Shown here piece by piece: positions 1 to 64,000 of a stretch of 64,000 nucleotides of DNA; the first letter of the stretch is position 1, and every line of letters starts with the position of its first letter. A program made the translations under genes and the position numbers. Source of the stretch: an uncultured Ruminococcus sp. (GTDB taxonomy: Bacteria; Bacillota; Clostridia; Oscillospirales; Ruminococcaceae). Under the pieces are notes generated by a model, which saw only the letters and a program-made list of their open reading frames with translations, was not told where the DNA came from and did no database searches. The stretch lies in the NCBI GenBank assembly GCA_947627175.1, contig CANQVA010000004.1, positions 62,001 through 126,000 on the forward strand. The letters run 5' to 3'.

Positions 1-429
1 ATGATAAACTTTTATTCCGAGTGCTTCAAGCCTGCTCTGAAAAGCATCTACTGACGGCTTTTTTTCGTACTGTGTTAAGACTACACTGCTTACATAAAGA
101 CCGATTTTTGTAAAAACATTGTACAGGCGTATAACGTCAACATCATATGTTATACCGAGGTCGCCCCTGACTTTATTTTTTTCAATATCTCCTGAATTTA
201 TAACTATTACAATTTCAGCTTCGTCTTTAAGCTGAAGAAGCATCTGAAGTTTGCTGTCAGGTTTAAATCCCGGGAGTACTCTTGATGCGTGATAATCGTC
301 AAAAAGTTTACCGCCAAATTCAAGATAGAGTTTGTCGCCAAACTGTGCAATACGCTGTCTTATGTGTTCAGACTGCATTTTTAAATATTTATCGTTGTCG
401 AAACCTATTTTATTTTCTCCAATAGCCAT
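1..429 (-). CDS. DUF1846 family protein, 5' part only
   Basis: Leftward gene cut by the window edge; the first 143 codons are visible from the ATG at 429, behind the ribosome site AGGAGG. The translation starts MAIGENKIGFDNDKY and contains LEFGGKLFDDYHASRVLPG and DLGITYDVDVIRL, which I recognise as the N-terminus of the DUF1846 family, whose full members are about 500 residues. The biochemical role of the family is not settled. A TTGCTT-17-TATAAT promoter lies 25 bases upstream, so it is probably its own transcription unit, separated from the VanY gene by a terminator. The family call is confident; the function is unknown. Confidence 0.8.
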   Translation of the reverse strand, partial: MAIGENKIGFDNDKYLKMQSEHIRQRIAQFGDKLYLEFGGKLFDDYHASRVLPGFKPDSKLQMLLQLKDEAEIVIVINSGDIEKNKVRGDLGITYDVDVIRLYNVFTKIGLYVSSVVLTQYEKKPSVDAFQSRLEALGIKVYH

Positions 430-453
430 AAAATAACCTCCTGAATATTATTT

Positions 454-482
454 ATTATATAACAAATCTGTAAAAAAAGCAA
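454..482 (-). promoter_or_regulatory. Promoter of the DUF1846 gene
   Basis: On the minus strand TTGCTT (477-482), a 17-base spacer and TATAAT (454-459). The -35 box is weak and overlaps the A-tract of the adjoining terminator. Confidence 0.45.
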
Positions 483-483
483 G

Positions 484-517
484 CAAAAAATCCTGCTCTG
501 TTAAAGCAGAATTTTTT
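484..517 (-). terminator. Bidirectional-looking terminator after the VanY gene
   Basis: An 8-bp stem, ATCCTGCT (490-497) with AGCAGAAT (505-512), has six or more A on its left and six T on its right. It lies 8 bases past the stop of the leftward VanY gene, which it most likely terminates. Confidence 0.75.
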
Positions 518-524
518 GAATAAA

Positions 525-1529
525 TCAATGATAATATGAATCAATGCCGAAATATTCTTCAAGTGTAAGGTAGGGGTCGCCCATTTCAACCGCCTTGTTG
601 TGGATTTTATATGACATATCAGTGCCGACATAGCGTATATGCCATGATTCATATTTATATCCTGTTATATCCTGTTTTGACTGGGGATAACGGAGAATAA
701 AGCCATATTCATAACAATGAGCCTCAAGCCATATTGCTTCCGGTGTTCCTATGAAAGTATCATCAATTTGATTTACATCAATAGCAAGCCCTGACTGATG
801 CTCTGAATGTCCCGGACGTGCGGAATAGGTATCAGCTTTTTCCTGACCGTCCCTTGCAACATAATCGTTGTATATATAATCTTGTGTTTCATATGAACGA
901 AACCCCGAAGAAAGATAGATATTCAGACCGACGGCGGCGGCATCATTCTGTAATTTATAAAACTGATTTAAACAAGTCTGGTCAAGTTCAGGGTAGAAGT
1001 CCGCAGGCAGACTATATGATTTATTTGCAATAAGAACGTTATCTATATATTTTATTCCGGGTATATTGTAAACCGTCGGCGGAGCACCATAATTATAGTC
1101 AGATTCTGTAGGAGCATCGGGAGGAAGTACAGCAGTTGATGCAGGAGTACCGGGGGCGGCGGTTGATGGTGAATAATCAATAACGGACGGTGCAGACGGT
1201 GCAGGCGTTTCAGTAACAGGTGAAGGCGGTGCGGGTGTTTCAGTAACGGGCGAAGGCGTTTCAGGTGTTGGAACAGTTTCTTCCGGAATACTTTCAGGTG
1301 TAATATTTTCACCGTCTGTAATTGTAGTTGTCGGGACTTCCGTAACAACATACCCCCTTTCCGATGCAGATTCCGAAATTTCAGCGGAATTGTTTTCTTC
1401 TGTGTTCTCACTTAAAGAACCCTCATTTATAATAATAGAGTCATCAAGTGAGCCGATATCATCTTTTCCGCACGCTGAAAATGAACATAATGAAGCAGTC
1501 AGCAGTGCTAAAATCATTTTCTTTTTCAT
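525..1529 (-). CDS. VanY-type D-Ala-D-Ala carboxypeptidase lipoprotein
   Basis: A 334-residue surface lipoprotein. The N-terminus MKKKMILALLTASLCSFSAC is a lipobox signal with Cys20. Residues 25-150 form a low-complexity linker rich in Thr, Pro, Ser and Glu with repeated PxPVTETPAP units. The C-terminal domain (about 165-330) has the VanY/peptidase M15 signature: SGFRSYETQ, then SEHQSGLAIDV with the zinc ligands His and Asp, then ESWHIRYVG with the catalytic Glu and third zinc ligand His. It should trim terminal D-Ala from peptidoglycan stem peptides outside the membrane. No VanS/VanR or ligase gene is nearby, so this is cell-wall housekeeping, not a vancomycin cassette. It has its own promoter and terminator. 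Confidence 0.88.
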   Translation of the reverse strand: MKKKMILALLTASLCSFSACGKDDIGSLDDSIIINEGSLSENTEENNSAEISESASERGYVVTEVPTTTITDGENITPESIPEETVPTPETPSPVTETPAPPSPVTETPAPSAPSVIDYSPSTAAPGTPASTAVLPPDAPTESDYNYGAPPTVYNIPGIKYIDNVLIANKSYSLPADFYPELDQTCLNQFYKLQNDAAAVGLNIYLSSGFRSYETQDYIYNDYVARDGQEKADTYSARPGHSEHQSGLAIDVNQIDDTFIGTPEAIWLEAHCYEYGFILRYPQSKQDITGYKYESWHIRYVGTDMSYKIHNKAVEMGDPYLTLEEYFGIDSYYH

Positions 1530-1567
1530 AAAATCCTCCTGATTTACTTTGTATACTATAATATGAT

Positions 1568-1596
1568 ATTATATCACTTATTGCCTTTAATTTCAA
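1568..1596 (-). promoter_or_regulatory. Promoter of the VanY-type gene
   Basis: Minus strand TTGAAA (1591-1596), 17-base spacer, TATAAT (1568-1573), with AGGAGG just before the ATG at 1529. The rest of the gap up to 1723 shows nothing I recognise. Confidence 0.7.
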
Positions 1597-1723
1597 TAGG
1601 AAAAAACAAAATAATTATCAGAAAATCCATATGTGCCAAAATAAAATGAGACGTAAAAAACAGAAATTCCAAGCGAGATATAGTATGACAAAATACCAGA
1701 ATCGCAGGAATTTCCTAAATTAT

Positions 1724-2341
1724 TCATCTGATAAAATTCGTGAAAAGATGTTCTTCTTTTTCAGGCAGTCCGAATTTATCTTTGCCGAGCTGAATACTTT
1801 TAATTAAAAAAGTCATATTGCGTGCGAGTGTTCTCATAGACTGTAACCCTTCTGCGTCTTGCTGTCCCTCACCGGGAGTTCTTCCGTGAATGCTGTTCCA
1901 ATACTGACCTGATGCAACAGGCATTCCTGAAATTGTAAAATACTTATTTAATTCATCAAATGTAGAGGATAATCCGCCACGCCTTGCGGCAACTACGCTT
2001 GCACCGACTTTCATTGTTTTATCAAAGTGTGTACTGTAAAACAAGCGGTCAAGAAGTGCAATAAGTGTTGCATTTGCAGATGCATAGTAAACAGGGCTTG
2101 CAATTACAAGACCGTCACACTCTTCAAATTTTGGTGCAATCTCATTGACCATATCATCAAATGCACATTTACCTTTTTCAGAACATGAACCACAGGCAAT
2201 ACAACCTCTGATATTTTTGTTTCCTACCTGAATAATTTCAGTGTCGATGCCACTCTCTGAAAAGATTTTTTCCATTTCATTAAGGGCAATGTAAGTATTT
2301 CCTTTAGCACGAGGGCTGCCGTTTATCATCAATACTTTCAT
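1724..2341 (-). CDS. Iron-sulfur flavoprotein, NADPH-dependent FMN reductase family
   Basis: A 205-residue cytoplasmic protein. The N-terminus MKVLMINGSPRAKGNTY is the FMN-phosphate loop (GSPRxxGNT) of the flavodoxin-like FMN reductase family. Residues 46-58 hold CIACGSCSEKGKC, the spaced Cys cluster that binds a 4Fe-4S centre in iron-sulfur flavoproteins of anaerobes, and ASPVYYASANATL is the isoalloxazine-binding segment. It probably passes electrons from ferredoxin or NAD(P)H to an unknown acceptor. It stands alone between the VanY gene and the divergently transcribed MATE exporter, so context does not name a substrate. Confidence 0.85.
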   Translation of the reverse strand: MKVLMINGSPRAKGNTYIALNEMEKIFSESGIDTEIIQVGNKNIRGCIACGSCSEKGKCAFDDMVNEIAPKFEECDGLVIASPVYYASANATLIALLDRLFYSTHFDKTMKVGASVVAARRGGLSSTFDELNKYFTISGMPVASGQYWNSIHGRTPGEGQQDAEGLQSMRTLARNMTFLIKSIQLGKDKFGLPEKEEHLFTNFIR

Positions 2342-2507
2342 TTATCTCATCTCCGTTTTATAGTATTTTATACACCATATTTTAACACAGAATTTCCGAT
2401 TACTCAATATGTTATTCAGTAAGTTTGTATGTATACACAAAAACAATGCTCTGCATTTATGCAGAATGACAAACTATATGATTATTGAATTTTGTGTAAA
2501 ATCACCT

Positions 2508-2536
2508 TTGACAAAATATGTAAAGAATGATATAAT
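2508..2536 (+). promoter_or_regulatory. Consensus promoter of the MATE exporter
   Basis: TTGACA (2508-2513), exactly 17 bases, TATAAT (2531-2536): a perfect housekeeping promoter. The expected start point near 2543 falls at the first base of the attenuator. In the rest of the 309-base gap (2342-2507) I see nothing else beyond AT-rich sequence. Confidence 0.9.
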
Positions 2537-2542
2537 AAAAAT

Positions 2543-2632
2543 GATGTGTAGCTTTTTAGGCGTAAGTCCAATCAATTAAGCTGCACACTTATAATTATTG
2601 CGTGCGGTTTAAAAAGCTGCACGCATTTTTTT
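2543..2632 (+). ncRNA. Transcription attenuator, candidate guanidine-IV (mepA motif) riboswitch
   Basis: Four segments can pair in alternation: segment 1 (2546-2554, GTGTAGCTT), segment 2 (2578-2586, AAGCTGCAC), segment 3 (2602-2610, GTGCGGTTT) and segment 4 (2611-2624). Pairing 1:2 gives a 9-bp hairpin with a 23-base loop, pairing 2:3 would be the antiterminator, and pairing 3:4 is an intrinsic terminator. The leader lies between a perfect promoter and a MepA-type MATE gene. Established knowledge: the guanidine-IV class is a compact riboswitch found before mepA-like MATE genes in Clostridia and controls termination. Assignment to that class is inference from gene context and architecture; I could not compare it with the consensus. 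A different ligand is possible. Confidence 0.55.
2599..2632 (+). terminator. Terminator arm of the MATE leader
   Basis: TGCGTGC (2599-2605) pairs with GCACGCA (2619-2625); the stem can extend inward to a loop of three A. Seven T follow (2626-2632). It ends 18 bases before the ATG, so it must be relieved for expression. Confidence 0.88.
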
Positions 2633-2650
2633 AATAAAGGAGTATTTATA

Positions 2651-4060
2651 ATGGAAAACATCAAACAAAACAAAATGGAAAATATGCCGATAAGAAAGCT
2701 GTTGCTTTCAATGGGAATACCAATGATAATTTCAATGGTATTGCAGGCGGTTTATAACATTGTAGACAGTGCATTCGTATCAAATATGAAAACGGGCGGA
2801 GAAACTGCCCTGAACGCATTAACTCTTGCATTTCCTCTTCAAATACTTATGGTAGCGGTAGGAATCGGTACAGGTGTTGGAGCAAATGTCCTTGTAGCGA
2901 AAAGTCTCGGAATGAAAGACAGTGAACGTGCTGGTAAAACAGCCGGAAACGCTGTTTTTCTTGCATTTGTGATATATATAGCATTTCTTGTTTTTGGAAT
3001 TATGGGAGCAGGTGCATATATACGTTCGCAGACATCAAACATGAAAGTTGCAGAAATGGGAACGGACTATCTGAAAATATGCTGTATATTTTCATTTGGT
3101 ATGTCATTTTTTGCAGTGTATGAAAAATTACTTCAATCTGCGGGTCATTCCGTATGTTCTACAATAGCTCAAATTATGGGTGCAATCACTAATATTATTC
3201 TTGACCCTATGTTTATTTACGGCTGGTTCGGACTTCCTGAAATGGGAGTAAAAGGTGCGGCATATGCGACAGTAATCGGTCAGATAGTTTCATTTTTGGT
3301 AGCACTTATATTTCATTTGAAAATAAATACTGTTATACAAAATAAAATTTGTTATTTCAGACCATCATTAAGTATAATAAAAGAGATTTACAAAATAGGA
3401 CTTCCGGCAATAATTTCTCAGGCTCTTATTTCTGTTATGACTTACGGATTGAATATTATTTTCGGAAATATCAGTGAAGCAATGGTTACAGCGTATGGTT
3501 TATATTACAAAATTCAGCAGTTTCTTTTATTTGCCGCATTTGGAATGCGTGATGCAATTATGCCTGTTACAGCGTTCAGTTTTGGAATGAAAAATAAAGA
3601 AAGAATCAGCAACTGTGTTAAATACGGACATATTTATACAATAATTATTATGATTGCGGGACTTATAGCAATAGAAATTTTTGCAGTTCCGTTTTCAGAT
3701 ATATTCGGATTGTCAGGTGAAACGCAGAAGCTTTTTATAAGTGCTATGAGAATAATTTCCGTTAGTTTCGTATTTGCAGGAATAAATATTGCATTTCAGG
3801 GGATATTTCAGGCAATGGAAGGCGGTATTGAATCGCTTATTATATCAATATGCCGTCAGGTAGTATTTATATTTCCGTTTGCATTTATTTTTGCAGGGAT
3901 TACAAAGTCAGATACTTCTATTAGTTGGCTTTCATGGATAACTTTTCCAATAGCGGAGATGCTTACAGCAGTTATTGCGGTAATGCTTTTTAAGAGAATA
4001 TGGCATAAGAATAATTTCTGTTATGTCAAAAAAATAAACGCAGTATGCATATCTCAGTAA
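2651..4060 (+). CDS. MATE family multidrug exporter, MepA type
   Basis: A 469-residue inner-membrane protein with about 12 hydrophobic helices in two homologous halves. The N-terminus ENMPIRKLLLSMGIPMIISM and VYNIVDSAFVSN are typical of the MepA branch of MATE transporters, as is the second-half counterpart IYKIGLPAIISQALISVM. Members expel cationic drugs or small cations in exchange for Na+ or H+. ATG at 2651 follows AAAGGAG. Expression is probably gated by the attenuator directly upstream. If that RNA senses guanidinium, export of guanidine or a related cation is the likely job; otherwise the substrate is open. It is followed at once by the promoter of the next gene. Confidence 0.9.
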   Translation: MENIKQNKMENMPIRKLLLSMGIPMIISMVLQAVYNIVDSAFVSNMKTGGETALNALTLAFPLQILMVAVGIGTGVGANVLVAKSLGMKDSERAGKTAGNAVFLAFVIYIAFLVFGIMGAGAYIRSQTSNMKVAEMGTDYLKICCIFSFGMSFFAVYEKLLQSAGHSVCSTIAQIMGAITNIILDPMFIYGWFGLPEMGVKGAAYATVIGQIVSFLVALIFHLKINTVIQNKICYFRPSLSIIKEIYKIGLPAIISQALISVMTYGLNIIFGNISEAMVTAYGLYYKIQQFLLFAAFGMRDAIMPVTAFSFGMKNKERISNCVKYGHIYTIIIMIAGLIAIEIFAVPFSDIFGLSGETQKLFISAMRIISVSFVFAGINIAFQGIFQAMEGGIESLIISICRQVVFIFPFAFIFAGITKSDTSISWLSWITFPIAEMLTAVIAVMLFKRIWHKNNFCYVKKINAVCISQ

Positions 4061-4089
4061 TTGACAAAGCCGAAAATAAATAGTATAAT
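4061..4089 (+). promoter_or_regulatory. Consensus promoter of the DUF434 gene
   Basis: TTGACA (4061-4066), 17 bases, TATAAT (4084-4089). The -35 box directly abuts the MATE stop codon. The ribosome site AAGGAAGTG precedes ATG 4135. Confidence 0.9.
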
Positions 4090-4134
4090 ATATATTGTAA
4101 AGCATATTCGGGTATATACTAAGGAAGTGAACAA

Positions 4135-4881
4135 ATGGAAACTGAACATACGCCTAAACAAGTAAAAAGAGGATTTGTGCCGACTGATGCTAAAGAATTT
4201 GGAACAGCGGAAAATCTTGAAAAACTCCGCAAGTCTGCTGAAGAAGTATATTTTCTGATAAACAGGGGTTATGCAGTTAAAAACGCTGTAACATTCGTCG
4301 GAAATCATTATTTACTTTCGGAAAGACAGAGAACAGCCGTTGCACGTTCTGTATCATCTGAAAAGAGCATAAAAATCAGACGGGAAAAAGAACTTTCTGA
4401 CAGTGACGTTGCAGGGAAAACACTCTATATAGATGGTTTCAATGCTGTAATAACTCTTGAAATAGCATATTCCGATTCTATGCTTTTCAGGTGCATGGAC
4501 GGCACAATCCGTGATATTGCAGGTCTCAGAGGTACATACCGCCTTATAGACAAAACAGACATGGCAGTTAATGCAATTGCTGAAACACTTACAAGTCTTG
4601 ATATTGGAAAAGCCGTATTTTATCTTGATGCACCTGTTTCAAATTCAGGCAGACTTAAACAGAAAATTCTTGAAATTATGCAGAACAAATCTTTTGAAAC
4701 GGAAGTATATATTGAAAATGCCGTTGATTCGATACTTGAAAGCAAGAGTTTTGTTGTTACCGCAGACGCTGTAATTCTTGATAAGTGTATGAGTTGGTAT
4801 AATCTAACTGATACAGTTATAAAAAATCATATAGGAAATTACAGATATATTGATATTATGAAAAATAAAACAATTATTTAA
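4135..4881 (+). CDS. DUF434 domain protein
   Basis: A 248-residue soluble protein. Residues 10-65 (KRGFVPTDAKEF to NHYLLSERQRTAVAR) match the DUF434 domain as I know it, with its NRGYAVKNAVTFVGNHYLLS segment. The second half, KTLYIDGFNAVITLE onward, is the companion domain usually found behind it; it includes FRCMDGTIRDIAGLRGTYR and a Rossmann-like strand pattern. Function is not established for this family; the conserved DGFN and FYLDAPVSNSGRL segments resemble nucleotide- or nuclease-type folds, but that is only an impression. It has its own consensus promoter and is followed by the metG promoter. Confidence 0.75.
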   Translation: METEHTPKQVKRGFVPTDAKEFGTAENLEKLRKSAEEVYFLINRGYAVKNAVTFVGNHYLLSERQRTAVARSVSSEKSIKIRREKELSDSDVAGKTLYIDGFNAVITLEIAYSDSMLFRCMDGTIRDIAGLRGTYRLIDKTDMAVNAIAETLTSLDIGKAVFYLDAPVSNSGRLKQKILEIMQNKSFETEVYIENAVDSILESKSFVVTADAVILDKCMSWYNLTDTVIKNHIGNYRYIDIMKNKTII

Positions 4882-4903
4882 TTATTTAATTTCATAAAAA
4901 AGG

Positions 4904-4932
4904 GTGACAAAAGGAAAAAAATATTGTATAAT
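4904..4932 (+). promoter_or_regulatory. Promoter of metG
   Basis: GTGACA (4904-4909), 17 bases, TATAAT (4927-4932). The start point near 4939 leaves a leader of under 40 bases, too short for a T-box or SAM riboswitch. Confidence 0.8.
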
Positions 4933-4976
4933 AAAAATGCATGACTGCAAATATAATGCGATTGGAGCGATTTATT

Positions 4977-6935
4977 ATGTCAGATAAAACTTTTTACATT
5001 ACTACACCAATATATTATCCGTCCGGAAATCCGCATATCGGTCACTGTTATACAACAGTTGCGTGCGATTCAATGGCACGTTACAGAAGAATGCAGGGCT
5101 ATGACGTAAAGTTTCTTACCGGAACTGACGAACACGGTCTTAAAATCGAACAGAAAGCCGCCGAAAAAGGCGTTACTCCAAAGGAATATGTTGACGAAAT
5201 TGTAGGTACTTTCAAAAATCTCTGGAAATACATGAACGTAAGTTATGACCATTTTATCAGAACTACCGACGATTACCACGTTGAAAGCGTTCAGAAGATT
5301 TTCAAGGAATTATACGACAAAGGCTATATCTATAAAGGAGAATATTCCGGAAAATATTGCACTCCTTGCGAAAGTTTCTGGACTGATTCACAGCTTGACG
5401 AAAACGGCTGTTGCCCTGAATGTCACCGTGAAGTGACTTTTGCAAAGGAAGAAGCCTATTTCTTCAAAATGTCACCTTTTGCGGACAGAATTGAAAAACT
5501 TCTAACTGAAACAGATTATCTTCAGCCGAAAACAAGGGCTGTTGAATTGGTAAACAACTTTATCAAACCGGGACTTGAAGATTTATGTGTTTCACGTACA
5601 ACTTTCAAGTGGGGTATTCCTGTAACGTTTGATGAGGGTCATGTTGTCTATGTATGGATTGATGCACTTTCAAACTATATTACGGCTCTTGGATATAAGA
5701 ACAACAGACCTGACGAATTTTCAAAATATTGGCCTGCTGATATTCACATGGTTGCAAAGGATATAATGCGTTTTCATGCGATTATATGGCCTGCCATGCT
5801 TATGGCTCTTGAATTGCCTCTGCCGAAACATCTTGCTGTTCATGGTTGGATTACTTTCAATGGTGAAAAAATGTCCAAATCTCTCGGAAATGTTGTTGAC
5901 CCGTTTATACTTGGCGAACGTTACGGATGCGATGCTATAAGATACCATATTTTAAGGGAAATGGCTCTCGGTTCAGACAGTTCATTTTCAAATGAAATTA
6001 TGATTAACCGCATAAATTCAGACCTTGCAAACGGTTTCGGAAATCTTGTGTCACGTACTGTTGCAATGGCTGAAAAGTATTTCGGCGGAACTCTTCCGGA
6101 AGAACGTGAAGAAGCTGAAATTGATACGGAATTTAAAAATGAAGTTCTGAAAACGGTTGAAGATGTTGACACAGCTATGTCGGGTACAAGAATCAAAAAC
6201 GCACTTGAAATAATATTCAAAACAGTTGACAGGGCAAACAAATATATTGATGAAAATGAACCGTGGAAACTTGGAAAGAATGAGGATAAAAAGGCAAGGC
6301 TTGCTTCTGTTCTCTATAATCTGCTTGACGCTGTAAGAATTATTTCAACACTTCTTTCGCCGTTCATGCCCTCTACTATGCCGAAAGTATGGGAGCAGAT
6401 TGGTGCATCTGCCGATGATGTGAAATATGAAAAACTTTCGGAGTTCGGAGTTCTTCCGGTAAATGTGACTGTTCATAAAGGTGAAATTCTATTCCCGAGA
6501 ATTGACGTTGAAAAAGAAATTGAAGCCCTCAATTCAATTATAAAGGAGAATATGGAAAAAGCACAAGCTAATCTGTCTGAAAAATCGTCTGAAAAAATAG
6601 AACTTGCTCCCGAAATTGCTATTGACGACTTTGCAAAGGTTGAAATACGTGTGGCAAAAGTTCTTTCATGTGAGAAAGTCAAAAAGTCAAAAAAATTACT
6701 CTGTTTACAGCTTGACGACGGTATGGACGGACGACAGGTTGTTTCAGGTATTGCACAATATTATAAGCCGGAAGATTTGATTGGCAGAAAAGTACAGCTT
6801 ATTGCAAATCTTAAACCCGCAAAACTCTGCGGTATTGAAAGTAACGGCATGATTTGTGCGGCAGACCTTGCAGACGGCGGTTGTCAGGTTATTTTTGTTG
6901 ATGACAGTATTCCCGTTGGTGCTAAAATAAGATAA
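4977..6935 (+). CDS. metG: Methionyl-tRNA synthetase
   Basis: Class I aminoacyl-tRNA synthetase that charges initiator and elongator tRNA-Met. The Rossmann fold opens with ITTPIYYPSGNPHIGHCYTT, which contains the HIGH motif, and carries the zinc knuckle CTPCESFW / CCPECH and the signature EKMSKSLGN. The anticodon-binding helical domain is followed by a C-terminal EMAP-like tRNA-binding domain (about the last 105 residues, from IAIDDFAKVEIRVAKV), which makes the dimer form found in many Firmicutes. I place the start at ATG 4977 behind TTGGAG, giving 652 residues; an in-frame ATG at 4941 sits on the predicted transcription start and has no ribosome site. Confidence 0.96.
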   Translation: MSDKTFYITTPIYYPSGNPHIGHCYTTVACDSMARYRRMQGYDVKFLTGTDEHGLKIEQKAAEKGVTPKEYVDEIVGTFKNLWKYMNVSYDHFIRTTDDYHVESVQKIFKELYDKGYIYKGEYSGKYCTPCESFWTDSQLDENGCCPECHREVTFAKEEAYFFKMSPFADRIEKLLTETDYLQPKTRAVELVNNFIKPGLEDLCVSRTTFKWGIPVTFDEGHVVYVWIDALSNYITALGYKNNRPDEFSKYWPADIHMVAKDIMRFHAIIWPAMLMALELPLPKHLAVHGWITFNGEKMSKSLGNVVDPFILGERYGCDAIRYHILREMALGSDSSFSNEIMINRINSDLANGFGNLVSRTVAMAEKYFGGTLPEEREEAEIDTEFKNEVLKTVEDVDTAMSGTRIKNALEIIFKTVDRANKYIDENEPWKLGKNEDKKARLASVLYNLLDAVRIISTLLSPFMPSTMPKVWEQIGASADDVKYEKLSEFGVLPVNVTVHKGEILFPRIDVEKEIEALNSIIKENMEKAQANLSEKSSEKIELAPEIAIDDFAKVEIRVAKVLSCEKVKKSKKLLCLQLDDGMDGRQVVSGIAQYYKPEDLIGRKVQLIANLKPAKLCGIESNGMICAADLADGGCQVIFVDDSIPVGAKIR

Positions 6936-6943
6936 TACAAGGG

Positions 6944-6966
6944 GGACAGTTTTCGGACTGTCCTCT
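6944..6966 (+). terminator. Hairpin after metG, weak terminator
   Basis: A 7-bp stem, GGACAGT (6944-6950) with ACTGTCC (6957-6963), and loop TTTCGG. Only CTCTTTAAT follows, so it may be leaky and let metG transcripts enter the methylase gene. Confidence 0.5.
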
Positions 6967-7002
6967 TTAATATATCTTTATAATATTTTATGGGAGGAAT
7001 TT

Positions 7003-7824
7003 ATGCCACAGATAATTGAAGTAAATAATCTTGAATCGGAAGATTTAAAACCATACACTATTACTTCGGAAATTCAGCTTAAACGTTATTTTGAACCCGA
7101 CAAACTCGGTATTTTTATAGCTGAAAGTCCTAAAGTTATACGTCTTGCATTAAATGCAGGCTATGAACCGCTTTCAATTCTTGCAGAGAGAAAATATATA
7201 AACGGTCAGGCAAATGACATAATTAAACGCTGTAATGGTGTTCCTGTTTATACAGCAGATAGCAGTGTTCTTACTCAGATTACAGGATTTAAACTGACTC
7301 AGGGTGTTTTATGTGCCATGAAACGCAGGGAGAATCCGTCTGTCACAGAAATTCTTGAACGTTTTTCAAGAATAGCTGTTTTAGAAAATGTTATGAATCA
7401 GACTAATATCGGGGCTGTTATACGTTCTGCCGCCGCTATGAATATTGATGCTGTACTTCTCACGCCTGAATGCAGTGACCCTCTTTACAGGCGGTCAGTG
7501 CGTGTAAGTATGGGGACAGTTTTCAGAATACCGTGGACTTATTTTGATAATAATATTGATTATATTGAACTTCTTAAAAAATACGGTTTTTCTACAGTTG
7601 CAATGGCACTTCACGGCAATACACTTGATGTTGATAACCCTTTACTTAAATCAATTGAAAAAATGGCTGTTATACTTGGTACAGAGGGGGAAGGGCTTAA
7701 ACAGTCAACTATTGAAAAATGTGACTATACGGTAAAAATTCCCATGGCGGAGGGCGTTGACTCACTGAATGTAGCCGCCGCAAGTGCTGTTGCTTTTTGG
7801 GAATTGGGAAAAAAATCTGAATAA
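7003..7824 (+). CDS. TrmH/SpoU family RNA 2'-O-methyltransferase
   Basis: A 273-residue protein of the SPOUT superfamily that transfers methyl from S-adenosylmethionine to a ribose 2'-OH in rRNA or tRNA. The N-terminal part (about 20-110, FIAESPKVIRLALNAGYEP) is the substrate-binding domain seen in SpoU relatives. The catalytic domain has the three motifs: NQTNIGAVIRSAAA (motif 1 with the key Asn and Arg), AVILGTEGEGL (motif 2), and IPMAEGVDSLNVAAASAVAF (motif 3, lining the knotted cofactor site). The target nucleotide cannot be read from sequence. ATG follows GGGAGG; it may be co-transcribed with metG through the weak hairpin. Confidence 0.9.
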   Translation: MPQIIEVNNLESEDLKPYTITSEIQLKRYFEPDKLGIFIAESPKVIRLALNAGYEPLSILAERKYINGQANDIIKRCNGVPVYTADSSVLTQITGFKLTQGVLCAMKRRENPSVTEILERFSRIAVLENVMNQTNIGAVIRSAAAMNIDAVLLTPECSDPLYRRSVRVSMGTVFRIPWTYFDNNIDYIELLKKYGFSTVAMALHGNTLDVDNPLLKSIEKMAVILGTEGEGLKQSTIEKCDYTVKIPMAEGVDSLNVAAASAVAFWELGKKSE

Positions 7825-7866
7825 TTTTGATAAAATAGAATAACAAAAAATAAGGAGATAATTTTT

Positions 7867-8700
7867 ATGCAGATAATCGAAAATAGAACTTTTGATGAAG
7901 AAAGAGCTTTATACGGCAGTAAGAATATTATAATAAGAAAGTGTAAATTTGACGGTGAAGCAGACGGCGAAAGTGCAGTTAAAGAAAGTTCAGGCATTCA
8001 GGCGGAAAACTGTTTTTTCAATCTTCGTTATCCTTTTTGGCACGACAACGGACTTAAAATATATAATTCCGAAATGACGGAATTATGCAGGGCGGCTTTA
8101 TGGTATTCAAATCATATTGAAATAGAAGAAACAAATCTTCACGGCATAAAAGCATTGAGAGAATGCAATTATATTGATATGAAAAGATGCGATATAAATT
8201 CTACGGAATTTGGCTGGTTTGTCAATAATATAAAAATGAAAGACTGCAATGTAAAAAGTGAATATTTCATGATGCGTTCATCAGGTATAGAATTTGATAA
8301 TGTTACACTTGACGGAAAATATTCATTTCAGTACATTCAAAACGCCGTATTTGAAAATTGTGATTTCAATACAAAAGATGCTTTCTGGCACGCTAAAAAT
8401 GTAGTAGTCCGCAACAGCAACGTAAAAGGCGAATATCTCGGCTGGTACAGTGAGAATCTGACGTTTGAGAACTGCATAATTACCGGGACACAGCCTTTAT
8501 GTTACTGTAAATCACTGAAACTTGTTGATTGTAAAATGATTGATACTGATTTGTGCTTTGAAAAATCAGACGTTAATGCAGTTATTACAACGCCTGTTAT
8601 AAGTATAAAGAATGTACTTTCAGGGTATATTTCTGTTGTATCCGTTGATGAAATAATTGATAACGGAAAATCTTCATGTGAAATAAAAATAGATAAATAA
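7867..8700 (+). CDS. DUF3737 family right-handed beta-helix protein
   Basis: A 277-residue soluble protein without signal peptide. It opens with IIENRTFDEERALYGSKNI and then repeats short units of the form xxIxNCxF/xxVxxSNVKGEY about every 20-22 residues, as expected for a parallel beta-helix. Repeats carry FWHDNGLKIYNSEM, ALWYSNHIEIEETNLHG and AFWHAKNVVVRNSNVKG. I recognise this as the DUF3737 family, common in gut Firmicutes and of unknown activity; the fold recalls pectate lyase-like helices, but no catalytic residues are evident and the lack of a signal argues against polysaccharide lysis outside the cell. It lies 42 bases after the methylase and converges on the lipoprotein genes. Confidence 0.82.
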   Translation: MQIIENRTFDEERALYGSKNIIIRKCKFDGEADGESAVKESSGIQAENCFFNLRYPFWHDNGLKIYNSEMTELCRAALWYSNHIEIEETNLHGIKALRECNYIDMKRCDINSTEFGWFVNNIKMKDCNVKSEYFMMRSSGIEFDNVTLDGKYSFQYIQNAVFENCDFNTKDAFWHAKNVVVRNSNVKGEYLGWYSENLTFENCIITGTQPLCYCKSLKLVDCKMIDTDLCFEKSDVNAVITTPVISIKNVLSGYISVVSVDEIIDNGKSSCEIKIDK

Positions 8701-8708
8701 TTTACATA

Positions 8709-10106
8709 TTATTCTTTTTCACTTAAATAAGCTGATACACGATCATTAAGCATATCTGCACATTCCTGAGGGGTTGTCTCTCCTTCAAAGCATTTATGAT
8801 ATTCTTCTGATATAATAGAATCTACTTCACTTCTTTTATATGGTTCAAATTCAACATTTTTTATATAGTCAACAGCTTGATTTATTGCTTTTTCCGGCAT
8901 CTGCACTTGTTCATTACTGTTTGGAAAAGACTGTGGACAGTTTATGGAAGCTCCATCATATTTGCTTTTTTTAAGTTGATTTTCCAATTGTTTTTCAGTA
9001 ACGGGCAGCATTGGATTTGGATTGATAGCTTCATTGTTTAACATAAGACTTATAAATTCATAGCTCTTCTGTTTATGCTGACTGTTTTCAATTATTCCTA
9101 ACATTGAAGGAGTTTTTGTAACATAGCCTTTACCGCTTTCAGACGGAAAGCCGACAAAAGTTATATCAGCACCGCCAAAATTAAAATAGAGTTGTTGAGC
9201 AAGCGAAGAGTCTAAGCTGAAAAACCGTATTATATTGACAAGCGAACGGTTTTCTATAAGGTCATCGTTTTCAAAAGTCTTATTTTCCTCAAAAGGCGGA
9301 AAATTTTTGACATTGCCGAGCATTTCCATGAAAGCACCGCCGAAGTCGCACGTATTATTTTTATAGTCCACAGCATCAACGCTTATACGCCTCATAAAAT
9401 AATTCAATTCGTCATAATCATGATTCAATTCGTCATAATTAAAATGTGAATAGTCAATAAAATTCATATCTTCGGGCATATTATTGTAAATGTCAAGAGC
9501 CTCGGCAGGAGTCCAGTTTTCCATATTTTCGCCGACGTTTTCAGTTTTGGCGACAGCGGTAGATAATTCCCATAGATCGCATATAGCAGGAAGTTTTCCG
9601 TCAACGTCAAGCCCCTCTAAAACGTTAGGCAGGAAATCTTCTTTTTTAAGCGTTTCGGAATTTTCCATAAGCGGGTACATATCAGTCATATAGTTTTTGT
9701 TTATAAGATTTATCATATTGTCAGGGTCAGAATATATAACGTCGGGAAATTTGCCTGAATTCATGTCAATATACAGTTTTTCAAAAGGTTCTCCTTCCTC
9801 ATTGTCCGGATAATATTTAATATCAACGTCACAGTTCAGATTTTTGCTAATCATACTTTTTAATCTGTGAATATCAAAAGTTGTCGCAACAGTAAGAGTT
9901 ATTTCGCTGTCGTCCTCGGATGATTCGTCAACAGGCAGTGAGGGCGTTATGCTGTCGTCCCCGGATGATTCGTCAACAGGCAGTGATGGTGTTATGCTGT
10001 TGTCCCCGTATGGTTCGGAAACAGACGGTGAGGGCGTTGTATTTTCATCGCAGGAAATACTGCTTAACATGGAAAATATCGCCGCAATAATTAAAAGTCT
10101 TTTCAT
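8709..10106 (-). CDS. Extracellular solute-binding lipoprotein, copy A
   Basis: A 465-residue lipoprotein: MKRLLIIAAIFSMLSSISC is a lipobox signal with Cys19. Residues 22-68 are an acidic Ser/Pro linker built from 15-residue repeats of the type SITPSLPVDESSGDD. The rest has the two-lobe look of family 1 ABC solute-binding proteins: ITLTVATTFD (strand 1), GKFPDVIYSD, VDGKLPAICDLWELSTAVAK (hinge), and a C-terminal helix ending ECADMLNDRVSAYLSEKE. Ligand unknown; sugars or oligosaccharides are usual for the family. No permease or ATPase gene is adjacent, so it is an orphan. It is a tandem duplicate of the gene at 10156, lying downstream of it. Confidence 0.78.
   Translation of the reverse strand: MKRLLIIAAIFSMLSSISCDENTTPSPSVSEPYGDNSITPSLPVDESSGDDSITPSLPVDESSEDDSEITLTVATTFDIHRLKSMISKNLNCDVDIKYYPDNEEGEPFEKLYIDMNSGKFPDVIYSDPDNMINLINKNYMTDMYPLMENSETLKKEDFLPNVLEGLDVDGKLPAICDLWELSTAVAKTENVGENMENWTPAEALDIYNNMPEDMNFIDYSHFNYDELNHDYDELNYFMRRISVDAVDYKNNTCDFGGAFMEMLGNVKNFPPFEENKTFENDDLIENRSLVNIIRFFSLDSSLAQQLYFNFGGADITFVGFPSESGKGYVTKTPSMLGIIENSQHKQKSYEFISLMLNNEAINPNPMLPVTEKQLENQLKKSKYDGASINCPQSFPNSNEQVQMPEKAINQAVDYIKNVEFEPYKRSEVDSIISEEYHKCFEGETTPQECADMLNDRVSAYLSEKE
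9906..10040. repeat. Three tandem 45-bp repeats in lipoprotein copy A
   Basis: Units 9906-9950, 9951-9995 and 9996-10040. The first two differ at only a few positions, the third is more diverged. Each encodes 15 residues, so the frame is kept. The paralogue has one matching unit (11338-11382), most like the third. Confidence 0.9.
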
Positions 10107-10155
10107 TTTAATTCTTCCTTTCGTTTTTATAAAATAAAAATAAATAATTTACATA

Positions 10156-11457
10156 TTATTCTTTTTCACTTAAATAAATTGATACACGATTGTTAAGCAT
10201 ATCGGCACATTCCTGAGGGGTTGTCTCTCCCTCAAAGCATTTATGATATTCTTCTGATATAATAGAATCTACTTCACTTCTTTTGTACGGTTCAAATTCA
10301 ACATTTTTTATATAGTCAACAGCTTGATTTATTGCTTTTTCCGACATCTGCACCTGTTCATCACTGTTTGGCAGGTACTGTGGACAGTTTACAGATAAAT
10401 TACTGTATTTACTTGTATTAAGCTGTTCAGTTAATTGTTTTTCGGTAATCGGAAGATTGTATAGAATATCTGTATTGATTGAACTTTCGTTCAGCATGAG
10501 ACTTATAAATTCATAGCCCTGTTGTTTGTGCGGACTGTTTTCAAGTATTCCGAACATTGAGAAAACGTCAGTAACATAGCCTTTACCGCTTTCGGACGGA
10601 TAGCCGACAAAGGTTATATCTTCACCGCCGAATGCTGAATAAAGCTGTTGTGCCATTGCACTGTTTATACCAAAAAGATTTACTTCACTGACAAGCGAAC
10701 GGTTTTTTATAAGGTCATCGTTTTCAAAAGATTTATTTTCCTCAAAAGGCGGAAAATTTTTGACATTGCCGAGCATTTCCATGAAAGCACCACCGAAGTC
10801 GCACGTATTATTTTTGTAGTCCACAGCATCAACGCTTACACGCTTCATAAAATAATTCCATTCGTCATATTCAAAATGTGTATAATTAAGAAAATTCATA
10901 TCTTCAGGAAGATTATTGTAAATGTCCAGAGCTTCGGCAGGAGTCCAGTTTTCCATATCTTTACCGACGTTTTCGGTTTTTGCAACGGCGGTAAATAACT
11001 GCCATTCATTGCATATAGCAGGAAGTTTTCCGTCAACGTCAAGCCCCTCTAAAACGTTAGGCAGGAAATCTTCTTTTTTAAGCGTTTCGGAATTTTCCAT
11101 AAGCGGGTACATATCAGCCATATAGTTTTTGTTTATAAGCTTTATTATATTGTCGGTTTCGGAATATACAACATCAGGAGTTTCACCTGAAAGCATATCA
11201 AGATACAGCGATTCAAAAGGGTCTTTTTCCTCACTGTACGGATAATATTTAATATCAACGTCACAGTTCATATTTCTGAGGATTGCGTTTTTGATTTTGG
11301 ATATGTCAACAGTAGTTGCAATAGTAAGAGTTATTTCGCTGTTGTCCTCAGATGATTCGGAAACAGACAGTGAGGGCGTTATATTTTTTGGCTTTTCATT
11401 GCAGGAAATACTGCTTAACATGGAAAATATCGCCGCAATAATTAAAAGTTTTTTCAT
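10156..11457 (-). CDS. Extracellular solute-binding lipoprotein, copy B
   Basis: A 433-residue paralogue of the protein at 8709, with near-identical signal peptide (MKKLLIIAAIFSMLSSISC), middle (LMENSETLKKEDFLPNVLEG) and C-terminus (EPYKRSEVDSIISEEYHKCF). The linker is shorter, with one copy of the 15-residue unit. The stretches around residues 255-350, which would line the ligand cleft, differ most (for example MAQQLYSAFGGEDITF against LAQQLYFNFGGADITF), so the two may bind related but different ligands. The gap to copy A is only 49 bases and the 15 bases after each stop are identical, showing a recent tandem duplication. The ligand and the transporter partner are unknown. Confidence 0.78.
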   Translation of the reverse strand: MKKLLIIAAIFSMLSSISCNEKPKNITPSLSVSESSEDNSEITLTIATTVDISKIKNAILRNMNCDVDIKYYPYSEEKDPFESLYLDMLSGETPDVVYSETDNIIKLINKNYMADMYPLMENSETLKKEDFLPNVLEGLDVDGKLPAICNEWQLFTAVAKTENVGKDMENWTPAEALDIYNNLPEDMNFLNYTHFEYDEWNYFMKRVSVDAVDYKNNTCDFGGAFMEMLGNVKNFPPFEENKSFENDDLIKNRSLVSEVNLFGINSAMAQQLYSAFGGEDITFVGYPSESGKGYVTDVFSMFGILENSPHKQQGYEFISLMLNESSINTDILYNLPITEKQLTEQLNTSKYSNLSVNCPQYLPNSDEQVQMSEKAINQAVDYIKNVEFEPYKRSEVDSIISEEYHKCFEGETTPQECADMLNNRVSIYLSEKE

Positions 11458-11581
11458 TTTATTTCGTCCTTTCGTTTTTAGTTTATGAAAAACATTTCAT
11501 ATATAAGTGATTTTAAACGGCAAAAAAGACGAAGTTTCTATATATTTTTATTTTTTAACTATATTTTTATAATATAAACAG

Positions 11582-11610
11582 TTGACAAAAAATGAATTTT
11601 ATGTTAATAT
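11582..11610 (+). promoter_or_regulatory. Promoter of the dockerin protease gene
   Basis: TTGACA (11582-11587), 17 bases, TAATAT (11605-11610). The GTG start at 11652 follows AAAAGGAG. Confidence 0.65.
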
Positions 11611-11651
11611 TATAAAGCTGTGTGTTGAAAAAATAGAAAAGGAGTTATATT

Positions 11652-13004
11652 GTGAAAAAGAAAAAATTATTAAGTATAATTACATCGTTTGTTATGACAT
11701 TAGCTTTTCTGCTGTACATTCCTGTTGAACGTTGCGAAACGAATGCGGCAGAGGGAAGGCTCTACAACCAATATGAAGAAAAATGGAATGATGTTATATT
11801 TACCAAATATGCCCTCACTCAGAATAGTATGGCAATATCGGGTTGCGGTATTTTTTCTTTCTGCAATGCTATTTATGCACTTAATGGCAATGAAATAGAC
11901 GCTGTTAATATTGCGGCATGGGCAGTTGACAACGGCTCATATCAGCCGGGAAACGGTGGAATGTATTATCTTTCATTTTATAATATGGTACAATCGGGAT
12001 ATGGTGAACTGTTCAATTTCAGAATTGACGGTCAGTATTACGGCAGAATAACCGACCAGAGACTTATAGAACATTTGAAAAACGGCGGCGTTGCTGCTAT
12101 TCATGTGTACGGTCATTTAATGGCTGTTACAGGGTATGATGAATCTAACAATATGTATCATGTTATTGAAAGTGCGGTCAGCAGTACAAGAGAATTAGAA
12201 CCCGACAGTTGGGTACCTGCTGAAAAAATGTGTACAGGCAATACTAATGTTGACTGGTACGCTTTAATAAGTGATACGACACCGCCCGCTCCTGAATCTC
12301 CAAATATCAATTTAAGCAAATCACTCGTTTCAGTCAATGACGAAATAGGAATATCATGGGAGCAAGTTCCCAATGCGGAAAATTATAAAATTTCACTTTA
12401 CAGAAACGGCGAATTATATAGCGAAGAATCAACAGCAGACTGCAATTTTATAAGACAGCTCCCCGACGGTGATTATACAGCATATGTATCTGCCGGAAAT
12501 GACGGCGGTTATTCTGAGCCTGTTTCAGTAGATTTTGTTGTATATGGTTCTGTCCCCGATGCTCCGCAGTTATCAGTTGAGAAAAATTTATTTCCCGTTG
12601 AAGAACCCGTAAAAATAACGTGGAATCCTGTAAATAATACAGAATATTATTCAATTTCGCTTTATCGTAACGATGAACTGTACAATAATATAGAACTGCA
12701 CGAAAGCACGGAATATACGGAAATTCTCCCTGAAGGCAGTTATACGGCTTATTTCAGTGCTTGTAACGCTTTAGGAAAATCAGAGGAAAGCAAAATTGAT
12801 TTTACAGTAGGAAATGCAATTAAAGGTGATATAAATTCAGACGGTTCGGTAGCAATATCCGATATTGTTATTTTACAGAAATATCTTTTATCTTGTGAAA
12901 GTCTTACAGCAGAACAATGCATATCCGCAGATATGAACAATGATAATGTTATCAATGTATTTGACATAGTGCTTATGAGAAAACTTTTAACGAAAGTTTC
13001 TTAA
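11652..13004 (+). CDS. Secreted C39-like cysteine protease with type I dockerin
   Basis: A 450-residue exported protein with a GTG start behind AGGAG. It has a signal peptide (about residues 1-32, ending CETNAAEG). Residues 35-205 resemble the C39-like papain-fold family: the nucleophile is probably the Cys in MAISGCGIFSFCNAIYAL and the His is in GVAAIHVYGHLMAVTGYD. Two fibronectin-like modules follow (about 215-300 and 305-390), each with WEQVPNAENYKISLYRNGEL- or WNPVNNTEYYSISLYRNDEL-type strands. The C-terminus (about 392-450) is a type I dockerin: GDINSDGSVAISDIVILQKY and ADMNNDNVINVFDIVLMRKL are the two calcium-binding repeats. It should dock to a cohesin scaffold at the cell surface; no scaffoldin is in this window. 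The catalytic assignment is tentative. Confidence 0.82.
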   Translation: MKKKKLLSIITSFVMTLAFLLYIPVERCETNAAEGRLYNQYEEKWNDVIFTKYALTQNSMAISGCGIFSFCNAIYALNGNEIDAVNIAAWAVDNGSYQPGNGGMYYLSFYNMVQSGYGELFNFRIDGQYYGRITDQRLIEHLKNGGVAAIHVYGHLMAVTGYDESNNMYHVIESAVSSTRELEPDSWVPAEKMCTGNTNVDWYALISDTTPPAPESPNINLSKSLVSVNDEIGISWEQVPNAENYKISLYRNGELYSEESTADCNFIRQLPDGDYTAYVSAGNDGGYSEPVSVDFVVYGSVPDAPQLSVEKNLFPVEEPVKITWNPVNNTEYYSISLYRNDELYNNIELHESTEYTEILPEGSYTAYFSACNALGKSEESKIDFTVGNAIKGDINSDGSVAISDIVILQKYLLSCESLTAEQCISADMNNDNVINVFDIVLMRKLLTKVS

Positions 13005-13010
13005 TAAAAA

Positions 13011-14177
13011 TTATTTAATATATATTTCTTTTTGTATTCCTATATCTCCCTCAAGTTTATATGTAACAGTATAAACGAGGGAGTTTTCTTTTTGTTCAGT
13101 TTCTATTGTACGGTCGAGAACATTTATATTCTCACTAAGGAAATTTTTTTCATAGAGATAAATTTTTTGCATTATTCTTTCTGAAACTTCTTCATCGCTG
13201 AAAGTTGTTTCACTCAGTTCAGTTTCAGTGATTTTGTTTTTTATAATGCCTATGGGCAATGTTTTCCCGAAAAGGCTTATATACTTTGAACTTTCTTCCG
13301 AATTGAAATTCTGATACTCATTTTTTCCGAAAAAAAGCGGTATTTTCAGATTGAAAAGTTTAAGCCGTTTTTCGGTGCAAGTTTTTCCGGTAGGATTGTA
13401 TCTTGTTATTTTATAATTTTCCTCAAATGTAACAGTTTCGGTGTAAGTACCTGTAATTTTACCCATAGCATGATGAATATTGACATGACCTGTTTCATCT
13501 TTGGTAACTCCGCTTATAAGAAGAGTACCTTTCGGAACATAATCACCTACTTTGTGCATAAGCTGTCCGTCATATATTGAAGTATGTGTTATATATGCAT
13601 CATGTGCTGAAACGACATTACATGGCATACGCTCGTTAATCATTTCAGGTTTTTCGACAATTTCCGTAACTTCTACGACAACACGGTTTCCTGTAATATG
13701 CATACCTGCCCATGCAACCCCGTCAACCATAAGACGCAATTCATTTTCACAGTAGGGGAAATTTATATCTTTAATCGGCGTACCCTGTTTGATGTTAAGT
13801 TCTTCAAGTGCGGAAAGAATAGCGTTGTCACTTACTTTTGAATTGCCCTGAATTTCAATGGTCATTACTATGCGTGAAAAATAAAGTGATGTAATAATCA
13901 CAAGAAAAAGTCCGGCTATTATTCCGAAACGCCGTCGGTGACGAATAGCACCTGATGAAATTGTATCATATTCAAAACTTGTAATTTCAATGCCGAGTTT
14001 TTCAGCTAACGGCATTATTTTTTTAAGGTCACGGCGATAAATTTCAGCATAGAAAACATCATTTTTACAATATTGTGCAAAACAGTCTGTTTCGCTGTCA
14101 TGAAGTGCATTTATGAATTTATACAGATTTCTTCCTTTTGCACTAATTTTCACACAGCCCTTTATCTGATTTTTCAT
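13011..14177 (-). CDS. yqfD: Sporulation protein YqfD
   Basis: A 388-residue membrane protein with one central helix (about residues 83-104, FGIIAGLFLVIITSLYFSRIV) and a long C-terminal part outside, beginning with a POTRA-like segment (VMTIEIQGNSKVSDNAILSALEEL). The conserved VDGVAWAGMHITGNRVVVEVTE and NVVSAHDAYITHTSIYDGQ are family marks. YqfD is expressed in the mother cell of spore formers and is needed for spore development, but its exact job is not settled. It overlaps the 3' end of yqfC by 35 bases and is the last gene of the ylbJ-yqfC-yqfD operon, converging with the dockerin gene 6 bases away. Confidence 0.9.
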   Translation of the reverse strand: MKNQIKGCVKISAKGRNLYKFINALHDSETDCFAQYCKNDVFYAEIYRRDLKKIMPLAEKLGIEITSFEYDTISSGAIRHRRRFGIIAGLFLVIITSLYFSRIVMTIEIQGNSKVSDNAILSALEELNIKQGTPIKDINFPYCENELRLMVDGVAWAGMHITGNRVVVEVTEIVEKPEMINERMPCNVVSAHDAYITHTSIYDGQLMHKVGDYVPKGTLLISGVTKDETGHVNIHHAMGKITGTYTETVTFEENYKITRYNPTGKTCTEKRLKLFNLKIPLFFGKNEYQNFNSEESSKYISLFGKTLPIGIIKNKITETELSETTFSDEEVSERIMQKIYLYEKNFLSENINVLDRTIETEQKENSLVYTVTYKLEGDIGIQKEIYIK

Positions 14178-14439
14178 TTTTCCTGCCGTTCCTTTCTGTA
14201 AATTCTATCTGCGAAATCTGACCGCTTATAAGCAGACCGCTTTTATTGAAATCATACGCCCTAAGACCGTTTCCCCATATATTTATACATAGTTTTCCTG
14301 AAATCAGACGCATGAAAACTTCGCTATATTCTTCTATTCTCCGACAGTTTTCTATAAGCATTTCCTTGTTGCCGTCCATATGTATAAGGGGGGTGAGGTA
14401 GAAAGCCTCAAGAGCTTTATCAGTAACTTTTTTAAACAT
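14143..14439 (-). CDS. yqfC: Sporulation protein YqfC (YabP/YqfC family)
   Basis: A 98-residue small protein with the YabP/YqfC pattern: LTPLIHMDGNKEMLIENCRR, EYSEVFMRLISGKLCINIWG, LRAYDFNKSGLLISGQISQIEF. Relatives sit before yqfD in spore formers and are made in the mother cell. The C-terminal 20 residues are basic and polar and overlap the yqfD start. The start codon lies 5 bases after the ylbJ stop, so the three genes are translated from one message. Confidence 0.9.
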   Translation of the reverse strand: MFKKVTDKALEAFYLTPLIHMDGNKEMLIENCRRIEEYSEVFMRLISGKLCINIWGNGLRAYDFNKSGLLISGQISQIEFTERNGRKNEKSDKGLCEN

Positions 14440-14443
14440 AAAA

Positions 14444-15532
14444 TCACTCCTGTTTCTTCATTTTTTCGTATTCGCAGAAAAGCATGAAAGTCATAATAAT
14501 AAGCATTACTGACGGTACGGGGGAATGTGCCTGATATGTACGGACGTTCAGAGAAGATGTAAGAACAGTTTCGTCCGAAAGCATGAACGGAGTTATAATT
14601 TTGCATATGAAAAAACTTATTACAGATGATGCAATTCTCATAATAATAAGCGGTTTTACAGAAAGTTTTCCCGAAACTACAGCTGAAATCTGAAAAATAA
14701 CACATATTCCGCCGAAAGATACGAGTGAACTCAGATACGGCAGGAGTTTGTAATTTCCGTATGTAAAACCATTTACGGCAGTTACGTCCATTATTGATCT
14801 GACAAGTTGTTCTGATTCTTTGCCGGAAAGTTCTGTTATTTCTGAAAACAGTGCAGATAATGCAGACGTTATGCCGAAATAATTCATAATTTCAATAACA
14901 ACAGCAAAGGCAATTACCATAAAGCATATATCCGCCATTGAACGACCACCGCTTATAACACAGTCTGTAAGCATATCAGCAGATAATTTTATTTCAGCTG
15001 TATTTTTTTGTGAATTACATTTTTTCCGCATAAATACAGATACAGCAAATGCAAGTATAATATTTGCACTGACTGATGAAATGAAAATTATATTTCCGGC
15101 TGAAATGCTTCCGTAAAGTTGACCCGAAACACACCCGAAAATGAAAGCAGACCCTGCACCGAAACACAGACCGCAGAATATTTCCGCACGCCGTTTTTCT
15201 ATAAGACCGTTTTCATATGCGGAACATATCATTTTTGTGCCGACAGGATACCCTGCAAACATACTGAAAATAAATATCGGAAAAACTATTCTCTCCATGC
15301 CGAAAAGGATTTTTCCCGTATTACCGGTGAATTTTGAAATAATTCCCGTTATTCCGCTCTTTATCAGCAAAGGCGAAATAATCATCATGGCGTAAAGTGA
15401 CGGTATTATAATATTAAGACATCTGCCGAGTGCGTCTGAAACTGCATCTTTAATTATATCAGTCTTTACAAGACATATTAACGCTGTAAAAATAAGAATA
15501 CAGACTTTCATGCATATTTTGATATTCTTCAT
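14444..15532 (-). CDS. ylbJ: Sporulation integral membrane protein YlbJ
   Basis: About 362 residues and 8-9 membrane helices, with the nucleoside-recognition (Gate) type domain: PSLYAMMIISPLLIKSG, MFAGYPVGTKMICSAYENG, LCFGAGSAFIFGCV, and the second-half counterpart YLSSLVSFGGICVIFQISAV. YlbJ proteins are needed for spore cortex or heat resistance in Bacillus. I choose ATG 15532 because AAGGGTGA lies five bases before it; the in-frame GTG at 15541 is part of that ribosome site. First gene of the operon with yqfC and yqfD; a divergent promoter starts 80 bases upstream. Confidence 0.85.
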   Translation of the reverse strand: MKNIKICMKVCILIFTALICLVKTDIIKDAVSDALGRCLNIIIPSLYAMMIISPLLIKSGITGIISKFTGNTGKILFGMERIVFPIFIFSMFAGYPVGTKMICSAYENGLIEKRRAEIFCGLCFGAGSAFIFGCVSGQLYGSISAGNIIFISSVSANIILAFAVSVFMRKKCNSQKNTAEIKLSADMLTDCVISGGRSMADICFMVIAFAVVIEIMNYFGITSALSALFSEITELSGKESEQLVRSIMDVTAVNGFTYGNYKLLPYLSSLVSFGGICVIFQISAVVSGKLSVKPLIIMRIASSVISFFICKIITPFMLSDETVLTSSLNVRTYQAHSPVPSVMLIIMTFMLFCEYEKMKKQE

Positions 15533-15613
15533 AAAAATCACCCTTATAAATCATATTATTAAATAACGTGAATTATGTTGAAATGAAAATTTTGTGAACC
15601 TTTGCAAATCTAC

Positions 15614-15642
15614 TTGACAAATAATAATATATATTGTATAAT
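15614..15642 (+). promoter_or_regulatory. Consensus promoter of a small membrane protein gene
   Basis: TTGACA (15614-15619), 17 bases, TATAAT (15637-15642): perfect boxes. Confidence 0.9.
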
Positions 15643-15693
15643 GGTAAATAACAGCAGTGTTGCTGATTTTTTCAAAGGAACAGAGGGATTGAA

Positions 15694-15918
15694 ATGGAAA
15701 AGGCAGGGAAAAATCAAAGAAAAAATAATGAGAAAAGGAATTTATATATGAGTAAACAAAGTAATCAAAATTATCCACGCAAAGTATTTAGTACAAGTCT
15801 TGCAGTACTTTGTGCCTTGTTTGTGGCAATATGTTCAATTCTTTACATTCTCTATAAAAGTTGGAGTGCAAAACTCGATTTTGAGAAATGGAAAGATTAT
15901 GACGAATGCGGAATCTGA
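15694..15918 (+). CDS. Small single-pass membrane protein, unknown
   Basis: A 74-residue (or 56-residue) protein that I do not recognise. It has a very basic N-terminus, one membrane helix (STSLAVLCALFVAICSILYI) and a short acidic tail (DFEKWKDYDECGI). Two starts are possible: ATG 15694 behind AGAGGG, or ATG 15748 behind AAAAGGAA; both are in frame and both have a usable ribosome site. A perfect promoter upstream and a strong terminator 13 bases after the stop mark it as a real monocistronic gene despite its size. The topology is N-inside by the positive-inside rule. A helper subunit of a membrane complex is conceivable, but nothing here identifies it. Confidence 0.7.
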   Translation: MEKAGKNQRKNNEKRNLYMSKQSNQNYPRKVFSTSLAVLCALFVAICSILYILYKSWSAKLDFEKWKDYDECGI

Positions 15919-15930
15919 TTGAAAATACAG

Positions 15931-15961
15931 CAGGGCGGGAATTTCCCCGTCCTGTTTTTTT
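15931..15961 (+). terminator. Terminator after the small membrane protein
   Basis: CAGGGCGGGAA and TTCCCCGTCCTG form a GC-rich stem, followed by seven T. Confidence 0.88.
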
Positions 15962-15972
15962 GTGTATGGGTA

Positions 15973-16001
15973 TTGATTAGTTTCACGTAATATGTTATTA
16001 T
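15973..16001 (+). promoter_or_regulatory. Promoter of the ABC-F gene
   Basis: TTGATT (15973-15978), 17 bases, TATTAT (15996-16001); the ribosome site AAAGGGAG precedes ATG 16034. Confidence 0.65.
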
Positions 16002-16033
16002 ATAAGTATTGATTTTTTGTAAAGGGAGATTTT

Positions 16034-17962
16034 ATGCTTGTTTCTTTAAATAATATAAATAAATTTTATAACGGAAATCAACTTCTGAATAATATTTCAC
16101 TGACGATTGATGAAAATGATAAAATAGGTCTTGTCGGAAATAACGGTTGTGGAAAATCTACACTTCTGAAAATAATTGTCGGTTCTGTTGAGCCTGACCG
16201 TTTTACAGAAAAGGACGGTATTATTTCAACAGCATCAAAAACAACTATAGGCTATCTTGAACAAATGGGCGGGCTTGATTCTGAAAAAACTGTAATTGAA
16301 GAAATGCAGAGCGTTTTTGAACCTGTTCACCATGCAATAGACCGCCTGCGTGAAATAGAAACAGAAATTGAAAACGGTGACAATTCATCTGCTGATGAAT
16401 ATCAGCGTCTTTCTTCATGGATTGAGGCAAATGACGGCTATAATACAGATGTTAAAATAAGAATGGTTATAAATGGTATGGGTTTCACGGAAAATGAACT
16501 TCAACGCACTGTTTCAGGGTTCAGCGGAGGTGAAAAAACACGTCTTTGCATTTCAAAACTTCTGCTTGAAGAGCCTAATCTTTTAATACTGGACGAACCT
16601 ACAAATCATCTTGATTTTAAAACGATAATGTGGCTTGAAGATTACCTACGTTCATATAAAGGTGCTGTTCTTATCGTATCGCATGACAGATATTTTCTTG
16701 ACCGTCTTTGTACGTCAATATGCGAAATAGAAAGGGGAACTCTTACACGCTACAGAGGAAACTATTCCGCATTTGTAAGGCAGAGAGAAGAAAACGATGC
16801 ACGCCGTACAAAAGAATATGAAATACAGAAAAAACAAATTGCAAAACTTGAAGATTACGTTGCAAAAAATCTTGTACGTGCTTCAACTACTAAAATGGCA
16901 CAAAGTAAGCGTAAACAGCTTGAAAAAATGGAACGTGTTGAAAAGCCCGTCCATGAAACAAGAATGGCAAAAATTCATTTTACTTATCCGATAGAACCAC
17001 CGCTTGACGTTCTTAAAGTAAAAAATATTGATATATCAGTAGGAGAAGGAAATTCACGGAAAACTCTTGTTGATGAAATCAGTTTTGAAGTCCGTAGGGG
17101 TGAAAAAGTCGGAATAATCGGTGATAACGGTATAGGAAAGTCAACACTTCTGAAAATTATTCAGGAGAAAATGACACATAAGGGTATTGTACATTGGAAC
17201 AGTAATATTAAAATATCTTACTTTGAACAGGAAAGCACTAATCTTAACAATGAAATGACCGTCATGGAAGAAATTCACAGCCGTTACCCGTCAATGTCTG
17301 ATTTAGAAGTGCGTAGTCTGCTTGCACAGGTGAGACTTACAGGTGAAAACGTTTTCAAGGAAACAGGAGTTATCAGCGGTGGAGAACGTGCTAAACTCTG
17401 TTTTGCGATTATGATGCAGGAACATGGAAACGTCCTTATCCTTGACGAACCGACAAATCACCTTGACCTTTCGTCAAAAGAGGCAATAGAAGAGGCTCTT
17501 ACCGAATATACAGGAACAGTTATTTTTGTGTCACATGACCGTTATTTGTTGAGTAGAATTGCAGACCGCCTTATTGAACTTAAAGACGGCACATACAGAT
17601 GCCATAGTTACGGATTTGAAAAATATCTTGATGTACTCCGTGAAGAACAGGCGGAACAGAAAAGAATTGCCGATGCGGAAAAATTTGCAAAGTCGGCAGA
17701 ACTTGCCAAGGAAAAGGCTGTAAAAACATATCGTAACAAACAGCAGAGAAGTGCCGACGCTGCCCGAAAAAACGAAATGAAACGCCTTGAAAAAGAGATA
17801 GACGACTTGCAGGCGGAAATAGATATTCTTACAAAAGAAATATCAGAAGAAGAAGTCTACAGCAATTATGAACTTATGAATTCAAAGTGTTCAGAAATTG
17901 AACGCCTGAAACAGCAGATAGACGAAAATTTTGACAAACTCGTTGAACTCGAAGAACAGTGA
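16034..17962 (+). CDS. ABC-F family ATPase
   Basis: A 642-residue soluble protein with two ABC ATPase domains and no membrane helix, as in the translation-associated ABC-F class. The first domain has Walker A GNNGCGKST, signature FSGGEKTRL and Walker B LLILDEPTNHLDF; the second has GDNGIGKST, ISGGERAKL and VLILDEPTNHLDL. The P-site interaction linker between them (about residues 245-315, KRKQLEKMERVEKP) is basic and helical. A C-terminal coiled coil (about 535-642, Lys/Glu rich) resembles Uup/YdiF-type members. It probably acts on stalled or initiating ribosomes. Whether it gives antibiotic protection cannot be told from sequence. It is monocistronic. Confidence 0.92.
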   Translation: MLVSLNNINKFYNGNQLLNNISLTIDENDKIGLVGNNGCGKSTLLKIIVGSVEPDRFTEKDGIISTASKTTIGYLEQMGGLDSEKTVIEEMQSVFEPVHHAIDRLREIETEIENGDNSSADEYQRLSSWIEANDGYNTDVKIRMVINGMGFTENELQRTVSGFSGGEKTRLCISKLLLEEPNLLILDEPTNHLDFKTIMWLEDYLRSYKGAVLIVSHDRYFLDRLCTSICEIERGTLTRYRGNYSAFVRQREENDARRTKEYEIQKKQIAKLEDYVAKNLVRASTTKMAQSKRKQLEKMERVEKPVHETRMAKIHFTYPIEPPLDVLKVKNIDISVGEGNSRKTLVDEISFEVRRGEKVGIIGDNGIGKSTLLKIIQEKMTHKGIVHWNSNIKISYFEQESTNLNNEMTVMEEIHSRYPSMSDLEVRSLLAQVRLTGENVFKETGVISGGERAKLCFAIMMQEHGNVLILDEPTNHLDLSSKEAIEEALTEYTGTVIFVSHDRYLLSRIADRLIELKDGTYRCHSYGFEKYLDVLREEQAEQKRIADAEKFAKSAELAKEKAVKTYRNKQQRSADAARKNEMKRLEKEIDDLQAEIDILTKEISEEEVYSNYELMNSKCSEIERLKQQIDENFDKLVELEEQ

Positions 17963-18033
17963 TAGTTTTTTACAATTTATATACTTTGCAATTGTCGAAA
18001 TTTAACAAAAATACTTTTACACAAAAAAATATA

Positions 18034-18062
18034 TTGAAAAATTGCTGACTATATGATATAAT
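18034..18062 (+). promoter_or_regulatory. Promoter of the SCIFF peptide gene
   Basis: TTGAAA (18034-18039), 17 bases, TATAAT (18057-18062). A small leader hairpin, TCACGG (18075-18080) with CCGTGA (18087-18092), lies before the ribosome site TTGGAGG. Confidence 0.8.
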
Positions 18063-18116
18063 AATCTTAATCGTTCACGGTGAAAGCCGTGATAAAAAAT
18101 ATTGGAGGTTTATATA

Positions 18117-18254
18117 ATGAAACACATTCAGACAATTAACAAAGCTAATCTTAAAGAATCAGCTAAAAAGGGCGGTTGTGGCAAATGTCAGGCTTCATGT
18201 CAGTCTGCTTGCAAGACTTCATGCACCGTTGCTAACCAGAAGTGCGAGAGATAA
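18117..18254 (+). CDS. scfA: SCIFF ranthipeptide precursor (six Cys in forty-five)
   Basis: A 45-residue peptide starting MKHIQTINKANLKESAKKGG, followed by a core with six Cys at positions 21, 24, 28, 32, 36 and 43 (pattern CGKC, ASC, SAC, TSC, KC). This matches the SCIFF family, the most widespread ranthipeptide of Clostridia. In known cases a radical SAM enzyme links a core Cys to a Thr through a gamma-carbon thioether; here the single core Thr residues are at 34 and 37. The role of the mature product is not established. The gene has its own promoter, an excellent ribosome site and its own terminator, so the peptide should be made in excess over the maturase at 19952. Confidence 0.95.
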   Translation: MKHIQTINKANLKESAKKGGCGKCQASCQSACKTSCTVANQKCER

Positions 18255-18274
18255 GAAATTTTTCTGCATTTCCT

Positions 18275-18311
18275 TTGAGGCAGTATTGTTATAATGCTGC
18301 CTCAATTTTTT
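18275..18311 (+). terminator. Internal terminator after the SCIFF peptide gene
   Basis: TTGAGGCAG (18275-18283) pairs perfectly with CTGCCTCAA (18297-18305), then six T. Downstream genes depend on read-through or an unseen promoter. Confidence 0.9.
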
Positions 18312-18332
18312 AATCATCAAGGAGATATGCCT

Positions 18333-19937
18333 ATGGTATTTAATTGCAAAATGTGCGGAGCTAACCTTAATATAAAATCAGGTATGCGTATATGCAAATG
18401 TGAATACTGCGATTCCGTACAGACTATTCCCGACTTGAGCAGTGAGAAAAAAATAAGTCTTTTCAATAAGGCGAATGACCTGCGTTTTGCCTGCGATTTT
18501 GACAGGGCGAGTGACGTTTACAGGGACATTGTGACTGATTTTCCGGAAGAAGCCGAAGCATATTGGGGATTATGCCTATGCAAATACGGCATAGAGTATG
18601 TTGTTGACCCCGAAACGCAGAACAGAGTACCGACTTGTCACCGCACGTCTTTTGAAAAAATTCAAGATATTCCGGAATTTCGGAAAGTCCTTGAATATTC
18701 GGATACAAATTTAAGAAATATATACATACAGCTTGCGGAAGTAATTGACGGTATTCAGCAGAGAATACTTTCAATCGCAGTAAATGAAAAGCCGTTTGAC
18801 GTTTTTATATGTTACAAGGAAACAGATGAAAACGGCACACGTTCAGCAGATGCGTTGCTTGCCGAAAAACTCTATTCAGAACTTACACAACAGAATGTAA
18901 AAGTATTTTTTGCTCCTGTAACTCTTAAAGACAAACTCGGGACAGAGTTTGAACCATACATATATTCGGCTATAAATTCAGCACAAATAATGATTTGTGT
19001 CGGAACTTCTGAGGAACATTTTGACTCTGTGTGGGTCAGAAACGAATGGAGCAGGTTTATTGAACTCATGAAAAAAGACAAATCAAAAATACTTATTCCA
19101 TGTTATGAAAATATGTCTGTAAGTCAGTTGCCTATTGATTTCAGGGGATTTCAGGCACAAGATTTGTCAGAAACAAACGCTTTTGAAAACGTCGTAAAAA
19201 ATGTTAAGGAAATAATGAAAGCAAGTGAAGGGGCAAAGTCACAACTTAATATTCTTATGGAGCAATTTGAAGGACAACTTAAAAACGAACGTTCTAAACT
19301 CCGTATGCTTGAAAGTTTTCATCATCAGCAGATGAGTTATGAAAAGAAAAACGCATACAAACTTTTTAAAAAAGAGTATCTTTCGCCTGTTCTTCTGTGT
19401 GTTCTTGAATTTATTATTGTTTTTATAATTATGATTATACTCGTTACCATTGCAATATTTTATGATTTAAGTGCATTCATTGTCATATCAGGTATGTTTG
19501 TTTTTGGTTTACTGCCCTTTTTCATAGCTATGCCTTATATAAAGAAACGAAACAAAAAAGCACGTGAAGACCTTGCCCGACGGCTTGCCTATAACGAAAA
19601 CGCACCCGATTTTGACTATGGCAGTCAAAATAATGAAGTAGTTCAGTTAAGGGAATTTGCCATGAAAGATTATGAAAAAAAATATATCACAGTTCATAAA
19701 GCAGTGCTTTTGTATTTTTCATATGGTATTTTGAAATCATTTTTTAATACTTTTTTTGGGGTAATTTTATTGGATATATACCAAGTTGGTGATAATTACA
19801 TTTTTAAAATTATTTCGCTGATTTTTAATATTATTTTGCCTATTGTATTTCTTGTATTGATAATAAGGCACAACAAAAAGGTTAAAAGAGAACTTAATGA
19901 AAAGTTAGATATTATAAACAAGAAAAATAAAGTTTGA
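18333..19937 (+). CDS. Zinc-ribbon/TIR domain membrane protein
   Basis: A 534-residue multidomain protein. Residues 3-33 form a zinc ribbon with pairs C5/C8 and C23/C26. Residues 40-145 are helical and TPR-like (NKANDLRFACDFDRASDVYRDIV). Residues 152-290 are a TIR domain: KPFDVFICYKETD, AEKLYSELTQQNVKVFFAP, and SVWVRNEWSRFIELM, whose Glu matches the SxWxxxE position of the NAD-cleaving bacterial TIRs. Four hydrophobic helices follow in two pairs (about 355-410 and 450-515). I start at ATG 18333, 8 bases after AAGGAG; the upstream ATG at 18294 lies in the terminator loop. The gene ends 14 bases before the SCIFF maturase. A signalling or NADase role is inference; no partner such as ThsA is present. 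Confidence 0.85.
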   Translation: MVFNCKMCGANLNIKSGMRICKCEYCDSVQTIPDLSSEKKISLFNKANDLRFACDFDRASDVYRDIVTDFPEEAEAYWGLCLCKYGIEYVVDPETQNRVPTCHRTSFEKIQDIPEFRKVLEYSDTNLRNIYIQLAEVIDGIQQRILSIAVNEKPFDVFICYKETDENGTRSADALLAEKLYSELTQQNVKVFFAPVTLKDKLGTEFEPYIYSAINSAQIMICVGTSEEHFDSVWVRNEWSRFIELMKKDKSKILIPCYENMSVSQLPIDFRGFQAQDLSETNAFENVVKNVKEIMKASEGAKSQLNILMEQFEGQLKNERSKLRMLESFHHQQMSYEKKNAYKLFKKEYLSPVLLCVLEFIIVFIIMIILVTIAIFYDLSAFIVISGMFVFGLLPFFIAMPYIKKRNKKAREDLARRLAYNENAPDFDYGSQNNEVVQLREFAMKDYEKKYITVHKAVLLYFSYGILKSFFNTFFGVILLDIYQVGDNYIFKIISLIFNIILPIVFLVLIIRHNKKVKRELNEKLDIINKKNKV

Positions 19938-19951
19938 AAGGAAAATTTAAA

Positions 19952-21325
19952 ATGATACATAAGTATAAGTTAAACGGATTTAATATTGTTCTTGACGTGA
20001 ACAGCGGAGGCGTTCATATAGTTGATGAACTCACATATGACCTTCTTGACAACGTTGAACCGCCTTTTGAGGAGGAATGCCCCGAAAAGGCACTTAAAAA
20101 ACTTTCAAAAGTCTATGATGTTGAGGATATAAAAACCTGTTACAAGGAAATTGTCGAACTCTACAATGAAAAGATACTTTTTTCCGATGATGATTATGAA
20201 AAATATGCACAGTATTCTGTTGAATCACCTATAAAGGCAATGTGTCTTAATATTGCACATGACTGTAACTTGCGTTGTAAGTATTGCTTTGCATCTACGG
20301 GAGATTTTGGAAAGGGCAGAAAACTAATGTCATTTGAAACGGGAAAAAATGCTATTGATTTTCTGCTTGAAAAATCCGGAGAACGTCAGAATCTTGAACT
20401 TGACTTTTTCGGCGGTGAACCTTTAATGAATTTTGACGTTGTGAAACAGATTGTTGAGTATGCAAGAAGCCGTGAAACAGAGTATGGAAAAAAATTCCGC
20501 TTTACTATCACTACAAACGGACTTTTACTTGATGATGACAAAATCGACTTTATCAACAGAGAAATGTCAAATGTTGTTCTGTCCATTGACGGCAGAAAAG
20601 AAGTCAACGACTTTATGCGTGTGCGGGTTGACGGTACAGGTTGTTATGATAAAATTCTGCCTGATTTCAAAAAACTTGTTGACGGCAGAGGGGATAAAGA
20701 ATACTATGTCAGAGGAACTTTCACAAATCATAATCTTGACTTTGCAGACGATGTTTTTGCACTTTATGATGCAGGATTTGACCAGATTTCAATTGAACCG
20801 GTTGTGGGTGATTCGGACGAATACGCCCTCACTGAAAAAGACCTCCCCGACGTTTTCAATGAATATGAAAGACTTGCAAAGAGGATTATTGAAAACGAAA
20901 AGAAAGGTAAAAAATTCAACTTTTTCCACTTCATGATTGACCTCGATCAAGGGCCATGTGCTATAAAAAGACTTCGTGGCTGTGGCTGTGGAAATGATTA
21001 TGTCGCCATTACTCCCGACGGAGATATTTTCCCATGTCATCAGTTTGTCGGAATTGATGAATATAAAATGGGCAACATTGATGAGGGAACTTTTAATAAG
21101 GAAATGAAACAGGACTTTGCAAAAGCTCATATTTATACAAAACCTGAGTGTAAAAAATGCTGGGCAAAATTCTATTGCAGTGGTGGCTGTAATGCTAACA
21201 ATTATCAGTATACAGGCGATATAAGGACAGTTCACAAGCTGTCATGTCAGCTTGAAAAGAAACGTCTTGAATGTGCTATTATGATGAAAGCAGTCCGTAT
21301 TTTCGGAGAACAGGAAACAGAATAA
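19952..21325 (+). CDS. scfB: SCIFF peptide radical SAM maturase
   Basis: A 457-residue radical SAM/SPASM enzyme. The N-terminal part (1-95, VLDVNSGGVHIVDELTYDLL) is a RiPP-recognition-like domain typical of SCIFF maturases. The radical SAM core begins LNIAHDCNLRCKYCFASTG with the CxxxCxxC triad for the 4Fe-4S cluster that cleaves S-adenosylmethionine, followed by LDFFGGEPLMNF (the GGEP motif). The C-terminal SPASM region holds the auxiliary cluster ligands: GPCAIKRLRGCGCGNDY, DIFPCHQF, KPECKKCWAKFYCSGGC. It forms the thioether bridges in the peptide encoded at 18117. ATG 19952 follows AAAGGA; the TTG at 19934 overlaps the preceding stop and is not chosen. Confidence 0.95.
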   Translation: MIHKYKLNGFNIVLDVNSGGVHIVDELTYDLLDNVEPPFEEECPEKALKKLSKVYDVEDIKTCYKEIVELYNEKILFSDDDYEKYAQYSVESPIKAMCLNIAHDCNLRCKYCFASTGDFGKGRKLMSFETGKNAIDFLLEKSGERQNLELDFFGGEPLMNFDVVKQIVEYARSRETEYGKKFRFTITTNGLLLDDDKIDFINREMSNVVLSIDGRKEVNDFMRVRVDGTGCYDKILPDFKKLVDGRGDKEYYVRGTFTNHNLDFADDVFALYDAGFDQISIEPVVGDSDEYALTEKDLPDVFNEYERLAKRIIENEKKGKKFNFFHFMIDLDQGPCAIKRLRGCGCGNDYVAITPDGDIFPCHQFVGIDEYKMGNIDEGTFNKEMKQDFAKAHIYTKPECKKCWAKFYCSGGCNANNYQYTGDIRTVHKLSCQLEKKRLECAIMMKAVRIFGEQETE

Positions 21326-21330
21326 CAAAA

Positions 21331-21358
21331 ACCCCCGATAATTCGGGGGTTATTTTTT
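21331..21358. terminator. Bidirectional terminator between scfB and rpoC
   Basis: ACCCCCGA (21331-21338) and TCGGGGGT (21343-21350) form an 8-bp stem with loop TAAT; T-rich on the right and A-rich on the left, so it serves both convergent genes. It lies against the rpoC stop. Confidence 0.9.
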
Positions 21359-24300
21359 ATACTATAGGGGAAATCGGTACTGCATTGTGTTCAGCGTAAG
21401 ATTCATTTTTTACAACTTTTACATTACTGTAACACTCCATACCCGTACCGGCAGGAATAAGTTTACCAATAATAACATTTTCTTTAAGACCAAGAAGTTT
21501 ATCGCTTTTTCCTCTGATAGCCGCATCTGTGAGTGCTTTTGTTGTTTCCTGGAATGATGCTGCCGACATAAAGCTGTCAGAATTTGAAGATGCTTTTGTG
21601 ATACCCTGAAGAACAGGACTTGTCTGAACAAGCTGAAGTTCAATTTCGCCTGCATCAATTCTTGCCTGAATTTCCTCATTGATAGTAGCAATTTCCTTGC
21701 TGTCAACGAGAGTTCCGGGGAGAAGATAACTGCTTCCTGTTTCTTCAATCTTAACCTTGCGGAGCATCTGTCTTACGATAACCTCAATGTGTTTGTCGTT
21801 TATGTCAACGCCCTGCAAACGATAAACTTTCTGAACTTCGTTTATAATATAATTTTCAACAGCTTGTGTGCCGAGGATATTGAGAATGTCGGCAGGGTAG
21901 ATATTACCTTCTGTAAGACGTGTACCCTTTTCAATCTGTTCGCCTTCCTGAACTCTGATTTTAAGGTTATAAGGAATCATATAATTTTCAGATTCGCCTG
22001 TTTCATCGTTTGTAACAATAATATTCTGTGTCGTCTTAATTTCCTCAATGTGGATAGTTCCGGAGATTTTAGAGAGAATAGCTGCACCTTTTGGACGTCT
22101 GCTTTCAAAAAGTTCCTCAACACGTGGAAGACCTTGTGTAATATCTTCCGCATCAGCAGAAGCAACACCGCCCGTGTGGAATGTTCTCATAGTAAGCTGA
22201 GTACCCGGTTCACCGATTGACTGGGCAGCAATAACACCTACTGCTTCACCAACTGAAACTATATTATTGTTCGCAAGGTTAGCACCATAACACTTTGCAC
22301 ATACGCCCGTTCTTGCCTTGCATTGGAGAACAGAACGGATTTTTATTTTTTCAACGCCTGAATCAATTATTTTCTTTGCGTCGTTGTCTGTGATGAGTTT
22401 ATTTCTTGAAACAATAAGTTCACCTGTTGTATCTCTTAAATCTTCTGAAAGGTATCTACCTACAAGACGTTCAGCAAACGGTTCAACTACTTCATTTCCG
22501 TTTCTGATTTCATATACTTCAATGCCTTCAGTAGTGCCGCAATCCTCTTCACGTATAATAACATCTTGTGAAACGTCAACAAGACGGCGTGTAAGATAAC
22601 CCGAGTCGGCTGTACGAAGAGCAGTATCGGCAAGACCTTTTCTTGCACCTCTTGATGCGATGAAGTATTCAAGAATGTTAAGACCCTCACGGTAGTTTGC
22701 ACGAATAGGTATTTCAATAACTGTACCGGAAGTATTTGCAATAAGTCCACGCATTCCGGCAAGCTGACGAATCTGTGAAATTGAACCTCTTGCACCCGAG
22801 TCAGCCATCATCCATATGGGGTTATATCTGTCAAAATTTTCCTTGAGTTTCTTTGTAACTTCATCTGTGGTATTTGTCCAGAGTGAAATAATTTTCTTTG
22901 TTTTTTCCTGAGAAGAAATATAACCATACTCATATTCATTTGTAATCTGTTCAACTTCTTCATCTGCCTTTGCAAGAATTTCTTTCTTTTCGGGCGGAAT
23001 TGATGCATCACATACAGCAACCGTAAGAGCGGCACGTGTTGAATATTTATATCCGAGAGCTTTTATTCTGTCAAGAACTTCGGAAGTTGTAGTTGTTCCA
23101 TGTATTTTTATACAGCGTTCAATAATATCCGAGAGTTGTTTTTTACCTACGAGGAATGAAATTTCAAGGTCAAACTGTTTGTCGGAATTTGTTCTGTCAA
23201 CATATCCGAGATTCTGCGGAATATTTTCGTTGAAAATAAGTCTGCCGACAGTTGCGTTAATAATTTTGGAAACTTTTTTATCGCCTATATCCTTTGTAAT
23301 TTTAACTTTGATATTGGCATGAAGTGATACATCATGTTCATGATATGCCATAAGTGCTTCATTAACATCACGGAACACTTTACCCTCACCGGGTTCGCCG
23401 GGTTTATCCATAGTAAGATAATATGAACCGAGTACCATATCCTGCGACGGAACAGCAACAGGTTTGCCGTCGGAGGGTTTAAGAAGGTTATTTGCGGCGA
23501 GCATAAGGAAACGTGCTTCTGCCTGAGCTTCAGCCGAAAGCGGAAGATGTACAGCCATTTGGTCGCCGTCGAAGTCAGCATTGAAAGCAGAGCATACAAG
23601 CGGGTGAAGTTTTATTGCACGTCCTTCAACAAGAATCGGTTCAAATGCCTGAATACCGAGGCGGTGAAGCGTGGGGGCACGGTTAAGCATAACGGGGTGG
23701 TCTTTGATAACATCTTCAAGAGCGTCCCACACTTTATTGTCTGCACGGTCAATCAATTTTCTTGCACTTTTGATATTTGCAATAGCTTTTTTGTCAACAA
23801 GTCTTTTAAGAACAAACGGCTTGAAAAGTTCAAGAGCCATTTCTTTCGGAAGACCGCACTGATACATTTTAAGTTCAGGGCCTACAACAATAACAGAACG
23901 TCCCGAATAGTCAACACGTTTACCGAGAAGATTCTGACGGAAACGACCCTGTTTACCTTTAAGCATATCTGAAAGTGATTTTAATGCACGGTTATTAGGA
24001 CCTGTAACGGGTCTGCCGTGTCTGCCATTATCTATGAGAGCGTCAACAGCCTCCTGCAACATTCTTTTTTCATTTCTTACAATAATATCAGGTGCATCAA
24101 GTTCAAGCATTCTTTTAAGGCGGTTATTTCTGTTTATAACACGTCTGTAAAGGTCGTTGAGGTCTGATGTTGCATAACGTCCGCCGTCAAGCATAATCAT
24201 CGGGCGGATATCCGGAGGAATTACCGGAACAACGTCAAGTATCATCCATTCAGGCTTATTTCCCGAAAGACGGAATGCTTCAATAATCTGTAATCTTTTG

Positions 24301-25076
24301 AGGAGTTTAACTTTTTTCTGACCTGACGGAAGACCGACGAGTTCAGCCTTTAGGTCATCAGCGACTATTTCAAGGTTATTTCTCCATTCAATGTCGGGTA
24401 ATATAGCGAATTTCTGGCACTCCTCACACATACATTCAGTAGGCTTGTTGAAACAGGTTATTTTTCTGTCGCCAAGATAAATTTTTCCCATATCAATAAG
24501 ACGTTTTTTATGGGTGTCATATCTTGCGGGATCGTATTCGTTGAGGAGTTTTTTTATAGCCTCTGCTCCCATTTCCGCCTTGAAATCATCACCATACTTT
24601 TCGAGTGCTGTCAGATATTCTTTTTCAGAAAGCATCTGTTTTTTGACAAGGTCGGTATTTCCGGGTTCGGTAACTATATATTTTGTGAAGTAAAGAACTT
24701 CTTCAAGACGTTTCTGTGAAATTTCAAGTACCTGTCCGATTCTTGACGGAGTACCCTTAAAGTACCATATATGAGAAACGGGAGCGGCAAGTTCAATGTG
24801 TCCCATTCTTTCACGGCGGACTCTTGCTCTTGTCACTTCAACACCGCATCTGTCGCATATTTTGCCTTTAAAGCGGATTTTCTTGAACTTACCGCAATGA
24901 CATTCCCAGTCTTTGGTAGGTCCGAAGATTCTTTCACAGAAAAGACCGTCACGTTCAGGTTTCTGCGTTCTGTAGTTTATGGTTTCGGGTCTTTCAACAA
25001 CGCCATAAGACCAGCTTCTTATTTGTTCCGGTGAAGCAAGACCAATTTTTATTGATTCAAAAGTATTAAATTCCAA
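21357..25076 (-). CDS. rpoC: RNA polymerase beta' subunit
   Basis: About 1239 residues of the beta' subunit of core RNA polymerase. It has the N-terminal zinc finger ([20 protein letters not shown]), the active-site motif [15 protein letters not shown] that holds the catalytic magnesium, the bridge helix and trigger loop segment ([20 protein letters not shown]), and the second zinc site ([16 protein letters not shown]). I place the start at TTG 25076, seven bases after GGAGG, because the mature N-terminus [21 protein letters not shown] is the usual RpoC start; the reading frame upstream (to 25163) is open but has no homology. It is the second gene of the rpoB-rpoC operon. Confidence 0.97.
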
Positions 25077-25111
25077 ACTGCTACCTCCTGCAAAATAAAT
25101 GCGGAATGTGT

Positions 25112-25162
25112 AATCCGGAATACAGAACTGCCGAAAAAATTCAGACAGTTCCGGATTCGGCA
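25112..25162 (-). other. Overlapping inverted repeats between rpoB and rpoC
   Basis: The 106-base intercistronic gap has two competing inverted repeats: AATCCGGAA (25112-25120) with TTCCGGATT (25149-25157), and TGCCGAA (25129-25135) with TTCGGCA (25156-25162). The right arms overlap, so only one hairpin can form at a time. A role in processing or in setting RpoC translation is possible. Confidence 0.5.
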
Positions 25163-25182
25163 TTCAAAAATACAAAATAGAT

Positions 25183-28100
25183 TTAGTCCTCGTTGGAGGG
25201 GTCGTCAATATCAAGGCTGTCAAAAAGGTCGTTTTTGTCATCGTCGTCATCATCAATAGAAAGTTCATCGTCATCATCGAATGAAAATTCATCATCAGCA
25301 TATTCAACGGAATCTTCTTCATCGTCGTCATCGTCGTCATCATCAAAAGTGAAGCCTTCATCTCTGATATCATCATCAGAATAATTTGTGTCATCGTTTG
25401 TTTTTTCGTCTGAGAACGAATCACGTGACGGCATGGGGTCATCGTCAAAGTTTTGTTTCAGGTCAATTTCCTCCTGATTTATGTCAAGAACTTTTACGTC
25501 AAGACAAAGTGACTGCATTTCTTTGATAAGAACTTTGAATGATTCGGGAATACCCGGTTTAGGAACATTCTGACCCTTAACAATAGCTTCATAAGTGTTT
25601 ACACGTCCGATAGTATCATCTGATTTTACTGTAAGGATTTCCTGGAGTGTGTATGCTGCACCATAAGCCTCTAATGCCCATACTTCCATTTCTCCGAAAC
25701 GCTGTCCGCCGAATTGAGCTTTACCGCCGAGTGGCTGTTGTGTTACGAGAGCATAAGGGCCTACTGAACGTGCGTGAATTTTATCATCAACGAGATGATG
25801 AAGTTTAAGATAATACATATAACCAACAGTTACACGGTTATCAAATTTTTCGCCTGTACGTCCGTCATACAAAGTGAATTTTCCGTCTTCATTCATTTCA
25901 AGTGCATTAGGATTTATGACTTTATCCATTGTTTTAAGTTCAAATTCATCGTCACGGTGTGCACTGTTCTTTTCGTTAGCCTCTCTGAAACAAGCACGTA
26001 TATCGTCCTCATGTGCACCATCAAAAACAGGTGTCATAATGTGCCAGCCGAGAGCCTTACAAGCCATACCGAGATGAACTTCAAGAACCTGACCTATATT
26101 CATACGTGACGGTACGCCGAGAGGATTAAGAACAATGTCGAGCGGGGTTCCGTCGGGGAGGAAGGGCATATCTTCTTCCGGAAGAATACGTGAAACAACG
26201 CCCTTATTACCATGTCTGCCAGCCATTTTATCGCCGACAGTAATTTTTCTTTTCTGAGCAATATAGCAGATTACACGCATATTTACGCCTGCACTGAGTT
26301 CATCACAGTTATCCCTTGTGAATACTTTTACATCAACAATAACACCTGACGCACCGTGCGGAACTTTAAGTGAATTATCTCTTACTTCACGAGCCTTTTC
26401 GCCGAAAATAGCACGGAGCAGTCTTTCTTCCGCAGTAAGTTCGGTTTCGCCCTTTGGTGTAACTTTTCCGACGAGAATATCGCCTGAATTTACTTCAGAG
26501 CCGATACGGATAATGCCGTTTTCGTCAAGATTTGCGAGAGCATCGTCGCCGACATTCGGTATATCTCTTGTAATTTCTTCAGGGCCGAGTTTTGTATCAC
26601 GGCATTCAATTTCATATTCTTCGATATGAACGGAAGTGAAAACATCTTCACGCACAAGTCTTTCATTCAGGAGAACGGCATCTTCATAATTATAGCCTTC
26701 CCACGTCATAAAGCCGATAAGAGCATTTTTACCAAGTGAAATTTCACCATCGGCAGTAGCAGGGCCATCAGCGAGAACCTGACCTTTTTCAACAGCATCA
26801 CCGACATTGACAATAGGACGTTGATTTACACAAGTACCCTGATTTGAACGCTTGAATTTTATAAGTTCGTACTTGTGTTCAATTCCTGTGCTGTCAATAA
26901 GATGTATTTCATCAGCATCAACATATGAAATTGTTCCGTCATATTCAGAAACGATACAAACACCCGAGTCAACAGCAGCCTTGTATTCCATACCTGTACC
27001 GACAAACGGTCTTTCAGTCTTGAGAAGCGGAACAGCCTGCCTCTGCATATTTGAACCCATCAAAGCACGGTTTGCGTCGTCGTTTTCAAGAAACGGAATC
27101 ATTGAAGTAGCGACGGAAACAACCATTTTAGGCGAAACGTCCATGAAGTCAACTTTTTCACGTTCACATTCAAGAATCTGGTCACGGTAACGTGCATTTA
27201 CACGGGGTCTTTTGAATTTTCCGTCTTCTGTAAGTGGTTCGTTAGCCTGAGCGACAACGTAGTTATCTTCAACATCTGCCGTCATGTAAATAACATCATT
27301 TGTTACAATGCCTGTTGCCTTGTCAACACGTCTATAAGGGGCTTCAATAAATCCGTATTCATTTATTCTTGCGAAAGTTGCAAGATATGAAATAAGACCG
27401 ATATTAGGGCCTTCAGGCGTTTCAATAGGACACATTCTTCCGTAGTGACTATAGTGAACATCACGTACTTCAAATCCGGCTCTGTCACGTGAAAGACCAC
27501 CGGGGCCAAGTGCTGACAAACGTCTTTTATGTGTAAGTTCAGCAAGAGGGTTATTCTGATCCATGAATTGCGAAAGCGGTGAAGAACAGAAAAATTCTTT
27601 CATAGCTGATGAAATAGGTCTTATATTTATAAGTGTCTGCGGAGTAAGAGTGTTAATATCCTGTGTTTGAATATTCATTCTTTCACGGATACTGCGTTCC
27701 ATTCTTGCATATCCGATTCTGAACTGATTCTGAAGAAGTTCACCTACTGAACGGATACGTCTGTTTCCGAGGTGGTCTATATCGTCAACAGTGCCGACAC
27801 CCTCACAGAGATTGAGAAAATAGCTTATAGTTGCGAAAATATCATCAAGAATAATATGTTTCGGAACAAGTTCGTCAGCACGTTTCTTTATATTTTCTTC
27901 AATTTCATCATCATCTGCGGAGTTTTCAAGGATTTCACGGAGAACCTTGAATGAAACTTTTTCATTTATGCCGTATTTTTCAGCATCGAAATTTATATAT
28001 CCCTTAATGTCAACCATGCCGTTGCCTATGATTTTGGCTGTTTTTTCAACTATACGGACAGACGTTTCATGTCTTTCATTTGTGAAATATTCCTTTGCTT

Positions 28101-29097
28101 CAACGTTTACGAAAGCGTGATAAACACCTGCCTGTTCAATTTCACAAGCTTTATCATATGAAACTGTTTCACCTGCATCTGCCATAATTTCGCCCGTAAG
28201 CGGATTGACAACGGGTTCAGCAAGAATATGCCCTGCAAGACGTGAGGCAATGCCGAGTTTCTTATTGTACTTGTATCTTCCGAAACGGCAAAGGTCATAT
28301 CTTTTTGCATCAAAGAAAAGGTTATTCAGATGAGTTACAGCACTTTCAACAGTTGGCGGTTCACCCGGACGGAGTTTCTTATATACATCTATAAGAGCGT
28401 CAGAATTATTTTTAGTGCCATCTTTCTGGAGAATAGTCTGTTTAAGGCGGTCATCATCACCAAACATCTCGAAAATTTCATCGTCAGAACCAACGCCCAA
28501 AGCCCTTATAAAAGTAGTTATAGGGATTTTTCTGTTTTTGTCGATACGAACATAAACAATGTCATTTGAGTCCATTTCATATTCAAGCCATGCACCTCTG
28601 TTAGGGATAACTGTAGTACTGAAAAGGTCTTTGCCGGTCTTGTCTTTTTCAAATGCGTAATATACACCCGGAGAACGAACAAGCTGAGAAACAATAACAC
28701 GCTCTGCACCATTTATAACAAAGGTTCCGCTGTCTGTCATAAGCGGGAAATCGCCCATATAGATTTCACTTTCGCTCACAGCACCGGTTTCCTTGTTGCA
28801 GAGTGTAGCGGTTGCTCTCATAGCTACCTGATAAGTAGCACCTCTTGACTTGCATTCTGCGAGAGTATACTTGGGAGTATCGTCAAAGCGGTAATCCTTG
28901 AAATTAAGTACAAGGTTTCCGTTATAGTCTGTAATGGCGGTCATATCACGGAAAACTTCACGAAGCCCCTCTTCTCTGAACCATTTATATGAGTTTTTTT
29001 GTACCTCAATAAGATTCGGCATTTCAAGCGGTTCGGTAATTTTACCGAAACTCATTCTGACATTCTTTCCAAGCTGCTTAGGTGTAACTTTCACCAT
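25183..29097 (-). CDS. rpoB: RNA polymerase beta subunit with acidic C-terminal tail
   Basis: A 1304-residue beta subunit of core RNA polymerase. Family segments include the rifampicin-binding region ([20 protein letters not shown] and [11 protein letters not shown]), [20 protein letters not shown], and the C-terminal clamp contact [20 protein letters not shown]. The conserved part ends near residue 1210 ([12 protein letters not shown]). The last ~90 residues are an unstructured acidic extension with runs of up to eight Asp. The rifampicin pocket keeps the sensitive-type residues that I can see (the D, H and S equivalents in [20 protein letters not shown]). ATG follows GGAGG. It is the first gene of rpoB-rpoC, with a promoter and leader hairpin upstream. 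Confidence 0.97.
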
Positions 29098-29127
29098 AGG
29101 CGGAACCTCCTTATTTTTGGATATTCA

Positions 29128-29172
29128 GACCTGTCCGCATTTTTCTTTTTTCACTCACGAAACGGACAGGTC
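29128..29172 (-). promoter_or_regulatory. rpoB leader hairpin
   Basis: A perfect 10-bp inverted repeat, GACCTGTCCG (29128-29137) with CGGACAGGTC (29163-29172), lies in the roughly 190-base rpoB leader, about 30 bases before the ATG. On the plus strand it is followed by six T like a terminator, but no rightward gene would use it, so a leader element of rpoB is more likely. Confidence 0.55.
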
Positions 29173-29223
29173 TTTTTTGTCATATGGTGTCAAAGGAAAC
29201 AGCGAAAAAATCCGCTGAAACTA

Positions 29224-29252
29224 TTGACAAGTTTGTTTTAGTGTGATATAAT
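29224..29252 (+). promoter_or_regulatory. Consensus rightward promoter facing the rpoB promoter
   Basis: TTGACA (29224-29229), 17 bases, TATAAT (29247-29252), pointing right toward the MBL-fold gene at 29478. It would make a leader of about 220 bases. Confidence 0.7.
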
Positions 29253-29295
29253 AACATGATTACAAGGACAATATCACATATTGATACATTATATT

Positions 29296-29324
29296 ATTAT
29301 AATACATTATATTAAATATGTCAA
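29296..29324 (-). promoter_or_regulatory. Consensus promoter of rpoB-rpoC
   Basis: Minus strand TTGACA (29319-29324), 17 bases, TATAAT (29296-29301). It faces the rightward promoter at 29224, so the two start points lie about 30 bases apart and transcribe through each other. The remaining gap to 29477 is AT-rich with nothing else I recognise. Confidence 0.88.
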
Positions 29325-29477
29325 GAGAATATGGAAATTTTTATCAATAATATCAAAAAATCATAAAAAATTCCGTCATTTTTATACATTTATTACATAT
29401 GCATATTCAAGATTTTTAAGTTTTTTTCAATAAAGCAGATATATAATAATAGTAATAATAAAAAAAGGAGAATTTTT

Positions 29478-30287
29478 ATGAAAAAATTTATATCTTTCAT
29501 TATGTCTGTTTTGGTAGCGATTTCTTCAACTGCTTGTGAAAAAAAAGTAAAATATTCTGATTTTACAATTGAATTTCTCGATGTGGGAAAAGCGGACTGT
29601 ATGGTTATGTATACGGAAAACAGCACTGTAATTATTGACTGCGGAGAAAAAGGCGACGGAAAGAAAATTCTTGAACTTCTCAAAGAAAAAGGCATTGAGT
29701 CTGTTGACTGTCTGATAATTACCCACTATGACAAAGACCATGTCGGCGGTGCGGCTAAAGTAATAAACAATATTGAAGTCAAAAAGGTTCTTGCTCCTGA
29801 TTATGAGGAATCAAGCGAAGAAATGGATAAATATATAAAAGCTCTTAACTCAAAGAAAATTACGCCTGTCCGCATGACGGAAAATATTTCATTTACACTT
29901 GATGATGTTCAATATACGGTTTATGCACCTAAAGGAACATATGACAATGACAACGATTTTTCCCTTGTGACAAAAGCTGTCTATCATGACACAACTTTTC
30001 TGTTTACAGGTGATGCTATGGAACAGCGACTTTCTGAAATAATGGATATAGGTAATTGTACATTGCTGAAAATTCCCTATCATGCAAGAAAAGTTGAAAA
30101 TTTTGAAGAGTTTCTGAATAATGTAAAACCAAAGTATGCAGTCGCTTGTACGTCAGAAAAGGAGTTTTCCGGCTATACAAAAAATCTTCTTGAAAAGTTC
30201 AATGTCAAATATTATGCTACTTGTTTCAATGGCACGATTACGGCAGTAAGTGATGGAAACGGAATTGAAATTTTTTCTGAAAAATAG
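29478..30287 (+). CDS. MBL-fold lipoprotein, ComEC/Rec2 C-terminal domain type
   Basis: A 269-residue lipoprotein (MKKFISFIMSVLVAISSTAC, Cys20). The rest is a metallo-beta-lactamase fold of the ComEC-like class: FTIEFLDVGKADCMVM, the metal-binding motif ITHYDKDHVGG, TTFLFTGDAMEQRL and LLKIPYHARKVENF. In ComEC this domain is a candidate DNase working during DNA uptake; stand-alone secreted versions are common in Clostridia and may degrade nucleic acid or phosphoesters outside the cell. The usual last His region is replaced by PYHARK, so activity is not assured. It is monocistronic, behind AAAAGGAG. Confidence 0.85.
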   Translation: MKKFISFIMSVLVAISSTACEKKVKYSDFTIEFLDVGKADCMVMYTENSTVIIDCGEKGDGKKILELLKEKGIESVDCLIITHYDKDHVGGAAKVINNIEVKKVLAPDYEESSEEMDKYIKALNSKKITPVRMTENISFTLDDVQYTVYAPKGTYDNDNDFSLVTKAVYHDTTFLFTGDAMEQRLSEIMDIGNCTLLKIPYHARKVENFEEFLNNVKPKYAVACTSEKEFSGYTKNLLEKFNVKYYATCFNGTITAVSDGNGIEIFSEK

Positions 30288-30319
30288 AAAAAAGCGGGCG
30301 TATGTGCATTACATACGCC
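30288..30319 (-). terminator. Terminator between the MBL and APVLD genes
   Basis: GGCGTATGT (30297-30305) pairs with ACATACGCC (30311-30319). Read leftward it is followed by CGC and six T, so it mainly ends the leftward purA/APVLD unit. Confidence 0.8.
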
Positions 30320-30345
30320 TTAATTACTATTTGTAATTATTATAA

Positions 30346-31482
30346 TTATTTTTTCTTTTTGAAATAAAGTCCTACAGCCTCACTTGCGGAAAGAACAACA
30401 AATACAGCAATAGTTAAACCAATTGACACAGCGTACAGCATTCCCGCAAGTCCAAGACTTCCGTTATGTTGCGGTATCATAGCAGCACCGGGGAAAACCT
30501 GTATTATTCCGAAAACAAGAAAAACGAATGAAGCAAGTGATTTGAAAGCCCCTGCCCCTGTAATCATGAGTAATGAAGCAACAGATGTTATTACCGATAT
30601 ATATAATGCTGATTCTTTTATTATGTTTCCTATACCGCTAAGGGATGATTTATAACTCAGTCCGAGTTTTCCGGCATACAGCAGATAAAATACAACTGCC
30701 GCAACTACTCCCGTAATGGCTAATATGATAGTAATTTTAAATCCCTTTTGAGCAAGTTCTGCATTACGCTGTTCTTTAAGTTCAAGCATCATACGCAGAC
30801 TTTCTTTTGAATCTTTCTGATTTGAAGTAAGCTGTGATTCTACAGCTTTTTTAGCACCTTCACGTTTTGCCCTTTCAAGGTCTTCATCAACGAATTTCGG
30901 GACATATTTTGGTGGTTCAGGTTCTTCGTCAAGAACAGGAGCGGAAACGGGTTCAGCAGGTTTCGGCGGTTCTTCTTTTGTCGGTGGCGGAACATAATTT
31001 TCCTCATCAAGAACAGGTGCTTTAACTTCTTCTTCCGGAGCTTCTGCACCGAGTTGTTCTCTTCTCATATTGATAATTTGTTTTTGTTTTTCCGGAGGTA
31101 AAGTGTCGAATACTGTTTTTTGTTCAGGTGACAGTCCGGAAATTATATCTTCATCACTGAGAATAAGCTTGTCAGAAACGTTTTCCGTTTCTTTGTTTGT
31201 CTGTGTATATGACATATCATAACTGCCCATATCGTCAAGAACAGGAGCAGAAACGCCCGTCGGTGCTCCTTTCCTCTGTTCATAAACGGGATTATATGTA
31301 TCCATACTATCAAGCACAGGGGCGGATACGCCTTTCGGTGCTCCACGTCTTGCGGATTCCGTGTATTCTATATCATCAAGAACAGGAGCGGAAACGCCTT
31401 GCGGATTGCCTTTTTTATCGGTCGGCACATAATCTATATCATCAAGAACAGGCACACCGCCATAATTATTTTCGTCGGGCAT
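30346..31482 (-). CDS. Membrane protein with repeated APVLD motifs, unknown
   Basis: A 378-residue protein that I do not recognise. The N-terminal 190 residues hold six copies of a short motif with core (S/K)APVLD(D/E): near residues 10-15 (GVPVLDD), 30-37, 52-58, 77-84, about 155 (VKAPVLDEEN) and about 180 (VSAPVLDEEP). Copies 2-4 extend to G(N/A)PxGVSAPVLDxM/I with a Tyr a few residues later. Between copies 4 and 5 is a helical stretch (LSPEQKTVFDTLPPEKQKQI). A Lys/Glu-rich helix then leads to four C-terminal membrane helices (about 250-372). The repeats face the cytoplasm by the positive-inside rule. Evenly spaced short motifs suggest multivalent binding of one partner. It lies 34 bases after purA. 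Confidence 0.75.
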   Translation of the reverse strand: MPDENNYGGVPVLDDIDYVPTDKKGNPQGVSAPVLDDIEYTESARRGAPKGVSAPVLDSMDTYNPVYEQRKGAPTGVSAPVLDDMGSYDMSYTQTNKETENVSDKLILSDEDIISGLSPEQKTVFDTLPPEKQKQIINMRREQLGAEAPEEEVKAPVLDEENYVPPPTKEEPPKPAEPVSAPVLDEEPEPPKYVPKFVDEDLERAKREGAKKAVESQLTSNQKDSKESLRMMLELKEQRNAELAQKGFKITIILAITGVVAAVVFYLLYAGKLGLSYKSSLSGIGNIIKESALYISVITSVASLLMITGAGAFKSLASFVFLVFGIIQVFPGAAMIPQHNGSLGLAGMLYAVSIGLTIAVFVVLSASEAVGLYFKKKK

Positions 31483-31516
31483 TGAATCACCTCTTTTACT
31501 TTATTTTTTTAACTGT

Positions 31517-32794
31517 TTATCTTTCTATAACCTGTGTTCTGTCGGGTCCTACTCCTACCATGCTTACATGACAACCGACAAGTTCTTCAAGACGTGCAAT
31601 ATATTTTTTGCAGTTTTCAGGGAGTTCGTCAAAGCTTGTGCATTTTGAAATATCTTCTGTAAAGCCTTCAAATTCCTCATAGATAGGTGTACAGCCGTCA
31701 AGTTCTTCAAGAGCAGGCGGAAAATGTTCTGTAACAGTGCCGTCGGGTTTTTTATATGCAACGCATATTTTAAGTGTTTCAAGACCTGCAAGTGTATCCA
31801 GTTTATTTATTGCAAGACTGTCAAGACCATTTACTCTTACTGAATGGCGTACTATAACAGCATCAAACCAGCCTGTTCTTCTTGGTCTTCCTGTAGTAGT
31901 ACCAAATTCACCGCCGACATTTCTTATACGGTCGCCTGTTTCGTCATCGAGTTCAGTCGGGAAAGGACCTTTTCCGACACGTGTTGTATAAGCCTTTGCA
32001 ACACCTATAATATTAGTAATTTCCTTTGGCCCTATGCCTGTGCCTACACATACGCCTGCGGAAAGTGGGTGAGATGAAGTAACATAAGGATATGTACCGA
32101 AATCAATATCAAGGAGAGTGGCTTGAGCACCCTCAAACATAATATTTTTTCCGGACTTTGAGGCTTCAAATGTAAGAACGGAAACATCGTCCATATAGTT
32201 TACAAGTCTTTTTCCGTATTCTGTATATTCAGCGGTAACAGCATCAAGGTCAAATGCTTCACCGCCATAGACTTCAGTAATAATTTTGTTTTTAAGTTTG
32301 CCTGTAGCCTGAATTTTTTCAGCAAGGAGTTCAGGGTGAACAAGGTCAAACATTCTGATACCGCATCTTTCGTACTTATCCATATAAGTAGGGCCAATAC
32401 CTCTTTTTGTTGTGCCTATGTCTTTACCGCCTCTGAAAGCCTCTGAAAGACCGTCAAGAGCGATATGCCACGGCATAACAATATGTGCTCTCGGGTCAAC
32501 TTTAAGATGACCGTCTGTTTTTATTCCTCTTTCTGCAAGACTGTCGAGTTCTCCTATAAAGTCCTTTGGGTCAAGAACGACACCTGCACCTATAAGGCAG
32601 AGAGTATTTGGATAGAGAATACCCGATGGTATAAGATGAAGTTTATATACTTCACCGTTGTTTACTACAGTATGACCGGCATTATTACCGCCTTGTGAAC
32701 GTACAACTACATCAGCACGGGAAGCGAGAATGTCAATTACTTTACCTTTTCCCTCGTCGCCCCACTGAGTTCCTACAACAATATTAGCAGGCAT
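31517..32794 (-). CDS. purA: Adenylosuccinate synthetase
   Basis: A 425-residue enzyme that joins IMP and aspartate with GTP to give adenylosuccinate, the first step from IMP to AMP. The GTP-binding loop GTQWGDEGKGKVID is at residues 8-21; NNAGHTVV holds the catalytic His; TTKRGIGPTYMDK and TTTGRPRRTGWFD bind IMP, and the end of the protein (MVGVGPDRTQVI) is typical. Length fits the family. It has its own promoter and probably also carries the APVLD gene downstream. The 98-base upstream gap has a small GTGCC/GGCAC hairpin but no purine riboswitch. Confidence 0.97.
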   Translation of the reverse strand: MPANIVVGTQWGDEGKGKVIDILASRADVVVRSQGGNNAGHTVVNNGEVYKLHLIPSGILYPNTLCLIGAGVVLDPKDFIGELDSLAERGIKTDGHLKVDPRAHIVMPWHIALDGLSEAFRGGKDIGTTKRGIGPTYMDKYERCGIRMFDLVHPELLAEKIQATGKLKNKIITEVYGGEAFDLDAVTAEYTEYGKRLVNYMDDVSVLTFEASKSGKNIMFEGAQATLLDIDFGTYPYVTSSHPLSAGVCVGTGIGPKEITNIIGVAKAYTTRVGKGPFPTELDDETGDRIRNVGGEFGTTTGRPRRTGWFDAVIVRHSVRVNGLDSLAINKLDTLAGLETLKICVAYKKPDGTVTEHFPPALEELDGCTPIYEEFEGFTEDISKCTSFDELPENCKKYIARLEELVGCHVSMVGVGPDRTQVIER

Positions 32795-32847
32795 TTATTT
32801 TCCTCTTTTCATAATAATATTGGTGCCGTCAGGCACACTTACAATTT

Positions 32848-32876
32848 ATTATATCATACAATAATGCATATTTCAA
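32848..32876 (-). promoter_or_regulatory. Promoter of purA
   Basis: Minus strand TTGAAA (32871-32876), 17 bases, TATAAT (32848-32853). Confidence 0.8.
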
Positions 32877-32892
32877 GTGATATATAAAAAAT

Positions 32893-33666
32893 TTATTTGT
32901 TTATTTTTTCGTCTGAATCTTTGTCAGAATCAGGCTCATCAAATTCAAGTCCGATATAACTGCCGGGATTATAGCCGTCACCTTTAGGACAGAGAAGCCA
33001 GCCGTCGCCTTTTATTTCAACAACATAAATCCAATGTTTGTCAATGTCATAATCTTCACGTCCTTCTGTCTGAAATTCAACTTTTATTTTGTATCCAGAT
33101 TTCAGACCTTTTGTATTGAATGTATCTTCATATAGTTCAGTAATTTCTGTTATTTCAGATTTTTTAAGTTCTTTTTTGTCGATAATTCTTGCGGAGAGAG
33201 TTACATTTCTGCCATAGACAATTTCAAGGTGTTCCTTTTCCTTTTCTATATTTTCATTAAGTTCTGTTATATATTCATTCCATTCGTCTGAACTTCCGAC
33301 ATCACGGCGTATTTCGTCTATGTAGTCACTCGGTAGCATAATTTTCATCATTCTTTCAGAATTGTTTCTGTTGTATGCAGTGACAAAGTTTTCTATAGGT
33401 TTTTCATAATCGGGGCGTGTACTTCTTACAACAGATTCGTCCGCACCTCCGCTGAAAAGAAATATGATTATGCGTATAAAGGCTGTTATCATTATAATTA
33501 TACATACAGCTCCGATAATAAGCTGACGTTTGTTTGCAGAGGCAGCAGCCTTTATTTCTCTTGCAGCCAAACGATTTTTTTGATTTTCGGCGGCAATGAT
33601 GCTTTCCCGACAGTCGCAGTGAGTGCCTTCAGAAAGTTCTTTTCCGCAATATCCGCAAAAACGCAT
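32893..33666 (-). CDS. Zinc-ribbon single-pass membrane protein, unknown
   Basis: About 257 residues. The N-terminus MRFCGYCGKELSEGTHCDC is a short zinc ribbon, followed by an Ala/Lys helix, one membrane helix (RQLIIGAVCIIIMITAFIRII) and an extracytoplasmic domain (about 85-240) that resembles NTF2-like or DUF4878-type folds: PIENFVTAYNRNNSERMMKIM, YKIKVEFQTEGRED, KHWIYVVEIKGDGWLLC. The tail is acidic. I start at ATG 33666 behind GGAGG; the longer frame from 33696 would begin at or before the predicted transcription start. The family is widespread in gut Firmicutes and has no known function; a surface sensor or wall-associated role is only a guess. Confidence 0.72.
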   Translation of the reverse strand: MRFCGYCGKELSEGTHCDCRESIIAAENQKNRLAAREIKAAASANKRQLIIGAVCIIIMITAFIRIIIFLFSGGADESVVRSTRPDYEKPIENFVTAYNRNNSERMMKIMLPSDYIDEIRRDVGSSDEWNEYITELNENIEKEKEHLEIVYGRNVTLSARIIDKKELKKSEITEITELYEDTFNTKGLKSGYKIKVEFQTEGREDYDIDKHWIYVVEIKGDGWLLCPKGDGYNPGSYIGLEFDEPDSDKDSDEKINK

Positions 33667-33700
33667 GAAGTGAACCTCCGGAAAAAAGTAATTCATTTGT

Positions 33701-33729
33701 ATTGTATCACAAATGGAAATTTATGTCAA
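33701..33729 (-). promoter_or_regulatory. Promoter of the zinc-ribbon membrane protein
   Basis: Minus strand TTGACA (33724-33729), 17 bases, TACAAT (33701-33706); supports the start at 33666. Confidence 0.85.
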
Positions 33730-33741
33730 GTAAAAATAATT

Positions 33742-33767
33742 ACGGGTGTATAATTATTTACACCCGT
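33742..33767 (-). terminator. Terminator after the M23 gene
   Basis: ACGGGTGTA (33742-33750) pairs with TACACCCGT (33759-33767). Leftward it is followed by AATTATTTTTAC, rightward by TTTT; it lies 14 bases past the M23 stop. Confidence 0.75.
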
Positions 33768-33781
33768 TTTCTGAAATTATA

Positions 33782-34609
33782 TTATTGTTTTAACGTATTT
33801 AACGGGTCAATGAACGCACCGTTATGAGTTATTTCAAAATGAAGATGAGGAGCAAGGGCACTTTCAATATCGGCAGTTTGTCCTATAACGCCTATCATGT
33901 CACCGCTTACAAGAGTATCGCCCTCTTGAATAGAAAGGTCGTCCGCAAGATTGCAGTATTTTGTTATAAAACCGTTATGGTGGTCAATAACGACTGTAAC
34001 GCCCCATAGTGCATCTTTTTTTACTGATGCTACTTGACCATTTGAAACAGCATAAACTTCCGTACCGACTTCCGCAGCGAAATCTGTGCCGTTATGTGTC
34101 TGCCATGAGCCTGTTGTTTCATTTTTTACAAGTTCTGTTCCGCTGAAAGGAGTTATAATATTTGTAATATCGGCAATAGGTGGTTTTACATTGTCAAGTT
34201 TTTCGGCACCTGTTTCAAGAACATCTGTATCTGCCGGAGCTTCAACTTCTTCTGCCGGTTCAATATCGGCAACGACTTCCTGAAATTCTTCTTCAGGCGT
34301 TTCAATTATAACTTCCTCAACGGGTATTGTTTCTGCCTGCACTTGTACGGCGGCGGTTGTCGTTGTCGGTGTCATGGCGACAACGTATGCCGTAGTAGTT
34401 GACTTAGGAATATTATTGTATTTTTTGTCAACCGGAGTTTCCGGAACAGGAGTGCTTATTCCGGCGGAAAGTTGTCCGTCTGTAAGTTGTTCCCCCTGAT
34501 TATAGGCAAAAAGACAAGCCGCACCAATCATTACCGCACTTATTCCGAGAGCAGCATAAAATCCTTTTGAACCCTTGATTTTGTTTTCTGTTAATACATT
34601 TTTTTTCAC
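33782..34609 (-). CDS. SpoIIQ-like M23 peptidase, membrane anchored
   Basis: About 275 residues. A basic N-terminus and one membrane helix (YAALGISAVMIGAACLFAYN) are followed by a Thr/Pro/Glu-rich linker and a LytM/M23 domain (about 165-275). Metal ligands are present: His and Asp in THNGTDFAAEVG and the HxH in HLHFEITHNG. SpoIIQ of Bacillus has lost a ligand, whereas clostridial SpoIIQ keeps it, as here. Such proteins join forespore and mother cell during engulfment; a general wall hydrolase is the alternative. I start at GTG 34609, eight bases after GGAGG; the frame's earlier GTG is inside that site. Its promoter overlaps the end of pflA. Confidence 0.78.
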   Translation of the reverse strand: MKKNVLTENKIKGSKGFYAALGISAVMIGAACLFAYNQGEQLTDGQLSAGISTPVPETPVDKKYNNIPKSTTTAYVVAMTPTTTTAAVQVQAETIPVEEVIIETPEEEFQEVVADIEPAEEVEAPADTDVLETGAEKLDNVKPPIADITNIITPFSGTELVKNETTGSWQTHNGTDFAAEVGTEVYAVSNGQVASVKKDALWGVTVVIDHHNGFITKYCNLADDLSIQEGDTLVSGDMIGVIGQTADIESALAPHLHFEITHNGAFIDPLNTLKQ

Positions 34610-34649
34610 GTATAACACCTCCGCTTTTATTTTTGACGGATTAGCGGAA

Positions 34650-34677
34650 ATTATACACAGAAAATCAAATCATTCAA
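34650..34677 (-). promoter_or_regulatory. Promoter of the M23 gene
   Basis: Minus strand TTGAAT (34672-34677), 16 bases, TATAAT (34650-34655), overlapping the last codons of pflA. Confidence 0.6.
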
Positions 34678-35428
34678 TATGTGCGTGTTTTTCACCTTTC
34701 AAACCTGCTTTTATTCCCTCAATAATTACTTTTCTTGCGTGGACAGCTTTTTCTTTCGTCAAAGCAGGAGTATCGCCAAGAGGATATTCAATACCGAGTT
34801 CGGCATATTTTGATTTAGCCATATCATGATATGGCAGAACATCGAGTGCTTTAAGGTTAGTAAGGGTAGAGAGATATTCTCCCAGACGGAAAAGTTCGTC
34901 ATCATTGTCTGTTATATTTGGTACTACTACGTGTCTTATCCATACGGGAATATTCAGTTCACGGAGATGCTCCGCAAAAGCAAGAACACGTTTATTGTCA
35001 ATACCTGTAAGTTTTTTGTGTTCTTCGGAGTCTATGTGTTTTATGTCAAGCATAACAAGGTCTGTATATTTCAGTACTTCATCAATTTTTGAATGTTCAG
35101 ACGGATTGTAAACACCTGCTGACGTGTCAAGGCAAGTATGAATGCCCTTTGATTTTGCAAGAGAGAATAATTCTGCAAGAAATTCCGGTTGTGCAAGCGG
35201 TTCACCGCCTGTAGCGGTAATACCGCCCGACTTAAAAAATTCCTTGTATGAATCGTATTCTTTCATAAGTTCTTCTGCGGTCATTTCCTGACCCTTTCCA
35301 AATTCCCATGTGTCGGGGTTATGGCAGTATTGACAGCGGAGCGGGCAACCCTGAAAAAATACAACAAATCTTACTCCGGGACCGTCAACCGTTCCGAAAC
35401 TTTCCGTTGAATGAATATGACCAATCAT
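34670..35428 (-). CDS. pflA: Pyruvate formate-lyase activating enzyme
   Basis: A 252-residue radical SAM enzyme that installs the glycyl radical on pyruvate formate-lyase under anaerobic conditions. MIGHIHSTESFGTVDGPGVR is the family start; CPLRCQYCHNPDTW carries the CxxxCxxC cluster ligands, and GGITATGGEPLAQPEF the GGEP-type SAM contact. VMLDIKHID and DVLPYHDMAKSKYAELG are further family marks. I use ATG 35428 behind AGAGGTG rather than the GTG inside that site. The pyruvate formate-lyase gene is not in this window. The start overlaps the 3' end of cca by four bases. Confidence 0.94.
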   Translation of the reverse strand: MIGHIHSTESFGTVDGPGVRFVVFFQGCPLRCQYCHNPDTWEFGKGQEMTAEELMKEYDSYKEFFKSGGITATGGEPLAQPEFLAELFSLAKSKGIHTCLDTSAGVYNPSEHSKIDEVLKYTDLVMLDIKHIDSEEHKKLTGIDNKRVLAFAEHLRELNIPVWIRHVVVPNITDNDDELFRLGEYLSTLTNLKALDVLPYHDMAKSKYAELGIEYPLGDTPALTKEKAVHARKVIIEGIKAGLKGEKHAHIE

Positions 35429-36750
35429 TTTATACACCTCTGTTTTATATAATTTAGCAGTATATTATGTTCATTAGGGAGTTTTTCCTCAATGACAAGA
35501 TTAAGCATTTGATTCAGGGCAACACCTATTTCCGCACCCTTTAAACCTGTTTTTATAAGGTCATTGCCGTTGATTTCAAGCATATGAAGATTCCGGCATT
35601 CACCTTTTTCAATAATTCTGTAGCCCGTTTCAATAAGTCCGTCAATCTGAATATTTTCATCAAGTACAAAATCATTCTTAGCGGAATTGTCACACTTTTT
35701 CATTTCCATAAGTTCAAAAAAAAGTCTGTCGCCAATATCGGACATAGTTTTCTTTACATCAATTTTATTTTTCAGTTTATAGCTATGGTATTTTATAAGT
35801 GTAACTGCATAAGATATTGACTCATTGTCATAACGCAGACGTTTCATTATATTTTGTGTCATTTCTGCACCCGCCTTAGCGTGTTTTTTAAAATGACCCC
35901 TGCCGTTTTCATCAAATACAGCACATACGGGTTTAGCTATATCATGAAAAAATAACGCACGTCGCATTCTGACATTATCGGGCGGAGCAAGGTTTACCGC
36001 ACGGACTATATGTTCCCATACTGTATATTTATGATATGGTGAATGCTGTTCAAATCCTATACACTTTTCAAATTCAGGAATTATTACAGCTATAACGTCG
36101 CTGTATTTCATAAGTACATCAATACAGTTTTTTCCGCAAATCAGCTTGTCAAGTTCTTCCCTTATTCTTTCCTTTGAGATATTATTAAGGCGGTTTTTCA
36201 TCTTGTGGACTGCTTCAGCCGTTTCGTGTTCGATTTCAAAACCGAGTTGTGCCGAAAATCTGATTGCCCTCATAATGCGGAGAGCATCCTCTTCAAAACG
36301 TTTTTCGGGACTGCCCACACATTTTATTATATGCTTTTCAATATCGTCCGTTCCGCCGAAATAGTCACATATATTTCCCTCTGAGTCCATAGCAATGGCA
36401 TTTATTGTAAAGTCACGGCGTGCCAAATCTTCACGCAGACTTTTTGTGAAGTTTACGCTGTCGGGACGGCGTGAATCGGTGTATTTTCCGTCAATGCGGT
36501 ATGTAGTTATTTCATATGGTATTCCATCGTCAATAATTGTTACCGTACCATGTTTTACGCCTGTCGGAATAGTCTTGTATTCATGAAAAATATTTATGAT
36601 TTCTTCCGGAAGTGCATTTGTTGTGATGTCGGTATCATGGAAATTACGCCCCATTATTGAATCTCTCACACAACCGCCGACAAGATACGCTTCATATCCT
36701 GCATTTTCAAGAAGATTTAATATCTTTGCTGATTTTTTGTCTTTAATCAA
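35425..36750 (-). CDS. cca: CCA-adding tRNA nucleotidyltransferase
   Basis: About 441 residues. It adds or repairs the CCA end of tRNAs. The class II head domain is YEAYLVGGCVRDSIMGRNFHDTDITT, with the catalytic Asp pair; RRDFTINAIAMD and RIMRAIRFSAQLGFEIE are the neck motifs, and the C-terminal half carries an HD domain (FFHDIAKP). The HD domain could give phosphatase or phosphodiesterase repair activity as known in some members. I propose TTG 36750 as start: AAGGAG lies nine bases before it and the protein then begins at the normal distance from LVGGCVRD. The longer frame (to 36792) lacks a ribosome site. Confidence 0.92.
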   Translation of the reverse strand: MIKDKKSAKILNLLENAGYEAYLVGGCVRDSIMGRNFHDTDITTNALPEEIINIFHEYKTIPTGVKHGTVTIIDDGIPYEITTYRIDGKYTDSRRPDSVNFTKSLREDLARRDFTINAIAMDSEGNICDYFGGTDDIEKHIIKCVGSPEKRFEEDALRIMRAIRFSAQLGFEIEHETAEAVHKMKNRLNNISKERIREELDKLICGKNCIDVLMKYSDVIAVIIPEFEKCIGFEQHSPYHKYTVWEHIVRAVNLAPPDNVRMRRALFFHDIAKPVCAVFDENGRGHFKKHAKAGAEMTQNIMKRLRYDNESISYAVTLIKYHSYKLKNKIDVKKTMSDIGDRLFFELMEMKKCDNSAKNDFVLDENIQIDGLIETGYRIIEKGECRNLHMLEINGNDLIKTGLKGAEIGVALNQMLNLVIEEKLPNEHNILLNYIKQRCIK

Positions 36751-36832
36751 AAATGGCAACTCCTTTTTTACGGGTTTAAGATAATTATACAACTTTTTTT
36801 TATGAAAATCAATAGGCAGTTTTGAATACTTC

Positions 36833-36861
36833 TTGACGTAATATGAAAATTATGTTAAAAT
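36833..36861 (+). promoter_or_regulatory. Promoter of the AEC transporter
   Basis: TTGACG (36833-36838), 17 bases, TAAAAT (36856-36861). Confidence 0.75.
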
Positions 36862-36882
36862 TAGTTTATAGTCAACTATCCA

Positions 36883-36898
36883 CCACTTATAGAAGTGG
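36883..36898 (+). other. Leader hairpin, IS200/IS605-end-like
   Basis: CCACTT (36883-36888) pairs with AAGTGG (36893-36898) around ATAG, followed by GGGTATCATTGCTTACGAC. The layout recalls the subterminal hairpins of IS200/IS605 elements; no transposase is present. It may instead just be a leader hairpin. Confidence 0.35.
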
Positions 36899-36942
36899 GG
36901 GTATCATTGCTTACGACTTAATGAAAATAGGAGGAGTTTATA

Positions 36943-37872
36943 TTGGCTGAAACTATTTTAAATCAAACAATTATAATGCTTATTCTGATAGCGGTTGGTG
37001 TACTATGTGCAAAGCTGAAAATAATAAGCAGTGAAACAAACAAGGAACTTTCAAAATTTGTGCTTCAGGTGGTGAACCCTGTAGTTATTTTCATGTCGTA
37101 TCAGAAAAAATATGAGGCACGGCTTGTGAAAAATCTTTTGTTTACTTTTATATTGTCTTTGCTGGCGTTTGCAATTATACTTGCTGTGGCTTATATTTTT
37201 GTAAGGAAAAAAGACGGCAGACATACGGAAGTAGAACGTTTTTCTTCAATTTACTCAAACTGTGCATTTATGGGTATTCCCCTTATGTCTGCACTTTTCG
37301 GCGATGAGGGCGTTTTTTACCTGACGGCATTTATTACTGTTTTCAATCTCGTAGTATGGACTCATGGCGTTATAATTATTTCCGGTGAAAAAAATATGAA
37401 AGAAGTTGTCAAAGTTTTCTATTCACCGACAATGATAGCTATCGTTCTCGGAATACTTACATTTTTCCTGAAAATAAAACTGCCTGCCGTTCCTACACAG
37501 GCATTGAATTTTATAAAAGATATAAATACACCTATGGCAATGATTGTTTCAGGTGTTACAATATCTGCAACAAATGTTCCTCAACTTATCAAAAATCCAC
37601 GGCTTTATTTTATATGTCTTATCAAGTTAATAATTATACCTGCTGTATTAGCTTTTGTCATGTCTGCATTAAGTATTGATGAAAAAGTCAAAATGACAAT
37701 AGTAGTTGCGGCATCATCTCCGCCGGCTGCAATGTGTACTCTTTTCTGTATAAAATACAATAAAAATTCTGTTTATGCCTCCGAAATTTTTACTGCGGGA
37801 ACTATACTCTCCGTATTATCATTACCGCTGATTGTAAAATTTACGGAAATTTTAACAAATTTACTGCATTGA
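36943..37872 (+). CDS. AEC family transporter (auxin efflux carrier type)
   Basis: A 309-residue membrane protein with about ten helices. LIAVGVLCAKLKIISSET and VLQVVNPVVIFMSYQ are the first-repeat marks, SNCAFMGIPLMSALFGDEG the conserved crossover, and INTPMAMIVSGVTIS plus SSPPAAMCTLFCIKYNKN the second-repeat counterparts. Bacterial members move small carboxylates such as malate or malonate, but the substrate cannot be read here. The start is TTG 36943 behind AGGAGGAG. It is monocistronic with its own promoter; the upstream cca gene is divergent. Confidence 0.88.
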   Translation: MAETILNQTIIMLILIAVGVLCAKLKIISSETNKELSKFVLQVVNPVVIFMSYQKKYEARLVKNLLFTFILSLLAFAIILAVAYIFVRKKDGRHTEVERFSSIYSNCAFMGIPLMSALFGDEGVFYLTAFITVFNLVVWTHGVIIISGEKNMKEVVKVFYSPTMIAIVLGILTFFLKIKLPAVPTQALNFIKDINTPMAMIVSGVTISATNVPQLIKNPRLYFICLIKLIIIPAVLAFVMSALSIDEKVKMTIVVAASSPPAAMCTLFCIKYNKNSVYASEIFTAGTILSVLSLPLIVKFTEILTNLLH

Positions 37873-37915
37873 GTTTGTAAAAAACGCTGATTTTCATATT
37901 TTTTTCTCAAAAATG

Positions 37916-37944
37916 TTTGAAATTTAGTCAATATGTGTTATAAT
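37916..37944 (+). promoter_or_regulatory. Promoter of the ROK-like regulator
   Basis: TTTGAA (37916-37921), 17 bases, TATAAT (37939-37944). Confidence 0.65.
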
Positions 37945-38025
37945 TGATATATCTCACAGCAAAATTTATTATAAATCGTCGCTGTATTCATAATTATTTT
38001 AATGAAAGGAATGGAGTTTATCATT

Positions 38026-39246
38026 ATGGAAAAAAGAGGAATTAGCAAACTCGATTTGAAAAGACGCAACAGAATGCAGATTCTGCGTGTTATCCGTGAG
38101 TCGGGACCAATTTCAAGGGTTGATGTAGCAAGTGCATTAGAAATCACAAGAGCAGCTGTAACTATTATTACTAATGAGATGATTGAAGAAGGTGTTCTTG
38201 TTGAAATCGGAGAAGCACCTGTAAATACCGAAAAGTTGCAGAAGGGAAGAAGAAAGATTCTCATCGACATCAATGTAAACAGCCGTTTTGCACTTGGTGC
38301 AACAGTTGACGAAAAGGAAGTAAGTGTAGGTCTTACAAATCTTAATTCCGAAATTCTCGACAAGTCAAGCATGGTAATCGACGAAAGAACTACAAGCAAG
38401 GATATTATCAACTACATAATCAAAACAAGCAATGAAATGATTGATAACAGTTGTCTTACAAGAGATAAAATTCTCGGTCTTGGTGTAGGCGTTGTGCCGT
38501 CAATGTGGGGAAAGCTGAAAATATTCTATAAAGACGGCGTACTCGATTTCAGCAACTTTATTGACAAACTGAAAAGCGGTCTTGACTATGATATTCACTG
38601 CGGAAACGCTATCGGTCTTATGGCTCTTGCAAACAACGATTTCAGAGTACAGAATGGTTATCAGACAAATCAGGCGTTTATCTGCTATGGAAATCAGATA
38701 AATCTTGCTATTGTAAATAAGAACGAACTTTCAAGCGACTATATTTCATATACTTCAACTATTGAGAAGTATATTGTTGTTCCCGACGGAAAGCAATATG
38801 AGGGTTATCCGAATGGTTCTGTAAAGGCTGAACTTTCAAGAACTGCAATGCTTAACGCTTTCTATGATATTTATTCAAAGGAAAGAACTCCCGTTCTTTA
38901 TGAACTTACAGAGGGCGACAAAAGCAGAATAAACATGGATAATGTATTTATGGCACTTATGAGAGGTGAAGAAGCTGTAAAAAGTCTTGTTGACAGTATT
39001 ATTGCAAAATATGCTATTCTTGTTAATAATCTCTCAATCAGTCATTTCGCAAAGAAAATTGTTCTCCATAACTTCAAACTCAATGAAAAACAGTTTGACT
39101 ATGTAAAGAGGGAAATGATTCACCTTATAAGCGAAGAAATCGCAGACAGAGTTGTTCTCAGTAAACTCGACGGAAAAAATAATTTCCTCGGAGGCTGTGC
39201 CCTTATCATTCAGAATAACTTCTATGTAAGAGGCGGTATGCAGTAA
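38026..39246 (+). CDS. ROK-family-like transcription regulator, kinase site lost
   Basis: About 406 residues. The N-terminus (MEKRGISKLDLKRRNRMQIL to about residue 75) is a winged helix-turn-helix of the MarR/ROK repressor type, with SRVDVASALEITRAAVTIIT as the recognition region. The C-terminal part has ROK-like spacing (SRFALGATVDEKEVSVGLTN; ILGLGVGVVPSMWG) but the phosphate-binding DxGGT, the catalytic ExGH and the CxCGxxGC zinc motif are all absent. It therefore cannot act as a sugar kinase and may bind a non-sugar ligand or none. I start at ATG 38026, preceded by GGAG; three in-frame ATGs lie just upstream (38002 and 38011 among them). Codon use is notably regular (AAG/GGA rich), suggesting strong expression. 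Confidence 0.72.
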   Translation: MEKRGISKLDLKRRNRMQILRVIRESGPISRVDVASALEITRAAVTIITNEMIEEGVLVEIGEAPVNTEKLQKGRRKILIDINVNSRFALGATVDEKEVSVGLTNLNSEILDKSSMVIDERTTSKDIINYIIKTSNEMIDNSCLTRDKILGLGVGVVPSMWGKLKIFYKDGVLDFSNFIDKLKSGLDYDIHCGNAIGLMALANNDFRVQNGYQTNQAFICYGNQINLAIVNKNELSSDYISYTSTIEKYIVVPDGKQYEGYPNGSVKAELSRTAMLNAFYDIYSKERTPVLYELTEGDKSRINMDNVFMALMRGEEAVKSLVDSIIAKYAILVNNLSISHFAKKIVLHNFKLNEKQFDYVKREMIHLISEEIADRVVLSKLDGKNNFLGGCALIIQNNFYVRGGMQ

Positions 39247-39255
39247 AAAATATAA

Positions 39256-39287
39256 CTGTCGTACAGAAAATGTACGGCAGTTTTTTT
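39256..39287 (+). terminator. Terminator after the ROK-like gene
   Basis: CTGTCGTACA (39256-39265) pairs with TGTACGGCAG (39271-39280), loop GAAAA, then seven T. Confidence 0.92.
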
Positions 39288-39337
39288 GTTCTTTATGTCA
39301 GACTTCATGCATATAGATTAAAAAAGGAGCTGATAAT

Positions 39338-39607
39338 ATGGAAACAGAAACAAATCAGATTACAGAAAAAATTACAGAAGAAACAGATGATATTGCACTT
39401 CTTGAAAAGTATGACAACCGCTCACGCAGAAAAGCCGATGATGTTATATCAATGCAGACTGCTGTATGTATTATTACAGTAATTGTACTTTTCGGATTGA
39501 ATTATTTTTATCCTGAAATATGCATTTTTAAAAAACTGAAAGAACTTGCTTTCAGTTGTAATGAAATTTTTTCAAATCCTATAGACCTTATCGCAGAATT
39601 GCTTTGA
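39338..39607 (+). CDS. Small membrane protein in SpoIVFA position
   Basis: An 89-residue protein: an acidic then basic cytoplasmic segment (1-42), one membrane helix (DDVISMQTAVCIITVIVLFG and onward), and about 25 residues outside. It overlaps by four bases the start of the M50 protease gene, the place where spoIVFA lies before spoIVFB in spore formers. The SMQTAVCIITVIVLFGLNYF segment is like the single helix of SpoIVFA, but the C-terminal M23 domain of that protein is missing. I infer a minimal SpoIVFA-like partner; an unrelated small protein is possible. ATG follows AAAAAAGGAG. Confidence 0.65.
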   Translation: METETNQITEKITEETDDIALLEKYDNRSRRKADDVISMQTAVCIITVIVLFGLNYFYPEICIFKKLKELAFSCNEIFSNPIDLIAELL

Positions 39608-40155
39608 TAAAAATAAAAAATATTGTATTCAGTGTAAAATTTTCTTTTCTGCTGTTCAATGCACTTATTTTTCTGCTCAGGGAAAACAGTGTTATTATGA
39701 ATTTTTATGCAGTCTGTATTATTCATGAACTCGGTCATCTGTTTGCTATTGCCGTTACGGGCGGAAAAATAAAGTCAGTTGTTTTCAGTGGTACAGGTGT
39801 TATTATTACGCCTGAAAAAAATTCAGGGCTTTTTGTAATGCTTTCAGGGCCTTTTGCAAATCTTGCTGTATTTATAATTTTTTATATTATCGGTGCAGGA
39901 CATACTTTCTGTCTGCTTAATCTTGGGACAGCCTTATATAATCTGTTGCCCTACAGACAACTTGACGGCGGTTCGGCTCTTTACTTTTTGATTGAAGGAA
40001 GTTCTTGCGAACTTATAATAAACATTATTCTTAACTGTATAAAAGTATTATTTTCAGTTTTTCTTTTAGGAATTTCACTTTTATATGGGCGTGAGTTTGT
40101 ACCATTATTTTTAATTTCATTGATATTGCTTATATCTGAAAGAGGTCTGTCATGA
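39604..40155 (+). CDS. M50 site-2 metalloprotease, SpoIVFB-like
   Basis: A 183-residue membrane protease. The zinc motif HELGH (IIHELGHLFAIAVTGG) lies in the second helix and the third ligand is in YRQLDGGSALYFL. The compact size with no PDZ or CBS domain resembles SpoIVFB, which releases pro-sigma-K in the mother cell. LSGPFANLAVFIIF is the conserved NPxG-like region. The start appears to be TTG 39604, overlapping the preceding stop, so translation is probably coupled to the small upstream gene. No sigK is in the window. Role in sporulation is inference from architecture and neighbours. Confidence 0.82.
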   Translation: MIKIKNIVFSVKFSFLLFNALIFLLRENSVIMNFYAVCIIHELGHLFAIAVTGGKIKSVVFSGTGVIITPEKNSGLFVMLSGPFANLAVFIIFYIIGAGHTFCLLNLGTALYNLLPYRQLDGGSALYFLIEGSSCELIINIILNCIKVLFSVFLLGISLLYGREFVPLFLISLILLISERGLS

Positions 40156-41300
40156 AAAAAATATTTATATTTGTTGTTATGCTTTTCTGTACATCGTGTG
40201 CCGTCCCCGAAAATTACGGACAGGCAGAAGAAACGGTTACATCATATGTGCAGGAAATGGAACAGCTTTATATTGATTCTGATAAAGAATATATTCCTCT
40301 GAATTATATAAATCAGGTTGGAATGTGGTTTCCGTATATGCATTTTGACCAATATATGTATGGAAAAACAGAAGATGAATTTCGTGTGGCTGTACGTGAA
40401 AAATTTTCCGAAGCACAAAAAGAATCCGTGAATACAGTCTATCTGCACATTCACCCCTGCGGAGATGCTTATTACAAGTCTAACATTTTTCCGTCAGGAA
40501 CGTATCTTGACGGCGATTATGACCCATTGGAAATTATGACGGAGGAGGCACATGACCTCGGACTTTCCGTTCATGCGTGGCTTAATCCTCTGCGTTGTCA
40601 GACTATTGAACAGATGCAGAATATGCCGGAGAGTTTTATTATAAGGCAGTGGGCTGAAAATCCTGAATGCCATTTTGCTGAAATAGTCAATGACCGCTGG
40701 TATCTTAATCCCGCATATGAAGAAACAGTACAGCTTATATGTGACGGAGTAGACGAAATATTAGATAATTATAATGTAGACGGCATTCATATTGATGACT
40801 ATTTCTACCCGACTACAGAACCCGAATTTGACCGTACAGCTTTTGAAAACAGCGGAAGTGACAATCTTGAACAGTGGCGAATGGAAAATTGCACACGATT
40901 TGTAAAGGCTATTTATGACACTATTAAAAAACATGATAAAAATATACTTTTTGGAATAAGTCCGCAGGGAAATATAGATGCAAATTATAATACACAATAT
41001 GCAGATGTAAAGCTATGGTGTTCAGAAAGTGGTTATTGTGACTATATTGTTCCGCAGATTTATTTCGGCTTTCAGAATGAAACGTGTCCTTTTGTGCCTA
41101 CTCTTGAGGAATGGGAAAAACTTGTTTCAAATGAAAATATTCTGCTTGTAATAGGTCTTGGTGCGTATAAGCTGGGACAAAATGACAAGTGGGCAGGAAT
41201 AACAGGCGAACAGGAGTGGATTGAAAATCCTGATATAATAAAACAGCAGATTGAATTTGTAAATTCATCATCTGCTGTAGGATATGCTTTATATTATTAG
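40152..41300 (+). CDS. GHL10-type glycoside hydrolase-like lipoprotein
   Basis: A 382-residue lipoprotein with lipobox at MKKIFIFVVMLFCTSC. The body is the family-10-like hydrolase domain (PF02638): VNTVYLHIHPCGDAYYKSNI, DPLEIMTEEAHDLGLSVHAW, LNPLRC, WYLNPAYEETVQLICDGVDE and the signature VDGIHIDDYFYPTTEPEFD, with acidic residues in the expected TIM-barrel strand. Members probably cut peptidoglycan or a related glycan at the surface; substrate is unproven. The start ATG overlaps the M50 stop (ATGA), so it is the third gene of this small operon. Confidence 0.86.
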   Translation: MKKIFIFVVMLFCTSCAVPENYGQAEETVTSYVQEMEQLYIDSDKEYIPLNYINQVGMWFPYMHFDQYMYGKTEDEFRVAVREKFSEAQKESVNTVYLHIHPCGDAYYKSNIFPSGTYLDGDYDPLEIMTEEAHDLGLSVHAWLNPLRCQTIEQMQNMPESFIIRQWAENPECHFAEIVNDRWYLNPAYEETVQLICDGVDEILDNYNVDGIHIDDYFYPTTEPEFDRTAFENSGSDNLEQWRMENCTRFVKAIYDTIKKHDKNILFGISPQGNIDANYNTQYADVKLWCSESGYCDYIVPQIYFGFQNETCPFVPTLEEWEKLVSNENILLVIGLGAYKLGQNDKWAGITGEQEWIENPDIIKQQIEFVNSSSAVGYALYY

Positions 41301-41320
41301 GACGTTCACGCTGAACGTCC
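41300..41320. other. Perfect hairpin between convergent genes
   Basis: GGACGTTCA (41300-41308), loop CGC, TGAACGTCC (41312-41320): a 9-bp stem with no T-tract on either side. It starts at the last base of the hydrolase stop codon. It may stabilise 3' ends or end transcription weakly. Confidence 0.5.
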
Positions 41321-41326
41321 CGTGAA

Positions 41327-42535
41327 TCATGTTAAAAGGTCAATTGAAAGTTTTCTTGAATCAACGTCGTAATAGTCACCGAGTTCAGCAACATAGAAAC
41401 GGAAACATACTTTTCCGTTGAATGTCATAACATCTCCTTCTTCTGATACTCCGAGTGTGGCAAGCTGACTGTCATCGAGGGTATTGAGATATACAGAGCG
41501 GTCTTTTTCAACGTAAAATTGACTCATTTCTTTAGCAGTCAGGTCACTGAAATAAATATTTCCTATAATGTCCTCATGGTCAGCAAGTAGTTCAGCGTCA
41601 GGTGTTAGTACATAATATCTATTACTCATATCTCTGCCTATTCCGAAATATGCAAGCTGTTCTTCATTAAGTTCGTCAAGCGGTAGCGGGTCAACGTCAT
41701 GTGCAGTTTTGCCTATAGCAAACTTGTCCTCAGATGGAACATCAGTCATTGACAGATTAAGTTTTTCATCAAATGTGTATCCGAGACTTTCAAGTTCACT
41801 GTCTGAAAGTGTAAATGTGATTTCATCTGAAAGTTTATTGAGTTCAGTTGTTATGTCCTCACGTGATTTAGTATCCCATTGTACTTCAATATTTTCACAA
41901 ACAGGTCTTTCAACATAAACGGCTCTTTTCATGTTTTTAAGTTGGAAGATTACAAGAGGCTTTTCCTGACTAAATAAATATTCATCTGCATAATTTGGTT
42001 CAACATAAACAGTAGTACTTCCGTTTGAACTGTCCTCAGTATTTACGACTGAATAACGGTATTTTCCCGAGTTGGATACTCCCGAATCAACAATTGTTTC
42101 CTTTGCCGTAGCAACGAAAAACGAAGTAAACAGAAAATATCCCAAAGCACCGAATATATACAAAAGCATTGTAAGCGTACCGAAAGCCGTTTTTGCACCT
42201 TCTCCCGCACCCGAAAACAGCAGTATAACTGCACCTGTAACCATTATCGGGGCTATCAGTCCCCATTCACCGAAATATAGTATGACAACGGGTAACATTG
42301 CCGGCAGTATAACAAAACTTGCAATACGTGTAAGAATCTGATGTCTTGAATATAGCATTGCAACAAGTGCAATTATTGATACGCCTGTAGTCAGCAGGCA
42401 AAGCGATACACGTGACATTATATGTATATCGTAGAAAATAGAATAATAACAGATACGGCAGACAAGATATGTGTAGAATACACTTATCAAAGCCACGAAT
42501 CTTTTTGTCCATACATTTGATAAAATTTTTTTCAT
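41327..42535 (-). CDS. Membrane protein with degenerate helical repeats, unknown
   Basis: A 402-residue protein that I do not recognise. The N-terminal 160 residues contain five membrane helices (for example SRVSLCLLTTGVSIIALVAM, LILPAML-type and GTLTMLLYIFGALGYFLFTS segments). The C-terminal 240 residues lie outside or inside as one soluble part that has at least three degenerate units of the form LsdxeLxxLG: FTLSDSELESLGYTFDE, LDELNEEQLAYFGIGRD, LDDSQLATLGVSEEGD, plus a weaker one, FSDLTAKEMSQFYVEKD. The tail closes with RFYVAELGDYYDVDSRKL. It has its own promoter and GGAGG site. Neighbours do not suggest a role. Confidence 0.7.
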   Translation of the reverse strand: MKKILSNVWTKRFVALISVFYTYLVCRICYYSIFYDIHIMSRVSLCLLTTGVSIIALVAMLYSRHQILTRIASFVILPAMLPVVILYFGEWGLIAPIMVTGAVILLFSGAGEGAKTAFGTLTMLLYIFGALGYFLFTSFFVATAKETIVDSGVSNSGKYRYSVVNTEDSSNGSTTVYVEPNYADEYLFSQEKPLVIFQLKNMKRAVYVERPVCENIEVQWDTKSREDITTELNKLSDEITFTLSDSELESLGYTFDEKLNLSMTDVPSEDKFAIGKTAHDVDPLPLDELNEEQLAYFGIGRDMSNRYYVLTPDAELLADHEDIIGNIYFSDLTAKEMSQFYVEKDRSVYLNTLDDSQLATLGVSEEGDVMTFNGKVCFRFYVAELGDYYDVDSRKLSIDLLT

Positions 42536-42594
42536 TGCAGCCTCCAGAGTAGTATATATATTTAAAAACCTTGCATTTGCAGGGCACTTATTAT

Positions 42595-42623
42595 ATTATA
42601 TCATTTCTTGCGACAAGATACAA
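42595..42623 (-). promoter_or_regulatory. Promoter of the 402-residue membrane protein
   Basis: Minus strand TTGTAT (42618-42623), 17 bases, TATAAT (42595-42600). Confidence 0.6.
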
Positions 42624-42676
42624 GATATTTTTCGATTTTTTCACGAAAAAATCATCAGAATTTTCAGATTTTATAC

Positions 42677-42705
42677 TTTACAAAATCAGTAAAAAATTGT
42701 ATAAT
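42677..42705 (+). promoter_or_regulatory. Promoter of the VanZ gene
   Basis: TTTACA (42677-42682), 17 bases, TATAAT (42700-42705). Confidence 0.75.
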
Positions 42706-42737
42706 ATTGTTATAGAAAAAAAGAAAAGAGTGAAAAC

Positions 42738-43220
42738 ATGAAAAGAAACATATTTATAATTTTTACTGTTGTTACAATGGTTTTGATTTTCTGTTTTTCA
42801 ATGGAAAATTCCTATGAATCTTCAAACAGAAGCGGAAGTGTAACGGAGTTCATAGTAAAAACCTTTATAAATAACTATGAAGATATGTCCGCAAGTGACA
42901 GAAAACATTTACTTGGTCAGACGGAGCATATAATAAGAAAACTCGCACATTATTCTGTTTATACATTGCTTGGTTTTCTTGCGTCGCTGTCTGTCGGTTC
43001 AAGAAAACTTATAAGCCGTGGTTCACTTGCGGTTTTAGTGTTTGGGTTTGTCTATGCTTGTTCAGACGAATTTCATCAATATTTTGTAAAGGGGCGTTCC
43101 TGTCAATTTACTGATGTTATGATAGATACAAGCGGTGTGATAACCGGCATACTTATTTCTGTTTTAGTATTCCATACTTACAACCATTTTAAACATAAAT
43201 TATCATCTTCATCCCCCTGA
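42738..43220 (+). CDS. VanZ family membrane protein
   Basis: A 160-residue protein with four membrane helices. IIRKLAHYSVYTLLGFLASL and YACSDEFHQYFVKGRSCQFTD are the conserved VanZ motifs (RKxxH and DExHQxFxxGRxxxxxDV). VanZ relatives give low-level teicoplanin resistance in one setting; most chromosomal copies, like this one without van genes, have no defined function. It is monocistronic between a promoter and a terminator. Confidence 0.9.
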   Translation: MKRNIFIIFTVVTMVLIFCFSMENSYESSNRSGSVTEFIVKTFINNYEDMSASDRKHLLGQTEHIIRKLAHYSVYTLLGFLASLSVGSRKLISRGSLAVLVFGFVYACSDEFHQYFVKGRSCQFTDVMIDTSGVITGILISVLVFHTYNHFKHKLSSSSP

Positions 43221-43238
43221 AAAGAGGGGATTTTTTTT
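43212..43238. terminator. Terminator after the VanZ gene
   Basis: TCCCC/GGGGA stem (43212-43230, loop region CTGAAAAGA) followed by eight T. It overlaps the VanZ stop codon and faces the end of the PBP2 gene. Confidence 0.85.
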
Positions 43239-43246
43239 ATATACAA

Positions 43247-45427
43247 TTATGTCGTTGTTGTCGCTGTTGTTGTTCCTGAAGCTGTTGATGTTTCATAAGA
43301 AGAATGGGAAGTTGCGGTATTAGTACCTGTAGCCGTGCCTGTGGCTGTTCCTGTACCTGTAGTCGTGCCCGTTCCTGTACCCGTACCTGTTTCAGGAATT
43401 TCACCGTTTTCATCAGGAAGAACGGCAGTAGGTTCAACTCCGTTAAGACCATAACATTTCTGATATTCAAGAATTATATCACGAATCATATATTTTGAAT
43501 ATTCACCGCCTTCAATGACACCTGCAAAAGCGATTTCGGGGTCATCTGCCGGAGCAAATCCAATAAAAAATGAATTTTGTTTGCTTAAGTCGTTTTGGTC
43601 TGTCTGTGGAGTACCTGTTTTTATTGCAACGTCAAACCCGAGATTTGAGAGAGAAAATTTATATACAGGTACATTTCTTGAAGCGTCAATCATACCGCCC
43701 CTTATATAGTCATAGAGATTTTCGTCGGTGAGTTCAATTTTTTCGGCAACAGTCGGTTGTGTTTTATATATAAGTTCATCTGTGCCGTATTTATACAGAC
43801 TGTCAACAAGATATGGTTTATAGCGTATTCCCTCATTTGCAATAGTGCTTGCAACAACAGCCATTTGCAGGGGGGTCATACCGCAGTCATAGTTTCCGAT
43901 ACCCGCCTGAATTACGAAACCGACGTACCACGGAAGCCCACGTTCTGCAAATGTTTCAGGGTTGCAGAGGTATCCTTCCGCATCGCCTGTTTCAATTCCT
44001 GTGCTTGAGCCGAGCCCGTAAAGCTGTGCATATTTTGTGATGTTGTCTATTCCGAGACGGCTTGAAAGTTCATAGAAAAAGCAGTTGCATGACACCTGTA
44101 TTGCAGGACGTACAGAAATATTTCCGTGAGTACCTGTACATGAGAATGTTGAACCGTGGAAATTATAGTAATGTCCGCAGTAAAAAGTTGTATATGGTGT
44201 TATTATTCCCTCATTCAGACCAGCTGTAGCTGTAACTGTTTTAAATGTCGAACCGGGTCGGTAAAGACCGTAGGTACAGCGATTGAGAAGAGGTGCATCT
44301 TCATCGTTCATAAGTTCTTCATAATTAACTGCGTAGTCCTTGAGATTATACGTCGGAGCAGTAGCCATACCTTTTACTGCACCTGTTTTTGCGTCAAGTA
44401 CTACAATTGCACCTTTGTTTGCTTTTCCATACCAGTTTTTTTTCAGATAATCATTCAGAAAATTATCGAGTATTCCCTGTAGTTTAAGCTGATATGCACC
44501 ATCTACCGTAAGTTTGACTGTACTGCCCGAATTAGTTTCACTTATTGTATTTACGCCTGTTACAGCACCGTCAGAAACAGATATTTCTTCAAGACCGTTT
44601 TGACCTCTCAGTTCAGTTTCCATTGCACTTTCAATACCGCTTTTTCCGAGTGTATCATTAAGGGCATAGCCTTTTGTTTTTAGTTCGTCATATTCTTCTG
44701 CATATATAGGCCCTACAGTGCCTATTTCATGTGGCAGAATGTCGCCCCTTTCTATGCGTCTTTCAGAAACTTCAACCGCTTCAACGCCTTTGTAGAAATT
44801 TCCGAGTTCTTTTATATCCGTGATAGTTTTTGAATCAACGTTTTCTGCAAGTACAAGGTCATTGCTGTATGAAAATTCTTTTTCAATCATTTCATAACGG
44901 ATACCTGCTATTATACGTTTTTCCCTTTCGGTATAGGTATCGGCTATTTCATAATCTGCAATGAGTTTGTCAATGCAGTTTTCAGCTGTTGCATATACAT
45001 TCAGGTGTAAATTTTCAACAACGTCTGAAACGTCGTCTGTCGTAAATTCATATGGTTCTGTCATTGTTATAGGCAGGCTTTCCTTGAACTTAAAGCTATG
45101 TTTCAGTAAAGCCATATATACATTGATTAAAACTTCATTTCCCTTTTTTAAATCTTCCGGAAAAAAAGCCTTTTGCAGTACAATGTCATTCCGTTTGTCG
45201 TTTGTGACAATCACATTTCCATTGAAATCAATAATTTCTCCACGTGTTGCTTTTACTTCTTTTGTGTAGACGAGAGTATCATCATCTGTTTCTGATGTAC
45301 TTAAAGTATCACTTCCGACTACCTGTATTTTCATAAGTCTTATAGAACCACTGACAAAAGACAGCACAACGACAGCAACAACAATTACTGATTTGATAGT
45401 ATCTGATAAAGTTTTTATACAAATCAC
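43247..45427 (-). CDS. mrdA: Penicillin-binding protein 2, elongasome transpeptidase
   Basis: A 726-residue class B PBP. One N-terminal helix (VIVVAVVVLSFVSGSIRLM), then the pedestal starting TRGEIIDFNGNVIV. The transpeptidase domain has RPGSTFKTV with nucleophile Ser393 and Lys396, the SCN motif (QVSCNCFFYEL) and the third box IKTGTPQ. It cross-links wall peptides during side-wall growth with RodA (not in window). The C-terminus (about 680-726) is a Gly/Thr tail, GTGTGTGTTTGTGTATG and on, encoded by degenerate 6-base repeats. Last gene of mreB-mreC-mreD-PBP2. The GTG at 45427 is inside AAAGGAGTG, so the true start is uncertain and may be a rare codon a few bases on. Confidence 0.92.
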   Translation of the reverse strand: MICIKTLSDTIKSVIVVAVVVLSFVSGSIRLMKIQVVGSDTLSTSETDDDTLVYTKEVKATRGEIIDFNGNVIVTNDKRNDIVLQKAFFPEDLKKGNEVLINVYMALLKHSFKFKESLPITMTEPYEFTTDDVSDVVENLHLNVYATAENCIDKLIADYEIADTYTEREKRIIAGIRYEMIEKEFSYSNDLVLAENVDSKTITDIKELGNFYKGVEAVEVSERRIERGDILPHEIGTVGPIYAEEYDELKTKGYALNDTLGKSGIESAMETELRGQNGLEEISVSDGAVTGVNTISETNSGSTVKLTVDGAYQLKLQGILDNFLNDYLKKNWYGKANKGAIVVLDAKTGAVKGMATAPTYNLKDYAVNYEELMNDEDAPLLNRCTYGLYRPGSTFKTVTATAGLNEGIITPYTTFYCGHYYNFHGSTFSCTGTHGNISVRPAIQVSCNCFFYELSSRLGIDNITKYAQLYGLGSSTGIETGDAEGYLCNPETFAERGLPWYVGFVIQAGIGNYDCGMTPLQMAVVASTIANEGIRYKPYLVDSLYKYGTDELIYKTQPTVAEKIELTDENLYDYIRGGMIDASRNVPVYKFSLSNLGFDVAIKTGTPQTDQNDLSKQNSFFIGFAPADDPEIAFAGVIEGGEYSKYMIRDIILEYQKCYGLNGVEPTAVLPDENGEIPETGTGTGTGTTTGTGTATGTATGTNTATSHSSYETSTASGTTTATTTT
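43323..43391. repeat. 6-base repeats coding a Gly-Thr tail
   Basis: About ten tandem units of the form GTNCCN (minus strand GGNACN, Gly-Thr or Ala-Thr) at the 3' end of the PBP2 gene. Length changes would keep frame. Confidence 0.8.
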
Positions 45428-45467
45428 TCCTTTAGAGAAAACCGCACAAAACTGTGTGGCTGATAAT

Positions 45468-46034
45468 TTAACGCTGTTCGCCTGATTTTAAAGTTTCCTC
45501 AATAGTGAGGTGAGTTTTAGGCATAAGAAAATGATTTATCATTTTAAACAGCAGATAAATGAAAACTGATGATATAACCGTATACGCCCAGACTTTAAGA
45601 GTATATTGAGTAAATATACGTTCAGAGTTTTCATAATTCCATATCTCGTAGTAGAATTTGTAGTCAAGCAAGCACTGTATGTACGAAATAACAGCTGATA
45701 TAAATAAAAAGCTGACGAATTTATAACGGAGATAAAATTCAAATAGGAGTGATATAATTATACAACATATTGTAAGAATAACCGCATTGTATCCGAAAAG
45801 TTTTCCGCAGCTTATGTCAATAAGAAAACCGCATATTGCCCCGGTAACGGCAGAAGCATAAAGATTGTTTTTTACGGCAATACAGAGAGCAACAGGCACA
45901 AGCAAAACAGGTTTAAGCCATGTACCGGAACACATAATTATGAAACAGGCAAATATAACAACATAATATAAAAGCCACCTCAACGCTGTTTTGACATATA
46001 ATATACGATGTTCACGTGTAGTTTTCAGTTTCAT
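45468..46034 (-). CDS. mreD: Rod shape-determining protein MreD
   Basis: A 188-residue protein with five to six membrane helices and few conserved residues; YASAVTGAICGFLIDISCGKLFGYNAV is the MreD mark. It is part of the MreBCD complex that guides side-wall synthesis. The ATG overlaps the mreC stop by four bases and mrdA follows 40 bases later. Confidence 0.9.
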   Translation of the reverse strand: MKLKTTREHRILYVKTALRWLLYYVVIFACFIIMCSGTWLKPVLLVPVALCIAVKNNLYASAVTGAICGFLIDISCGKLFGYNAVILTICCIIISLLFEFYLRYKFVSFLFISAVISYIQCLLDYKFYYEIWNYENSERIFTQYTLKVWAYTVISSVFIYLLFKMINHFLMPKTHLTIEETLKSGEQR

Positions 46035-46888
46035 TCAGAAATCTCCCTTTTGCCCGTGAAATCGGTTATTACAAAAACGGAAGTGAGATTTGTTATATCA
46101 GCACACGGTTCTATTTCCGCATATGCAGAAAGACCGTTTGAATCCATGTCAACTTTTTTTACTTTTCCGACAGAATAGCCTTTCGGGAAAAGTCCGCTTG
46201 TGCCGTCGGTAATCATCAGATTATTTTTTTTCAAAGTGTTGTCTGTACGCAGATGCATAAGTCTTGTCATGCCGTTTTCTGCTGAAGTCACTGTACCTTC
46301 TATAATTCCCGTATCTTCACCCGATGATGAAGACTTTACCGCAATAGAAAGGTCAGGGGAGAGAATAGTTCTTACGGTTGAAAGATGTTCCGAAACTTCA
46401 ATTGTTATTCCGACAAGTCCTTCTGCTGTAGCTACAGGAAGATAAGGTTCAATTCCGTCATCAGAGCCGACATTTATTGTAAACGATTTGAAAGGGTCGT
46501 TTGCGGTGTAGCCTATAACTTTACAGAAACGTGAAGTTGTATAATCGGGGTGTGCTTTTTTTATTCCTACAAGTTTTCTGAGTTCTTCACATTCCGATTT
46601 CAATGCTTCATATTCGTTAAGTTGTTCATTCAGGTCTGTAACCTGTTTTTTAAGACTTTGATTTTCGTCATAAATTTCTTCTGCTCTTGAAAGTTTGTCA
46701 AGGGAAGTTTCCACTTTCATGCCTATGCCGTTTGAAACTGTCCGAAAAGGTTTTGATATAGTATTTATAAAAGATTCTACAGAAACGGAATATCCGCCTT
46801 TTGTTACGGAATATATCATTATCCCGACAAGAAAAGCGACAAAGGCAAGCAGAATTTTAAACCGTGTACTTTTTAAAAAATCACGCAT
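46031..46888 (-). CDS. mreC: Rod shape-determining protein MreC
   Basis: A 285-residue protein: one membrane helix near the N-terminus (ILLAFVAFLVGIMIYSV), a coiled coil (about 65-115, EEIYDENQSLKKQVTDLNEQ), then two beta-barrel lobes with CKVIGYTANDPFKSFTINVG and GLFPKGYSVGKVKKVDMDSN. It links MreB to the transpeptidase PBP2 outside the membrane. Twelve bases separate it from mreB. Confidence 0.94.
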   Translation of the reverse strand: MRDFLKSTRFKILLAFVAFLVGIMIYSVTKGGYSVSVESFINTISKPFRTVSNGIGMKVETSLDKLSRAEEIYDENQSLKKQVTDLNEQLNEYEALKSECEELRKLVGIKKAHPDYTTSRFCKVIGYTANDPFKSFTINVGSDDGIEPYLPVATAEGLVGITIEVSEHLSTVRTILSPDLSIAVKSSSSGEDTGIIEGTVTSAENGMTRLMHLRTDNTLKKNNLMITDGTSGLFPKGYSVGKVKKVDMDSNGLSAYAEIEPCADITNLTSVFVITDFTGKREISE

Positions 46889-46900
46889 CAGAACGCCTCC

Positions 46901-47917
46901 TTAATAATATTTGACGTTTTCTGTGAGAGCGTCCTGATAATCACTGATATGTTCAAGAATTTTGCCTGTTCCCTCTGCAACGCAGTCAAGCGGATATTCC
47001 GCTATATATACGGGCATACCCGTTTCACGGTTTATAAGTCTGTCAAGACCTCTGAGCAAGGCACTACCGCCTGATAGTGTTATTCCGTTATCAATAATAT
47101 CAGCAGAAAGTTCAGGCGGAGTTTTTTCAAGAGCTGATTTTATAGCATCAATTACCCTTGAAAGAGGTTCAACAAGAGCGTCACGTATTTCAGCGGAATT
47201 GACGACTATATTTTCGGGCAGTCCGTTAAGAAGATTTCGCCCTTTTATTTCCATTGATTCTTCTTTTGCACTCGGAAACGCCGAACCTATTTCAAGTTTT
47301 ATATTTTCGGCTGTCCGTTCACCTATAAGAAGATTGTATTTCTTTTTTATATAATTTATAATAGCATTGTCGAATTCATCGCCGGCACATCTTATAGAAC
47401 GTGAAGAAACGATACCGCCCAGCGATATAACAGCGACTTCACTCGTTCCGCCTCCGATATCAACAATCATACTTCCGGCAGGGGAATTTGTCGGAAGTCC
47501 TGCACCTATGGCTGCCGCCATTGGTTCTTCTATTATAAGTACATTGTTTGCCCCTGCTTTTTTACAGGCTTCACGCACGGCACGCCTTTCAACTGCTGTT
47601 ACTCCCGACGGTATACATATTATTACATTAGCTTTTGTGAAAATTGTACCTCTGAGAGCTTTTTTTATAAACTCCTGCAACATTGTTGTTGCTATGTCGA
47701 AATCGGCTATAACGCCGTCTTTCAGGGGTCTTACGGCGACTATTGAACCGGGAGTTCTTCCTATAATTTCCTTTGCCTCTTTTCCGACATAACGGCACTT
47801 GTCCGTCCTTGTGTTTACTGCAACAACAGACGGCTCTCTTATTATTATCCCTTTTCCCCTCAAATAAACAAGGGTATTTGTTGTACCTAAATCTATACCA
47901 ATATCTTTTGTAAACAT
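46901..47917 (-). CDS. mreB: Rod shape-determining protein MreB
   Basis: A 338-residue bacterial actin. [20 protein letters not shown] is the phosphate 1 loop, [19 protein letters not shown] the membrane-binding region, [19 protein letters not shown] phosphate 2, and [15 protein letters not shown] the adenosine motif. It forms membrane-bound filaments that position wall synthesis. First gene of the mreBCD-PBP2 operon, with its own promoter, and ATG 47917 behind AAGGAG. Confidence 0.96.
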
Positions 47918-47973
47918 TCTTTGCTCCTTAACTTCTGTATATTCATTTATTTTTATATTTAAATCACAATAAT

Positions 47974-48002
47974 ATTATATCACCAAATCTGAATACAGAC
48001 AA
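47974..48002 (-). promoter_or_regulatory. Promoter of the mreB operon
   Basis: Minus strand TTGTCT (47997-48002), 17 bases, TATAAT (47974-47979), with an extended -10 (TGATATAAT). Confidence 0.8.
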
Positions 48003-48062
48003 TAATATTTTAAAAGAGAAATTCGGATTTGCTGAAAATTTGTAAAAATATGAAAACAAAAT

Positions 48063-48111
48063 AAACCGAACAGACAGAAAAACTGTAAAATTTTCTGAAA
48101 AAATTCGGTTT
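48063..48111 (-). terminator. Terminator before the mreB promoter
   Basis: AAACCGAA (48063-48070) pairs with TTCGGTTT (48104-48111); an inner CAGAAAA/TTTTCTG stem extends it. Leftward it runs into ATTTTGTTTTC. It ends the DUF4321 transcript. Confidence 0.7.
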
Positions 48112-48122
48112 TTTGTGAGTTT

Positions 48123-48389
48123 TTATCCCTGAATAAGCTTTGGAGCAGTTTTATAAAATACAAAAAGTGCAATAAGAATCATAATAATTTGTGCTATGCT
48201 GATATTGAAAGTGAAGCCGATAGTTAAAGTAATTATACTTAAATTTATGTAAGGGTTGGCAGGAAGTGAAAATCCTCCTGAATATGCAAGCCACCCCATA
48301 GATTCACTTGCAGCCGCTTTGTCGGCAATGAGAGAACCGACTATTACTGCACCGACTATCAGCAATATCAGGTATAAAGTTTTTTTCAT
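48123..48389 (-). CDS. DUF4321 family membrane protein
   Basis: An 88-residue protein with two helices: KKTLYLILLIVGAVIVGSLI and NISIAQIIMILIALFVFYKT, joined by WLAYSGGFSLPANPYINLSI. This is the DUF4321 pattern, a small family common in Clostridia, often near shape and wall genes as here (between dut and mreB). No function is established. A terminator follows. Confidence 0.8.
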   Translation of the reverse strand: MKKTLYLILLIVGAVIVGSLIADKAAASESMGWLAYSGGFSLPANPYINLSIITLTIGFTFNISIAQIIMILIALFVFYKTAPKLIQG

Positions 48390-48424
48390 CTAATTCTAAT
48401 TCTCCTGTCTGCCTGAAGGCGTTT

Positions 48425-48865
48425 TTATTTTATACCGGAAGAACCGAATCCTTTTTCTCCCCGTCCGGTATCGGAGAGATTTTCGCTTACTTCAATTTCG
48501 GGAATAAGAATTTTTGTAGGGATAAGCTGTGCAATTCTCATTCCGTGTTCAACTACAAAAGGCTGTTTACCGTTATTTATAAGCGGAATAAACCACTCTC
48601 CCCTGTAGTCACTGTCAACCACACCGACGCAGTTGGCAAGGGTTACGCCATATTTTGACGCAAGCCCTGAACGTGGATATATAAGAAGTGCTATATCCTC
48701 TGAATCGGGTTCTGCTGTAATACCGACAGGTATCATTTTTATTTCACCGCACTCAATTGTTACAGGTTCGTCAAGACAGGCATATATATCAAGTCCTGCA
48801 CTTCCGGCTGTTGCTCTTGAAGGAATAATTGCCTTTTCGTCAAGTCTTTTAAATTTAAGTTTCAT
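48425..48865 (-). CDS. dut: dUTP diphosphatase
   Basis: A 146-residue trimeric dUTPase that removes dUTP and supplies dUMP. The five motifs are present: AGSAGLDIYA (1), IYPRSGLASKYG (2), NCVGVVDSDYRGEW (3, with the catalytic Asp), GMRIAQLIPTKI (4) and GRGEKGFGSSG (5, the C-terminal P-loop-like arm). It lies three bases after the U32 gene on the same transcript. Confidence 0.96.
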   Translation of the reverse strand: MKLKFKRLDEKAIIPSRATAGSAGLDIYACLDEPVTIECGEIKMIPVGITAEPDSEDIALLIYPRSGLASKYGVTLANCVGVVDSDYRGEWFIPLINNGKQPFVVEHGMRIAQLIPTKILIPEIEVSENLSDTGRGEKGFGSSGIK

Positions 48866-48868
48866 AAT

Positions 48869-50902
48869 TCATATACCTCTGTAATAAAGTCCTCTCGTGA
48901 TGTTTACGGACGGTTTTTTTCCTGAAAGAACGGCTTTTGTCTGTTCGGCGTTTTCGTCATAAAGTATTACAGCACCGAAAGATATATTACTGAATGAAGA
49001 AAGTCGGTCATACATATAAAGACAGTCGGAATTAAGTAATTCAACATAATGTGGCGAACATAATACAGGAAATTCACGGTCGGTGCGGTCAATAATTTTC
49101 ATTGTGCAGTTTATACAGTCGATTTCATTTTTTATAGGGCAGTTTCTTGTAAGCATAAGCGGAAAACGCCCGTATATTACTGCACCTGCCGGAATGTCTG
49201 TATGTATGTTGTTAATCTGCTGTAATTTTGCCTCATAGGAAAAAATAAAGTCCTCAAGACCGATATTTTTCATGTATTCGGCACTGAATGAATTGAAAAT
49301 ATTCAAAGTGAAATTTCCGTGAAGTATAAAACCAAGTTTTTTCCCTATGGCTATACAGTCGGGCGTATGGCACATAATGCGGTCAATACCGAATTTTTCC
49401 TTTATTGTTTTGAGAGAGGAAATAATTTTCTCTTCGTCCGTAATGAAACGTGGCGGTGAAAGAATTATTTTTTCCCTGTATTCCGCAAGCTCCGACAAAA
49501 ACGGCATAGAAAGACTTAAAGACGGGTCAAGTATTATATACTCGGAAATATCGACAGAAGCCTTTGCCTGTTCAATGTTACGGCAAAAAGTTCTTATTGG
49601 GAGTTTTTCGGGAGTATTATAACACTTTTTCGCAATAATAGGGGAGTAGTCTGTAATTGTTCTTTCAGGTGTATTTTTTTTGATTATTTCTTCTGTAAGT
49701 TCACTGATTACTTTACGGCGGAGTTCATTTATTTTTCCGACAGGGACAACAAGACCGTCGTCAATATCAGCAGTTATTTCATTAAGACTGAAAACCGTAT
49801 CACCCAGTTTAGAGAGTTGTTTTTTCAGCAAATTCAGGTCAGTCGGACGGTTTACGGCGTTTTCGGGAATATCTCCCTCGGCAGTTGCAGAAACACCGCA
49901 AGATGCAGTAATTTTTACAGGACGATTTTTCTTTATTTCCGCATGAAAAGATATGTCATATACTTTTCTTTCAAATCTGTATAATTCATGTACTTTCGGA
50001 ATAAGTTCCTTTGCGGAAATGACATCTTCTTTTTCACGTTTGCCGAACATATTTTTTCGTTTTCCCGTGAAATACCCGTCTGTAAAACCACTTCTTGAAA
50101 AAATTCCTTTAAGAAAATTCATATCGGGAGTTTGTTCGCTTATTGCTTTTTTAAGTTCATTAACAGCTGATGCAACATATTCGGGGCGTTTCATTCTGCC
50201 TTCTATTTTGAGTGAGTCGGCTATTTCCGAAAGTTCTGATATTTCGGGAATAAGCGAAAGGTCTTTGAGAGAGAGTGCGGAAAAATCCTTGTTTCCTGAT
50301 GCAGAAAAAGGAAGTCTGCACGCCTGACCGCAACAACCACGATTTGCAGACCGTGAACCCATAACAGCCGACATATAGCACTGTCCCGATACTGACATAC
50401 ATAATGCACCATGTACGAAAATTTCAGTTTCAATGCCTGTATCGCTTATTTTTTTTAAAACGTCTCTGTCAAGTTCACGGGCGGGAACTACTCTTTTCCA
50501 GCCGTTTTCTTTCAGAAATTCCGCCCCTGATGCTGTATGTACCGACATTTGCGTTGATGCATGGAGAACAGCGTCGGGAACACATTTTCTGATAAGTTCC
50601 GCACAGCCCCAGTCTTGAACTATATAAGCGTCAATGCCTGCCAAGGCGGTGAATTTTATGTATTCGCAGAAATCTTGTATTTCATCATCAGAAATTATCG
50701 TATTGACTGCAATATAAAATTTTGCCCCATATTTATGGCACATTCTTACAGCAGTTACAAGTTCACTGTCATCAAAATTTACTGCATTATTTCGTGCGGA
50801 AAAACGTTTTCCGCCTGCATACACAGCATTTGCACCTGAACGCAAGGCAGCACAGAGTGTTTCCATACTGCCGGCAGGAGCAAGTATTTCCATGTTTTTC
50901 AT
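48869..50902 (-). CDS. U32 family peptidase-like protein
   Basis: A 677-residue protein of the U32 family: MEILAPAGSMETLCAALRSG is the start of the TIM-like domain, AVLHASTQMSVHTASGAEFL is a central motif, and the four-Cys signature is in ALCMSVSGQCYMSAVMGSRSAN followed by RGCCGQACRLPF. The C-terminal half (about 300-670) is the extension seen in long U32 members. Relatives of this family (RlhA, TrhP) take part in Fe-S dependent RNA hydroxylation rather than proteolysis, so an RNA-modifying role is as likely as a peptidase. The gene overlaps the end of zapA by one base. Confidence 0.87.
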   Translation of the reverse strand: MKNMEILAPAGSMETLCAALRSGANAVYAGGKRFSARNNAVNFDDSELVTAVRMCHKYGAKFYIAVNTIISDDEIQDFCEYIKFTALAGIDAYIVQDWGCAELIRKCVPDAVLHASTQMSVHTASGAEFLKENGWKRVVPARELDRDVLKKISDTGIETEIFVHGALCMSVSGQCYMSAVMGSRSANRGCCGQACRLPFSASGNKDFSALSLKDLSLIPEISELSEIADSLKIEGRMKRPEYVASAVNELKKAISEQTPDMNFLKGIFSRSGFTDGYFTGKRKNMFGKREKEDVISAKELIPKVHELYRFERKVYDISFHAEIKKNRPVKITASCGVSATAEGDIPENAVNRPTDLNLLKKQLSKLGDTVFSLNEITADIDDGLVVPVGKINELRRKVISELTEEIIKKNTPERTITDYSPIIAKKCYNTPEKLPIRTFCRNIEQAKASVDISEYIILDPSLSLSMPFLSELAEYREKIILSPPRFITDEEKIISSLKTIKEKFGIDRIMCHTPDCIAIGKKLGFILHGNFTLNIFNSFSAEYMKNIGLEDFIFSYEAKLQQINNIHTDIPAGAVIYGRFPLMLTRNCPIKNEIDCINCTMKIIDRTDREFPVLCSPHYVELLNSDCLYMYDRLSSFSNISFGAVILYDENAEQTKAVLSGKKPSVNITRGLYYRGI

Positions 50903-51267
50903 TAAATGCTATCCTTTAGTTGTTTCAGCTTTACCATGTTTTCAAGCTGTTCAATTTTTGATTTGAGGACTTCAATTTCTTTCAGTGCGGCATCACGTTC
51001 AATACGTGCCTTTCCAGCCTCATCAACATATTCCTTTGTCTGGTTGCGTATACTGTCAAGATGCTGATTGGCTTTGTTGAGGTCGTCGAGAACAGTCAAT
51101 GCAACCATGATTGAAGCAGTATAAGGAGAAGAACCGCTTCCCGAATTCATAATATCATTTATCTTTGTTTCCAACGCTCTTGCAAGTGCAAAAACATAAT
51201 TCGGAGATTCGGAGGTTTTCAGCTTGTACTCCTTTCCGCAGATAATTACTTTGACATCATTAAGCAT
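50902..51267 (-). CDS. zapA: Cell division protein ZapA
   Basis: A 121-residue protein: the globular head NDVKVIICGKEYKLKTSESP and a C-terminal coiled coil (about 60-115). The family binds FtsZ and bundles its filaments at the division ring. SASIMVALTVLDDLNKANQ-type helix leads into the coil. Position between lexA and the U32 gene, with a ribosome site AAAGGGAAAGGAA, suggests one transcript from murC to dut. Confidence 0.88.
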   Translation of the reverse strand: MLNDVKVIICGKEYKLKTSESPNYVFALARALETKINDIMNSGSGSSPYTASIMVALTVLDDLNKANQHLDSIRNQTKEYVDEAGKARIERDAALKEIEVLKSKIEQLENMVKLKQLKDSI

Positions 51268-51309
51268 TTTGAAAATATTCCTTTCCCTTTAATTTAATTT
51301 AATTTAAAT

Positions 51310-51891
51310 TTAATAGTAACGTTTCAGACCTATTACACGTCCGAGAATTTCCACATTATCAAGAATAATAGGTTTCATTGTGTCATTTTCGGGCTGTAGT
51401 CTGAAATGACCTTCTTCCTTGAAAAAACGTTTTATGGTAGCTTCCTCATGACCTATAAATGCAACAACAATATCACCGTTTTCAGCATATTCGGACTTTC
51501 TGACAATTACTACATCACCATCAAATATACCTGCGTTTATCATGCTTTCCCCTCTGACTTTAAGGGCAAAAAGTTCATCGGGATTTATTCCCGGGGCTTC
51601 AAAACCAATATATCCCGTAACATCTTCAATTGCTGTTATCGGCTGACCTGCTGTTACAGTTCCGATAACAGGAACAGAAGTTATAGGACTGTTGGGGAGT
51701 TTAAGCGAACGGTTCAGACTGCCTGATTTTTCAATCAGCCCTTCTTTTTCAAGAATTTTAACATAGCGGTAAGCAGTAGAAGTTGACTTGAACCCCATAG
51801 CCTCCATAATTTCCCTTACAGAGGGAGAAATGCCGTCGCTTAAACGGCTTTTAATGTAATTGAAAACAGCTATTTTCTTATCATTTGGCAT
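51310..51891 (-). CDS. lexA: SOS repressor LexA
   Basis: A 193-residue repressor-protease. The N-terminal winged helix is VFNYIKSRLSDGISPSVREI; the autocleavage site is the Ala-Gly in VIGTVTAGQPITA, the catalytic Ser is in VRGESMINAGI and the Lys in EATIKRFF. RecA-activated self-cleavage releases the DNA-damage genes. It sits four bases after murC and I see no GAAC-NNNN-GTTC operator before it, so self-control may act at a distant promoter or be absent. Confidence 0.94.
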   Translation of the reverse strand: MPNDKKIAVFNYIKSRLSDGISPSVREIMEAMGFKSTSTAYRYVKILEKEGLIEKSGSLNRSLKLPNSPITSVPVIGTVTAGQPITAIEDVTGYIGFEAPGINPDELFALKVRGESMINAGIFDGDVVIVRKSEYAENGDIVVAFIGHEEATIKRFFKEEGHFRLQPENDTMKPIILDNVEILGRVIGLKRYY

Positions 51892-51895
51892 ATTA

Positions 51896-53311
51896 TTATT
51901 CCTTTCCTGAAAGTTTTTTTAAAATCATACGTGCTATTTTATAAGCATCGCCACAACCGAGAGTAATTACAAGGTCGCCCTCACTTGCATTTTCACAGAC
52001 ATAATCACAGACTTGACTGAAATTAAAATATTTTCTTTCGTCTGTCCATTCTTCCTCCTCATTCTGCGGAAACCATATACATTCCGGAATTTTTTCAGCA
52101 AGATGACGTGTGAATATTCCGAAAGTGTTTTTTTCACGGCTTCCGAAAATATCCGTCAGTACAGTTTTGTCGGGAATTTGCAGAACTCTTGCGAAATCGT
52201 CAAGCAGAATTTTTGTGCGTGAAAAAGTGAACGGTTGAAAAATTGCCCATACTTTATTGAATCCCATATTCATAGCGGAAGTGAGTGTTGCCTCAAGTTC
52301 AGCAGGGTGGTGGGCGTAGTCATCAACAACTGTTATGCCTTTTTCATAACCGAGTTTTTCAAAACGTCTTTTTGCTCCTCTGAAATCTTCAAGTCCTTTT
52401 TTGCAATATTCCATTGATATTCCGAGTTCGTTTACAACTGCCACAGATGCGAGGGCGTTAAGAATATTGTGGTTTCCTGCAACGTGAAGTGTTATAGTAA
52501 TTACAGATTCGCCGTTGTGGTATACGTCAAATTGTGTTTCCATGCCTGAAATATGTCTGATGTTTTCGGCATACCAGTTGTTTTTATCTGAAAGTCCGAA
52601 AGTAATGATTTTTTTGTCAAGTCCTTCAACAGCTGTCATTGTGTTTTTGTCGTCGCCGTTTACTATCATGATTCTTGAAGTCTTTTCCGCAAATTTACGG
52701 AAAGAAGCAATGACATTTTCAAGGGTACCGAAATAGTCAAGGTGGTCTGCGTCTACATTAAGAATAACAGAGATGTCGGGAGCGAGTTTAAGGAAATGAT
52801 CTTCAAATTCACATGATTCACATACAAGAATATCGCTTTTTCCGGCAATTCCACTGCCGTTTATGCAAGGGAGTTTTCCGCCGATATATGCGGACAAGTC
52901 AACCCCGGCGGTGTAAAGAATCTGAGTAATCATTGAAGTAGCAGTAGTTTTTCCGTGAGTTCCCGAAACGCATACAGCATTGTTGTACCAGTTTGTAACA
53001 ATGCCGAGGAGTTCAGCCCTCTCCAAAACGGGCACACCGCTTTTTCTTGCTGCCATTAGTTCGGGATTATTCTCCATAATGGCGGCGGTGTGTACTATAA
53101 GGTCAGCACCGTCAATATTTTCGGCTCTCTGTCCGATAAATACTTCAATTCCCATTTTTCTTACAGCGTCAAGAGTTTCTGTTTCGTTGTTGTCAGAACC
53201 TGTAAGAAAATATCCTTGCGAATGGAGAATCTGTGCAAGGGGATACATTCCTGAACCGCCTATGCCTATGAAGTGAATATGTTTTTTGCCTTTTAAAATG
53301 TTTATATCCAA
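51896..53311 (-). CDS. murC: UDP-N-acetylmuramate--L-alanine ligase
   Basis: A 471-residue Mur ligase that adds the first L-Ala to UDP-MurNAc. HFIGIGGSGMYPLAQILHSQ binds the nucleotide sugar, VSGTHGKTTATSMITQIL is the ATP loop, and VDDYAHHPAELEATLTSAM and FQPFTFSRTKIL are conserved late motifs. It begins with TTG 53311, six bases after AAAGGTGA. It appears to head a leftward unit murC-lexA-zapA-U32-dut, back to back with spoVG. Confidence 0.95.
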   Translation of the reverse strand: MDINILKGKKHIHFIGIGGSGMYPLAQILHSQGYFLTGSDNNETETLDAVRKMGIEVFIGQRAENIDGADLIVHTAAIMENNPELMAARKSGVPVLERAELLGIVTNWYNNAVCVSGTHGKTTATSMITQILYTAGVDLSAYIGGKLPCINGSGIAGKSDILVCESCEFEDHFLKLAPDISVILNVDADHLDYFGTLENVIASFRKFAEKTSRIMIVNGDDKNTMTAVEGLDKKIITFGLSDKNNWYAENIRHISGMETQFDVYHNGESVITITLHVAGNHNILNALASVAVVNELGISMEYCKKGLEDFRGAKRRFEKLGYEKGITVVDDYAHHPAELEATLTSAMNMGFNKVWAIFQPFTFSRTKILLDDFARVLQIPDKTVLTDIFGSREKNTFGIFTRHLAEKIPECIWFPQNEEEEWTDERKYFNFSQVCDYVCENASEGDLVITLGCGDAYKIARMILKKLSGKE

Positions 53312-53357
53312 AATCTATCACCTTTCATAAATTTTTTTGCTTTAGTTTAAAAATCAC

Positions 53358-53386
53358 TTGATTTTTTATTCATTATAAGTTATAAT
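53358..53386 (+). promoter_or_regulatory. Promoter of spoVG
   Basis: TTGATT (53358-53363), 17 bases, TATAAT (53381-53386). A leftward TATAAT (plus strand 53372-53377) lies inside the spacer and may serve murC. Confidence 0.7.
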
Positions 53387-53392
53387 ATATTA

Positions 53393-53437
53393 GGAACTGT
53401 TGCTGTCTATATTTAACAGCTTTGGTTCTATTGAACC
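53393..53437 (+). other. spoVG leader with alternative hairpins
   Basis: GAAC (53394-53397) and GCTGT (53402-53406) can pair with GTTC (53425-53428) and ACAGC (53416-53420). The same GTTC can instead pair with GAAC (53433-53436) in GGTTC-TATT-GAACC. The two folds exclude each other. Confidence 0.4.
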
Positions 53438-53463
53438 CTATTAAAGTAAGGAGGTTAATCAAA

Positions 53464-53775
53464 ATGGAAATTACAGACGTAAAAATAAGAAAGCTAATGT
53501 CCGAAGGCAGACTTAGAGCTGTAGTGTCAATAACTGTTGATGATATGTTTGCAGTTCATGACATAAAGGTTGTTCAGGGCGATGAGCGTCTGTTCGTCGC
53601 AATGCCGAGCAGAAAAGATGAAAACGGTATTTTTCGTGATATTGTTCACCCGATTTCGCCGGCAGCAAGAAAGCTGTTCGAGGAAAATATCCTTGAGGCT
53701 TATGAAAAACAACTTGCTATGACTGAAGCCGAAAAAGAAACTGTTTCGGAAGAAACTGAAACGGAAGCAGAATAA
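53464..53775 (+). CDS. spoVG: SpoVG family regulator
   Basis: A 103-residue nucleic-acid-binding protein: MEITDVKIRKLMSEGRLRAV, VDDMFAVHDIKVVQGDERLF, FVAMPSRKDENGIFRDIVHP and SPAARKLFEENILEAYE are the SpoVG hallmarks. It controls cell division, virulence or sporulation genes in different Firmicutes and binds DNA or RNA. The last 15 residues are acidic. ATG 53464 follows AAGGAGG; the frame is open further upstream (53422) but without support. Strong promoter and terminator flank it. Confidence 0.95.
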   Translation: MEITDVKIRKLMSEGRLRAVVSITVDDMFAVHDIKVVQGDERLFVAMPSRKDENGIFRDIVHPISPAARKLFEENILEAYEKQLAMTEAEKETVSEETETEAE

Positions 53776-53783
53776 TTTTCTGC

Positions 53784-53811
53784 CGCCTGCCCTAAACGGC
53801 AGGCGTTTTTT
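53784..53811. terminator. Terminator between spoVG and the nudix gene
   Basis: CGCCTGCC (53784-53791) pairs with GGCAGGCG (53798-53805), followed by six T; the GC-rich stem serves spoVG and probably the convergent nudix gene. Confidence 0.92.
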
Positions 53812-53812
53812 A

Positions 53813-54349
53813 TTATATTCCGAGAATCCTTGACGCTTTCAATACAGCTATCTGTGTTTTTGCATCTTTTATTTTTCCGTCCATAACAAGATTAACAGCA
53901 TCGGAAAGCGGTATTTTCTCAACATCAAGAAATTCATCTGAATCAAGACATTGTTTCTTAAATGCAAGACCCCGTGCAAGATAAACATGAATTACTTCGG
54001 TATTATATGCCGGAGTAGGATAAATTTCTCCGAGATAAATATATTCCGTGCAGGTACAGCCTGTTTCTTCAAGAAGTTCACGTTTTCCGCATTCGCTGTG
54101 ACTTTCGCCCTTTTCGAGTTTTCCGGCAGGAATTTCCGTTGTTACCTCTTTGAATGGGTATCTGAATTGTTTCACCATGAAAATTTCATTTTTTTCAGTG
54201 ACGGGAATTACACATACACCGCCCGAGTGAAGAATTACATCTCTTATAGCATTTTCACCGTTTTCAAGTTCGGCTGAATCGTGAGTTACCGTAAAAATTT
54301 TTCCCTCATATACGGTATCACTTGAAATAGTTTTTTCCTGTAAGTGCAT
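53813..54349 (-). CDS. Nudix ADP-ribose pyrophosphatase family
   Basis: About 178 residues. The Nudix box GKLEKGESHSECGKRELLEE plus TGC matches Gx5Ex7REUxEExGU exactly. FMVKQFRYPFKEVTTEIPAG and the EIYPTPAYNTEVIHVYLARG segment are typical of ADP-ribose hydrolases, which recycle ADP-ribose to AMP and ribose 5-phosphate. I choose ATG 54349, nine bases after AGGAGG; an ATG at 54370 overlaps that site. It follows the yfhO stop by four bases. Confidence 0.9.
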   Translation of the reverse strand: MHLQEKTISSDTVYEGKIFTVTHDSAELENGENAIRDVILHSGGVCVIPVTEKNEIFMVKQFRYPFKEVTTEIPAGKLEKGESHSECGKRELLEETGCTCTEYIYLGEIYPTPAYNTEVIHVYLARGLAFKKQCLDSDEFLDVEKIPLSDAVNLVMDGKIKDAKTQIAVLKASRILGI

Positions 54350-54353
54350 ATTA

Positions 54354-56804
54354 TTATACCTCCTGTTCATTTTTTATTTCGAGTATGTAACAATAATGGT
54401 TATGTGCTTTTATTGTGTGACATGAATTGTAATCATAGAAATGCGATATATTATAGTAGTCATTTTTACGGCGGAATTTATGGCAGATAACCATATATAT
54501 CAAAAGCATTGCAATGCCCGAAAATGTTATAATCATGCCGGCAGTAAGACCGGGAGTACGATAGCGGAAAATTATTTTATTCTTTCCTGCATCTGCTTTT
54601 ACTGCCATAAATCCGTATGAAACTTTTTCAACATCGACAGGTTTGCCGTTTACTTCGGCAGACCAGCCCGAACTGTACGGAACACTATAAAATACAAGTG
54701 ACGGCTTTTCAAGAGTTATTTCGGATTCAAATCCCTTTGAATCATACCTGAAAGCAGAAGACTGTTTTTCTTGTTTTTCCCTGCATATTTCTTCATAGTC
54801 TAATTTTGTCATTGAAGAAATATCCGATATATTATCTTTTTCAAGTATATCACCGTATTTTTCGGCTTGTTTGTCACTTAGTACAATAGAACGGATTAGA
54901 GATTTTTCACGGATTACAGCAGATTGGCTTTCAAGTTCTTTTTCAGTGAAAAATGTATCAAAAGCCATACCCATAGGGATATATAACTTATTTTCATATA
55001 TATCAAAGTATCTGTTTTTTCCTATATACTCAAATCCCGGAAGTTCTGACGGTATGTCGGGCTTTTCCTTATCTCCTGTTTCTTTACGCTGATAATAATA
55101 TTTTACGGAGAAAAGCCCTCTGAGGGTATAATGTGTCGTATCAGGACGTGAGGCAACATCTCTCTGTATATTGACATTAGGGTAAAAATTCATTATTGAA
55201 CTTTCAACTACGCTCTGAAATGCCCTCATTGACGGTAGTCCCCACAACATGGGGTAGTTGTCATAATTTTCCGAAATGTCCACCCTGAAGAAATTATCTT
55301 CTGAAACACTTTCATACACGCTGTCTTTTCCGTTTATTGCGGAATTGATATATTCCTTAGCGGAATATGGACTGTTTGCACCATATATTACACCTGTAAG
55401 TACACATATTATAGATGCTCCGGCAGTACATAGCGGTAATATTTTTTCATACCTAAAGTCTATTTTTTTTCGTTTGAAAATATACTGTGACAATATGAGA
55501 AATCCGACGGCAACACCGAGTGTAATCCAAAAATAAAATATATCTCTTGGAAGTTCACCGAAAACAACTTTGCCGTCTTTTTTGTCGGGCAGAACTGAAA
55601 TTATACCAAAAGCAACAAGCATACAAGCACATATTTTAATTGCGTATGAAACATCTGCTTCTTCATCGTCAAGAGTTTGTGCGGTCATCATGGCGAAAAT
55701 CAGTATAGGCATATAATACCACCTTGCATAATATGAGGCATTGAAAGTATAGAATGCACTGTTTAATATAGGTATAAATGCACAGATTATGCATACAAGT
55801 GATAGCTTTACAGCCCAGTGTTTTTTCTTTGTACGCATGAACGTTATAACGCCAACCATTGAAAATAACGGCAGGTATCCGCCAATTGATGACCATTTCC
55901 CGTAGTCCGAATTAAAAAGATTAGGACGTGCAGGAACGTCAACAGGCATGAAGAAAGATTGTATAATTCTTGCTATGCGTGTTTTGTCGCTGTAAAATAT
56001 AATTGACTGCCCATAAAGCCGTTCATTCACACGATAGTTTCCGATAATTGAAATAGCAGTAGGTAGGAGTATGACACAAGCAATCATAGTGCCGAGAATT
56101 GCTTCAAGCAAAAGAAGAAAGAATTTTTTCCATGATGTGTGAAAATCGGGGCATTTCATGCGGAGTAAATAGTATATCACAAGAAATACAACCTGTCCGG
56201 TAAAGAAATAATAGTTTATAAAAGCCATGAGTGATACCGAAAGAGCAAATACGCCTTTTCGGTTATTGTTTATGTTTTCTTCCATAGCTATAAGCATAAG
56301 AGGGAAAAAAGCTGTAACGTCCTGAAAGTGATTGAAGAATATGTTATATACCTGAAAGCCCGAAAACGCATACATTAAAGCACCAGCAAGAGAAGCGTTT
56401 TTACCTCTTACAAATCGTCGTATGTATGCATATGCAGTCAGCGATGCAAAACCGTGTTTAAGTGCAAGCAGAAACGGCATTGAAAACGTTACAAAAGAGC
56501 GTGGGACAATTGTGGAAAGCCAGAAAAACGGACTGCCTATAAGATAGAATGAATATGAATTCATAAGGTCTGAGCCAAGGTCTGTAAACCAGTTCCAGCC
56601 GAATTGACCATTTCGCACGGCATCGTTCGCAAGATTATAAAAAGGAATCTGTTGTGCGTTGAAATCGCCATAATATATGAAATATCCGCCGTCAGCAATC
56701 ATAACGGGAATAATTGAAACAAGCAGACAGAAAAAACCCATAAGAAACGCTGTCATATATTTTTCTTTTGTTTCGTTCGGAAATACGTTTATCCGCCATG
56801 ACAT
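54354..56804 (-). CDS. YfhO family membrane protein
   Basis: An 816-residue protein with about twelve to fourteen helices and a large extracytoplasmic part near the end. YFIYYGDFNAQQIPFYNLAN, GWNWFTDLGSDLMNSYSFYL and SLAGALMYAFSGFQVYNIFF are the conserved N-terminal loop motifs of YfhO; SYGFMAVKADAGKNKIIF and YRTPGLTAGMIITFSGI close it. The fold is glycosyltransferase C-like; a B. subtilis relative glycosylates lipoteichoic acid using an undecaprenyl-linked sugar. Which polymer is modified here is unknown. It is transcribed with the nudix gene. Confidence 0.87.
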   Translation of the reverse strand: MSWRINVFPNETKEKYMTAFLMGFFCLLVSIIPVMIADGGYFIYYGDFNAQQIPFYNLANDAVRNGQFGWNWFTDLGSDLMNSYSFYLIGSPFFWLSTIVPRSFVTFSMPFLLALKHGFASLTAYAYIRRFVRGKNASLAGALMYAFSGFQVYNIFFNHFQDVTAFFPLMLIAMEENINNNRKGVFALSVSLMAFINYYFFTGQVVFLVIYYLLRMKCPDFHTSWKKFFLLLLEAILGTMIACVILLPTAISIIGNYRVNERLYGQSIIFYSDKTRIARIIQSFFMPVDVPARPNLFNSDYGKWSSIGGYLPLFSMVGVITFMRTKKKHWAVKLSLVCIICAFIPILNSAFYTFNASYYARWYYMPILIFAMMTAQTLDDEEADVSYAIKICACMLVAFGIISVLPDKKDGKVVFGELPRDIFYFWITLGVAVGFLILSQYIFKRKKIDFRYEKILPLCTAGASIICVLTGVIYGANSPYSAKEYINSAINGKDSVYESVSEDNFFRVDISENYDNYPMLWGLPSMRAFQSVVESSIMNFYPNVNIQRDVASRPDTTHYTLRGLFSVKYYYQRKETGDKEKPDIPSELPGFEYIGKNRYFDIYENKLYIPMGMAFDTFFTEKELESQSAVIREKSLIRSIVLSDKQAEKYGDILEKDNISDISSMTKLDYEEICREKQEKQSSAFRYDSKGFESEITLEKPSLVFYSVPYSSGWSAEVNGKPVDVEKVSYGFMAVKADAGKNKIIFRYRTPGLTAGMIITFSGIAMLLIYMVICHKFRRKNDYYNISHFYDYNSCHTIKAHNHYCYILEIKNEQEV

Positions 56805-56930
56805 TTTTTACACTGCCTCCAATACCGAAAATATAACAATTTTATTATAACACATTTTCCGTAAAAATAAAAGTACTTTTTTGAAAAAAATAATTCACAA
56901 TAAATAAATTTCAAAAAATATAAAAATAAT

Positions 56931-56960
56931 GTGGCAATTCAGAGAATTTTGTGGTATAAT
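56931..56960 (+). promoter_or_regulatory. Promoter of the desulfurase-thiI operon
   Basis: GTGGCA (56931-56936), 18 bases, TATAAT (56955-56960), with an upstream TG. The -35 match is weak. Confidence 0.55.
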
Positions 56961-57000
56961 TGATGTTATACGTCAAATATGATATGAAAGGTATGAGAGA

Positions 57001-58131
57001 ATGTCGGTTTATCTTGATAACGCCGCAACTACAAAGCCGTGTGCCGAAGCAGTTAAAGCGATTCTTGAAACTGTAACGGAAAATTTCGGGAATCCGTCCT
57101 CACTTCACAGGGCAGGTCTTAATGCACAGCTTGCTGTTGACAAGGCAAGGAAAATTATAGCTGATTCAATAGGTGCTGACAACGGGGAGATATATTTTAC
57201 TTCGGGTGCGACTGAAAGCAATAACCTTGCACTGCGTGGTATTGTTTCGGCTTATGGAAAGAGAAAAAAGAAAATAATTATTTCATCAGTTGAGCACGCA
57301 TCAGTTGAAGAAACGGCTTCCGCCCTTGAAAAACAGGGTTTTGAAGTGGTGAGGGTAAGTCCACGTGATGACGGTCAGTTTTATGCGGATGACTTTGCAG
57401 GTGTATGTGATAATGATACTTGTATAATAAGTATGATGTTTGTCAATAATGAAACAGGTCATATTCTTCCGGTCGGAGAAACTTTTAAAAAAGTGAAAAG
57501 GCGATTTCCTGAAATAATAACGCACTGCGACTGTGTTCAGGGTTATATGAAAATTCCTATACGTGTAAATAATCTTTGTGCGGACATGATGTCTTTAAGC
57601 GGACACAAAGTCCATGCAGTAAAGGGCGTTGGCGTACTCTACATTAAAAAGGGAGTGCGTTTGATTCCGATAATTACAGGCGGACATCAGGAAAAGGGAG
57701 TACGTTCGGGAACTGAAAGTGTTCCGTTGATTGTGTCATTCGGTTCAGCCGTAGAAAAGTATTCTCCTACTGTTTCTGAACGTTTTGAGAAAGTTTCTTC
57801 ACTCAAAAAATATTTGCTTGAAAGACTTGCGGAAATTGACGGCGTTATAGTAAATTCACCTGAAAATGCATCTCCGTATATAGTGAACATTTCAGCGTGC
57901 GGAAAGCGTTCTGAAATAATGCTTCATTTTCTTGAACAGAAAGAAATATATGTTTCAAGCGGTTCTGCCTGTTCAAAGGGACAGAAAAGCGGAGTGCTTG
58001 AACAGTTTGGAATCAAAGGAAAAAATGCAGACAGTGCTGTAAGGGTCAGTATGACTTCCGAAACGACTGAAAAGGAACTTGATGCTTTTGCGGATGCTCT
58101 CCGTGAGGGTATTGAAAAAATAAGAGGCTGA
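57001..58131 (+). CDS. Cysteine desulfurase, paired with ThiI
   Basis: A 376-residue PLP enzyme that takes sulfur from cysteine as a persulfide. SVYLDNAATTKPCAEAVKAI opens it; EHASVEETA, VNNETGHILPV, and SLSGHKVHAVKGVGVLYIKK (with the PLP Lys) are family motifs; the active Cys is in VSSGSACSKGQ. The group is the short-loop IscS/NifS type. With thiI 18 bases downstream, sulfur transfer to tRNA 4-thiouridine and thiamine is the likely use, as for the dedicated desulfurase of Bacillus. Confidence 0.94.
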   Translation: MSVYLDNAATTKPCAEAVKAILETVTENFGNPSSLHRAGLNAQLAVDKARKIIADSIGADNGEIYFTSGATESNNLALRGIVSAYGKRKKKIIISSVEHASVEETASALEKQGFEVVRVSPRDDGQFYADDFAGVCDNDTCIISMMFVNNETGHILPVGETFKKVKRRFPEIITHCDCVQGYMKIPIRVNNLCADMMSLSGHKVHAVKGVGVLYIKKGVRLIPIITGGHQEKGVRSGTESVPLIVSFGSAVEKYSPTVSERFEKVSSLKKYLLERLAEIDGVIVNSPENASPYIVNISACGKRSEIMLHFLEQKEIYVSSGSACSKGQKSGVLEQFGIKGKNADSAVRVSMTSETTEKELDAFADALREGIEKIRG

Positions 58132-58149
58132 CAGGAAAGGAAAATTATT

Positions 58150-59328
58150 ATGAAAGAAATTGTACTTGCAAAATATGGCGAAATAGTTCTCAAAGGACTT
58201 AACAAAAGGTCTTTCGAGGATATGCTCACGAAAAATATAAAACGCAGACTGAAAAGTCTTGGACGTTTTGAACTTTTTTTCGCACAATCTACTACATATA
58301 TTACTCCTCTTGACGATGATATTGAACTGAGTGAAGTTGTTGACCGTGTGGGAAAAATTTTCGGTATAGCGGCACTTTGCCGTGCGTGTGTGTGTGAAAA
58401 AGATTTCAGCGATATAACCGAAAAAAGTATAGACTATTTGAAAGATGTTTTAAGCAGTGTTGAAACATTCAAGGTAAATGCAAAGCGTGCAGACAAAGCT
58501 TTTCCTATGAAATCCCCCGAAATTTGTGCGGAACTTGGCGGAATACTTCTTGAAAAATTTCCTAATCTTAAAGTAGATGTTAAAAATCCGCAAATTACAG
58601 TTACTGTTGAAATACGTGACACAAATGCATATATTCATGCGGAAAATATAAAGGGAGCAGGCGGTCTGCCTGTAGGTAGCAGCGGAAAGGCGATGCTGTT
58701 GCTTTCCGGAGGAATAGACAGTCCCGTTGCAGGCTATATGATGGCAAAAAGGGGCGTTAATATTACGGCAATACATTATGTAAGTCCGCCTTATACTTCC
58801 GACAGGGCTTTACTCAAAGTCGAACAGCTTTGTGAAAAACTGACTGACTACTGCGGAGGAATTGCCTTCTATTGTGTACCATTCACAGAAATTCAGGAGG
58901 CTATAAAGGACAATTGTCCCGAAGAATATTTTACTATTATAATGCGTCGCCTTATGATGGAAATTGCACAGAGGATTGCTGAAAAGGATAATTGCCTCGC
59001 CCTTATTACAGGTGAGAGCGTCGGACAGGTAGCAAGTCAGACAATGGCGGCTATTTCATGCACAGATGCAGTTTGCAGAATACCCGTATTCCGTCCGCTT
59101 ATTGGAATGGATAAAACAGAAATTATTGAAATTGCACGCAAGATAGATACTTTTGAAACTTCTGTACTTCCGTATGAAGATTGCTGTACTGTTTTCACTC
59201 CCCGTCACCCTAAAGTAAGACCTTCTCTTGAAGATGTTGAAAAGGCACAGGGAAAATTTGATTTTGAACCGCTTATTCAGAAAGCAGTTGAAAATACAGA
59301 GATGAAAACTTTCAGTTATACAAAATAA
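58150..59328 (+). CDS. thiI: tRNA 4-thiouridine synthetase ThiI
   Basis: A 392-residue enzyme. An N-terminal ferredoxin-like and THUMP part (about 1-165) is followed by the PP-loop ATPase LLLSGGIDSPVAGYMMAKRG, which adenylates U8 of tRNA. ISCTDAVCRIPVFRPLIGMD and YEDCCTVFTPRHPKVRP are the late conserved motifs. There is no C-terminal rhodanese domain, as usual in Firmicutes, so the persulfide Cys comes from the adjoining desulfurase. It ends the operon. Confidence 0.95.
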   Translation: MKEIVLAKYGEIVLKGLNKRSFEDMLTKNIKRRLKSLGRFELFFAQSTTYITPLDDDIELSEVVDRVGKIFGIAALCRACVCEKDFSDITEKSIDYLKDVLSSVETFKVNAKRADKAFPMKSPEICAELGGILLEKFPNLKVDVKNPQITVTVEIRDTNAYIHAENIKGAGGLPVGSSGKAMLLLSGGIDSPVAGYMMAKRGVNITAIHYVSPPYTSDRALLKVEQLCEKLTDYCGGIAFYCVPFTEIQEAIKDNCPEEYFTIIMRRLMMEIAQRIAEKDNCLALITGESVGQVASQTMAAISCTDAVCRIPVFRPLIGMDKTEIIEIARKIDTFETSVLPYEDCCTVFTPRHPKVRPSLEDVEKAQGKFDFEPLIQKAVENTEMKTFSYTK

Positions 59329-59401
59329 AAAGATTTTATTTACTTTTTTGTGAAAAATAGCCGTAAAATCAGTGTTGACAATGTGACTGTGATTTAAAGC
59401 T

Positions 59402-59473
59402 ATGTGTGAAAATTGTGATAATAAATCAATTTATTCAGACGGCTTTTGTCTAATGTGCATAAAAAATATATAG
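59402..59473 (+). CDS. Possible 23-residue zinc-knuckle peptide or gene remnant
   Basis: An ATG-to-TAG frame in the 264-base gap after thiI encodes MCENCDNKSIYSDGFCLMCI plus three residues, with two CxxC pairs ten residues apart (Cys 2, 5, 16 and 19). There is no good ribosome site, and the TTGACA at 59375 has no matching -10. Either a micropeptide or the relic of a zinc-ribbon gene. The rest of the gap shows only the promoter at 59521. Confidence 0.25.
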   Translation: MCENCDNKSIYSDGFCLMCIKNI

Positions 59474-59520
59474 TGAAATTATTCTGAATGGTTATTGTTC
59501 TGAATGTTATGCCATTAGCC

Positions 59521-59550
59521 TTGACAAGCCGGTTGAATTTGCTGTAAAAT
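59521..59550 (+). promoter_or_regulatory. Promoter of the sortase operon
   Basis: TTGACA (59521-59526), 18 bases, TAAAAT (59545-59550), with GGTGAAGGAG before ATG 59593. Confidence 0.7.
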
Positions 59551-59592
59551 ATAATAAACATGATTTATTATCGGTGAAGGAGATTCAGTCTG

Positions 59593-61431
59593 ATGAGCGA
59601 TAATTTAAATGATATTGTGCCCGATACTGATGTTCAGAAAAAAAATGATGAACTTAATAAAATTCTGGATTCGGTTGACAGCAGTCTACAAAATAAAACA
59701 GATATTTCAAAATGGCAGGATGAACTTAATACTGCTATTGAAAAACGTTCGCATAAAGAAAAAACTCTTGAAAGCTGTGAAGAAATTCTCGGTGAACTCG
59801 AAAGAATTTCAAGAAGTGACGCAGATGCTGTTGTTTCAGCGGTGCTTAATGAGGGAAATCCGCCTGACGACGTTCAGGAACTTATTGAACAACTTACTGT
59901 TGCTAAAAAGGTTAGCAAACTGAGTTCACAGAAAAAAAAGCCTGTTGCTGAAGAAATTACTGTTGAAGAAATTCTGAATATTCCGCAGTCTGTTGAAACT
60001 GAAAACACGACTGCTGAAATTTCCGAACCGTCAGAAGAAATAAAGTCGGAAAATATTACAGAAAATAATGTGAATGAAAATGTTTCCGAAATTCCTGCCG
60101 TTCAGAAGGTTCAGGAAAGTGTGCAGGAGATTGAAAAACCATTACAGGAAACCACAAAACCGACTTCGCATAATTCTTTGGGAGAAACTCTTGTTTATAA
60201 AGTTCCTGCAAAAGCACCGCAGTCAAATATTCATGAAGTGCATGAAACTGTTGCTGATGCAGGAGTGGCACAGGTGAGAAAGCCTATAAAAAAAGTGGTA
60301 AGAGTAGACAGAACTAAAGAACATGAAACAGTAAAACCGCATGAAAATAATGTGAGGAATACAGCAGTGCAGGATATAAGACCCGAAAGAAATAATGTGA
60401 AGAAAAAGAAGAAAAAAGAGTCTTTCAAAGATAAGATGCTTGGATTCCTTCCGCAAAAAGAAGATTCAGGACTTGAAAAAGTAAGAAAAGTTGTATTTCT
60501 CTGTTCAATTTGTGCAATAATCATATGCGGGTATTTGGTAGGGGATTATTATATTGACCTTTGGAAAAGTAAAAATCTTCATGACGATATAGCCGAAATT
60601 TATGAAACATATCCGTTACCGCAAAATACAAACGACACCGCAACAAGCTATGAACCCGATGATGAACGTATATATACACTTCTTGACGGTGCAAAAAAAC
60701 TGCTTGACAGAAACCCCGATGTTGTAGGATATATTACAATTCCAAATACCCCTATTGCAAACCCTGTTATGCAGTCAGGCGACAACAACAAATATCTTGA
60801 CCGGAATATCGACGGCGAAAGTTCAAGAGCAGGTGAACTTTTCCTTGACTATCGGAATAATTTTGACAGAGTAGTTGACAGTAAACTTAGTGTGCCTAAT
60901 TCGGATAATCTTGTTATTTATGGTCATAATATGGCTAATGACACAATGTTCGGCAGTCTTAAATACTATCAGAGAAATTATAATTATTATACCGATAATC
61001 CCGTTATATATCTCAACTCAAATTATGAATGTTATACTTACAAGATTTTTTCATATTTCATTCTTGATGCTCTTGATGAATCCGAAACGGCTTATGACTG
61101 TTGGAATAAGTTCAATTTCGATGATGAAGAGGACTTTTATAATTTTGTAAATGAGGCTAAAAAGAGAAGTCTCGGACTTAATGATGTTGACGTAAAGTAT
61201 GGTGACAAACTCCTTACACTTTCTACTTGCAATACAATTCTTGGCGACAGGGGTAGACTTATAGTAATGGGCAGACTGTTGAGAGATGGCGAAGATGTAA
61301 AAACAGGCACAAACAAAAATACTCAGAATGCTAATGTAAAATGGCCGTCAATATATTATCAGCAGAAACCTAACGAAAGGTACAACCCTGATGCGGAGTT
61401 TATTCCATATGGTCCTGACGAGGAGGAATAA
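59593..61431 (+). CDS. Class B sortase with long cytoplasmic N-terminal region
   Basis: A 612-residue transpeptidase, over twice the usual size of class B sortases. Residues 1-295 are an acidic, Glu/Thr/Val-rich region, mostly helical then unstructured, ending in a Lys-rich patch (KKKKKKESFKDK); one membrane helix follows at about 300-320. The sortase domain (about 355-570) has VGYITIPNTPIANPVMQSGD, the catalytic His445 in IYGHNMANDTMFGSL, Cys546 in LLTLSTCNTILG, and Arg about 555. The last 45 residues are polar. N-inside topology puts the long extension in the cytoplasm, which is unusual. It would join sorted proteins to wall or to each other; no sorting-signal protein is in the window. Confidence 0.9.
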   Translation: MSDNLNDIVPDTDVQKKNDELNKILDSVDSSLQNKTDISKWQDELNTAIEKRSHKEKTLESCEEILGELERISRSDADAVVSAVLNEGNPPDDVQELIEQLTVAKKVSKLSSQKKKPVAEEITVEEILNIPQSVETENTTAEISEPSEEIKSENITENNVNENVSEIPAVQKVQESVQEIEKPLQETTKPTSHNSLGETLVYKVPAKAPQSNIHEVHETVADAGVAQVRKPIKKVVRVDRTKEHETVKPHENNVRNTAVQDIRPERNNVKKKKKKESFKDKMLGFLPQKEDSGLEKVRKVVFLCSICAIIICGYLVGDYYIDLWKSKNLHDDIAEIYETYPLPQNTNDTATSYEPDDERIYTLLDGAKKLLDRNPDVVGYITIPNTPIANPVMQSGDNNKYLDRNIDGESSRAGELFLDYRNNFDRVVDSKLSVPNSDNLVIYGHNMANDTMFGSLKYYQRNYNYYTDNPVIYLNSNYECYTYKIFSYFILDALDESETAYDCWNKFNFDDEEDFYNFVNEAKKRSLGLNDVDVKYGDKLLTLSTCNTILGDRGRLIVMGRLLRDGEDVKTGTNKNTQNANVKWPSIYYQQKPNERYNPDAEFIPYGPDEEE

Positions 61432-61434
61432 ATT

Positions 61435-62451
61435 ATGAATCCTATGAAAACTATTTCATTACTTTCGGCTTTTGTTGCTGTAGCAAGTATATCTGTTTCA
61501 GTTCTTATGATGAGCCAGAAAGAAGAAGAAACTGCTGCTGTAGTAACAGTGAATGAAAAAGTTGAAACGGAAACAACAACAGCTACATCAATGCAGACTG
61601 AAACAGAAACTGTTGTTACTGAAACAAAAGTTACAACAACTCTGCCGGTTTATGATTATGTACCGAATAACAAGGGTATGACCGATTTTTCAAAACTTTT
61701 GCAGAAAGATAACAAGGACTTTTTCGGTTGGCTCAGAATAAATAATACTATGGTCAACTATCCCGTAATGAAAGACCCGGGAGAAATTCAGCCGAATACG
61801 GGTTACGGTGAGGAATATTGTCCGTCGAATGAGTATTATCTTCATCATAGTTTCGATAAAAACTATCTGTTTGAGGGTACTTTGTATATGGATTATCGTG
61901 ATGTTTTCGGAAACGATGAAGAAACACAGTCGGAAAATATCGTTATATATGGTCATAATATGCTCAATGATTCAATGTTCGGTTCGCTTGACCACTACTA
62001 TCAGATAGATGGATTCTATAATTCAAATCAGTTTATTCAGCTTAGTTCAAACTATAAAGACTATAATTATGTTATTTTCGGCTATATAATAACAAGCGGT
62101 AATGCGGGTGTTGAGTTTGATTACTGGAACAGAGAAGAACTCGATACAAAAGAAGATTTTGACTGGTATGTAGGAAAAATCCGTGAAAATCAAATGCTTG
62201 ACACGGGTGTTGACGTGGAGTATGGCGACAAATTGCTTACATTGTCAACCTGCTATGCCGATGTAGATAATTCAAGATTTATCATAGTTGCAAGACGACT
62301 GAGAGATGGGGAAGTTGTAGGTGACTTTTCAACGATTCAGAAAGTTAAACCTAAAGAACCTGTAACAGAACCTGCAACAGAAGAATTTGAAGAATTTGCA
62401 GATGAAGAATTTACAGATGAAGAATTTCAGATGTATGAATATGAAGAGTAA
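61435..62451 (+). CDS. Class B sortase with acidic tail
   Basis: A 338-residue second class B sortase, three bases after the first. A membrane helix (TISLLSAFVAVASISVSVLM) and a Thr/Glu-rich linker (45-72) precede the domain: DFFGWLRINNTMVNYPVMKD, His174 in IYGHNMLNDSMFGSL, Cys273 in LLTLSTCYADVD, Arg281 in SRFIIVARRL. The C-terminal 35 residues are acidic repeats (EEFEEFADEEFTDEEF). It is a paralogue of the preceding protein by tandem duplication, with strongly different flanks, so substrate or localisation probably differs. Confidence 0.92.
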   Translation: MNPMKTISLLSAFVAVASISVSVLMMSQKEEETAAVVTVNEKVETETTTATSMQTETETVVTETKVTTTLPVYDYVPNNKGMTDFSKLLQKDNKDFFGWLRINNTMVNYPVMKDPGEIQPNTGYGEEYCPSNEYYLHHSFDKNYLFEGTLYMDYRDVFGNDEETQSENIVIYGHNMLNDSMFGSLDHYYQIDGFYNSNQFIQLSSNYKDYNYVIFGYIITSGNAGVEFDYWNREELDTKEDFDWYVGKIRENQMLDTGVDVEYGDKLLTLSTCYADVDNSRFIIVARRLRDGEVVGDFSTIQKVKPKEPVTEPATEEFEEFADEEFTDEEFQMYEYEE

Positions 62452-62483
62452 TTCCTACATAAAAAATAATCAGGAGAAAATTT

Positions 62484-63818
62484 ATGGAAATTAAAAAATC
62501 ACTGAAACGTATTTCTGCCTTTTTGTCAGGTTTGCTTATGACTGTATCAGTCGGCGGACATTGTGCTAATGCAGTCGGCGAAATACCGGGAGAAGACCCC
62601 TATTTTTACGGAGAAAATGAATATATGCCGTCATATGAAGATAATCAGTCATATGAAAATAATTTCGGAAATGAATATGATACGGAATACGGTAATACGC
62701 CCTATGTTGAAGGCAGTACACAAAATACTACAGAGAATACTACAGAAAATACAACCGCTTCTTCACAGCGTACAGAGGTAAGAAAAGGCAAGGCTGTTAT
62801 TGATGATTATGATTCAAGTCTTTCAGGTATGAATTATGAATTGTCAATCCCTGAATATACGTATTATGAAGATTTTTCAGATAATACACTTAATGAACAG
62901 CAGGCAGAACAGGCAAAGAAAGATATTGTTATTTCTTTGCGTGAAGGAAATCCCGTTACATCAGTAAGACGTGCGGAAGATGCTGACCTTACGGAAATAG
63001 GACACGTCGGAGAAATTCCCGTTTCCAATGAACAAGATGTATCTTCAGAAGTATCGGGAGAATTTACATTTGTAACATATGGTTGGGGTCATGGTGTAGG
63101 AATGAGCCAGAACGGTGCTAATTTCTATGCAACTTATGCAGGTTGGTCATATCAGGATATTCTCGCACATTATTACCCTAATACCTATCTGATGAATACA
63201 GGACTGACAGATTATGAAGAACTTACTATAAACGGAGAACCGGCAGGTGACACTGTTTCTGTAGTTGCACAGATTGTGAATAGGGAAATAGGCGGTTCTA
63301 TGCACTATGAGGCAATAAAAGCACAGGCTGTTGCTGTTTACACTTATATTAAATATCACAATGACGATTCCGCCGACCTTCTCGGAAAGCCCGACCCTCC
63401 GCAAAATGTTATTGATGCTTGTACGGAAGTACTCGGAGAAGCTCTCTATTACAACGGAAGTTATGCACTTACAATGTTTTCTGCCTCAACCGGTGGCTGT
63501 ACAGCAAACTGCGGTGAAGTTTTCTATGCTGATATTCCTTACCTCATAAGCGTACCAAGTGACTATGATGAGGCTTATGACCCACATTATGGCACTGTTA
63601 CATATTATCCTGCATCAGAAGTAAAAAGACTTATAGAGGGCGAATATAATATAAGACTATCTGATGACCCCGGAAAATGGATTCAGCCGACTTATTCACA
63701 ACAGACAGGATATGTGACGGATGTTAATATTGATGACCAGCTGTCAATACGAGGTTATGAACTTAAATTGTTACTTGATTTGAAATCATCAAAATTCAAT
63801 CTGACATATACTTATTGA
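62484..63818 (+). CDS. Secreted SpoIID/LytB domain protein, permuted order
   Basis: A 444-residue exported protein. The signal peptide is about 1-31 (ending GGHCANAVG). Residues 35-180 are low complexity: Tyr/Glu/Asn-rich, then Asn-Thr-Thr repeats. SpoIID-family segments follow in an unusual order: the motif GWGHGVGMSQ (200-209) with YQDILAHYYPNTYL comes first; then VVAQIVNREIGG with the candidate catalytic Glu268, YEAIKAQAVAVYTY, MFSASTGGCTANCGEVFYAD and IPYLISVPSDYD; the protein ends GYELKLLLDLKSSKFNLTY. In SpoIID the GHGVGMSQ part is last. SpoIID cuts peptidoglycan lacking stem peptides. Position after two sortases suggests a wall role at the same sites. Likely same operon. Confidence 0.85.
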   Translation: MEIKKSLKRISAFLSGLLMTVSVGGHCANAVGEIPGEDPYFYGENEYMPSYEDNQSYENNFGNEYDTEYGNTPYVEGSTQNTTENTTENTTASSQRTEVRKGKAVIDDYDSSLSGMNYELSIPEYTYYEDFSDNTLNEQQAEQAKKDIVISLREGNPVTSVRRAEDADLTEIGHVGEIPVSNEQDVSSEVSGEFTFVTYGWGHGVGMSQNGANFYATYAGWSYQDILAHYYPNTYLMNTGLTDYEELTINGEPAGDTVSVVAQIVNREIGGSMHYEAIKAQAVAVYTYIKYHNDDSADLLGKPDPPQNVIDACTEVLGEALYYNGSYALTMFSASTGGCTANCGEVFYADIPYLISVPSDYDEAYDPHYGTVTYYPASEVKRLIEGEYNIRLSDDPGKWIQPTYSQQTGYVTDVNIDDQLSIRGYELKLLLDLKSSKFNLTYTY

Positions 63819-63833
63819 TATTTATGAGTCTTT

Positions 63834-63864
63834 GAACACAAACGAATTTTTATTCTTTGTGTTC
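63834..63864 (+). terminator. Hairpin after the SpoIID gene
   Basis: GAACACAAA (63834-63842) pairs with TTTGTGTTC (63856-63864); an outer AGTC/GACT pair extends it. The T-tract is poor, so termination is uncertain. Beyond it, to 64000, I see only AT-rich sequence. Confidence 0.5.
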
Positions 63865-64000
63865 AGGGACTTATTCGCTTTTGTGTAAAATGCATCAGAA
63901 TTTTCTGAAAAATCAGTATATAAGAAAAATAAGTTAATAAATTCTGAAAACATTCGTTCTGCTTTTGTACTGTAAATAACTTAATTTCAGCAGTATTACT

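Follow-up and report, generated by a model that had tools for sequence, protein, structure and literature searches.

The window (the whole stretch of DNA analysed here, 64,000 nucleotides from an uncultured Ruminococcus sp.) encodes a SpoIID/LytB-domain protein behind two sortase genes that are themselves preceded by the genes for ThiI and a cysteine desulfurase (Table 1). The putative signal peptide of this protein is followed by a Thr/Asn/Glu-rich region, a conserved motif and the C-terminal domain, in this order. Within the motif, K103, Y109, S112 and Y118 are invariant in 78 of the 78 aligned relatives (the family alignment was made without L001-L006, L012, L081 and L088, which are own or canonical copies, contain unidentified residues or are cut by contig ends). 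Motifs of this type, W.KA....YD.SLSL..YE, are also seen in some permuted proteins from other genera.

Table 1. Features of the locus and of the SpoIID/LytB-domain protein, in window coordinates
Feature	Coordinates	Strand	Basis
Cysteine desulfurase (NifS/IscS superfamily), conserved neighbour	57001..58131	+	Best TIGR03402, 338 bits, below equivalog cut-off; synteny
ThiI, tRNA uracil 4-sulfurtransferase, conserved neighbour	58150..59328	+	TIGR00342, 397.5 bits, cut-off 264.5; synteny
Class B sortase, 612 aa	59593..61431	+	TIGR03064, 161.3 bits, cut-off 153.75
Class B sortase-like protein, 338 aa	61435..62451	+	PF04203, 38.6 bits, cut-off 26.6; TIGR03064, 114.5 bits, below cut-off
Permuted SpoIID/LytB-domain protein, 444 aa	62484..63818	+	ORF; TIGR02669, 114.6 bits, cut-off 83.3
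Putative signal peptide, residues 1-30 (basic and hydrophobic N-terminus to CANA)	62484..62573	+	From sequence
Conserved N-terminal motif preceding the domain, residues 103-125	62790..62858	+	Alignment of 78 sequences
Moved GHGVGMSQ segment, residues 192-236	63057..63191	+	Matches 5i1t_A 283-326
New joint, old C-terminus to old N-terminus, residues ~237-244	63192..63215	+	Rotation scan; exact limits inferred
Old N-terminal strand and catalytic block, residues 245-362	63216..63569	+	Profile 160-209 and 214 onward match 5i1t_A 63-112 and 146 onward
E268, equivalent of C. difficile SpoIID catalytic Glu E101	63285..63287	+	Alignment of 260-295 to 5txu_A 93-128
Domain remainder, residues 363-444, ending in strand SSKFNLTY	63570..63815	+	Matches 5i1t_A to residue 280

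Four upstream neighbours were sought at related loci: the cysteine desulfurase, ThiI and the two sortases. In Ruminococcus, the two sortases are the nearest of these in all 75 loci that leave 2 kb of room. Where 5.5 kb is available, ThiI is present upstream at 62 of 64 loci, L052 and L080 being the two without it. On the downstream side, 70 Ruminococcus loci leave 2 kb of room; at 69 of them RsmH comes first among nine cluster proteins, with more cell-wall genes directly behind it. In the genome of the window, RsmH, MurE, MraY, MurG and MurA score over the respective cut-offs, a PBP (SpoVD model) and an FtsW-type protein (just below) score under theirs, and two more proteins of the cluster belong to no family. 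Tested more widely, the link to this cluster of division and cell-wall genes was seen inside the genus only: at the loci covered from outside Ruminococcus, L122-L162 and L196-L235 with room of 179 to 5693 bases, blastp at 1e-8 on the same strand found no cluster protein downstream (L089-L121 and L164-L195 lie outside this set). Before the locus, on the minus strand of the window (43247-53248), lie genes for PBP2-like protein, MreC, MreB and MurC, with RsmH to MurA after it (L236).

Segment order of the SpoIID/LytB domain

The match of the whole protein to TIGR02669 (SpoIID_LytB), which passes the curated cut-off, falls into two stretches, and PF08486 is matched over profile positions 17-49 of 97 with 27.3 bits, above the gathering cut-off of 23. 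The equivalog model for stage II sporulation protein D, TIGR02870, yields 111.6 bits in three stretches, below its cut-off of 234.75. In a phmmer comparison with C. difficile SpoIID (5i1t_A), residues 311-442 of the window protein correspond to chain residues 149-280 (i-E 4.9e-6), residues 192-236 to 283-326 (i-E 1.2e-5) and residues 260-295 to 69-104, the last match being weak by itself (i-E 38). With a family profile built from 78 relatives, all three pieces are significant: profile positions 160-209 correspond to chain residues 63-112 (i-E 7.8e-4), 214-348 to 146-280 (i-E 9.5e-15) and 98-142 to 283-326 (i-E 8.5e-8).

The first-pass annotation, working from motifs, had taken the catalytic block followed by GHG as the usual order, and this is the order of the three pieces in 5i1t_A (63-112, 146-280, 283-326). 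In the window protein, as the annotation had also noticed, GWGHGVGMSQ (200-209) and HYYPNTYL (229-236) come, in a single open ORF, ahead of the block with EELTING, VVAQIVNREIGG (260-271), AIKAQAVA (277-284), STGG (335-338) and PYLISV (352-357), in this order, and the protein ends in the strand that usually leads into GHG (SSKFNLTY, 435-442). Given that the protein end corresponds to chain residue 280 and the start of the moved segment to chain residue 283, the domain was cut at the hairpin that precedes GHG, and the joined ends are those at chain residues 326 and 63. The proposal that the old termini were joined and new ones opened near residue 190, with the full set of motifs kept, is supported by the three-piece profile match and by the gain obtained upon rotation of the domain.

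For the rotation test, a standard-order model was built from 54 rows, leaving out L233 and L234, which have long branches. Against this model, the window domain scores 178.5 bits in its native order and 262 bits when rotated, with the plateau of 262 bits reached for cuts at residues 239-251. Rotation improves the scores of 55 of 55 permuted rows against the same model, by 62-92 bits, and those of 53 of 54 standard rows against the permuted model.

ORFs with both parts were classed by order (ORFs shorter than 150 aa, such as L163, were left out, as was L081, which has no GHG part). The 231 ORFs reduce to 196 distinct domains; 129 of these are permuted and the other 67, canonical SpoIIDs among them, are standard. 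Each ORF has one GHG match: no second match was found in the 231, so that a standard-order SpoIID domain elsewhere in the protein, which the annotation had named as a refutation, is absent, and a duplication intermediate with GHG on either side of the block was found in 0 of the 231. Taken together, the sequence comparisons confirm ORF 62484-63818 as the carrier of one complete, circularly permuted SpoIID/LytB domain. It is classed as a permuted variant because it departs from the linear order of block and then GHGxGMS, which is the usual one rather than a formal criterion of TIGR02669 or PF08486. Permuted proteins score in fragments on profile models of the usual order, so such variants are easily overlooked; in the open-licence PMC literature, no paper was found that mentions SpoIID together with circular permutation or circularly permuted proteins.

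Distribution of the two orders and number of switches

The search across genomes that the annotation had suggested recovered the permuted order at 79 of 80 loci, in nine further genera and in a second family that lies apart in the tree. The 80 loci are the best of 125 relatives kept in a contig scan, and 76 of them carry the name Ruminococcus; isolates are included among the 80. By profile, the only one not classed as permuted, L081, is cut at a contig end; a strict letter pattern finds no GHG motif in L082 or L086, and contig ends truncate L081 and L088. At the genus level, a match at E<1e-100 is present in 121 of the 125 genomes, with some of these matches cut at contig ends, so that the order itself is seen in fewer than all 121; two of the 121 (G002 and G055) have a gap of ~80-96 residues at the joint in a single open frame. 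The other four genomes, drafts that are 68-88% complete, gave three weak matches (E 1.4e-13 to 5e-10) and, in one case, none.

In the family, 45 of 396 genomes, from 10 genera including that of the window, have a match at E<1e-90; in each of the other nine genera, the members fetched confirmed the permuted order. The weaker matches from 28 further genomes of the family are of standard order in 27 cases, the exception being L127 (genus g2). At E<=1e-15, a search that could miss diverged members, the Ruminococcus profile was run against 295 genomes from the order and 391 from the class; each set contributed one more permuted genome (G707 and G1130). When the profile was broadened, a match spanning both parts was found in at least 27 of the 150 genomes in the family of G707, the second family (28 matches, of which the 23 fetched are all permuted), and in 1 of 16 in the family of G1130. 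Phylum-wide, among 299 genomes, a both-part match at E<=1e-20 was found only in the window's own genome. These genus, family, order, class and phylum samples overlap and are non-random. The permuted ORF L162:5017-6117, from one of the 16 genomes of another family of the class, groups in the trees next to L205, a member of the second family, and would reflect either transfer or a misplaced contig.

A sortase is also the nearest upstream neighbour of permuted members at 9 of 9 loci with room in other genera of the same family and at 16 of 19 in the second family, the exceptions being L196, L205 and L210; at these three permuted loci and at L162, no upstream sortase match was found. Standard-order relatives occupy the same chromosomal place as the permuted ones, beside ThiI and class B sortases. 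At the standard-order loci L122-L161, a sortase is nearest in 21 of the 26 with room; of the remaining five, four are fused to a sortase and L141 has only ThiI and the desulfurase, and ThiI is found at 18 of 28 of these loci. These standard-order proteins, exemplified by L131, L125 and L134 from Oscillospirales-like genomes, have the GHG segment C-terminal of the catalytic block and lie near the permuted Ruminococcus group in the trees, albeit with weak support for the exact sister (86/65). Fusion to a sortase is seen in 21 of 48 distinct standard rows of ThiI-sortase loci and in none of the 129 distinct permuted domains. Single ORFs that combine a class B sortase domain with a standard-order SpoIID include L134:2626-6600, L130:3359-6496, L216:573-3317 and others; the L134 fusion also has a CinA-like part that scores below the CinA cut-off.

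For phylogenetic analysis, the blocks were placed in one common order, and the short L116 was left out. A quick tree of 111 rows implies 4 order changes, and a quick tree of 109 rows, without the long rows L233 and L234, implies 3. In the careful tree of 78 rows (33 of the 111, long or near-duplicate, were dropped, the choice being made after the quick tree had been seen), there are 3 changes (5-95% range over 200 bootstrap trees, 3-3), at least 2 of which are forced by the starred branches. In this tree, the Ruminococcus group is recovered with 100/100 support among standard-order rows of its own family. Error in the trees could in principle create such scatter from one ancient permutation behind all permuted members: in the AU test on the 109-row tree, a single clade of all permuted rows is not rejected (p 0.362), and neither is one that unites the 24 permuted rows from outside the Ruminococcus group. 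Yet, with those 24 rows constrained, a tree was obtained that beats the free quick tree by 24.9 log units; the latter is therefore non-optimal, so that p 0.362 comes from a weak test; on the careful tree, the single permuted clade appears in 0% of 200 bootstrap trees and is marginally rejected (p-AU 0.049, only just under 0.05). We thus consider a single ancient permutation somewhat unlikely. If the 24 rows form one clade, two switches would suffice, and two or three switches are the best reading of the data. Combined, the careful and quick trees make more than one switch likely, each being either a gain or a reversal. With a slight preference, we go further and propose that the SpoIID/LytB domain at this one conserved locus switched its order more than once, always by opening the hairpin before GHGxGMS, and would be unusually free for re-cutting there, a freedom used repeatedly beside sortases.

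Comparison of relatives of both orders, which share ThiI and class B sortases, shows that the order changed inside this locus: a linker of ~8 residues connects the old ends, and the hairpin that precedes GHG was opened to give the new ones. The route might have been duplication followed by trimming.

Predicted function and fold of the permuted protein

Compared with SpoIID (5i1t, 5txu, 4rwr), the window protein shares all three conserved segments, the catalytic Glu and, in the predicted model, the fold of the catalytic block, but is permuted, falls short of the SpoIID equivalog model and adjoins sortases. The counterpart of E268 is Glu in all 55 permuted rows and in 55 of the 56 standard rows; the permuted rows also have the Lys in KAQ (54 of 55) and the GHG His (55 of 55). 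After KAQ..AA, the SpoIIDs 5i1t and 4rwr have an Arg, but 52 of the 55 permuted rows have a Tyr there, so the substrate may be handled differently than in SpoIID. According to PMC6221140, C. difficile SpoIID acts on peptidoglycan only jointly with the amidase SpoIIP, requires E101 and binds zinc through H134, C140, H145 and C146; PMC6635528 describes E88 as required in B. subtilis SpoIID. Of the zinc ligands, C140, H145 and C146 (index 116, 121, 122) fall within a stretch that the family profile leaves unaligned and H134 lies at its edge, so the zinc site is probably absent in the permuted protein.

The genome of the window holds a separate canonical SpoIID copy; the permuted protein is thus a paralogue of the sporulation SpoIID with another task, not its replacement. 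A third, weak match in this genome, L007/L008, lies within a 463-aa ORF and, judging by profile positions, has the standard order. A SpoIID domain outside sporulation has a precedent in the homologue from the Chlamydia-related Waddlia chondrophila, which cuts peptidoglycan as well as peptide-free glycan; it differs from the window protein in being septal and, in the passages of PMC6635528 that describe it, no sortase link is mentioned.

Since both fold and active site should be retained, the permuted protein most likely cuts glycan strands like SpoIID, and is best described as a putative wall-held glycan-strand lyase working with sortases. Its N-terminal part would hold it at the cell surface, where E268 would cut the glycan strands of peptidoglycan at the sites at which the neighbouring sortases attach surface proteins; such a site of action is suggested by synteny and by the sortase-SpoIID fusions among standard-order relatives, although the sortase link may be mere neighbourhood, given that none of the permuted domains is fused to a sortase and four permuted loci have no upstream match to one. 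LytB has been described as modulating an amidase, the SpoIID/LytB family model covers both names, and sortase neighbours require no lyase; the permuted domain could accordingly bind peptidoglycan or modulate another wall enzyme without itself cutting glycan. The near-complete retention of the catalytic Glu, the KAQ Lys and the GHG His speaks against this, and we regard a non-cutting role as unlikely.

Structure prediction from the window protein alone was useless (pLDDT 32), and the model from 78 sequences is middling (pLDDT 67, pTM 0.46) and poor in the GHG segment; it has a strand at residues 438-443 of the protein and, by structure comparison, a catalytic-block fold like that of SpoIID. SleB-type lytic transglycosylases (4fet, 4f55) align only to model residues 143-257 and 141-238, with Z in the middling range of the tool. 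Packing of the GHG segment is not evident in this model, as would be the case if there were no single-fold permutation and the N-terminal segment served another chain, through a domain swap, or another task. The single GHG copy in each of the 231 ORFs, the short joint and the strong conservation of both parts make this highly improbable. An artefact of assembly or gene calling, conceivable because the genome of the window is a draft of 70 contigs, is already refuted by the same order at 79 of 80 loci from other public genomes, isolates included, and in further genera, and its probability is negligible.

We consider it fairly probable that all these elements hold jointly: an exported protein whose C-terminal 250 residues form a complete permuted SpoIID/LytB domain, the order having changed within the ThiI-sortase locus, and which, as a SpoIID paralogue, is predicted to cut glycan strands through E268 at the cell surface near sortases. 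In our judgement, it is uncommon for a natural circular permutation to have living relatives of both orders at a single locus; because both orders are alive here, the effect of segment order on folding, tethering and substrate access can be tested directly in a putative peptidoglycan lyase. The locus also points to a little-noticed partnership of sortases with SpoIID-type proteins in gut and rumen bacteria. In the second family, the permuted protein L142:5305-7629 carries ~500 residues N-terminal to the domain, among them a stretch resembling a membrane segment; NCBIfam names no family in its first 416 residues, and several relatives of this protein have a similar length.
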